A DNA stretch of 39,743 nucleotides from Halothiobacillus sp. (lineage in GTDB: Bacteria > Pseudomonadota > Gammaproteobacteria > Halothiobacillales > Halothiobacillaceae): positions 1 through 39,743 of the forward strand of contig JAABTF010000021.1 of assembly GCA_011389965.1 (NCBI GenBank), given 5' to 3'. The notes under the pieces were generated by a model. That model saw only the letters and a program-made list of their open reading frames with translations. It was not told the origin of the DNA and did not search any database. Shown here piece after piece: positions 1 to 39,743 of the stretch (positions are counted from its first letter, which is position 1; every line of letters starts with the position of its first letter). The position numbers were made by a program, and so were the translations under genes.

Positions 1-50
1 GCCCCCGGGTACACCAACGACTCAACGCAAGACTAAACCGGAGCATCAGC

Positions 51-1343
51 GTGCCCGAGACAGCCCTTCCCGCCCACTTCTCCCGCGACCCCGATGGGGG
101 GCTTATGATCGAACAGGTCGAGGCCCGCCTCGTGGCCGAGCGTTTCGGCACGCCGACCTACGTCTACTCGCGCGCCGCGATCGAGGCGGCGTTCACCTCG
201 CTGACCGACGCGTTCGGCGAGCGGGCCCATCGCATCTGCTACGCGGTCAAGGCCAACAGCAATATCGGCATCCTGCACCTGCTGGCCCGCCTGGGCGCCG
301 GCTTCGATATCGTCTCCTTTGGTGAACTGGCGCGCGTGCAAGCCGCCGGGGGCGATCCGGCCAAGGTGGTGTTCTCCGGCGTGGGCAAGTCGGCCGAGGA
401 AATCCGCGGCGCGCTGGCGGCGGGCATCGGCTGCCTCAATGTCGAATCCGAGGCCGAATTGCATCGAATTGCCGACATTGCCGGCGAAATGGACACAAAA
501 GCTCCAATATCGCTACGCGTAAATCCGGACGTGGACGCCCGCACACACCCTTACATCTCCACCGGCCTGAAGGACAACAAGTTCGGCGTGGCCATCGACG
601 AGGCCCTGCCGCTCTACGAGTGGGCGCACGCCCAGCCGGCGCTGGAGATCATCGGCATCGACTGCCACATCGGCTCGCAGTTGACCGACGTCAGTCCGTT
701 CTCCGCGGCCGCCGAACGCGTTATGGCCCTGACCCATCAGCTCGCCGAGCGCGGCATCCGTCTCAAGCACCTCGACCTGGGTGGCGGGCTGGGCATCCGC
801 TACACCGACGAGTCGCCCCCGGCGGCCGCGGACTGGGTCGAGGCGATCACCTCGGTGGTCGACGCCGACCCGCTCGGCCGGGAGCTGCCCATCTGGATCG
901 AGCCGGGCCGCTTTTTGGTGGGACCGGCGGGCGCCATGCTCACCCGGGTCGAATACCTCAAGCCGGGCAGCCACAAGTCGTTCGCCATCGTCGATGCGGC
1001 GATGAACGACCTGATGCGACCGGCGCTCTACGGCAGCGACATGGCGATCGTCCCCGCCGGCCGAGGCACAGGTGAGCGCCACCCGGGCACCTGGGAGATC
1101 GTCGGCCCGATCTGCGAGACCGGCGACTTCCTCGGCCACGAGCGCGAGATGACGCTGGGCGAAGACGACCTGCTGACCGTGCTGGGCGCGGGGGCCTACG
1201 GTTTTTCCATGGCCTCCAACTACAATACCCGCCCACGTGCCGCCGAGATACTGATCGACGGCACGAATTGTCACGAAATCCGCCAGCGCGAACCGCTCGA
1301 ATCCCTCTGGGCGCTCGAAAAGCTGCCGCCGGCCGGCGACTGA
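51..1343 (+). CDS. lysA: Diaminopimelate decarboxylase
   Basis: GTG start; PLP fold-III decarboxylase motifs: YAVKANSN, CHIGSQ, LDLGGGLGI, EPGRFLVG, CETGDFLG. Confidence 0.96.
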   Translation: MPETALPAHFSRDPDGGLMIEQVEARLVAERFGTPTYVYSRAAIEAAFTSLTDAFGERAHRICYAVKANSNIGILHLLARLGAGFDIVSFGELARVQAAGGDPAKVVFSGVGKSAEEIRGALAAGIGCLNVESEAELHRIADIAGEMDTKAPISLRVNPDVDARTHPYISTGLKDNKFGVAIDEALPLYEWAHAQPALEIIGIDCHIGSQLTDVSPFSAAAERVMALTHQLAERGIRLKHLDLGGGLGIRYTDESPPAAADWVEAITSVVDADPLGRELPIWIEPGRFLVGPAGAMLTRVEYLKPGSHKSFAIVDAAMNDLMRPALYGSDMAIVPAGRGTGERHPGTWEIVGPICETGDFLGHEREMTLGEDDLLTVLGAGAYGFSMASNYNTRPRAAEILIDGTNCHEIRQREPLESLWALEKLPPAGD

Positions 1344-1364
1344 TCGAACAACGGCTGCCCTTTG

Positions 1365-1401
1365 ATAGCTCTTCCCTATCAAAGGGATCGAGAAAATCAA
1401 T
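1365..1401 (+). promoter_or_regulatory. Putative OxyR-type tetrad operator: ATAG-N7-CTAT-N7-ATCG-N7-CAAT
   Basis: Read directly: ATAG 1365-1368, CTAT 1376-1379, ATCG 1387-1390, CAAT 1398-1401, exact 7-nt spacers, 14/16 core bases match the OxyR consensus; lies upstream of a peroxiredoxin gene. Confidence 0.55.
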
Positions 1402-1596
1402 TTCTATTGATCGAACCCTTGATCTACTCTTCACCGCTGACCAAAACGCACGCCTTTATATCGGCCGATCTTCGGCCGTCGTCGTGATTGTTTTTTCATC
1501 ATTCGTCCCTATATTTGCTCACGGATTGGGTGTCAAGCACACCCGACAACGCTTTTTTTCGTTCGTTTCAACCCATACTTAAAAGGAGACTCCCGC

Positions 1597-2337
1597 ATGC
1601 TGGAGAATCGCGAAGGCCAGAAGGTACCCAACGTCACCTTCCGCACCCGTCAGAACCACGACTGGGTCAACGTCACCACCGACGAGATCTTCAAGGGCAA
1701 GACCGTGGCGGTCTTCTCCCTGCCTGGCGCATTCACCCCGACCTGCTCCTCGAGCCACGTGCCGCGCTTCAACGAGCTGGCGCCGGTATTCAAGAAGCAC
1801 GGCGTCGACGAGATCGTATGCATCTCGGTCAACGATGCCTTCGTCATGAACGAGTGGGCTCAGGACCAGAACGCCGACCGCATCCGCTTCATCCCGGACG
1901 GCAACGGCGACTTCACTGAAGGCATGGGCCTGCTGGTCGACAAGGACGACCTCGGTTTCGGCAAGCGCTCCTGGCGCTATTCCATGCTGGTCAAGGACGG
2001 CACCATCGAGAAGATGTTCATCGAGCCGGAGAAGCCGGGCGATCCCTACGAGGTCTCCGACGCCGACACCATGCTCGACTGGCTGGCGCCGAACGCCAAG
2101 AAGCCGCACTCGATCATGCTGTTCTCCCGCAAGGGCTGCCCGTTCTGCGCACGTGCCAAGGGCATGCTGCATGACGCGGAGCTCGAGTTCGACGAGATCA
2201 TCGTCGGTGACGACGTCAACCTGCGCGCCCTGCGTGCCGTGACCCAGACCGAAATGGTCCCGCAGGTCTTTGTCGACGGTCAGTTGATCGGCGGCAGCGA
2301 CGAGACCCAGCAATGGCTCAAGCAGCAGGGTTACTGA
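1597..2337 (+). CDS. Peroxiredoxin (Prx5-type)-glutaredoxin hybrid protein
   Basis: N-terminal Prx5 motif [16 protein letters not shown] and C-terminal glutaredoxin motif [15 protein letters not shown] aaaaggag upstream. Confidence 0.95.
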
Positions 2338-2352
2338 TACCCCGCTGACCCT

Positions 2353-2434
2353 CCGACCCGGTGGCGTCCGGGTCGGGCTTTCGCATGCCGAGAGTGATGC
2401 ATGGACCGGCATCCGAAAGCCCGACAATCTTTTT
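2353..2434 (+). terminator. Two overlapping hairpins with downstream U-tract between prx-grx and gor (terminator/attenuator-like)
   Basis: ccgacccgg(2353-2361)/ccgggtcgg(2368-2376); tcgggctttcgcatgccg(2373-2390)/cggcatccgaaagcccga(2407-2424), 17/18 complementary, followed by caatcttttt. Confidence 0.7.
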
Positions 2435-2468
2435 AAGACATCCGCAAAAAATCTCCTCGGAGGCATCC

Positions 2469-3833
2469 ATGAGTGGCAAGCATTTCGACATGATCGTACT
2501 CGGCGGCGGCTCGGGCGGCCTGGCCGTGGCCGAGCGCGCCTCCCAGAATGGCCGCAAGGTGGCCGTCGTCGAGCCCAAGGCACTGGGCGGCACCTGCGTC
2601 AACGTTGGCTGCGTGCCCAAGAAAGTGATGTGGTATGCGGCCAACCTGGCGCATGATCGCCACGACGCGGCCGACTGGGGCTTTCCCGAGGCGCCCGGCT
2701 CGGTGGACTTCGGCGCCCTGGCGAAAAAACGCCGCGAATTCATCGACGGCATCACCCGCTTCTGGAACGGCTACGCCAAGGACCTCAAGCTCGAGGTAAT
2801 TGAGGGCTACGGCCGCCTGGCCGGGGACAAGAAGGTGGATGTCGACGGCACCACCTACACCGCCGACCACATCGTGCTGTCCACCGGGGGGCGCCCGCTG
2901 GTCCCGCCGGTCCCGGGGGCCGAGCTGGGCATCACCTCGGACGGCTTTTTCGAACTCGACGAACAGCCCGGCAAGGTCGCGGTGATCGGCGGCGGCTATA
3001 TCGGCGTGGAACTCGCCGGGGTGATGCGCTCGCTGGGCAGCGAGGTCACCTTGCTCGACATGCTCGACACGGTACTGGCCCCGTTCGACCCGATGGTGCG
3101 CGAGACCGCCGACGAAAACCTCGAGCAGCAGGGCATCGAACGGCACCTGCCCTTCAAGGTCGCCAGTTTGGAGAAAACCGATGACGGCACCGTCATCCAT
3201 GGCGCCGACGGCGAGCAGCTGGGGCCGTTCAACCAGGTAATCTGGGCGGTGGGCCGCAAGCCCAACACCGACGATATCGGTCTGGACAAGGCCGGCGTCG
3301 AGGTGGAAAAGAACGGCATGATCCCGGTCGATACCTACCAGAACACCAACGTGCCGGGCATCTACGCCATCGGCGACATCATCGGCAAGTACCCGCTCAC
3401 CCCGGTAGCCATCGCCGCCGGGCGCAGGCTGTCCGATCGCCTGTTCGACGGCCAGACCGATGCCCACCTGGAGTACGACACCATCCCGACGGTGGTCTTC
3501 GCCCACCCGCCGCTGGGTACCGTGGGCCTGACCGAGCCGCAGGCCATCGAGCAGTTCGGCGAGAAGGAAGTCACCATCTACGAAACGACCTTCACGCCGA
3601 TGCGTTATGCCCTGTCGAGCAGTGGCTTCAAGACGGCCATGAAGCTCGTTTGCGTGGGCAAGGAAGAGCGCGTGGCCGGCCTGCACCTGGTCGGTGACGG
3701 GGCCGATGAAATGCTGCAGGGCTTCGCTGTCGCGGTGAAGGCCCGTCTGACCAAGGCCGACTTCGACAACACCGTGGCGCTGCACCCCACTTCGGCCGAA
3801 GAACTGGTAACGCTGAAAACCCCGCGCGACTGA
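2469..3833 (+). CDS. gorA: Glutathione-disulfide reductase
   Basis: [26 protein letters not shown] redox-active site, [20 protein letters not shown]-terminal [12 protein letters not shown]; start chosen at [14 protein letters not shown]. Confidence 0.95.
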
Positions 3834-3862
3834 TTGCGACGGGCATTCAGACGAGACCAAAC

Positions 3863-3895
3863 GGCCGGCGCGGGGCAACCCGGCCGGCTTTTTTT
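3863..3895 (+). terminator. Rho-independent terminator after gorA
   Basis: ggccggcgcggggcaacccggccggc hairpin followed by a ttttttt run. Confidence 0.8.
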
Positions 3896-3906
3896 GAGGT
3901 TCATCC

Positions 3907-4833
3907 ATGTTGTTGGAACTGCGTCACCTGAAGACCATCCGCGCCATCCAGCAGACCGGGTCGCTGGCCCAGGCCGCCGACCGGCTGCACCTGACGCAGT
4001 CGGCGCTGTCGCACCAGATCCGCACACTGGAGACCTACTACGACACACCGCTGTTCTCGCGCAGCTCGCGACCCATGCGGGCCACCGAGGCGGGCCGGCG
4101 GCTGCTGGCGGCAGCGGATACCATCCTGCCGGAGGTCGAGCGGCTCGACCGGGATCTTCGCCAGATCGCCGGCGGGGCGACCGGCCGCTTGTTCCTGGCC
4201 CTGGAATGCCATTCCTGCTTCACCTGGCTGATCCCGACACTGGAGCGCTACCGGGCAGAGTGGCCATCGATCGAGACCGATCTTTCCATGTCGTTCAGCT
4301 TCGATGCCATCGAGGCGCTGCGGCGAGGTCAGCTCGACGGGGTGATCAGCTCCGACCCGATCGACGACCCGGAACTGCACTTCGAACCGCTCTTCCACTA
4401 TCCCGTGGTGCTGGCAGTGGCCCCCGACCACCCACTGGCTGCCGAACCGCAAATCGAACCCGAGATGCTGGCCGACCAGACGGTGATCGGCTATCCGGTC
4501 GCACGCGAGCGGCTGGACCTGTTCCAACGATTCCTCGGCCCCGCAGGCGTGGAACCGGCCGGGCAGCGCAGCTCGGAGTTGACCGCGATGATCGCCCAGT
4601 GGGTTGCCAGCGGTCACGGCGTGGCCGCCTTGCCCAAGTGGGCAATCGCCGAGGAGCTCGAACGCGGCATCATCTCGGCCCGACCGCTCGGCGGGGGCCT
4701 CTCGGCCACCATGCACCTGGCCGTGCGCCGTGGCGAGGAGGAACTGGCCTACATGGACGCCTTCCTGCGTCTGGCGCGCGAGCAGGCCGCCAGCCGGCTC
4801 AACGACATCTCGCTGACCCGGCCAGCGCGGTGA
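3907..4833 (+). CDS. metR: LysR-family transcriptional regulator, MetR-like
   Basis: LELRHLKTIRAIQQTGSLAQAADRLHLTQSALSHQI HTH; LALECHSCFTWLIPTLERYR is characteristic of MetR. Confidence 0.82.
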   Translation: MLLELRHLKTIRAIQQTGSLAQAADRLHLTQSALSHQIRTLETYYDTPLFSRSSRPMRATEAGRRLLAAADTILPEVERLDRDLRQIAGGATGRLFLALECHSCFTWLIPTLERYRAEWPSIETDLSMSFSFDAIEALRRGQLDGVISSDPIDDPELHFEPLFHYPVVLAVAPDHPLAAEPQIEPEMLADQTVIGYPVARERLDLFQRFLGPAGVEPAGQRSSELTAMIAQWVASGHGVAALPKWAIAEELERGIISARPLGGGLSATMHLAVRRGEEELAYMDAFLRLAREQAASRLNDISLTRPAR

Positions 4834-4846
4834 CCAACGCTGCCAG

Positions 4847-7477
4847 TCAGGAAATACGCAATTTCAGTGGGGGTGTTTCGCTCTCGCGAGCAAAGCGATA
4901 GCCCTGCGCCAGATCGATGGCGAGGCTGCGGATCAGCTCGACCTGGGCATCGGTCTCGACGTTATTGACGATCACCTCGACTCCCAGGGTCTCGGCAATG
5001 GTCAGCAGGCCGTCGACGAAGGCGCGATCACGCCGACTGACCTTGCGGTCGCACAACCACTCGGCCTCGATCTTGATGTAGTCGAAATCGAACCGGCGCA
5101 GGTAGGTGAAGGTTTCCCGTCCCGAACCGGCCCGGTCGATGGCCAGCCGCACCCCGGCGGCGCGCAGATCGGCGAGCGGTTGCGCCAGGGCACCCAACTC
5201 GCCGGCAATGGGGCCCTCGCTGAACTCGACCACAACCTGCCCCGGCGACACCGGCGAAGCCGTGATGGCGTCCAGCAAGAAATGCACGAAACGTCCCTCC
5301 AGCAGGCTGGTGGGCGCGATATTGAAAAACACCCGCCCGGCGAAGCCCTGCATCGCCTCGTGCCCCAACACCCCGGCAATCATCCGCCGATCCACCGAGT
5401 CGCTGAGTTGGCCGCGGGTGAGCATGTCGACGAATTCCGCAGCCGGCACGCCCCGCTCACCCACTCGCGTGCGGGCAAACACCTCGAAGCCGACGGGTTC
5501 CACGTCACCCGACGTGTCAGCGGCGACCGGCACGATCGGCTGGAATACCGGATAGACGTCGCCGGAAATCACCATGGTGGCCACCTCCTGGCTATTGTCG
5601 ACGGTCTGCTCGACGGCCAGCACCGCCTCGCGGTTGGCCATTGCCAGGCGATTCTTGCCGGCCGCCTTGGCGCGATACATGGCCTGGTCCGCCAGCGAGA
5701 ACAACGCCTGCGCCGAGGCAGGATCCGTCGGGTCCACCGGACCGACCACCAGCCCCACCGACAGCGACAGGGGCACGGTCACCCCATCGGGGGCCGCAAT
5801 CTGCAGAGCCTGTGCCTGCGAGAGCAACCGGTTGGCCACTTGCTCGGCCGTCTCGTCGTCGGCATCGGGCAGGATGGCGACAAACTCGTCGCCCCCGTAC
5901 CGGGCAACGATGTCGCCCTCGCGCAACCCGCTCTGCAGCAAGGTGGCGACCCGCTGCAAGTAGTCGTCACCAAACCCGTGGCCATACCGATCGTTGACCC
6001 GCTTAAAATCGTCCAGGTCGATCACCAGCAGGCCAAAGCGATAGTCATGCCGCTGGGCACGACCAATCTCGTATTCCAGCAGCGACCAGAACATGCGCTG
6101 GTTGTAGAGACGGGTCAGCGGATCGCGGGTGGCGAAATACTCCAGGTCCTCGGTGTGCTTCTCGATCGCGCGCACCGAGCCGACCACGTTGATCATGGTC
6201 GAGAGAATCGACTCGATAACCAGCTTCTTTACCGGCACCTGAGCCTCGCCCTTGGGCACGATCAGGCCGACCAGACCTTGCATGCGCGGCAGGTCCATGG
6301 CCAACGTCTTGGTGTGCAGCTCGAGCGTCCCGGCCTCGGCAAGTCGACTGCCATGCTGCCCGGGGTGCTGACGCGGGATGGCATCGCTGCCCGCGGTCTG
6401 GATGTGCTCGCTCACCTGACCACTGATGCGCTCCCCCAATCGGGCCGCGACAATCTCGTCCACCTGGCCGTGCCAGAACACGTCCACCCCCACCGGGCGA
6501 CCGGCGATGGAAAACGCGGTGAACACCCCGTGCACGGTGAACTGCTGGTTGATCTCCTCGAGCAGGTCTCGCACGTAGCGGCGCCAGTCCCGGACCACGT
6601 CCGAGGTAATCACGAAGTGCTCGAGCAGGCCGATCTCGAATTCCAGCAGGTTGCGGTCGATGGCGACCTCCCGCACCTTGTCGGTCAGCAGGTCGACCCG
6701 GGCAAGCACGTGGTCGAATTCGGCAAAGCCGGTCGACGCGCCGGCAAAGCGCACGTCGGCCAAGTCCTCGACACGGTTGACCTGTTCCACCGAGCGATTC
6801 AGACGCCGCAGGGAGCGGGCAAGACGCCAGCTGAGGAACCCGGCCACCAGCAGCGCGGCCAACAGGGGTACCGGCACGACCAGGATCAGCCGCTCGATCA
6901 GCTCGTCATGGGCCTGTTCGATCATCGGGCCGACGGGCTGGCGAATGGAGAGCACGCCCAGCACGTCGCCCTGCTGGGCATTGGTATGGCATTGCAAGCA
7001 CTCGGCATTGGCCACCAGGGGGCGGTCGTATCGCACCAGATCCGCATCCGTGCGCACGTGGGTGCGTCGGGTACCAAAGGCCGCCATCGCCGTGTCGTCC
7101 GGCGCCGGTTGTTCTAGGTGACCGAACAGTTCATTGACCTTGCGGCCGCGATAGACATTGATCACCGCGCCGGGGTCGGCATTCTGGTTGAGCGAGTCGA
7201 GAAACTCGTTGAGCTGCTCGCGCGTCCACCCCTGACGCATGATCTGATACATGGCATTGAAAGTGCCGTCGGCCAGCACGCGGGCATTCTGCACAGCCGA
7301 GCGCTGCACTGCCTGGGTGAAGACCGCCTCGGTCGCCCAGTATACCGAGGCGGTCACCACCACCGAGACCACCAGGGCAGCCATCACGATCAGGGCGCGC
7401 AGCGACTGAAACCATCCAGCCACCCACGTCCACAAACGGCCCCCACGGGGGCGTGTCACCCATTTATCGCCACGCAT
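4847..7477 (-). CDS. Membrane GGDEF/EAL-domain protein with periplasmic CxxCH (DUF3365-like) sensor region
   Basis: Start at MRGDKWVTRP (RBS ggaagga); NAECLQCHTNAQQGD; RYGGDEF with RxxD (REGD) five residues upstream; C-terminal EAL-like domain with EVF in place of EAL. Confidence 0.88.
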   Translation of the reverse strand: MRGDKWVTRPRGGRLWTWVAGWFQSLRALIVMAALVVSVVVTASVYWATEAVFTQAVQRSAVQNARVLADGTFNAMYQIMRQGWTREQLNEFLDSLNQNADPGAVINVYRGRKVNELFGHLEQPAPDDTAMAAFGTRRTHVRTDADLVRYDRPLVANAECLQCHTNAQQGDVLGVLSIRQPVGPMIEQAHDELIERLILVVPVPLLAALLVAGFLSWRLARSLRRLNRSVEQVNRVEDLADVRFAGASTGFAEFDHVLARVDLLTDKVREVAIDRNLLEFEIGLLEHFVITSDVVRDWRRYVRDLLEEINQQFTVHGVFTAFSIAGRPVGVDVFWHGQVDEIVAARLGERISGQVSEHIQTAGSDAIPRQHPGQHGSRLAEAGTLELHTKTLAMDLPRMQGLVGLIVPKGEAQVPVKKLVIESILSTMINVVGSVRAIEKHTEDLEYFATRDPLTRLYNQRMFWSLLEYEIGRAQRHDYRFGLLVIDLDDFKRVNDRYGHGFGDDYLQRVATLLQSGLREGDIVARYGGDEFVAILPDADDETAEQVANRLLSQAQALQIAAPDGVTVPLSLSVGLVVGPVDPTDPASAQALFSLADQAMYRAKAAGKNRLAMANREAVLAVEQTVDNSQEVATMVISGDVYPVFQPIVPVAADTSGDVEPVGFEVFARTRVGERGVPAAEFVDMLTRGQLSDSVDRRMIAGVLGHEAMQGFAGRVFFNIAPTSLLEGRFVHFLLDAITASPVSPGQVVVEFSEGPIAGELGALAQPLADLRAAGVRLAIDRAGSGRETFTYLRRFDFDYIKIEAEWLCDRKVSRRDRAFVDGLLTIAETLGVEVIVNNVETDAQVELIRSLAIDLAQGYRFARESETPPLKLRIS

Positions 7478-7754
7478 CGATTCGTCCTTCCCTGGAGTGC
7501 GGATCATGCAAAGCCGGCACGCCCTGGACAACCAGGTCATGTCGGCAGCGAGACCTTTTTAAGGACCGCTACCTTATTAGCCGCAAGCGGGAAGCAGAAA
7601 TCATTTTTAATGTGAGCATTATCAAATATTTGAATATTCTGTTTTCAAAGGGCGCTCCTGCCGACGGCAATACCCGGGTCTATGGCGAAATGGTTGGCGA
7701 GACCAGCGATGGACAACTATCTTTCACGAGCAGGTCAACACGAGGAAGCGAGAC

Positions 7755-8702
7755 GTGCCCGACCACCATCAAGCGACACGCCGACGTCTGCTCCGGACTG
7801 CGGCCGCTAGCCTGCTCTCGGCCGGGCTGCCTATATCGGCGCCCGGCGTCGTGCGAGCCGCTCGCGTCGACGAGACGCCCATCCGGCGGCGCGTGCCCTC
7901 GAGCGGCGAGGCGGTCGCCGCGATCGGCATGGGTACCTGGATCACCTTCAACGTCGGCAGCGATCCACGCGCCCGTGCGCAGCGCACGGAGGTGTTGCGC
8001 ACGTTTCTCGATCTCGGTGGCCAGGTGGTGGATTCCTCGCCGATGTATGGCTCGGCCGAGGCGGTCATCGGTCATGCGCTCGATGAGATCGGCCAATACG
8101 ACCCGCTGTTCGCTGCCAGCAAGGTGTGGACGCCGGACGAGCATGCCACGCGCGAGCAGGTGAAACGCAGCGCAACGCTTTGGGGCATCGACCGCTTCGA
8201 CCTGATGCAGGTACACAACTTGGTGGCCTGGGAAGCGCATCTGGAGTCCCTGTTCGCCATGCGCGAGGCCGGCCAGTTGCGCTACGTGGGCATCACCACC
8301 TCGCACGGCCGGCGTCACCGGGAGCTCGAGCGGATCATGCGCGAGCAGCCGATCGACTTTGTGCAGGCCAGCTACAGCGCGGCGAATCGAGAGGCCGAAG
8401 CCCGCCTGCTGCCACTGGCCGAGGAGCGCGGCATCGCCTTCATCGCCAACCGCCCCTTCCAGGGCGGGCGATTGATCGACCGGGTCAAGCGCCACCCGCT
8501 GCCAGGATGGGTCCGCGATGCCGGCCTTGCGAACTGGGCCGATGCCCTGCTCAAGTTCATCATTGCCCACCCCGCGGTGACCTGCGCGATCCCCGCCACC
8601 AGTCGCGTCGACCACATGCGCGAGAACATGCAGGCCCTGCGCGGCCCACTCCCCGATGAGGCGCTACGCGACCGACTGGCCCGTCACGTCGCGGGGCTCT
8701 GA
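7755..8702 (+). CDS. Tat-exported aldo/keto reductase
   Basis: GTG start; twin-arginine leader RRRLLRTAAASLLSAGLP; AKR features GMGTW, VVDSSPMYGSAE, DLMQVHN, IPATSRVDHMREN. Confidence 0.88.
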   Translation: MPDHHQATRRRLLRTAAASLLSAGLPISAPGVVRAARVDETPIRRRVPSSGEAVAAIGMGTWITFNVGSDPRARAQRTEVLRTFLDLGGQVVDSSPMYGSAEAVIGHALDEIGQYDPLFAASKVWTPDEHATREQVKRSATLWGIDRFDLMQVHNLVAWEAHLESLFAMREAGQLRYVGITTSHGRRHRELERIMREQPIDFVQASYSAANREAEARLLPLAEERGIAFIANRPFQGGRLIDRVKRHPLPGWVRDAGLANWADALLKFIIAHPAVTCAIPATSRVDHMRENMQALRGPLPDEALRDRLARHVAGL

Positions 8703-8707
8703 CCGGG

Positions 8708-9325
8708 GTGGCCGACACCCTGGTGACGACCTTGGCGACCTGGCTGAATTACCGCCCCCGCGATCTGCTGATGTTCTCGGCGGAGACCTACCTGCGATTG
8801 CTCGAACGGCTCAACCAGGCGGCCTGGCCGGCACAATGGCTATCACCCCTGCTGATCGTCGGGCTGGTTGCACTCGCCCTCGGTCGACACCGTTGGCAGC
8901 ACCGGCTGGCGGCGGGCCTGCTCTCGCTGGCGCTGGCGCTGGTGGCCTGGCGGTTTTTCGGCCTGTATGCCGAGATCAACTTCGCCGCGCCCTGGCTGGC
9001 CGCGCTATTCGTCATCCCGTCCCTAGCACTGGCGGCCATGGCCATCGTCGGACCGGGCCTGGCTCTCGATCGACGGGTCCGTGGCTGGTGGTCGGGGGTG
9101 GTCCTGCTCGCCTGGGGGCTGGTGCTGCATCCGCTGGCCCTGCTCGCTGGCGGGCGGTCGGCGGCCGGCGCGGAACTGTTCGGCCTGGCACCGGATCCAA
9201 CCGCCATTGCCACCCTCGGGCTGTTGTTGATGAGCCGGATACCGCGACGCGGCTGGCTGATGATCCCGCCGCTGGCGTGGTGCGTGGTCAGCGGGCTGAC
9301 CTGGTGGCTGCTACTCGCGGCGTGA
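8708..9325 (+). CDS. DUF6064-like multi-pass membrane protein
   Basis: Multiple hydrophobic helices; N-terminal FSAETYLRLLERLNQAAWPAQ resembles DUF6064 proteins. Confidence 0.65.
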   Translation: MADTLVTTLATWLNYRPRDLLMFSAETYLRLLERLNQAAWPAQWLSPLLIVGLVALALGRHRWQHRLAAGLLSLALALVAWRFFGLYAEINFAAPWLAALFVIPSLALAAMAIVGPGLALDRRVRGWWSGVVLLAWGLVLHPLALLAGGRSAAGAELFGLAPDPTAIATLGLLLMSRIPRRGWLMIPPLAWCVVSGLTWWLLLAA

Positions 9326-9329
9326 CGTA

Positions 9330-11549
9330 ATGAGTCCCGGCCGGCAAACTGGCTCTGTCACCATCCAGCAACGAAGATATCCATTGATGCAGACCCGTGG
9401 CGACGACCATCTCCCCCACACCGACGATGCCGAGCACAGTGGCAGCTTCTGGCGCGTTGGCCAGGCCGACCGTGTCGGCCTGGTGGTCGACGGCGAAAAC
9501 TGGTTTCCCGCCTTCGCCGATCTCCTCAGCCAGGCCCGCCAGCAGGCCATCATTCTCTGCTGGGATGTCGACAGCCGCGTGGCCATGTATCGCCCCTGCG
9601 ATGCCGACCGGGCCCCCTGTCACCTGACCGCGGTCCTGCAGCGGGCCCTAACGAACAACCCCGCGCTCGAGGTCCACCTGCTGCCGTGGGACTTCGCCAT
9701 GATCTACGCCTTCGAACGCGAATGGCTGCCGCTGTTCAACCGGCCGCTGGCAGGCCATCCACGCCTGCACGTGACCTTCGACGGCGAACATCCGCTGGGC
9801 GCCTCGCAGCATCAGAAGTTGCTGGTGATCGACGATCGTGCCGCCCTGGTGGGCGGATTCGACCCGTCGAAATGGCGCTGGGACCACCGCGAGCACGCCC
9901 CGGACGACGAGGTCCGTCACGATCCCGACGGCCACCCCTTCCCGCCATTCCATGATCTGGCCTTTGCCGTTACCGGCCCGGTCTGCCGCGACCTGGGCGA
10001 ACTGGCCCGGCAACGCTGGCAACGAGCCACCGGCCAATCGCTCGCCCCGCCTGCGGCGCCCACCAGCCCGGCACCCTGGCCCGGCGAGCGGGTGAGTGTC
10101 GAGCTGGCGGATGCCCGCATCGGCATCACGCGGACCCTACCGGCCTGGCGCGACCAGGCCGAGGTGCGCGAGATCGAAGCGACGCTCTGCCACCTGATCG
10201 CCGAGGCCCGCGACTGCATCTACATCGAGAACCAGTACTTCACCAGCCACCGTATCGGCGAGGCCCTCATCGAGCGACTCGAGTCCGCAAGCGGCCCCGA
10301 GGTGATCCTGGTCCTGCCGCGAGAAAAGGATGGCTGGCTGGAGCGATTGACCATGGACGTCCTGCGCGCCCGGTTGATAAATCGCCTGCGCCGGGCGGAT
10401 CGCCACGACCGGCTGCGGATGCTCTATCCCGCCGTGGCCAAGCTCGAGCCGCAGATGATCAGTGTGCACAGCAAGCTGGTCATCGGGGATGACCGCCAGA
10501 TCAATCTGGGCTCGGCCAACACTTCCAACCGCTCGATGGGTTTCGATAGCGAGCTCAATCTTTCCCTACTGGGAGACAGCGAGGCCTCGCGCCGAGCGAT
10601 CGTCGCCATGCGCCACGAACTGCTCGCCGAGCACCTGGGCCGCTCTCCGGCTGCGGTCGCGGCGGCAGTCGACTGCCATGGCTCGGTGATCGCGGCCATC
10701 GAGGCGCTCAACCAGCCCGATCAGGATCGCTGGCTCGAGCCGCTGGAAATCCGGCTCGACCCGACAATCAACCGGCAAATCCCCGATTCGGCGGTGATCG
10801 ACCCGGAACGTGCCCGCCCGCCCGAGGAACTGATCGACATGTTTATCGAGAATCGGGCCCGCCGGCCAATCAGACGTAAGGCGGCAGCTTTCGCGGCCCT
10901 GATCGCGGCATTGGTCGGGATCGCTCTGCTGCTCAAGTTCACGCCCCTGGGCGACCACGTCGCGCCACGAGAACTGCTGGCATGCCTGGCCGAATTGCGC
11001 CACATGGAAGGAGGGCTCTCGATTTTCTTCGCCCTGGCCAGCCTCGCGCTCCTGTTGGGGGCGCCCGCGACGCCGATGGTGATCGCAGCCGGGTTGCTCT
11101 TCGGGGCTTGGGCCGGCTTCGGAGTCGCCTACAGCGCCCTGACACTGGCGGCACTTAGTGGCTTTATCGCAGGCCATTTTCTTGGCAACGATGCACTTCG
11201 ACGCCTCGCGGGCAAGCGGCTCGACCGCCTCAGCCGCCACCTGGCCCAACGCGGCATCCTGACGGTCTTCTCCTTGCGCCTGATGCCCTTGGCCCCATTC
11301 ACGGTGGTCAACCTGGTCGCCGGGGCAAGCCGTATTCGGTTTCGCGACTTTCTCATCGGCAGTCTCGCCGGCCTCGCACCGGGGACCGTTGCCCTGACGA
11401 TCTTCTCCGACCAACTGCTGCGCACCGTGATGGATCCGAGTCCGGCCACGCTCACCGTGCTGGCCCTGCTGACCGCCCTCTTCATCGGCATCGGCTGGGG
11501 GTTGTCACGCTGGCTGGCCCTACGGGAACAGGCCTCGGGGTCGCGATGA
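9330..11549 (+). CDS. Phospholipase D/cardiolipin synthase-like protein fused to a C-terminal VTT (TVP38/TMEM64, DedA-like) membrane domain
   Basis: Two HxK motifs (HQKLLVIDDRAALVGG, HSKLVIGDDRQINLGSAN); C-terminal helices with LRLMPLAPFTVVNLVAGASRIRFRDFLIGSLAGLAPGT. Alternative start ATG 9387. Confidence 0.9.
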   Translation: MSPGRQTGSVTIQQRRYPLMQTRGDDHLPHTDDAEHSGSFWRVGQADRVGLVVDGENWFPAFADLLSQARQQAIILCWDVDSRVAMYRPCDADRAPCHLTAVLQRALTNNPALEVHLLPWDFAMIYAFEREWLPLFNRPLAGHPRLHVTFDGEHPLGASQHQKLLVIDDRAALVGGFDPSKWRWDHREHAPDDEVRHDPDGHPFPPFHDLAFAVTGPVCRDLGELARQRWQRATGQSLAPPAAPTSPAPWPGERVSVELADARIGITRTLPAWRDQAEVREIEATLCHLIAEARDCIYIENQYFTSHRIGEALIERLESASGPEVILVLPREKDGWLERLTMDVLRARLINRLRRADRHDRLRMLYPAVAKLEPQMISVHSKLVIGDDRQINLGSANTSNRSMGFDSELNLSLLGDSEASRRAIVAMRHELLAEHLGRSPAAVAAAVDCHGSVIAAIEALNQPDQDRWLEPLEIRLDPTINRQIPDSAVIDPERARPPEELIDMFIENRARRPIRRKAAAFAALIAALVGIALLLKFTPLGDHVAPRELLACLAELRHMEGGLSIFFALASLALLLGAPATPMVIAAGLLFGAWAGFGVAYSALTLAALSGFIAGHFLGNDALRRLAGKRLDRLSRHLAQRGILTVFSLRLMPLAPFTVVNLVAGASRIRFRDFLIGSLAGLAPGTVALTIFSDQLLRTVMDPSPATLTVLALLTALFIGIGWGLSRWLALREQASGSR

Positions 11550-12283
11550 CGGCAAAGATTACACCCCCCCGACGACTGCGCGTGGTGACCTGGAACATCC
11601 ACAGCTGTATCGACCACCGTGGCCGCTACACGCCCGAGCGCACCGCGCGCATCATCCGGTTGCTCCACCCAGACATCATCGCCCTGCAGGAGGCCAATCT
11701 CGCCCCGGAGCCGACCGAAGACCGCCTCCTGCGGGCCGCGCGCGCCACGCTACCCCACTGGCTGTTCGCCCCCACCCATGAGCGCGGCTGCATCCATCGC
11801 CCGGGCGAAACGACCGGCTTTGGCAACCTGATCCTGTCGCGCTGGCCGCTCACCCCCGAAGAGCCGCTGGAGCTTTCCCATCGTCAGCGCGAGCCCCGCC
11901 AGGCCCTGCGGGCAAGGGTGGACATGCCGGACGATGAACTGCATTTTTGGGTGGTGCACCTGGGGCTGGGGGTGGCCGAACGACGCGAGCAGGGGCAGCG
12001 CATCGCCGAGGCCCTGACCGACTTGCCGCTCGACGCCCCCCTTGTCCTGGCGGGCGACTTCAACGAATGGCTGCCCCGAGCCCGCAGCCTGCGGGTGCTG
12101 CACCGGCAATTGACCCGGCTGCCGGCCCGGCGCAGCTTCCCCGCCGGCCGACCGCTACTGCCTCTCGATCAGATCTGGATCCGCGGGCCGCTGCACGCCC
12201 ACCATCTCAATGCGGTGCGCGATCCCATCATCCCGCGGATTTCCGACCATCTGCCGATCGTGGCGGACCTGTCACTGGGCTGA
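11546..12283 (+). CDS. Endonuclease/exonuclease/phosphatase (EEP) family protein
   Basis: VVTWNIHSCIDHRGR, IALQEAN, LAGDFNEW, SDHLPIVADL; 4-nt ATGA overlap with the upstream gene. Confidence 0.9.
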   Translation: MTAKITPPRRLRVVTWNIHSCIDHRGRYTPERTARIIRLLHPDIIALQEANLAPEPTEDRLLRAARATLPHWLFAPTHERGCIHRPGETTGFGNLILSRWPLTPEEPLELSHRQREPRQALRARVDMPDDELHFWVVHLGLGVAERREQGQRIAEALTDLPLDAPLVLAGDFNEWLPRARSLRVLHRQLTRLPARRSFPAGRPLLPLDQIWIRGPLHAHHLNAVRDPIIPRISDHLPIVADLSLG

Positions 12284-12303
12284 CGCCCGACAGGGAGTGG
12301 ACT

Positions 12304-12324
12304 ATTCGTGCAGACCTTCCCTAG
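12304..12324 (-). repeat. Solo copy of the terminal 21 bp of the 35988-36162 palindromic element
   Basis: attcgtgcagaccttccctag is the exact reverse complement of ctagggaaggtctgcacgaat at 35986-36006. Confidence 0.8.
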
Positions 12325-12336
12325 GCCATGCCAACC

Positions 12337-13008
12337 TCACTCGGCCTCTTGCAACCAACCGGTGACCACCTCGCGCGCCTGTTTGACGTGAGTGCCCTTG
12401 GTGCCGGAGAAGGTCATCCAGTGGCCATTGGGGAGAGGGTATTCCCGCTCCAGGCGGGCGACCGTCTGCTTGGCCTGACCAAAACTGATCTTGTCCGCCT
12501 TGGTCAACAGGACGAGGACTGGCAGACCGCGGCTAAGGGCGTATTCGAGCATCTGCTGGTCAAGCTCCTTGGCCGGGTGGCGGATATCCATGATCACGAC
12601 CACGCCCACCAGCGACTGGCGCTCGGCGAAATACTGCGCCATCGACTCGCCCCAGGCACGACGCACCGCCTGGGGCACCTTGGCAAAGCCGTAGCCGGGC
12701 AGATCGACCAGGCGGTAGCGGGCGTCTTCCTTCTCGCCGCCCAGGCCGAACAGGTTGATCATCTGCGTGCGCCCCGGGGTGCGCGAGGTCCGTGCGAGCG
12801 CCTTCTGCCCCACCAGGGCATTGAGCGCGGTGGACTTGCCGGCGTTGGACCGGCCGGCGAAGGCCACCTCGGCTCCCCGGTCCTCGCCGATATCGGCCAG
12901 GCGCGGGGCGCTCTTGATGAAGGTGGCAGCATCGAACAGGCGACGGGCGGGACGGTTGGCGTCTTCGGTCATCGGATTCAACCAGGTAGGGGAGTCTTGG
13001 CGGCTCAT
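12337..13008 (-). CDS. engB: Ribosome biogenesis GTP-binding protein EngB/YihA
   Basis: GRSNAGKST, TSRTPGRTQMINLFG, DLPGYGFAKV, LTKADK. Confidence 0.95.
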   Translation of the reverse strand: MSRQDSPTWLNPMTEDANRPARRLFDAATFIKSAPRLADIGEDRGAEVAFAGRSNAGKSTALNALVGQKALARTSRTPGRTQMINLFGLGGEKEDARYRLVDLPGYGFAKVPQAVRRAWGESMAQYFAERQSLVGVVVIMDIRHPAKELDQQMLEYALSRGLPVLVLLTKADKISFGQAKQTVARLEREYPLPNGHWMTFSGTKGTHVKQAREVVTGWLQEAE

Positions 13009-13126
13009 CCTGCCATGCCGCGAGGTTGCAAGCGAGTGACTTATGCGGTTTGATTACGGGTCGTTTTTACTCGGTCGAGCCGGAACTTGCCGCCGGCGCC
13101 ATGCGAACACCAACGAGATTGCAGTG

Positions 13127-13768
13127 ATGATGACAGCTAACCACCCCTTGCCGCGCCGCGGCCGTCTCTCCGCCGGCATCCTGCTGGGCCTGTCTTTTCT
13201 CCTCGGGAGCATCCAGGCGCATGCGCAGGAAACCGGCTCGGTCACCGCCGGTCGCGAGGCATCCCAGGCCTGCGCCGCCTGCCATGGCGCGCAGGGAAAC
13301 AGCAACAATCCGGCCTTTCCCTCGATCGCCGGGCAGCCGTCTTCCTATCTGGCCAATCAGCTCCGCGCCTACCGGGATGGCACGCGCGAGAATGCCATCA
13401 TGAACGGCCAGGCTGCCAACCTCAGCGACCAGGACATCCTCGACCTCGCCGCCTTCTATGCCGCTCAGGAGCGCAAGGTGGCCAGGCCGGCCGAAACCGG
13501 CTCCGATGAGGGCCGCGTGCTCTACCACCATGGTCGCGAGGGCGTGGCCGCCTGCGCGGCATGCCATGGCGCCGAAGGCCACGGCAACCAACCGGCCGGC
13601 TTCCCCGCCCTGCGTGGCCTGACAGCCCCCTATGTTGTGCAGTCGCTCCAGGACTATCGCAGCGAAAGCCGCGTGGGCGGCCGAGCCGCACTGATGCACC
13701 CGCTGGCCGCGGAGCTCAGCGATCAGGAAATCGAGGCGCTGGCCGCTCACATCGCCACTTTCGACTGA
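13127..13768 (+). CDS. Diheme cytochrome c (c4-like), secreted
   Basis: Signal peptide followed by two CxxCH sites (CAACHGAQGN, CAACHGAEGH). Confidence 0.92.
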   Translation: MMTANHPLPRRGRLSAGILLGLSFLLGSIQAHAQETGSVTAGREASQACAACHGAQGNSNNPAFPSIAGQPSSYLANQLRAYRDGTRENAIMNGQAANLSDQDILDLAAFYAAQERKVARPAETGSDEGRVLYHHGREGVAACAACHGAEGHGNQPAGFPALRGLTAPYVVQSLQDYRSESRVGGRAALMHPLAAELSDQEIEALAAHIATFD

Positions 13769-13901
13769 CGGCCTACCGGCTGGTACGGTCCTCGCCCCGG
13801 GAACCTCGGGCGCCGTTCGCCATCAGACACCATGGCCGAGCGTCCGCACACCCCGGGCGACCAGGCTCATTACGCCCCCAGATTCCAAGCAAGGTCCGCC
13901 G

Positions 13902-15986
13902 ATGACTTCCCAGGCACAATCCGCTTCTCCACGCCGTCGCCGCAGCCTCTGGTCGCGGCTGTTCACTTGGCTGACCTCGATGAACCTGGCGATCGCCCTG
14001 CTCTCGATCCTGGCGATCGCCTCGGTGATCGGCACCGTGCTGCAGCAGAACCAGCCGTTCAACGACTATCTGATCGAGTTCGGTCCATTCTGGTTCGAGG
14101 TGTTCGGCACCCTCGGCCTGTTCGACGTCTACTCGGTGGGCTGGTTCGTGGTCATCCTGCTGTTCCTGCTCGCCTCCACCAGCGCCTGCCTGATTCGCAA
14201 CACGCCGGTCTTCCTGCGCGACATCCGCAGCTTCCGCCTCAACGCCCAGGAGAAGTCGCTGCAGGCCTTCAAGCACTCGCAGCAATTCGACAGCCCGCTG
14301 CCGGCCGATGAGATCATCCAGCGCAGCCAAGGGCTGTTCGCTCGTCTGGGCTACAAGGCACGGGTCAAGCAGCGTGATGGCGAAATACTGATCGCCGCGC
14401 GCAAGGGTGGACTCAACCGCATCGGCTATATCCTCACCCACCTGGGGATGGTGGTGATTCTGGTCGGCGGCCTGATCGACAGCAAGATGTACCTCAAGAC
14501 ACTCAACACACTGGGTGTGGTCGAGGTCGAGACCCGTGACCTGCCGGTGAGCCAGGTGCCCGAGGAGTCCCACCTGCCGCCGGGCTCACTGGCCGGTTTC
14601 CGCGGCTCGGTGAACATCCCCGAGGGCAAGTGGGGCGACGTGGCATTCATCGGCCTGAAGGACGGCTACGTGGTGCAGAACCTGCCGTTCAAGATCGAGG
14701 TGAACGACTTCTTCGTCGAGTTCTATGACACGGGCATGCCCAAGTCCTTCAACTCAAACGTCACGCTGACCGACAAGGACACCGGCGAGACCCTAACCGA
14801 GACCATCCGGGTCAACCACCCGCTCAAGTACCAGGGATACAACATCTTCCAGTCGAGCTTCGGCGACGGCGGCAGCGAAATCGAGTTCGACGCCTGGCAA
14901 TTGGCCGGCAAGACCGGCACCCGCCAGGCGCTCGAGGGCACCGTCAACCAGGACCGCACCTTCGAGTTCGCCGGCGAGAAGCACACCATCGAGTTCACCG
15001 ACTTCTCGCTGTACAACGTCAACCCCACCGAGGGGCCGGACGGCAGCACGGAGAACACCAACTTCGGCCCGTCGGTGACCTTCCGGGTGCGCGACGCCGC
15101 CGGCCAGGCGGTGGAGTACGAGAACTATTTCCAGCCGGTGGACTTCGACGGCACACGCTATTTCCTCAGCGGCGTGACTCGCAGCGTTGGCGGTCCGCAA
15201 CAGTTCCTCTTCATTCCCGCCGACCGGAACAACTCCATCGAGACCTTCATGGCGTTCTATGCCAAGCTCAACGACGAGAAGGCCATCGCCCGCATCGCCG
15301 CCGAGCTGATCGGCCAGACGCGCGCGTCGGAAGGTGACCAGGAGATGCGCAGTTCGGCCGCGCGCTCCATCAGCAACCTGGTCCAGGTCTTCGTTGCCGA
15401 CGGTTTCTCGGGACTGAGCGAGACGGTCAACGAAACCCTCGCCCAGCGGGGGCTTTCCGGCGAAGCGGCGGACCGGGCGCAGGAATCCTCGTTCCGCGTG
15501 GTGCAGTCGGTGTTTATGCGCGCCTACATGGAAACCCTGCAGGAACAGGGCGTGGAAGAATTTTCCCAGCGCGACGAGACGTTCTTCGAGGATGCGCTGG
15601 ACGTGGTAACGGTGATCCCCGACTACGGCTCACCGATCTATGTCGCACCGACCGGCTTCACTCACATCCAGTCCACCGGCCTGGAGATCACCCGCTCACC
15701 CGGCATGTTCTGGGTGTACCTGGGCTCGCTGATGCTGACGATGGGCATCTTCATGCTGTTCTACATCCACTATCGTCGGCTCTGGGTATTGATCAAGCCG
15801 ACCGGATCGGACCATGATGACGACGCGGCACACCACCGACTGGTGATCGCCGGCACGGATGCCCGCAAGAACATTGATTTCGACCAGGCGTTTGCCCAGT
15901 TCAGCAATGAACTTCAGCGGCAAACCGGGTCAAACGGAAAGAAAAACCCACCGTCCGACCCGGATAATTCCGGCCGGCCGGAATAA
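13902..15986 (+). CDS. resB: System II cytochrome c biogenesis protein ResB/Ccs1
   Basis: LTSMNLAIALLSILAIASVIGTVLQQNQP; large periplasmic domain; HPLKYQGYNIFQSSF; C-terminal TM helix; precedes resC. Confidence 0.93.
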   Translation: MTSQAQSASPRRRRSLWSRLFTWLTSMNLAIALLSILAIASVIGTVLQQNQPFNDYLIEFGPFWFEVFGTLGLFDVYSVGWFVVILLFLLASTSACLIRNTPVFLRDIRSFRLNAQEKSLQAFKHSQQFDSPLPADEIIQRSQGLFARLGYKARVKQRDGEILIAARKGGLNRIGYILTHLGMVVILVGGLIDSKMYLKTLNTLGVVEVETRDLPVSQVPEESHLPPGSLAGFRGSVNIPEGKWGDVAFIGLKDGYVVQNLPFKIEVNDFFVEFYDTGMPKSFNSNVTLTDKDTGETLTETIRVNHPLKYQGYNIFQSSFGDGGSEIEFDAWQLAGKTGTRQALEGTVNQDRTFEFAGEKHTIEFTDFSLYNVNPTEGPDGSTENTNFGPSVTFRVRDAAGQAVEYENYFQPVDFDGTRYFLSGVTRSVGGPQQFLFIPADRNNSIETFMAFYAKLNDEKAIARIAAELIGQTRASEGDQEMRSSAARSISNLVQVFVADGFSGLSETVNETLAQRGLSGEAADRAQESSFRVVQSVFMRAYMETLQEQGVEEFSQRDETFFEDALDVVTVIPDYGSPIYVAPTGFTHIQSTGLEITRSPGMFWVYLGSLMLTMGIFMLFYIHYRRLWVLIKPTGSDHDDDAAHHRLVIAGTDARKNIDFDQAFAQFSNELQRQTGSNGKKNPPSDPDNSGRPE

Positions 15987-16018
15987 CGGCAAGACAATCC
16001 GCGCAGGAGAAACCGCCC

Positions 16019-17227
16019 ATGTCCGTGCCCAACGAACAGATGATCAACGGGTATCAACCCGGCTCCGAACTTCCCGAACGGCGCAGCTTCGGCCTGATCG
16101 ACGCCCTGTGGGCCATCGCGATGCTGGTCGGCGCCGGCATCGGCTACGCCCAGTACAGCGCGTCGCTCGATTATTACGCCACCGGCACGCTGTTCGGTGC
16201 CGCCATCGGCCTGGGCTTTTTGGGCTGGATCTGGCCGGCCACCCGCTGGCTCACAGCCGTGGTCGCCGCGGTCTCGTTGTTCACCCTGTGGCAATACAAC
16301 ATCCTGGGAGCCGATGGCGCAGTGGGTCTGGCCGCGCTGGAGGACTTCCAGGAATCCAACTTCCTGTTCAAATTCCTGCTCTCCAGCCAGGCGGCCACCA
16401 TGTGGATGGTGGCTCTATTCTTCCTCTCCATCCCCACCTACTTCATCAGCACGCTGGCGCGCTCGGAATACGGGCTCAAGGTGGGCAGCGCCCTGGTCTG
16501 GAGCGGTGCGGCCATGGGCTTCATCGGGTTTTTCTCCCGCTGGCGCGAGGGCTACCTGATCAATCTCGACTACGGCCACATCCCGGTGAGCAATCTCTAC
16601 GAGGTGTTCATCGTCTTCGCCGTCTTCACCGCCTTGCTGTATCTCTACTACGAAAAGCGCTACAACAACCGCAGCCTGGGCGGCTTTGTGATGCTGATCG
16701 TCGGCATCGCGCTGGGCTTTCTGCTCTGGTACCAGTTCACCCGTGATGCCGAGGCCATCGCGCCACTGGTCCCCGCGCTCAACAGTTGGTGGATGAAGAT
16801 CCACGTCCCGGCGAACTTCATCGGCTACGGTACCTTCGCCATCGCCGCGATGGTGGGCGTGGCCTATTTGATCAAGGACAAGATGGGTGGCGACGGCCCC
16901 AACGATCGCCTGCCGTCGCTGGCCGTGATGGACGATATCCAGTACAAAGCCATCGCGCTGGGCTTCGCCTTCTTCACCATCGCCACCATCCTCGGCGCCA
17001 TGTGGGCCGCCGAGGCTTGGGGCGGCTACTGGAGCTGGGATCCCAAGGAGACCTGGGCCCTGATCGTGTGGCTGAACTACGCGGCCTGGCTGCACATGCG
17101 CCTGACCAAGGGCTGGCGCGGCCCGGTCATGGCCTGGTGGAGCATCGCCGGCCTGTTCATCACCAGCTTCGCCTTCCTGGGCGTGAACATGTTCCTCTCG
17201 GGATTGCACTCCTACGGCGAGTTGTAA
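16019..17227 (+). CDS. resC: System II cytochrome c biogenesis protein ResC/CcsA (heme-handling WWD-type)
   Basis: WAAEAWGGYWSWDPKETWALIVWLNYAAWLHMR tryptophan-rich motif. Confidence 0.95.
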   Translation: MSVPNEQMINGYQPGSELPERRSFGLIDALWAIAMLVGAGIGYAQYSASLDYYATGTLFGAAIGLGFLGWIWPATRWLTAVVAAVSLFTLWQYNILGADGAVGLAALEDFQESNFLFKFLLSSQAATMWMVALFFLSIPTYFISTLARSEYGLKVGSALVWSGAAMGFIGFFSRWREGYLINLDYGHIPVSNLYEVFIVFAVFTALLYLYYEKRYNNRSLGGFVMLIVGIALGFLLWYQFTRDAEAIAPLVPALNSWWMKIHVPANFIGYGTFAIAAMVGVAYLIKDKMGGDGPNDRLPSLAVMDDIQYKAIALGFAFFTIATILGAMWAAEAWGGYWSWDPKETWALIVWLNYAAWLHMRLTKGWRGPVMAWWSIAGLFITSFAFLGVNMFLSGLHSYGEL

Positions 17228-17383
17228 CCCACTCGCCCGTGCACGACCGGATGGGGCAGTCGGCTGCAGAAGTGGCGGGCTTGCCCCATACTTCGTTCCA
17301 ACTCATGGCAATGGGTCCTACCATGGGACCTGGCGTCGGGTTGCGGCGCCCCGAATACGCAATCAATACAATGGAATGACCTC

Positions 17384-18070
17384 ATGACCGCATCCCTAAT
17401 CCGTTCACACCGGCTCTTCCACGCCTTGCGCCGCCTCGCGGCCCTGCCCGGGCTGACCCTGCTGGCCCTGTCGCTCGGCTCGATCGCCCCGGCCCATGCG
17501 GCCGCCGAAGGCGAGGGCTTCCGCACGGTGGACACCAACGTCGAGTCGCCGGCAGGCCAGATCCTGGTCCAGGAGTTCTTCTGGTACGGCTGCCCGCACT
17601 GCTACCACTTGGAGGCGGAACTCGAGCCCTGGCTCGAACGACTCTCCGACGACGTGGTCTTCGAGCGCCGCGCACTGGCCCTCGGCCAGCACTGGCTGCC
17701 ACTGACGCAGGCCTTCTACGCCGCCGAGTTGCTGGACGCGGTCGAGGAGACGCACCACGAGGTGTTCCTCGCCATCCACGAGGAAGGCAAACGACTGCAG
17801 GACGCCGAGGCCATCGCCGACTTCTATGCCGGTCAGGGCATCGACCGTGCCACCTTCCTCGAGGCATTCAACGGCTTCGCCGTCCAGAACCAGGTTCGCA
17901 AGACCGCCCAGATAGCCCAGGCCGCCGGCGTGCGCGGCGTGCCCTCGATCCTGATCGACGGCCGCTACCTGGTGACCGGTCGCTTGGCGGGGGGCAACGC
18001 CCAGATGCTGAAGGTGGCCGACGGGTTGATCGCGAAGATCCGCAGGGAGAAGGACAGCCAGGCCCAATGA
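17384..18070 (+). CDS. dsbA: Thiol:disulfide interchange protein DsbA-like
   Basis: Signal peptide; EFFWYGCPHCYHLE active site (CPHC); GVRGVPSILIDGRYLV cis-Pro region. Confidence 0.93.
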   Translation: MTASLIRSHRLFHALRRLAALPGLTLLALSLGSIAPAHAAAEGEGFRTVDTNVESPAGQILVQEFFWYGCPHCYHLEAELEPWLERLSDDVVFERRALALGQHWLPLTQAFYAAELLDAVEETHHEVFLAIHEEGKRLQDAEAIADFYAGQGIDRATFLEAFNGFAVQNQVRKTAQIAQAAGVRGVPSILIDGRYLVTGRLAGGNAQMLKVADGLIAKIRREKDSQAQ

Positions 18071-19710
18071 GTACCGGTGCCCAACTCCTGCTGCGCTGCC
18101 TGGAAAACGAGGGCGTCGAGTACGTCTTCGGCATTCCCGGCGAGGAAAATCTCGACTTCGTCGACGCACTCAACGAGTCGTCGATCGAACTGATCGTCAC
18201 CCGGCACGAACAGGGCGCGGCCTTCATGGCCGACATCGTCGGCCGGCTGACCGGCAAACCCGGCGTATGCTTTTCCACGCTCGGCCCCGGCGCGACCAAT
18301 CTGGTCACCGGCGTGGCGGATGCCAACATGGACCACGCCCCGCTGATTGCCATCGCCGGACAGGCGGGCATCGATCGACTGCACAAGGAATCCCACCAGG
18401 TGCTCGACCTGGTGCGGATGTTCGAACCCATCACCCGCTATGCCTCCCGGATCGTCACCCCGTCGGCCATTCCCGAGACGATTCGTCGCGCGACCAAGTT
18501 CGCCGAGGCCGGCAAGGGTGGAGCCAGCTTCATCGAACTGCCCGAGGACGTGGCGGCCATGCCGGCGGATGCACAATCCGCGCACCCCTTGCCCGTGACC
18601 GCCAACTGCGCCAGCCAGCCCCGCGAGGAAAACCTCGAGCGGGCCGCCGCCCTGCTGGGACAGGCGGAGCATCCCATCATCCTGGCCGGCCATGGCGTGG
18701 TGCGCGCCGGGGCCTCGGATGCGCTGGCCGAACTGGCCGAGCGACTGAATGTGCCGGTCGCCAACACCTTCATGGCCAAGGGCGTGATTCCCTTCCGCCA
18801 TCCCATGGCGCTGGGATCAGTTGGCCTGCAGTCCAAGGACTACGTCAACGTGGGCTTCGACCAGGCTGACGTGATCGTCTGCATTGGCTACGACCTGGTG
18901 GAGTACCACCCGCAACTGTGGCACCCCACCCGTGACCGGCAGATCATCCACGTCGACACCGAGGCCGCCGAGGTCGACGCCCACTATCCGGTCGCCGCCA
19001 GCGTGGTGGGAGACATCAATACCGCGATGCAACGCCTCGGCCAGATCGCCACGCCGCGCGACGGCCCCGCCTTCCGCGATCTGCGTGAGGCACTGATCGA
19101 GGACATGAACCGGCATGCCGACGACGACTGCATGCCGATCAAGCCGCAGAAGCTGATCTGGGATCTGCGGACCGCGCTCTCCAGCCGCGACATCGTCATC
19201 TCCGACGTTGGCGCCCACAAGATGTGGCTGGCGCGCATGTACCGCTCCGAACAGCCCAACAGCTGCATCATCTCCAACGGCTTTGCCAGCATGGGCATCG
19301 CCCTGCCCGGGGCGATCGCCGCCAAGCTGCTCTACCCGGAACGTCACATCGTGGCCGCCACCGGCGACGCGGGGTTCCTGATGAACGTCCAGGAACTGGA
19401 GACCGCGGTGCGCTGCCAGACGCCGATCATCGTGCTCATCTGGAACGACGGTGGCTACGGCCTGATCGACATGAAGCAGCGCCGCGGTTTTGGCCGCAGC
19501 ACCGGGGTGCACTTTGGCAACCCGGACTTCGTTCAGCTGGCCGAGAGCTTTGGCGCGAAGGGTTATCGGGTCGAGTCGGGCGACGGGCTGTTGCCGACCC
19601 TCCAGGATGCCATGGCCAGCAATGCCGTCTGCGTGATCGACGTGCCGGTGGACTACCGCGAGAACGAGCAACTCACCCGACGGCTCGGCGAGGCCCTGGT
19701 GGGCGGATGA
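18067..19710 (+). CDS. Acetolactate synthase large subunit-like ThDP enzyme
   Basis: FGIPGEENLDFVDAL, RHEQGAAFMADIVGR, TLGPGATNLVTG, GDAGFLMNVQELETAVR...WNDGGYGLID ThDP-binding motif; 4-nt overlap with dsbA. Confidence 0.9.
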   Translation: MSTGAQLLLRCLENEGVEYVFGIPGEENLDFVDALNESSIELIVTRHEQGAAFMADIVGRLTGKPGVCFSTLGPGATNLVTGVADANMDHAPLIAIAGQAGIDRLHKESHQVLDLVRMFEPITRYASRIVTPSAIPETIRRATKFAEAGKGGASFIELPEDVAAMPADAQSAHPLPVTANCASQPREENLERAAALLGQAEHPIILAGHGVVRAGASDALAELAERLNVPVANTFMAKGVIPFRHPMALGSVGLQSKDYVNVGFDQADVIVCIGYDLVEYHPQLWHPTRDRQIIHVDTEAAEVDAHYPVAASVVGDINTAMQRLGQIATPRDGPAFRDLREALIEDMNRHADDDCMPIKPQKLIWDLRTALSSRDIVISDVGAHKMWLARMYRSEQPNSCIISNGFASMGIALPGAIAAKLLYPERHIVAATGDAGFLMNVQELETAVRCQTPIIVLIWNDGGYGLIDMKQRRGFGRSTGVHFGNPDFVQLAESFGAKGYRVESGDGLLPTLQDAMASNAVCVIDVPVDYRENEQLTRRLGEALVGG

Positions 19711-20555
19711 ATCGGCACGCCGACAGGCAGCACGCCGTCAGGTGCAGCCCGCCGGGCGACGACTTCCCGCGGGATTTCGCCGAGGTGCGCGGCCAGCAGC
19801 CACTGCGGCTTTTATCGCACAACATCCAGGTGGGTATCGCTACCCATCGCTACAGCGACTATTTCACCGGTGGCTGGAAACACCTCCTACCCAGCGCTGA
19901 CCGGGCACACAGCTTGGATGCCATCGGTCCGGCACTGGCCCATTTCGACATCATCGGCCTGCAGGAGGCGGATGCGGGGTCGATTCGCAGCCGCTTTCTC
20001 AACCAGGCCGAATACCTGGCCGACATGGCCGGCCTGTCCCACTGGGCGGTGCGGGTCAATCGGGATCTGGGCCAGTTCGGCAAGCACGCCCTGGGGCTGA
20101 TCAGCCGGATCGAGCCGATCCAGGTCGACCAGTGCCCGCTGCCGGGGCGCATGCCGGGACGGGGGGCGCTGGTGGCCGATTTTCGCTGGGATGGCCATCC
20201 CCTGCGAGTGGTCGACACCCACCTGGCCCTGAGCCAGCGGGCGCGCCAATGGCAGTTTCGGCAGCTCGGTGAGTTGTGTAGCGTGAACGGTTATGTGGTG
20301 GTGATGGCAGACTTCAACTGCGAGCCCAGTGACCCGGGGCTGCGCCAGTGGTGCGTGGAGAACGGGTTGAAGCTGCCCCGGCAATCACCGCTGACCTATC
20401 CGCGCTGGCGGCCCCAGCGGGCCATCGACCACATCGCGGTCAGCCAGTCGCTCGATATTCGCGGTACCGAGGCGCGGGCCTTCGGCGGCTCCGATCACAT
20501 GCCGGTCGCCATGAGCATTGCGCTGCCGTCGCCCAGCCGGGCGAGCAGGGATTGA
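19707..20555 (+). CDS. Endonuclease/exonuclease/phosphatase (EEP) family protein
   Basis: LLSHNIQVGIAT, IIGLQEADAGS, VVDTHLALSQ, MADFNCEP, GGSDHMPVAMSI; ATGA overlap with the upstream gene. Confidence 0.88.
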   Translation: MNRHADRQHAVRCSPPGDDFPRDFAEVRGQQPLRLLSHNIQVGIATHRYSDYFTGGWKHLLPSADRAHSLDAIGPALAHFDIIGLQEADAGSIRSRFLNQAEYLADMAGLSHWAVRVNRDLGQFGKHALGLISRIEPIQVDQCPLPGRMPGRGALVADFRWDGHPLRVVDTHLALSQRARQWQFRQLGELCSVNGYVVVMADFNCEPSDPGLRQWCVENGLKLPRQSPLTYPRWRPQRAIDHIAVSQSLDIRGTEARAFGGSDHMPVAMSIALPSPSRASRD

Positions 20556-20587
20556 ACTCGACTCCAATCGAAAAGGAAACAGCCGGC

Positions 20588-22042
20588 ATGACTGACGAAA
20601 ACACCGCCAGCAAGGAAGAGGACGAATATCGGGAGCGTTACGAGCAGCTTCTGGGCGAGCTCGGCCGCCTGGAGGACCACGACCAGGAAGTGGGCGGTCT
20701 ACTCAAGCTGACCCTCACCCGCGTGCTGTTCGCCGTCGACAAGGCCTATCCCGAGTTGGCCGATGCGGCAGCACGCATCCGCGACAAGGCGCGCAAGCAG
20801 GACGACCACTCCTTCGAAACCGGTCGCATCAAGGTCGAGGTCGAGGAACTCGCCAAGCGCATTCGCGAACTTGAGGCCCGCCAGCCCAGCGAGGCCGAAG
20901 AAACGACCGCAGAGCAAGCGACGGGGACCAACACTGCGGACGCCACCTCGGCGAGCCATGGCACCCACAACGGCTCGGCCGCGCACGTGCGCGAGGTCCT
21001 GCCCTTGCTGCTCGACCGCATCGCCTTCGTGGAATCGCTGGAGGGGCGCCGGGCACGACTGATCTCGACCATCGACGATCCCAACGATCACACCTTGCCC
21101 AGCATCCTGATCGATCGCAGCGCCACCCTGATCAATGACATGCGACAAGTGATCGAGCGCGAAAAGGGTGAATTGACCCGTTTCCTCGAGCAGGTCACCG
21201 AGGCACTGGCGGACATCGACAACCACACCCAAGTACAGAGCGACGATCTGGCGGTCCAGCGCGATGCCCGTCTCAAGCTGGATACGTCATTGCGTCAGCA
21301 CGTCGACGATATCGATGCCGAGGTGGAATCCGCCAGCGATCTGGATGATCTCAAGACCTCGGTGCGCGAGCGCATCTCGCGCATTCGTCAACAGGTGCAA
21401 AGCTTTCAGCAGAGCGAGGAACGCCGGCAGGAAGAGATCGAAGACGACAACCAGCGCCTGCGTGACCGGCTTGCCGGTCTGGAAGGCCAGACCCGGATGC
21501 TCGAGGAACAGCTCAAGCAGAGTGAGGCCAAGCTGTTCCGCGACACCCTCACCGGGCTGCCCAACCGGCTGGCCTTCGATCATCGCGTCAAGCTGGAGAT
21601 CGCGCGCATGCGGCGGGACCAGTCGGCCCTGACACTGGCGATCTGGGACCTCGACCGCTTCAAGGAAATCAACGACAACCTGGGTCACCAGGCCGGCGAC
21701 AAGACTCTGATCATTGTCGGCAAGACCTTCATGAACCAGATTCGCGACGTCGATCTAATCGCCCGCTTCGGCGGCGAGGAATTCGCCATGTTGCTCCCCG
21801 GCGCCGATGGCGAGGAAGCCCTGCAGGTGGTCAACCGCATCCGCGAGAAGCTCGCCCGGACCAAGCTGCGCTACCGCAGCCGCGAGATCGCGGTGACCAG
21901 TTCCTGCGGACTGGCGGAGTTCCGTCCCGGCGAGGACCTCGAGGCCGTATTCTCACGGGCCGACGACGCGCTCTACCAGGCCAAGGAACAGGGTCGCAAC
22001 CGCTGCGTGCTCTACCGCGACGAAGCCCCCGCCACCTCCTGA
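20588..22042 (+). CDS. Diguanylate cyclase (GGDEF) with long N-terminal coiled-coil region
   Basis: DTLTGLPNRLAFDHR, RFGGEEFAMLLPGADG; RxxD I-site (RDVD) five residues upstream of GGEEF. Confidence 0.93.
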   Translation: MTDENTASKEEDEYRERYEQLLGELGRLEDHDQEVGGLLKLTLTRVLFAVDKAYPELADAAARIRDKARKQDDHSFETGRIKVEVEELAKRIRELEARQPSEAEETTAEQATGTNTADATSASHGTHNGSAAHVREVLPLLLDRIAFVESLEGRRARLISTIDDPNDHTLPSILIDRSATLINDMRQVIEREKGELTRFLEQVTEALADIDNHTQVQSDDLAVQRDARLKLDTSLRQHVDDIDAEVESASDLDDLKTSVRERISRIRQQVQSFQQSEERRQEEIEDDNQRLRDRLAGLEGQTRMLEEQLKQSEAKLFRDTLTGLPNRLAFDHRVKLEIARMRRDQSALTLAIWDLDRFKEINDNLGHQAGDKTLIIVGKTFMNQIRDVDLIARFGGEEFAMLLPGADGEEALQVVNRIREKLARTKLRYRSREIAVTSSCGLAEFRPGEDLEAVFSRADDALYQAKEQGRNRCVLYRDEAPATS

Positions 22043-22055
22043 ACCTCGCCCGGCC

Positions 22056-23621
22056 TCAATCGCGAGCAGCGTTCTCGGCCGCCGCCAGCACCCGCTCGGC
22101 GATGGGCGCCATGGCCGATGCCGCCTGCGCGTCCGACCGGATCGGTCGGCCCCACTCCCGGTCGGTCTCCCCCGGCCACTTGCCGGTGGCATCCAAGCCC
22201 ATCTTGCCGCCCAGGCCGGAGACTGGCGAGGCGAAATCCAGGTAGTCGATGGGGGTGTGTTCAACCAGGGTGGTGTCGCGCACCGGATCCATCCGGGTGG
22301 TCATCGCCCAGATCACGTCATTCCAGGAACGCGCATCAACGTCGTGGTCCACCACGATGACGAACTTGGTGTACATGAACTGGCGCAGGAAACTCCACAC
22401 CCCCATCATCACCCGCTTGGCGTGCCCCGGGTATTGCTTCTTGATCGAGACCACCGCCAGCCGGTAGGAGCAGCCCTCGGGCGGAAGGTAGAAGTCGACG
22501 ATCTCGGGAAACTGCTTCTGGATCAGCGGCACGAACACCTCGTTGAGTGCCACGCCCAAAATGGCGGGTTCGTCCGGCGGCCGGCCGGTATGGGTGCTGT
22601 GATAGATCGGGTTCTTGCGGTGAGTGATGCGCTCGATGGTCATCACCGGGAAGGATTCGGTCTCGTTGTAGTAACCGGTGTGATCGCCGTAGGGCCCCTC
22701 GACCGCCATGTCGTCGGGGTGGATGAAGCCTTCCAGCACCATCTCGGCATCCGCCGGCACCAGCAGGTCGTGCGACAAACACTGGACCAGCCGGGTGCGC
22801 TCACCGCGCAGCAGGCCGGCGAAGGCATACTCGGAGAGCGTATCGGGCACGGGCGTGACCGCACCCAGGATGGTGGCCGGGTCGGCTCCCAGGGTCACCG
22901 CGATGGGGAACGGCTCACCAGGATGGGTCTGCTGCCAGTGGGCGAAGTCCAGCGCGCCGCCGCGGTGGGCCAGCCACCGCATGATCACCCGGTTGCGACC
23001 GATCACCTGCTGACGATAGATGCCCATGTTCAGCCGCTCGCGCCCGGCGGCAGCGGCATCCTCCGGGTCCGCTTCTATCCCGCCCCCCTTGCGCGGCCGG
23101 CCGCGCGTGGTGGTCAGCCCCCAGGTGATCAGCGGCGCGGCGTCGTCCGGCCAGCAGGTCTGGATCGGCCAGCGCGCCAGGTCCACCGCCTCGCCCTCGA
23201 GCACCACCTCCTGGACCGGCGCCTTTTTCACCCGGCGCGGCGCCATGTCGAGCACCTTCTTGAAAACCGGCAGGTTGCGCCAGGCATCCTTCAATCCCGC
23301 CGGCGGATCGGGCTCCTTGAGAAAGGCCAGCAGCCGGCCGATTTCGCGCAGGTCCGCCAGGGTTTGTCCGCCCATGCCCTGCGCCACGCGCTCGGGAGTG
23401 CCGAACAGGTTGAGCAGAACGGGAACGTCGTAGCCGACGGGATTCTCGATCAGCAACGCCGGGCCGCCAGCGCGCAGAACGCGATCGGCCAGCACGGTCA
23501 TCTCCTGGTCGGGGTCGACCGGCTCGGTCACCCGTACCAGTTCGCCACGTGACTCCAGCCGATGAAGAAACGCGCGCAGGTCGACCAGCGAGGCCTGGAC
23601 GGCCTTGCGCTCAGTCGGCAT
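22056..23621 (-). CDS. ubiD: 4-hydroxy-3-polyprenylbenzoate decarboxylase UbiD
   Basis: [62 protein letters not shown]. Confidence 0.95.
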
Positions 23622-24915
23622 CGGCGTCGGACTCGCTCAACTTGCCCTCGATCCCGGCGCGGGAGAGGGCGCGCTCGTACAGCAGGGCCGCCTCGCTGCT
23701 GTCGCGCAGACGGGCATGTACCCGGGCAGCCACGGCAAGGTATTTGAGATCCCGATCGAGCGGCCCGAGCCGGCCGATCCAGATCTGGGCGGCCGAGGGA
23801 TCGTTTTCTGCCAGCGCCAGGCGCGCCATGGCGTAGGCAAAGGCGGCGCGTTCGCGCGCATCACGCACATCCGGGGCGTTGGCCGGCTCCTGCCAATCCT
23901 CGGGCACCAGCCGCAGCAGCCGCCGCCGTGCCTCGGCCGGATCGGCATGCTCGATCTCCGCCCAGGCGTGCAGGGTGGCGACCTCGCGCCGACGGCCCAG
24001 GCGCTTTTCCAGCAGCTCGGCAGCGGCCTTGTCGGCACCGCTGCGCTGCAAGGCACGCGCATAGGCGACGGTGACCGCGGCGTTGTCGGCCACGTTACGA
24101 CCCGCCTCGGCCCACAGCCGGGAGAGCCGGTCGAGGTCTCGCTCACGGGAAGCGGCCTCGATGCGCCCGAGCAAGACTTGCCGCTCGACCCGCAGCAGCT
24201 CGTCGGAGGTCAGCTGCTTGTCCTTGACGCGGCGCAAGGTCGGCAGCAATCCGGCCAGTGCCTCGTAGTCCCCGGCGCACTCCAGCAGCTGGGCGCGGAT
24301 CAGGAGGATCGCCTCGTCGCGGGGATGGGAATCGACCAGCGGCTCCATCATTTCCTGGGCCCACTCGACTTCACCCAGACTCATCAGCCGCTGGACGATA
24401 TGCAGGCGCAGGAACTCGGCGAACTTGGGGAATCGCCGCGAGACGGTCTCGAACAGGTCAACGATTTCCTCGCGATAGTCCGACCGCGAGTGTCGCATCG
24501 CCCCCTGACGTGACGGGTCGATGCCGTCGATCAGGGCATCGATGGCCACCTGGAAATGCATGGGCGGCAGGCTGCCATCCTCGACCCCGGCCAGGGCATA
24601 GCGCCGGGCCAGGTCGGTCTGGCGACGCTGACGTTCCGCCCACGCCCTCAGGAGCTTTTCGTCGGCAGCTTGGCGCTTCTGCTCGGCCGTGCGACGAGTC
24701 AGGCGAGCCGGGAGATGCACCAAACCGGCCAGCACGCGCCAGACAAGCCCGAGGACGATGACAGCCACCAACACGATCAGCAAAAAGCCGACCGCGGTGG
24801 TTTCCACTCGCCAGCCACCCAACTCGAGCATCGCGCTGCCCGCGCCAGGCAAGAAGTACACACCGGCCCCGATGGCAAGGGCCAGAATCAGTATCCAGAA
24901 GATCACACGTTTCAT
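23611..24915 (-). CDS. hemY: HemY-like TPR membrane protein of heme biosynthesis operon
   Basis: N-terminal TM helices, TPR-like helical repeats, position downstream of hemX; ATGA overlap with hemX. Confidence 0.9.
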
Positions 24916-26207
24916 TGCTTCGTCTCCTTGCCTTCCGGCGCACCACCGTCAGCGGTCGACGTCCGCGCCTTTTCCCGCTCGGAGGCCTTCTCCCAGGCTG
25001 TCAGCACGGCATCCAGGGACGGGAACTCCCGACCGCCGAAACGATTCTGAGTCGTCTCGAGCGCCTTCTGGGCGGCCGCGGGGCCGCTGGCCGCGAGATC
25101 GTAGTGCGCGGTCAGCCAATCGCGGGCCTCGGCCACCGTCGCCCGCAGGGCATCGACATCACGCGCTAGCAGCGATTCGCGCACCGCCGTCAGCCACAGG
25201 CGCATTTCACGGTCGTTGGCGACCCGCTCGCGCAGCCGGGTGGGCGTATCGGAGCGCGTCACGCTGACCTGGCGACCCAGCCAGTCGGTGACTCCGGCCC
25301 AAGTTTTCTCGTACCAGGCGGCGTCTTCCGGCAGCGGCTTACCGGCATCCGCCATCTCGTCCTGACCGCCCTCGGGCGCGTCGAACTCGCCCGCCAGCGG
25401 CCACGATTCGACCCGGTCGCCCAGGCGGCGCAGGGCCAAGGCCTGGCCGATCCGGTCGCCCTCCCCGGCGGCCTCGATCTGGCCGATCGCATCGCTGATC
25501 GCCGAGCGCAATGGCAGCCAGTGGGGTCGGGACAGGTCGGCGACCCGCTCGTCGGCCAATTGCAGCGCCAGCACCGCCCCATCGGGATCGCGGCCAATCA
25601 CCAGGCGCTCCTGGGCCCGCGTCAGCAGAAAGCCGATCTCGGCCGTTTTCCAGGCGATTTCGCCCCGACTCAGGCGATCGTCGATCCGGGCAATGCGCGA
25701 TTCGAGTCGATCCTGTCGCTCGGCCAGTTCATCCTGCTGGCCACGCAGGGCGGACTCGACTTGGCGGCGAATCGCCTCGCCTTGCCCCTCCAGGGCATCG
25801 ACTTCGGCACCGGTTTCCTGCAACCGCTCCTGGAGCGAGGCGACACGTTCATCGACCTGTTCGAGATCGGCGGCCCGGGCCTGGCGCTCGGCCTGCTGCT
25901 CTTCGAGCAACTGCCATAGGTGCCAGCCACCCACGCCACCCAGGGCCGCGGCCACGAAGAGCAGCAGCACGCCGGCCGCCAGCCAGGGCAGCAACCGCGA
26001 ACCGGGGCGCGATTCCTGTGACTCCGCCTCGTCCTCGCTGGTATCGGATGCAGGGGGCTGGGAATCGTCCGGCCGGTCGCCCGAGTGGCCACTCTCCCGC
26101 GACTCGGGGGGCTCCGGCGTCTTTCCCGCTTCCAACACCTCTCCCGTAGGCTCCTCGGCCGGCCGGTCAGTGGCTTGCTTGTCTCGATCTTTCTTGTCCA
26201 TGCTCAT
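24912..26207 (-). CDS. hemX: HemX-like (uroporphyrinogen-III C-methyltransferase-annotated) membrane protein
   Basis: Acidic N-terminus, single TM helix, coiled coil, WKTAEIGFLLTRAQERLVIGRD motif; position between hemD and hemY. Confidence 0.9.
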   Translation of the reverse strand: MSMDKKDRDKQATDRPAEEPTGEVLEAGKTPEPPESRESGHSGDRPDDSQPPASDTSEDEAESQESRPGSRLLPWLAAGVLLLFVAAALGGVGGWHLWQLLEEQQAERQARAADLEQVDERVASLQERLQETGAEVDALEGQGEAIRRQVESALRGQQDELAERQDRLESRIARIDDRLSRGEIAWKTAEIGFLLTRAQERLVIGRDPDGAVLALQLADERVADLSRPHWLPLRSAISDAIGQIEAAGEGDRIGQALALRRLGDRVESWPLAGEFDAPEGGQDEMADAGKPLPEDAAWYEKTWAGVTDWLGRQVSVTRSDTPTRLRERVANDREMRLWLTAVRESLLARDVDALRATVAEARDWLTAHYDLAASGPAAAQKALETTQNRFGGREFPSLDAVLTAWEKASEREKARTSTADGGAPEGKETKQ

Positions 26208-26248
26208 CCCCCGTCAGGGCACTCGTTGCGCCAACGTAGCGTTCTGTA

Positions 26249-27070
26249 TTAGTTGGGTGTTCCATCGATGGGCCGCCGGGCGGCGACGGCCCAGGCCGCT
26301 TCGGCCAAGGCGCCGGGTGCCGGGCTGCCCGCCAGCACGATCTCGCCGCGAAAACCCCACCGGCGGGCCCGTTCTCGGGCCCGCTCGTTGATTACCACCA
26401 GGTTGGAGTCTAGCAGCCCGCCCACGATGTCATCCGTCTCATTGGAAGACGCCGTGAGCCCTGCCAGGCAATCCAGCGCCTGGGGCGCGGTGATGATCCA
26501 CAGCCGCTCCGGGCCGCCGGGCGGCGGGCCGGATGCAGGCGGCGGGCACTCGCGGCGATACACCGGCACGAACCTCGGCTGTGCGCCCCGGGCCGCCAGC
26601 GTCTCGGCCAGCAGTTCCCGACCGGTCTCGCCGCGCATGATCCACACGGCGCAGCCCGCCATCTCCACGGCGGAAAGGCAATCCAGCAGCCCTTCGCTAT
26701 CCTCGGAGGACCGGGGCACGAACTCCGCCGGCAGCCCCGCCTCCTGCAGGGCCTGTGCCGTGGCGGCGCCGACGGCGGCCACCCGACTGGGCGGCCATTC
26801 CCGCAAGGGGCGAATGGCATCGGCCATCCAAACCGCCCGCGGGCTGACGAAGACCGTCACGTCGCCCGGCCGCATGGCAGCCAGGGCGTCGAGCAGTGGT
26901 GCCGGCGAGCGGGCGGGGCGAATGACCAGCAGGGAGAAATCACGTAGTCGAACGGTCATGCCCGTCGGGCGGAGCGCCTCGAGCGCATGGCGCAAGGCGT
27001 CATTGCCCCCCTCCGGCCGGCTGAGGAGGATCTCGGCAATCGGGGGGATGGGCGGGGAAGCGGCTGGCAA
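26249..27070 (-). CDS. hemD: Uroporphyrinogen-III synthase
   Basis: ILLSRPEGGN, FVSPRAVWMA, VAAVGAATAQALQEAGL, WIITAPQALDCL; immediately follows hemC. TTG start at 27070 is inferred. Confidence 0.82.
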   Translation of the reverse strand: MPAASPPIPPIAEILLSRPEGGNDALRHALEALRPTGMTVRLRDFSLLVIRPARSPAPLLDALAAMRPGDVTVFVSPRAVWMADAIRPLREWPPSRVAAVGAATAQALQEAGLPAEFVPRSSEDSEGLLDCLSAVEMAGCAVWIMRGETGRELLAETLAARGAQPRFVPVYRRECPPPASGPPPGGPERLWIITAPQALDCLAGLTASSNETDDIVGGLLDSNLVVINERARERARRWGFRGEIVLAGSPAPGALAEAAWAVAARRPIDGTPN

Positions 27071-27074
27071 CGGC

Positions 27075-28043
27075 TCAGCCCTCGTCGGGCGCCTCGGTTT
27101 CGATGCCCACCTCGGCGAGGATCTTGTCCGCCCCGGCACGCAGGACGCACTCGGCCAGTTCGATGCCCAGCGCCTCGGCCTGATCTCGCGGCCCCGTGAT
27201 CTCCTCGCGCAGGGTGGCCGTGCCATCCGGTCGGCCGACCATCCCGCGCAGCCACAACTGGCCGTCTTCCACCAGCAGGGCATGCCCGCCGATGGGCACC
27301 TGGCAACCGCCGTTGAGGCGGGTATTGAACGCGCGCTCGGCCGTCACCCGGGTGGTAGTGTCCTTGTCGACCAGCGGCGCGATCAGCGCGTGTACGTCCG
27401 CGTCGTCGCTGCGCGCCTCGATACCCAAGGCGCCCTGGCCCATGGCGGGCAGGGATTCCTCCGCCGACAACCGATGGGTGATACGGTCGGCCAGTTCGGC
27501 CCGCTTGAGGCCCGAGGCGGCCAGGATGATGGCGTCGTACTCGCCGTCGTCGAGCTTGCGTAGGCGGGTGTGGATGTTGCCGCGCAGGGTCTTGACCTCG
27601 AGTTCCGGGAAGCGCTCGCGCACTTGGGTCTCGCGGCGCAGGCTGGAGGTGCCCACCACGCAACCGGCCGGCATCTGGTCGAGGTTGCCGTACTCGTTGG
27701 AGACGAAGGCATCGTGCGGGTCGTCGCCTTCGAGAATGGCGATCAGTTCCAGGCCGTCGGGGAACTGCATCGGCACGTCCTTCATCGAGTGCACGGCAAT
27801 GTCGGCGCGGTCCTCGAGCATGGCGACCTCGAGTTCCTTGACGAACAGGGCCTTGCCGCCGATCTTCGACAGCGGGCTGTCGAGCAGCTGGTCGCCGCGG
27901 GTGGTCATCTTGACCAGTTCGACCTCGAGCCCGGGGTTGAGCCGCCGCAGCTCGGCGGATACGAATTCAGCCTGCCACAGCGCCAGCAGGCTGGCCCGGG
28001 TGGCGATCCGCAGCACGCGGCCTTCTGAAAATGCCTTGCTCAT
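27075..28043 (-). CDS. hemC: Hydroxymethylbilane synthase (porphobilinogen deaminase)
   Basis: [59 protein letters not shown]. Confidence 0.97.
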
Positions 28044-28228
28044 CTGTCATCCTCGTCATCTGGATTCGGGCGGCGGCCGGGATGCCATCGCGGCGGCGCC
28101 GGTAAATGGCGGCCATGGTAGCCCAGATACCCGGCGGGGGCACGGGAGGAACCGGAACCCGCCACGTCACACATGGTCCAAATTGCATACAATCCACGAT
28201 GCCCCGCTGTCACACCGGAGAAAGACCC

Positions 28229-28837
28229 TTGGCTGCCATCCCCTCCATCCAACGCGCCCGTCGACTGGCCATCGCGGCACTCGCCCCGCTCGCCGCGTTG
28301 TTCCTGCTCGGCATGGCCACGCCGCCGGGGCAGGCCGACCAGACGCAGACGCCCGCCGCGTCGGACGACGTGCCCCTGATGAGCGACCTGAAGAACGTCC
28401 AGGCCGACCTGGAATACATGCGGGAACAACAGGCCCCCATGTTGATGTTCTTCCACGCCACCTATTGCAGCTACTGCCGTACGGTCGACGAGGAATTCCT
28501 GCAAACCATGGCCGAGGACGACAGCTACCACGGACGGCTGATCATCCGCCGGGTGGAGATCGATTCGGCCACGCCGGAGATCGAATGGCAGGGCACGTCC
28601 TACACGCCGGTCGAGTTCGCCCGGTTGCAGGGGGTGTATCTGGTGCCCGAGGTGATTTTCTTCGCTCCCGACGGCCGCCAGGTGGTCGACGAACTCAAGG
28701 GAGTGACCGTGCCGGACTTCTATCCCCAGTACCTCGACCAGCGCCTGCGCGCGGCCGAGCGCTGCATTGAGAACCCGGATCTGCCCGTCTGCACCGACGG
28801 GATCGACCGGCCACGACGCGACCTGACGGCCCCTTGA
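28229..28837 (+). CDS. Secreted thioredoxin-fold protein (SoxW-like)
   Basis: Signal peptide; MLMFFHATYCSYCRTVDEEF (CSYC active site); VPEVIFFAPDG cis-Pro region. TTG start at 28229 with GGAG RBS inferred; alternative ATG 28199. Confidence 0.82.
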   Translation: MAAIPSIQRARRLAIAALAPLAALFLLGMATPPGQADQTQTPAASDDVPLMSDLKNVQADLEYMREQQAPMLMFFHATYCSYCRTVDEEFLQTMAEDDSYHGRLIIRRVEIDSATPEIEWQGTSYTPVEFARLQGVYLVPEVIFFAPDGRQVVDELKGVTVPDFYPQYLDQRLRAAERCIENPDLPVCTDGIDRPRRDLTAP

Positions 28838-29006
28838 GCCAGTGGCCGATGGGTCAGCAACCGGTTGAGCCGGCTAACAAATCGCAGTAGTTCACTCTGG
28901 CATCGTCGTCTAACCTTGTGCATGATCAGGAAACCGGCAGCCGCGCAGGTTGTCGTAGTGTGTACGCGGCCTGGCCGCGCGAACCCTAACGAGAGGATCT
29001 GACAAG

Positions 29007-29237
29007 ATGAAAGCGCAATCCAAGAAGCACCTGCTGATCGGCTCGACTGCCCTGGCCACAGCCTTGGCCGGCTCCACTGTCATGGCCGCGGGCAACAGCA
29101 ACCCGTTCGCCTCTGAATCCACCCATGCGGGCACCTTCCAGACCGCCGAAATGGCCTGCGGCTCCGGCCAGTGCGGCAGCAGCATGGACGACGAGAAGGG
29201 CGACGACGACAACGGTGACGACAAGGACAAGTCCTAA
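29007..29237 (+). CDS. bufA: Small secreted MNIO-RiPP precursor, bufferin/HvfA-like
   Basis: 76 aa; signal peptide ending VMAA; Cys-containing motif ACGSGQCGSS; acidic tail DDEKGDDDNGDDKDKS; followed by DUF692 and DUF2063 genes. Confidence 0.78.
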   Translation: MKAQSKKHLLIGSTALATALAGSTVMAAGNSNPFASESTHAGTFQTAEMACGSGQCGSSMDDEKGDDDNGDDKDKS

Positions 29238-29372
29238 AACCGCGTCCTGACGGCACCGGCCCGCTTGGGCCGACGCCCTGACTGAAGGTCGCCGGCCGTC
29301 GGCCGTCGGCCCACAAACACCCCGGCCGGTGGCTCGCCGCCATCGGTCATACAGCATTCCGGGAGGCCTGCC

Positions 29373-30218
29373 ATGAGCCCCCAATCCTCCAGCCAGCACG
29401 TTCCCGTCGGCATCGGCCTGCGTCGCGGTCCGCTCATGCGCGAGATCGAGGAGCAGCGCCCCGACATCGATTTCCTCGAGGTTGCGCCCGAGAACTGGCT
29501 GCGCTTCGGCGGGCCGGTCAAGGAGCGCTTCAAGGCGCTGCTCGAGGACTACCCGCTCTACACCCACGGCCTGTCGCTGTCGATCGGCGGCCCGGCGGAG
29601 CTCGACCTCGATTTCGTCGACGCGGTGGGCGAGTTCCTCGACGAATACCGGCCCGCGCTCTACAGCGAGCACCTGTCGTTCTGCTCGGACAACGCGCACC
29701 TCTACGACCTGATGCCGATCCCCTTCACCGAGGAGGCAATCGAGCACGTCGTCGCGCGCATCGACACGGTGCAGCAGCGCCTCGGCCGCCGGCTGGTACT
29801 GGAGAACGTCTCCTACTATTCGCCGGTCGAATCCACCATGGACGAGCGGACGTTCATCCTGAAAATCCTCGAGCGTTCTGGCTGCGACCTGCTGCTCGAC
29901 GTCAACAACGTGTTCGTCAACAGCGTCAACCACGGCTACGACCCCTACGCCTTCATCGACTCCATGCCCGCCGAGCGGGTGCGTTACCTGCACGTCGCCG
30001 GGCACCACCAGGTCGAGGAAGATCTGATCATCGACAGCCACGGCGCGCCGGTCAGCGCCCCGGTGTGGGACCTGCTCGAGCACACCTACCGCCACGTCGG
30101 CCCGGTGCCGACGCTCCTGGAACGCGATTTCGACATCCCGCCGCTCGACGAGCTGATGGGCGAGGTCGCGCAGATCCGCCGCGCCGCCGAGCGGGCGCTC
30201 GGCAGCCGGGCCGCCTGA
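29373..30218 (+). CDS. bufB: MNIO family (DUF692) RiPP-modifying oxidase, BufB-like
   Basis: GIGLR, FLEVAPENW, THGLSLSIGG, YSEHLSF, LENVSYY, LLLDVNNVFVNSVNHGYDP, HVAGHH, DSHG, ERDFDIPPLDEL. Confidence 0.93.
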   Translation: MSPQSSSQHVPVGIGLRRGPLMREIEEQRPDIDFLEVAPENWLRFGGPVKERFKALLEDYPLYTHGLSLSIGGPAELDLDFVDAVGEFLDEYRPALYSEHLSFCSDNAHLYDLMPIPFTEEAIEHVVARIDTVQQRLGRRLVLENVSYYSPVESTMDERTFILKILERSGCDLLLDVNNVFVNSVNHGYDPYAFIDSMPAERVRYLHVAGHHQVEEDLIIDSHGAPVSAPVWDLLEHTYRHVGPVPTLLERDFDIPPLDELMGEVAQIRRAAERALGSRAA

Positions 30219-30979
30219 TGGGATCGAGCTTCAAGGAAACCCAAGAGGCCTTCACCCGGTACGTGCGTGACCCGGAAGCCAACCCACCGCCGCCGGGCAG
30301 CAAGCCCGAGCGGATGGCCTGGTACGCGAACCTGTTCTTCAACAATATCGACGGCACGTTGGCGAACGCCTTCCCGGCGCTGCGCGCGAGCCTCGACGAC
30401 GATGGCTGGCAGGCACTGACCCGGCCGTTCTTCCGCGACCACCCGGCGCATTCGCCGATCCTGCGCGACCTGCCGGGGGAGTTCCTTGCCTTCCTCCAGG
30501 AAAGGCCCGAGTTGACCGACTGGCAACGCGAACTGGCCGCCTACGAGCTGGCACGCTTCGATCTGATGGCCGAGGACTCCGCACCCGCCCCGTCCGATCT
30601 CGACGCGCAAGGGGACCTGCTCGCCGGTCAGCCGGTGGTCTCCTCGCTGGTCCGCCTGATGGTGACCGCCTACCCGGTCGACCGCATCGCCGCGAGCCTC
30701 GAGGCTGGCGAGACACCCGCGATCCCGCCGGAGGGCATGCATCATCTTGCCTTGCACCGCGACGCAAACGGCGCACCGTTTGCGCTGACCCTCTCGCCCG
30801 GCAGCGCGCAACTATTGCTCGCGCTCACCGAGGCCGAGGACCGCACCGGCCGCGAGATCGTCGCGCAGCTGGCCGAGGTCTTCGGCCGGCCCGCCGACGA
30901 ACTGCTGGGCTTTGCCGGCGAGCAGCTGGCACAGTGGCGCGGACAGGGCATCCTGCTGGGGGCGCGTCCGCCGGACTGA
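30218..30979 (+). CDS. bufC: DUF2063 family protein, BufC-like RiPP partner
   Basis: Start overlaps bufB stop (TGATG); FTRYVRDP, RMAWYANLFFNNIDGTLANAFPALRA, FFRDHPAHSPILRDLPGEFLAFL. Confidence 0.92.
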   Translation: MGSSFKETQEAFTRYVRDPEANPPPPGSKPERMAWYANLFFNNIDGTLANAFPALRASLDDDGWQALTRPFFRDHPAHSPILRDLPGEFLAFLQERPELTDWQRELAAYELARFDLMAEDSAPAPSDLDAQGDLLAGQPVVSSLVRLMVTAYPVDRIAASLEAGETPAIPPEGMHHLALHRDANGAPFALTLSPGSAQLLLALTEAEDRTGREIVAQLAEVFGRPADELLGFAGEQLAQWRGQGILLGARPPD

Positions 30980-31021
30980 ACCGATCGACCCCCGTCATGA
31001 GATTCCAGGGAGGGAATCACC

Positions 31022-31693
31022 ATGCGCATCACCGACTGGCCGACCACCGAGCGGCCCCGCGAACGACTGCTGGCCCGCGGGCCGGCGAGCCTTTCCGACG
31101 CCGAACTACTGGCGATCTTCCTGCGCACCGGGGTGAGTGGCCGCTCGGCGGTCGACCTCGCCCGGGATCTGTTGTCGCATTTCGGTTCGATCAGCGCGCT
31201 ACTCAGTGCCTCCCGAACCGACTTCTCCAAGGCCCGCGGGCTGGGCGACGCCAAGTTCTGCCAACTGCAGGCAGTCCTCGAACTGGCCCGACGCCACTTC
31301 GCCGAAGACCTGCAGGTCGGCCCGGACATCGCCAGCCCGCAGGCGGTGTTCCGCTTTCTGCAGGCCGAGCTAGACGGGGAGACCCAGGAGGTGTTCGGCG
31401 CGTTGTATCTGGACAATCGCCACCGGGTGCTGGCCTTCGAGCGATTGTTCTTCGGCACCATCGACCAGGCCGCCGTCCACCCGCGCGAGGTGGTGCGGGC
31501 CGTGCTGGGACACAACGCCGCCGCCGTGATCCTCGCCCACAACCACCCTTCCGGCGTGGCCGAGCCCAGTGACGCCGACCGGCGCATCACCGAGCGCCTG
31601 CGCGATGCCTTGAACCTGATCGACGTGCGCCTGCTGGATCACGTCATCGTGGGCCGGCCCTGCATTTCCATGGCCGAACGCGGGCTGCTGTAG
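31022..31693 (+). CDS. radC: RadC/JAB-domain DNA repair-like protein
   Basis: [61 protein letters not shown]. Confidence 0.95.
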
Positions 31694-31760
31694 GAGCGGC
31701 TTTAGCCGCGAAATGGCAAGGTGGCGCCGGGTGGCATCGCGCCTGAAAGGCGCTCCTACA
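31689..31760. repeat. REPIN/BIME-like pair of inverted REP sequences (GTAGGAGCG type)
   Basis: tgtaggagcggctttagccgcga (31689-31711) and tcgcgcctgaaaggcgctcctaca (31737-31760), inverted, each with an internal stem. Confidence 0.85.
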
Positions 31761-31828
31761 GTGGGGCTCCGTTGAGGCTCAGCTGGCAAGCGAAGGCGTC
31801 AGTCGCCGCGAGGCTTCGAGTCGGATGA

Positions 31829-32527
31829 CTAGCCCCCGGTGCGCCAGTCGATCGGCTCCTCGCCGTGTGATTCGAGGAACGCGTTGATGCGCGAGAACGG
31901 TCGCGAGCCGAAAAACCCGCGGTAGGCCGACAGCGGCGAGGGGTGGGGGCTCTTGATCACCAGGTGCTCGGGCCGGTGCACGTGCGCGGCCTTTTTCTGC
32001 GCCTGTGCGCCCCAGAAGACGAAGGCGATCGGGCGCGGCTGCTCTGCCAGCACGCGAATGGCCTCGTCGGTCAGCGCCTCCCAGCCCATCCCGCGATGCG
32101 AGGCCGGGCTGCCGGAGGCGACGGTAAGCACGGCATTGAGTAGCAGCACACCCTGATCGGCCCAATGGGTCAGGTCGCCTCCGGTGTTCTCGATGCCCAG
32201 ATCGTCCTTGAGCTCGCGAAAAATGTTCTGCAGCGATTTCGGCAGCGGGCGCACGTCCGGGCGCACCGAGAAACACAGCCCATTGGCGTGCCCCGGCGTG
32301 GGGTAGGGGTCCTGGCCGAGAATGACCACGCGGACCTGGTCCAGCGGCGTGTGATTGAAGGCACGGAACCACTCGTCGGCCGGCGGGTGGATCACCTCGC
32401 CGGACTGGCGCTCGGCCCGCAGGCGCTCGCGCAACTCCTGCATGGAATCGTCCAGCAGCACCGGCGCCAGCGCCTCGCGCCAGCCGGGCTCCATCTGCAC
32501 GCGTTCGAGCTTGTCGCGGTCAGTCAC
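31829..32527 (-). CDS. ung: Uracil-DNA glycosylase
   Basis: VVILGQDPYPTPGHANGLCFSV, GVLLLNAVLTV, FVFWGAQAQKK, PHPSPLSAYRGFFG; GTG start at 32527. Confidence 0.96.
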   Translation of the reverse strand: MTDRDKLERVQMEPGWREALAPVLLDDSMQELRERLRAERQSGEVIHPPADEWFRAFNHTPLDQVRVVILGQDPYPTPGHANGLCFSVRPDVRPLPKSLQNIFRELKDDLGIENTGGDLTHWADQGVLLLNAVLTVASGSPASHRGMGWEALTDEAIRVLAEQPRPIAFVFWGAQAQKKAAHVHRPEHLVIKSPHPSPLSAYRGFFGSRPFSRINAFLESHGEEPIDWRTGG

Positions 32528-33171
32528 GGCATCAACCGTTCGATGCGCCAGCCGTCGCCGTCCCGCACATAGGCGAAGCGATCGTGCAGCCGCGAGGCGC
32601 GGCCCTGCCAGAATTCCCATTCCCGCGGCACCACGCGGAAACCGCCCCAGGCGGCATTGCGCGGCACCTCGCCTTGCGGGTAGCGCTCGGCCATCTCCTC
32701 GAAACGCCGCTCGAGGATCTCGCGCGACTCGATCGCCGCGCTCTGGATGGAAGTAATCGCCGCCAGCCGCGAGCCGCGCGGGCGCTGGCGGAAATAGGCC
32801 TCGTTGTCCTCCTCCGACAACCGTTCGACGATGCCGGCCACGCGCACCTGCCGATCGGTCTCCGGCCAGAAGAAGGTCAGCGCGGCGCGCGGGTTCTCCG
32901 CCAGCTCGCGGCCCTTGCGGCTGCGGGTATCGGTGTAAAAGCACAGCCCCCGCTCGTCGTAATGCTTGAGCAGCACGTAGCGCGCCGACGGCCAGCCGTC
33001 CGCCGAGGCGGTGGAGACGCACATGGCGGTCGGATCGAAGTTGTCCGCCTCGCGCGCCGCCACCAGCCAGCGCGCCAGCTGATCGACCGGCTCGGCGGCC
33101 AGGTCGTCTCGATGCAGCTTGCCGTGGAGGTAGTCGCGACGGTCGGCCCGGTGGTCGAATTCCCCTGCCAT
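32524..33171 (-). CDS. pdxH: Pyridoxamine 5'-phosphate oxidase
   Basis: NFDPTAMCVSTASADGWPSARYVLLKHYDERGLCFYTDTRSRKGRELAENPRAAL; PREWEFWQGRASRLHDRF. Confidence 0.96.
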   Translation of the reverse strand: MAGEFDHRADRRDYLHGKLHRDDLAAEPVDQLARWLVAAREADNFDPTAMCVSTASADGWPSARYVLLKHYDERGLCFYTDTRSRKGRELAENPRAALTFFWPETDRQVRVAGIVERLSEEDNEAYFRQRPRGSRLAAITSIQSAAIESREILERRFEEMAERYPQGEVPRNAAWGGFRVVPREWEFWQGRASRLHDRFAYVRDGDGWRIERLMP

Positions 33172-33249
33172 GTGTTCTCCTGATTGCTGAATGCCGTGCG
33201 AGACTATAGGGCACCGTGACCCCACGTTTCCACACAGGACAACCGTGCC

Positions 33250-33888
33250 ATGACACGACCACTGCACCTGATCCTCTTCCACGGCCTCGGCGCCGATGGT
33301 GACGACCTGGCCCCGGTAAGCGACCTGATCACCGAGCGCCTGCCCCTGACCGATCACCACTGGCGCGTGCATCGCCCCGATGCCCCGGTCTCGCCGGTAT
33401 CGATCAACGGCGGGCTGGCCATGCCCAGTTGGTTCGACCTGGTAGCCGAAGACGGCAGCATCGGCGTCGACCACGATGGGCTGGCCGGCATCACCGCCGA
33501 CCTGCAACAGGATATCGCCGATCAGGTGGGCGACGACCCCTACATCCTCGGCGGCTTCTCGCAGGGCGGCGTGCTCGCCACGCGGCTGATGCTGGGCCTG
33601 CCGCGCCCGCCGCTGGCCGCCATCATGCTCTCCACCTGGCTCCCCGCCCCCGAGCAGACCGAAAAGCCCACCGACGGCCGCGATCCGGCGGTGTTCATCG
33701 GCCACGGCGAACATGACTCACTGATCCCGGTCCAGGCTGCCGGACGACTGAATGACTTCCTCAAGGAATGCGGCCTGAGCAATGTGACCGAGCGGCATTA
33801 TCCCGTCGAGCACGGCATTCTGCCTAACGAGTTGGATGACATCTCAGCTTGGCTAGGTGCCACGCTGACAAGATCAGCGTTTAAGTAG
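33250..33888 (+). CDS. Alpha/beta hydrolase, phospholipase/carboxylesterase family
   Basis: ILFHGLGADGDDL; nucleophile elbow GGFSQGG; FIGHGEHDSLIPV. Confidence 0.92.
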   Translation: MTRPLHLILFHGLGADGDDLAPVSDLITERLPLTDHHWRVHRPDAPVSPVSINGGLAMPSWFDLVAEDGSIGVDHDGLAGITADLQQDIADQVGDDPYILGGFSQGGVLATRLMLGLPRPPLAAIMLSTWLPAPEQTEKPTDGRDPAVFIGHGEHDSLIPVQAAGRLNDFLKECGLSNVTERHYPVEHGILPNELDDISAWLGATLTRSAFK

Positions 33889-33936
33889 GTAGGAACAGCT
33901 GACAACACGGAATGTTTAAAAAAAAGAGAGGGACAC

Positions 33937-34422
33937 TTGTCCAGACCAACGATGAGCGAGACCGCTCGCCTAGAGCTGATCGCGGAAGCAGTCCACTACT
34001 GCCAGCACGTTAGCGCGCTGGGAATGCCGCCCTCTGCATACTCAAAGGCGTTGCGCGAACCAGTCCATTTCCTCTGGGAGCGGAGGTTCGGCTCCAAGTT
34101 GGCGGCCGCTAAATATCGTTCAAAAGCAGCCACCGGCCTTTCAACAGGGGAAAGCAAGTTGGTCTATGACCACGCTGTCCCATTCGTCTATTTGCAACGA
34201 AGACTTCGATCTCTTGGGACGGTCACTCTTGATTCCATTCGCGCGACACTCGAGCAATTCAACACGACCGTCTGGATAACAAAGAAAGAGGACAAGCTTC
34301 TTAACTCCGCAGGCCTCAACAGGAAAATGCCCGACAGCTGGGATGGAGAAGCCCCGTTAGCCCGTTACAAAGCTGTAGGCATTCCACTCAGGCCTAACGC
34401 TCACTACGCGGCGGGCGAATGA
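33937..34422 (+). CDS. Hypothetical protein (orphan in AT-richer island)
   Basis: 161-aa ORF with RBS-like gagaggga upstream of a TTG start (alternative ATG 33952); conserved-looking ITKKEDKLLNSAGLNRKMPDSWDGEAPLARYKAVGI. Confidence 0.6.
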   Translation: MSRPTMSETARLELIAEAVHYCQHVSALGMPPSAYSKALREPVHFLWERRFGSKLAAAKYRSKAATGLSTGESKLVYDHAVPFVYLQRRLRSLGTVTLDSIRATLEQFNTTVWITKKEDKLLNSAGLNRKMPDSWDGEAPLARYKAVGIPLRPNAHYAAGE

Positions 34423-34460
34423 CTACTAATTTCGACAGGCTCGCTCACTAAAGCCACAAG

Positions 34461-34481
34461 CATCCATTACAAAAATGGATG
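34461..34481. terminator. Hairpin downstream of the orphan ORF
   Basis: catccatt-acaaa-aatggatg perfect 8-bp stem; no strong T-run. Confidence 0.35.
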
Positions 34482-34513
34482 ATCTCGCTATGGCTTAACT
34501 GTTCCCTGATGGA

Positions 34514-35929
34514 TCAGGCGATCTTGAACGCATCCAGCGCTGCCCTTGCCGCCACGGCCCGTGCCCGCACCCGCTTGGGCGCGGTACCACCCGGCAGGTC
34601 TCGGGCGGCCATGGAACCGTCGACGGTGAGCACCTCGAAGACGTCCTTGTCGATATGGCCGGATAGCGCCTGCAGTTCGGCCAGCGGCAGGTCGGCCAGA
34701 TCGCAGCCCTTCTCGGTGGCGTGGCGCACGGCCTTGCCGACGATCTCGTGGGCATCGCGGAAGGCCACGCCGCGGCGGACCAGGTAGTCGGCCAGGTCGG
34801 TGGCGGTGGAGAAGCCCTGGCGGGCGGCCTCGCGCAGGCGCTCGCGGTTGGGAACGATGGCCGGGATCATGTCGGCAAAGGCGCGCAGTGAGCCCAGCAG
34901 GGTGTCGACGGTGTCGAAGACCGGCTCCTTGTCCTCCTGGTTGTCCTTGTTGTAGGCCAGCGGCTGGCTCTTCATCAGGGTGAGCAGGGAGAACAGGCTG
35001 CCGTAGACGCGGCCGGTCTTGCCGCGCACCAGCTCGGGGACGTCGGGGTTCTTCTTCTGCGGCATGATCGAGCTGCCGGTGCAGAAGCGGTCGGGCAGCT
35101 CGATGAAGTTGAACTGCGCCGAGGTCCAGAGCACCAGTTCCTCGCTCATGCGCGACAGGTGCATCATCAGGATGGACGCCGCGGAGAGGAATTCGATCTG
35201 GAAGTCGCGATCGGAGACCGCGTCGAGGGAATTCTCGCTGATGCCGTCGAAGCCCAGCTGGGTGGCCACCCAGTCGCGGTCGAGCGGGTAGGAGGTGCCG
35301 GCGAGCGCCGCGGAGCCCAGCGGCATGATGTTGATGCGCTTGCGGGTGTCGATCAGCCGCTCGACGTCGCGCTCGAGCATGTCGTGCCAGGCGAGCAGGT
35401 GGTGACCGAAGCTGACCGGCTGGGCCACCTGCAGGTGGGTGAAGCCGGGCATGACGGTCTCGGCCTCGGCCTCGGCCAGGTCCACCAGCCCGAGGCGCAG
35501 GCGGTTGGCCTCGCTGATGATGGCGTCGACGGCGCGGCGCATGAACAGGCGGATGTCGGTGGCCACCTGGTCGTTGCGCGAGCGGCCGGTGTGCAGCTTC
35601 TTGCCCACGTCGCCGATGCGGTCGATCAGGCGCGCCTCGATGTTCATGTGCACGTCCTCGAGCTCCACCGACCAGGCGAAGTCGCCGCGCTCGATCTCGC
35701 CGCGGATGTCCTCGAGGCCGCGGACGATCTTCTTGGCCTCGTCCTCGGCGATCACGCCAACGCGCGCGAGCATGCGGGCGTGGGCGATCGAGCCGGTGAT
35801 GTCCTCGTCATAGAGGCGCTGGTCAAAGCCGATCGAGGCGGTGAAGGCCTCGACGAAGGCGTCGGTGGGCTCGGAGAATCGTCCGCCCCACAGCTTGGGG
35901 GCCTGGCTATCGTCTGCGCGCTCGGTCAT
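34514..35929 (-). CDS. argH: Argininosuccinate lyase
   Basis: [53 protein letters not shown]. Confidence 0.97.
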
Positions 35930-35987
35930 GTCCTGTCCTCGGCAATTCGGTTCGCGGATTCGCGGCGCTGACCGCGAGCGGCCAGCT

Positions 35988-36162
35988 AGGGAAGGTCTGC
36001 ACGAATCCGATGCCGCTCTGGCCCGGCGAGCGGTCCGTGATCAAGGCGCGGCGGCGCCGGCGTGCCGGTGGCCACGGCAAGGCGGCGCAACGCGGAGCAC
36101 GGGCGGCTCGCCAGGCCCCGAAGGGCGCGCAGAGCGGTATCGGACTCGTGTAGACCTTCCCT
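35988..36162. mobile_element. MITE-like palindromic element with 33-bp terminal inverted repeats
   Basis: agggaaggtctgcacgaatccgatgccgctctg (35988-36020) versus cagagcggtatcggactcgtgtagaccttccct (36130-36162): 30/33 complementary, no coding capacity. Confidence 0.75.
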
Positions 36163-36297
36163 CAAGTGTGGCGAGTATATCGCAGCCGGCCCGCCGGTCC
36201 GGAGGGTCGATCCCAGCGGATCGATTCGCCCGCCGCCTTGAGGCAAGATAGACGACCGAGCGGGGCCATTAGGTCCCTGATGCGAAAGGAGTCGCCC

Positions 36298-37395
36298 GTG
36301 TCGCCAGACCCAACCGCCAACCGGCCCACGACTGCCACCCGGCGCCCGCTGCTGACCGCAGCGCTGCCGGCGTTCTGCACCGCGCGGGTGATCCTGATTA
36401 CCCTGATGCTGGGCGTGGCCCTCTCGCTGCTGCTTACCCTGGTGCCGGGCCTGGGGGCAGATCGCTGGGCGCGCTTCGGCACCACCTTGTGGCTGGTCAC
36501 CTGGATCGCCCTGGTCACCGTGGGCATTCTCTGCGCCGGGCACCGCCTGCTCGATCGATTGCCCCTGCCCGCCCTGTTGGCCGTGATCATGCTGGTACTT
36601 CTGGCGGTCACCGCCGTCACCAGCGTCATCGCCTTCCAGGCCCTGCTGGGCATCGGCTGGCAGCCGGGGGAGTCGCCGGGTCGGTTCGTGCTGCACAACG
36701 CGGCCATCGCGCTGGTGGTGGGCCTGATCGGCATCTGGGTGTTTTCCCTCCACCTGGCCAACGCCCGCCAGATCAACGCGCGCAGCGAGGCGGAACTGTC
36801 CGCCCTGCACGCCCGCATCCGGCCGCATTTTTTGTTCAACAGCCTCAACACGGTCGCCGAGCTGATCAACACCCGCCCCGAGGCCGCCGAACAGGCGGTG
36901 CTCGACCTGTCGCGCGTTTTCCGCGCGGCCCTGGCGGCGGACAACGTCAGCCGGCTGAGCGAGGAAATCGACCTGACCCGGCGCTACCTGGAGCTGGAAG
37001 GATGGCGCCTGGGTGAGCGCCTGGGCGTGGAATGGCACCTGCCCGACCCGCTGCCCGAGGCCGTGCTGCCGGTGCTGACCCTGCAGCCACTGGTGGAGAA
37101 CGCCGTGCGCCACAGCGTCGAGCGCGCCACCACCTCCAGGCTCATCCGGATCGAATGCCTGGCGGGGCGTGACGCCATCAGCCTGGTGATCGAGAACGAC
37201 TGGCTGCCCGGTGACGAGGCGGGCGAACACGACGGCAACGGCATGGCGCTGGCCAATATCCGCGATCGGCTGGCGATGCTGTTCGGTGACCGGGCCTCGC
37301 TGCGGGCCGGCCCGGTGGAGGATCGCTTCCGGGTCAAGCTGGTGATCCCGCGCCGGGAACCGGAAGCGGCGAAAGGCACGGGGGAGGAACGTTGA
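36298..37395 (+). CDS. LytS/AlgZ-type sensor histidine kinase
   Basis: Hydrophobic N-terminal helices; ALHARIRPHFLFNSLNTVAELI His_kinase motif; LQPLVENAVRHSVE; GNGMALANIRDRL. GTG start with AAAGGAG RBS. Confidence 0.92.
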   Translation: MSPDPTANRPTTATRRPLLTAALPAFCTARVILITLMLGVALSLLLTLVPGLGADRWARFGTTLWLVTWIALVTVGILCAGHRLLDRLPLPALLAVIMLVLLAVTAVTSVIAFQALLGIGWQPGESPGRFVLHNAAIALVVGLIGIWVFSLHLANARQINARSEAELSALHARIRPHFLFNSLNTVAELINTRPEAAEQAVLDLSRVFRAALAADNVSRLSEEIDLTRRYLELEGWRLGERLGVEWHLPDPLPEAVLPVLTLQPLVENAVRHSVERATTSRLIRIECLAGRDAISLVIENDWLPGDEAGEHDGNGMALANIRDRLAMLFGDRASLRAGPVEDRFRVKLVIPRREPEAAKGTGEER

Positions 37396-38138
37396 TGCGC
37401 GTGTTGATCGTCGACGATGAACCACTGGCCCGCAGCCGCTTGCGCCGGCTGCTGGACGGCTTGGGCGGCATGGAGGTGGTCGGCGAGGCCGGCAATGGCC
37501 GGGAGGCGGATCGCCTGATGTCGCTGGAGCCCGACCTGGTGCTGCTCGACATCGGCATGCCGGGGGAAGACGGCATCGCGCTGGCGCGGCGCTGGCGCGA
37601 CATGGAGCTGCCGCCGGCGATCGTGTTCACCACGGCGCACGCCGACCGGGCGCTGGCCGCCAGCGAGACGGCCCCGGCGGGCTACCTGCTCAAGCCGGTG
37701 GAGACGGAGGCCCTGCGGGCGGCGGTCCAGCGGGCGGCCCAACCGACCCGCTGTCAGCAGGCGGGCCGGACCGGGCTGTGCGTACGGGTCGGCCGGGAGG
37801 AACTGTTGCTCGGGGCCGAACACCTGATCGCCGCGGTCGCCGAGGATAAGGCCACCCACCTGTATTTCCTCGATCCGGCCAGCCCGACCAACCCGGGGCA
37901 GCGCCGCGAGGCCTGGCTCGAGACCAGTCTCAACGAACTCGAGGCGCAATTCGGCGGCCGATTGCTGCGGCTGCATCGCAATAGCTTGATCAATCCGCGC
38001 TACCTGCTCTCGGTCAGCCATGATCAGGGGCAGCATCATTGCCACCTGCATCATCTGGAGCAGCCCCTGGCCATCAGCCGGCGTGCCTGGCGCGAGGTGC
38101 GCGACCGCATCGCGCGCGATCATCTCGAGACGCGCTGA
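37392..38138 (+). CDS. LytTR-family response regulator, AlgR-like
   Basis: VLIVDDEPLARSRLRRLL, LVLLDIGMPGEDG; C-terminal LytTR domain with LLRLHRNSLINPRYLL. Confidence 0.93.
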   Translation: MMRVLIVDDEPLARSRLRRLLDGLGGMEVVGEAGNGREADRLMSLEPDLVLLDIGMPGEDGIALARRWRDMELPPAIVFTTAHADRALAASETAPAGYLLKPVETEALRAAVQRAAQPTRCQQAGRTGLCVRVGREELLLGAEHLIAAVAEDKATHLYFLDPASPTNPGQRREAWLETSLNELEAQFGGRLLRLHRNSLINPRYLLSVSHDQGQHHCHLHHLEQPLAISRRAWREVRDRIARDHLETR

Positions 38139-38211
38139 GACCCGCCCCATCTGTGCGACACTCGGGGATGGCGCAAAGCCGATCGTGGCAGTGCAAACGG
38201 GAGGCTGAAAA

Positions 38212-39381
38212 ATGATGCAATGGCTCAACGAACTGCTCTACCTGACCCTGGAGGCGGCCCCCTGGCTGCTGCTGGGGCTGGTGATCGCGGCGTTGATCAA
38301 GGCCTTCTCCGACCGCCTGGCCATCGCCCGCTACCTCTCCGGCGAGTCGACCGGCGCGACCGTGCGCGCCGCGCTGATCGGCGCCCCCTTGCCGCTGTGC
38401 TCCTGCGGGGTGGTCCCGGCCACGCTGGGCCTGCGCGATGCCGGCGCCGGCCGGGGGCCGTCGATGGCCTTCCTGGTGGCCACGCCCGAGACCGGCCCGG
38501 ATTCGATAAGCGTCAGCTTCGGCCTGCTGGGCCCGGTCTACGCCATCGCCCGCCCGATCGCGGCGGTGATCGGCGCGATCATCACCGGCCTGGTCAGCGG
38601 GCGCTTCGCCGGCCCGGCGCCGGCAACGACGCCGCCTGCGGAAGAGACGGCCTGCTGCGGCGGCGAATCGGCCCACACCGACAGCGAAGGCAGCAAGAGT
38701 GGCGACGAGCCGGCGAGCTGTTGCAGCAGCGAACCGGCCGAATCGGACTGCTGCTCGACCGACAAGGCCACCATCGACCCCACGTCGACCGGCGCACGCC
38801 TGTCCGGCGGCTTCTCCTACGCCTTCGGCCAGGTGCTGCTCGACATCATGCCGTGGATGGTCTTCGGCCTGGTGATCGCCGCGACCGCGGTGGTGCTGAT
38901 CCCGGATGGCTTTTTCGACAGCCCCTGGGGAGTGGCGGGCAGCTACCTGCTGATGGCCGTGATCGGCATCCCCATGTACGTCTGCGCCACGGCCTCCACC
39001 CCCATCGCCGCCGGCCTGCTGGTCGCCGGCATGTCGCCCGGCGCGGCGCTGGTGTTCCTGCTGGCCGGACCGGCAACCAACATCGGCACGCTGGGCATCC
39101 TGCGCCGCCATTTCGGCACGCGCCTGATCGGGATCTACCTGACCTGCGTGATCCTCTGCGCGCTGATCGCAGGCATCACTCTCGACCTGCTCTGGCTGAA
39201 TTTCGACTGGGCCCTGCCACAATCGGCCCCAGAGGGACACGCCGTGGGCATCGACTGGCTGGGCGGGACTGCCCTGGCCGCGCTGGCGGCAATCACCGCC
39301 TACGCCTACCTGCGCCGCTGGACGGCCCGCCGCAAGGAAAGCAACTGTGACGACTCACGCAACACGACTGGACCTGAGTGA
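38212..39381 (+). CDS. SO_0444-type permease (putative Cu/Zn efflux) with Cys-rich loop
   Basis: GAPLPLCSCGVVPATLGLRDAGAGRGPSMAFLVATPETGPDSI; Cys-rich loop ACCGGES...SCCSSEP...DCCSTDK; MYVCATASTPIAAGL. Confidence 0.88.
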   Translation: MMQWLNELLYLTLEAAPWLLLGLVIAALIKAFSDRLAIARYLSGESTGATVRAALIGAPLPLCSCGVVPATLGLRDAGAGRGPSMAFLVATPETGPDSISVSFGLLGPVYAIARPIAAVIGAIITGLVSGRFAGPAPATTPPAEETACCGGESAHTDSEGSKSGDEPASCCSSEPAESDCCSTDKATIDPTSTGARLSGGFSYAFGQVLLDIMPWMVFGLVIAATAVVLIPDGFFDSPWGVAGSYLLMAVIGIPMYVCATASTPIAAGLLVAGMSPGAALVFLLAGPATNIGTLGILRRHFGTRLIGIYLTCVILCALIAGITLDLLWLNFDWALPQSAPEGHAVGIDWLGGTALAALAAITAYAYLRRWTARRKESNCDDSRNTTGPE

Positions 39382-39743
39382 TCGTCGCCGCGTCACGCTG
39401 GGACTGATCGCCGACACGCACGCCACGCTGGACAGCAACCTGCTGCCCCTGCTGGCCCGGGCGGACGTGATCGTGCATGCCGGCGATCTGCTCGACCCCG
39501 GCGAACTGCGCCAACTCGACCCCCTAACCGGACACGTGGTCGCCGTCCGCGGCAACAACGACACCCCGGCGCAATGGCCGGCCGACACCGAGGTCCTGCT
39601 GGCCACCCTGCCCGAACAGGCCTGCCTGCTGCTGCCGGGCGGGCTGCTGGTCGTCGAGCACGGCCACCGGGTCAATCCGGCCCGCCAGCGCCATGAACGG
39701 CTGCGCCGTCGCCACCCGGAGGCCCGCGCGATCGTGTATGGAC
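39347..39743 (+). CDS. YfcE-like metallophosphoesterase, truncated by window end
   Basis: Read from GTG 39347: LGLIADTHATLDS, VIVHAGDLLDP, VRGNNDTPAQW, VVEHGHRVNP; overlaps the permease 3' end by 35 nt; no stop before window end. Confidence 0.82.
   Translation, partial: MTTHATRLDLSDRRRVTLGLIADTHATLDSNLLPLLARADVIVHAGDLLDPGELRQLDPLTGHVVAVRGNNDTPAQWPADTEVLLATLPEQACLLLPGGLLVVEHGHRVNPARQRHERLRRRHPEARAIVYG

What the first reader, a model, noticed from the sequence alone, without database searches (positions are those of the whole stretch)
29007..30979. Compact MNIO (DUF692) RiPP cluster of bufferin/HvfA type: precursor, MNIO enzyme, DUF2063 partner
Seen: a 76-aa secreted peptide followed by a DUF692 protein and a DUF2063 protein, the latter two translationally coupled (TGATG). 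Established: MNIO enzymes such as MbnB, and DUF692/DUF2063 pairs in bufferin and HvfABC-type clusters, modify Cys residues (oxazolone/thioamide or thiooxazole) of metal-binding RiPPs, often with a role in copper handling. Inference: this cluster makes a Cys-modified periplasmic metal-binding peptide. There is no nearby DoxX-type membrane protein or ECF sigma/anti-sigma pair, so it is a minimal version.
Basis: partly seen in the sequence, partly recalled or inferred. Interest (0 to 1): 0.82.

Follow-up and report, generated by a model that had tools for sequence, protein, structure and literature searches.

The report
Two-cysteine oxazolin-type copper-peptide cluster
This sulfur-oxidising bacterium carries a stripped-down version of a known three-gene system that probably converts two cysteines of a small exported peptide into copper-binding rings; the system is known, but the very small, lysine-free peptide is a new family-specific variant of it.

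Summary
A 76-aa signal-peptide-bearing ORF (29007-29237) precedes an MNIO gene (29373-30218) and an overlapping DUF2063/RRE partner gene (30218-30979). The MNIO and partner pass NCBIfam's HvfB and HvfC cut-offs; the MNIO does not pass the bufferin (BufB) one. So this is the oxazolin/HvfABC (captophorin) kind, not a bufferin. The precursor matches no library family over cut-off, but a profile of canonical EGKCG-type HvfA precursors finds it (E 2.4e-10), and a Halothiobacillaceae precursor profile finds canonical HvfAs in return. The window is Guyparkeria-like. The cluster is conserved and syntenic in ten Guyparkeria genomes and several Halothiobacillus. All 20 such loci have reduced or altered precursors; in Guyparkeria a single cassette (EMACGxG[QK]CG, two Cys, canonical Lys mostly lost) replaces the EGKCG arrays. 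HvfB carries family-specific changes (E214 to V/I/L, N254 to D/E). No DoxX was found in any Guyparkeria genome searched. Two covarying RNA hairpins lie between precursor and enzyme genes. Most likely product: a periplasmic peptide with two 5-thiooxazoles (-8 Da) that binds Cu(I). Chemistry and copper role are inferred from characterised homologues. Verdict: new variant of a known kind, moderate interest.

The parts
29007..29237 (+). hvfA-like precursor, 76 aa: signal peptide, NPF-containing leader, core EMACGSGQCG, acidic tail
   Evidence: ORF; conserved in 10 Guyparkeria genomes, dN/dS 0.096; canonical HvfA profile E 2.4e-10
29148..29177 (+). core cassette E48-M-A-C-G-S-G-Q-C-G57 with Cys51 and Cys56, the predicted sites of modification
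   Evidence: C51, G52, C56, G57 invariant in the Halothiobacillaceae precursor alignment
29373..30218 (+). hvfB: MNIO-type maturase, 281 aa
   Evidence: NF003818 HvfB over cut-off, PF05114; His/Asp/Glu positions of the family invariant in 105 HvfBs; nearest solved structure 3bww, E 1.4e-68
30218..30979 (+). hvfC: DUF2063 partner with C-terminal PqqD/RRE-like domain, 253 aa
   Evidence: NF050145 HvfC over cut-off; PF09836, PF22106, weak PF05402; solved relative 3dee, E 9.8e-8
29287..29311 (+). RNA hairpin 1 in the hvfA-hvfB intergenic region
   Evidence: covarying in 10 Guyparkeria genomes: three of nine pairs with changes on both sides
29324..29348 (+). RNA hairpin 2, just upstream of the hvfB ribosome-binding region
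   Evidence: four of nine pairs with changes on both sides; whole structure 94.7% paired, 0/500 shuffles as good
28869..28903 (+). block upstream of hvfA conserved in Guyparkeria (GGCTAMCAAATC...CTCTGG), possible promoter or operator
   Evidence: present in nine of ten Guyparkeria loci; the exact 12-mer is unique in this genome
28106..28837 (+). periplasmic thioredoxin-like protein (CSYC motif), syntenic neighbour; membership in the system uncertain
   Evidence: PF13899/PF13098; adjacent in Guyparkeria and in Halothiobacillus G013 and G023; in G017 about 2 kb away

Best explanation
This is an hvfABC-type captophorin (oxazolin) cluster with a reduced precursor. HvfC's RRE-like domain would hold the precursor in the cytoplasm. 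HvfB, an iron-dependent MNIO, would oxidise Cys51 and Cys56 of the EMACGSGQCG cassette to two 5-thiooxazoles (loss of 4 H each, 8 H in all). The Sec signal peptide would then send the peptide to the periplasm, where the two thiolates bind Cu(I) and limit copper and copper-driven oxidative damage. The RNA hairpins between hvfA and hvfB probably help make more precursor than enzyme. Shown here: gene content, homology, conservation, synteny, covariation. Inferred from characterised homologues: the modification, export, copper binding and physiological role.
For: HvfB and HvfC equivalog models pass. The canonical HvfA profile finds the precursor at E 2.4e-10 (34.6 bits). The best non-precursor ORF among 339 tested has E 0.66; 2000 sequences with the signal kept and the mature part shuffled reach at most 16.8 bits. 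Reciprocally, a Halothiobacillaceae profile retrieves EGKCG-type HvfAs across the class, all 15 readable matches outside Guyparkeria. The RR 17-18 and Asp252-Phe253 residues of Lys-Cys MNIOs are invariant or nearly so (PMC13097082). In vitro FonBC did not modify a one-repeat peptide, gave -8 Da with two repeats, and tolerated Ala in place of Lys (EAACGEGACG) (PMC13097082). A two-Cys MmrA cassette also loses 8 H (PMC12538549). Precursor dN/dS 0.096.
Against: The second half-site SGQCG lacks Glu and Lys, and in FonA the equivalent Glu6 mattered for turnover. Copper function is not tested here and no copper gene is known to adjoin the cluster. Two Cys give a small binding capacity compared with EGKCG arrays. 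The acidic tail could serve another metal. ECF/anti-sigma and MsrAB neighbours in Halothiobacillus point to oxidative stress as much as to copper.
Confidence: 0.78

Rival explanations
1. A true bufferin (Buf1 DUF2282 or Buf2) cluster.
For: Same gene order and the same enzyme superfamily; BufB model E 4.8e-86.
Against: Below the BufB cut-off while HvfB passes; no DUF2282 in the genome; two Cys instead of four or six; no Cys-Lys motif; Phe253, not the Asp of Cys-Lys MNIOs.
Confidence: 0.04
2. The peptide is HvfA-derived but the family has shifted its chemistry: HvfB with D/E254 and V/I/L214 makes only one thiooxazole, or a different Cys modification.
For: N254 (85/85 canonical) is D/E in 20/20, directly after catalytic Asp-Phe; E214 (96%) is V/I/L in 20/20; long stem branch of 1.02.
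Against: All family His/Asp/Glu positions checked, RR and Phe are kept; a precursor with Ser in place of Lys (L045) goes with unchanged E/N, so the changes are not simply tied to Lys loss; one clade means one evolutionary event.
Confidence: 0.12
3. The system mainly serves envelope oxidative (hypochlorite-like) stress, or a metal other than copper.
For: Halothiobacillus relatives have ECF sigma plus RskA-like anti-sigma next to hvfA, and MsrA-Trx-MsrB or DsbH/DsbD-type proteins downstream of hvfC; in H. influenzae the homologous operon is RpoE2-dependent and HOCl-induced, with msrAB (PMC7907618).
Against: 5-thiooxazole peptides characterised so far generally bind Cu (PMC13097082); those neighbours are absent next to the cluster in Guyparkeria.
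Confidence: 0.3
4. The 76-aa ORF is not the substrate; the MNIO acts on another peptide elsewhere.
For: No library model names the ORF over cut-off.
Against: Conserved position directly before hvfB in all ten Guyparkeria loci, purifying selection, homology to HvfA in both directions.
Confidence: 0.03

Closest known systems
Oxazolin, HvfA/HvfB/HvfC (Haemophilus influenzae)
   Same: HvfB and HvfC equivalog matches; homologous exported precursor with Cys-Gly motifs
   Different: Two Cys instead of six modified sites; EMACG/SGQCG instead of EGKCG repeats; acidic tail; no DoxX gene; no adjacent ECF sigma
Fontiphorin, FonABC (Fontimonas thermophila), captophorins
   Same: Minimal three-gene cluster; same MNIO specificity residues; the in vitro minimal substrate FonAPE also has two repeats
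   Different: FonA has seven modified sites with Lys-Cys; here one cassette, Lys lost; enzyme differs from canonical HvfBs at 214 and 254
Bulbicupramide, MmrABC (Microbulbifer)
   Same: Two-Cys cassette as the unit of modification, HvfABC-like genes
   Different: Five to eight Cys in EGKCG units
Bufferins Buf1 (DUF2282) and Buf2
   Same: Exported precursor, MNIO, DUF2063 partner, thiooxazole and copper
   Different: Different precursor families, Cys number and MNIO specificity residues; no match here

Membership tests
HvfABC/oxazolin-type captophorin | MNIO of HvfB kind | tested here: met
   NF003818 388.6 bits, cut-off 360; in the HvfB tree it falls in its own family clade beside HvfBs of EGKCG clusters
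HvfABC/oxazolin-type captophorin | DUF2063 partner with RRE (PME type 1) | tested here: met
   NF050145 193.8 bits, cut-off 142; PF09836 + NGO1945_C + weak PqqD
HvfABC/oxazolin-type captophorin | Exported precursor homologous to HvfA, encoded before hvfB | tested here: met
   E 2.4e-10 with the canonical profile; reciprocal retrieval; signal peptide judged by sequence only
HvfABC/oxazolin-type captophorin | Repeated EGKCG (Lys-Cys) 5-mers | tested here: not met
   Only EMACG and SGQCG; Lys-Cys absent at the first site, and at the second in nine of ten Guyparkeria genomes. EGKCG is the commonest motif of the class, not its only one; membership is therefore claimed as a variant
HvfABC/oxazolin-type captophorin | 5-thiooxazole formation and Cu(I) binding | not testable with these tools
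   Needs co-expression and MS/NMR
Buf1 bufferin | DUF2282 precursor with four conserved Cys | tested here: not met
   No PF10048 in the genome; two Cys
Buf1/Buf2 bufferin | BufB-type MNIO | tested here: not met
   NF050167 288.3 bits, cut-off 310
Methanobactin | MbnB-type MNIO with MbnC | tested here: not met
   TIGR04159 64 bits, cut-off 325; partner is HvfC

The most novel reading that the evidence does not exclude
A family-wide re-engineered captophorin: one Lys-free two-Cys cassette plus a co-adapted HvfB (E214 to aliphatic, N254 to acidic) yields a discrete, small two-thiooxazole ligand that may hold a single Cu(I), as methanobactin does, instead of the aggregating many-site sponge made from EGKCG arrays.
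Probability: 0.3. Interest if true: 0.55.

Novelty: new variant of a known kind. Interest (0 to 1): 0.42.

Why it matters
Laboratory work had to truncate FonA to two repeats to get a tractable substrate; here is a natural precursor of that size, with its own enzyme pair, suited to structures and copper stoichiometry. It shows that the widespread HvfABC system can lose its Lys-Cys repeats, DoxX and adjacent ECF regulation and still stay under strong purifying selection. It also gives enzyme positions (214, 254) for testing substrate selectivity, and a covarying RNA element between precursor and maturase genes.

Tried and rejected
Bufferin and methanobactin membership: rejected. The Pfam nec1 hit of the precursor (17.6 bits, cut-off 27) is below cut-off and taken as chance. 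Idea that E214/N254 changes follow from loss of substrate Lys: weakened, because L045 (Ser-Cys precursor) keeps E/N. Idea that the upstream block is an ECF promoter shared with other genes: not supported, no other exact copy in the genome, and Guyparkeria has only distant matches (24-30% identity) to the Halothiobacillus hvf-linked ECF. Sigma-70 and terminator scans found nothing; no Rfam match for the hairpins. No plasmid record encodes the precursor. An initial upstream alignment with mixed orientation was discarded and redone.

Full report
What is there. Three same-strand ORFs lie between a divergent hem operon with a thioredoxin-like gene and radC. 29007-29237 encodes MKAQSKKHLLIGSTALATALAGSTVMAAGNSNPFASESTHAGTFQTAEMACGSGQCGSSMDDEKGDDDNGDDKDKS. 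29373-30218 is an MNIO of the HvfB kind (NF003818 388.6 bits, cut-off 360; BufB NF050167 only 288, cut-off 310). 30218-30979 is HvfC (NF050145; DUF2063 plus an NGO1945_C/PqqD-like C-terminus). The nearest solved structures are 3bww and 3dee, both already tied to RiPP clusters of this kind in PMC13097082.

Where it comes from. The MNIO is about 85-98% identical to those of other Guyparkeria genomes (halophilic sulfur oxidisers, Halothiobacillaceae). Each Guyparkeria genome searched has one MNIO. The order hemXDC divergent from trx-hvfA-hvfB-hvfC-radC is shared by Guyparkeria and by Halothiobacillus genomes G013 and G023; G017 has about 2 kb more between trx and hvfA. The genus name Halothiobacillus for the second genus of the family (g4) rests on one named locus (L036) and is otherwise inference.

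The precursor is a reduced HvfA. Upstream of hvfB, 60 of the relatives from other families have precursors with ENPF...SGY...EGKCGEGKCG repeats. Guyparkeria instead has NPFASESTHAGTFQTAEMACG[SA]G[QK]CGSS or close variants, followed by a variable acidic tail. Six Halothiobacillus loci have LAEM[AS]CGG...CGG, and four have three or four SCG repeats, mostly SCGANMKK. A profile built from 46 canonical HvfAs scores the window precursor at 34.6 bits (E 2.4e-10); the mature part alone gives 23.9 bits, the signal peptide alone 4.2; 2000 sequences with a shuffled mature part reach at most 16.8. A profile of Halothiobacillaceae precursors matches 22 further genomes in a class-wide sample of 369; the 15 matches read were all HvfA-like with more Cys. 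NG86 dN/dS across ten Guyparkeria genomes is 0.096.

The enzyme. The HvfBs of Guyparkeria and Halothiobacillus group apart from those of EGKCG clusters, with a long stem. The conserved His/Asp/Glu positions checked, Arg17-Arg18 and Asp252-Phe253 are kept; position 214 changes from E (96%) to V/I/L and 254 from N (85 of 85) to D/E in all 20. Because these are one clade, this is one correlated event; and L045, whose precursor has Ser in place of Lys, keeps E/N. In the family's third genus, G018 has a canonical EGKCG precursor; its HvfB match covers only half the protein and was too short for the tree.

How it most likely works. In FonABC a peptide with two repeats was modified and one with a single repeat was not, each Cys loses 4 H to become a 5-thiooxazole, and Lys to Ala is tolerated (PMC13097082). 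MmrA's two-Cys cassette also loses 8 H (PMC12538549). EMACGSGQCG has that spacing, so two thiooxazoles are predicted. 5-thiooxazole peptides studied so far generally bind Cu. None of this chemistry was tested here.

Regulation and setting. No DoxX was found in Guyparkeria, and among five Halothiobacillus genomes only G023 has one, close to its second MNIO. In Halothiobacillus an ECF sigma gene and an RskA-like anti-sigma gene lie directly upstream of hvfA (L113) or divergent from it (L116; ECF also near hvf in G019 and G021); G017 keeps only an ECF fragment beside hvfA. Downstream of hvfC lie an MsrA-Trx-MsrB fusion (L036) or a DsbH/DsbD-like protein (L116). Guyparkeria has only distant matches to that sigma factor. 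The likely reading is loss of dedicated ECF control in the Guyparkeria line (inference). This fits H. influenzae, where RpoE2 drives both msrAB and the hvf/doxX operon under hypochlorite (PMC7907618). Between hvfA and hvfB two hairpins covary across ten genomes (seven pairs with changes on both sides; 0 of 500 shuffles; sliding weakens the signal). The structure was derived from these same sequences, so the sliding control leans in its favour.

Comparison and novelty. Minimal ABC clusters without DoxX are already known (fonABC), and PMC12452194 reports hundreds of small exported Cys ORFs (1-18 Cys) before MNIOs of this large group; whether its supplementary table lists these was not checked. 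A paper search found no mention of these clusters in Halothiobacillaceae.

Noticed in passing
L003, L004, L006, L008 (and L033, L122, L126), between hvfB and hvfC: A 136-bp element with terminal inverted repeats (TTCCTCGAAAACC...GGTTTGTCGAGGAA) sits exactly between hvfB and hvfC in four of ten Guyparkeria genomes; it is absent from the window. It looks like a MITE or REP-like element.
   Followed up: partly
window 29235-29372: Two covarying RNA hairpins between precursor and maturase genes, no Rfam match; possibly a differential-expression element.
   Followed up: yes
L048, L049, L053 (Methylophaga), upstream of hvfB: No EGKCG precursor within 1 kb upstream; instead a 247-250-aa signal-peptide protein with a CGCP motif precedes hvfB.
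   Followed up: no
L041, L054, L060, L061, L064, L067, L074, L078, L086, L092, L093, L095 (Woeseiaceae-like): A well-supported clade of 12 HvfBs for which no EGKCG-type precursor was found in the 1 kb upstream.
   Followed up: no
L113:4876-6191, L116:4151-5621, G017:C8:641644-641832: ECF sigma/RskA anti-sigma pair next to hvfA in Halothiobacillus, decaying to a fragment in G017.
   Followed up: partly
window 28106-28837: Periplasmic thioredoxin-like protein with a CSYC motif, syntenic with hvfABC in the family; could keep the Cys or thiooxazole thiols reduced.
   Followed up: partly
window 28869-28903: Conserved block GGCTAMCAAATC...CTCTGG upstream of hvfA in nine of ten Guyparkeria loci; function unknown.
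   Followed up: partly
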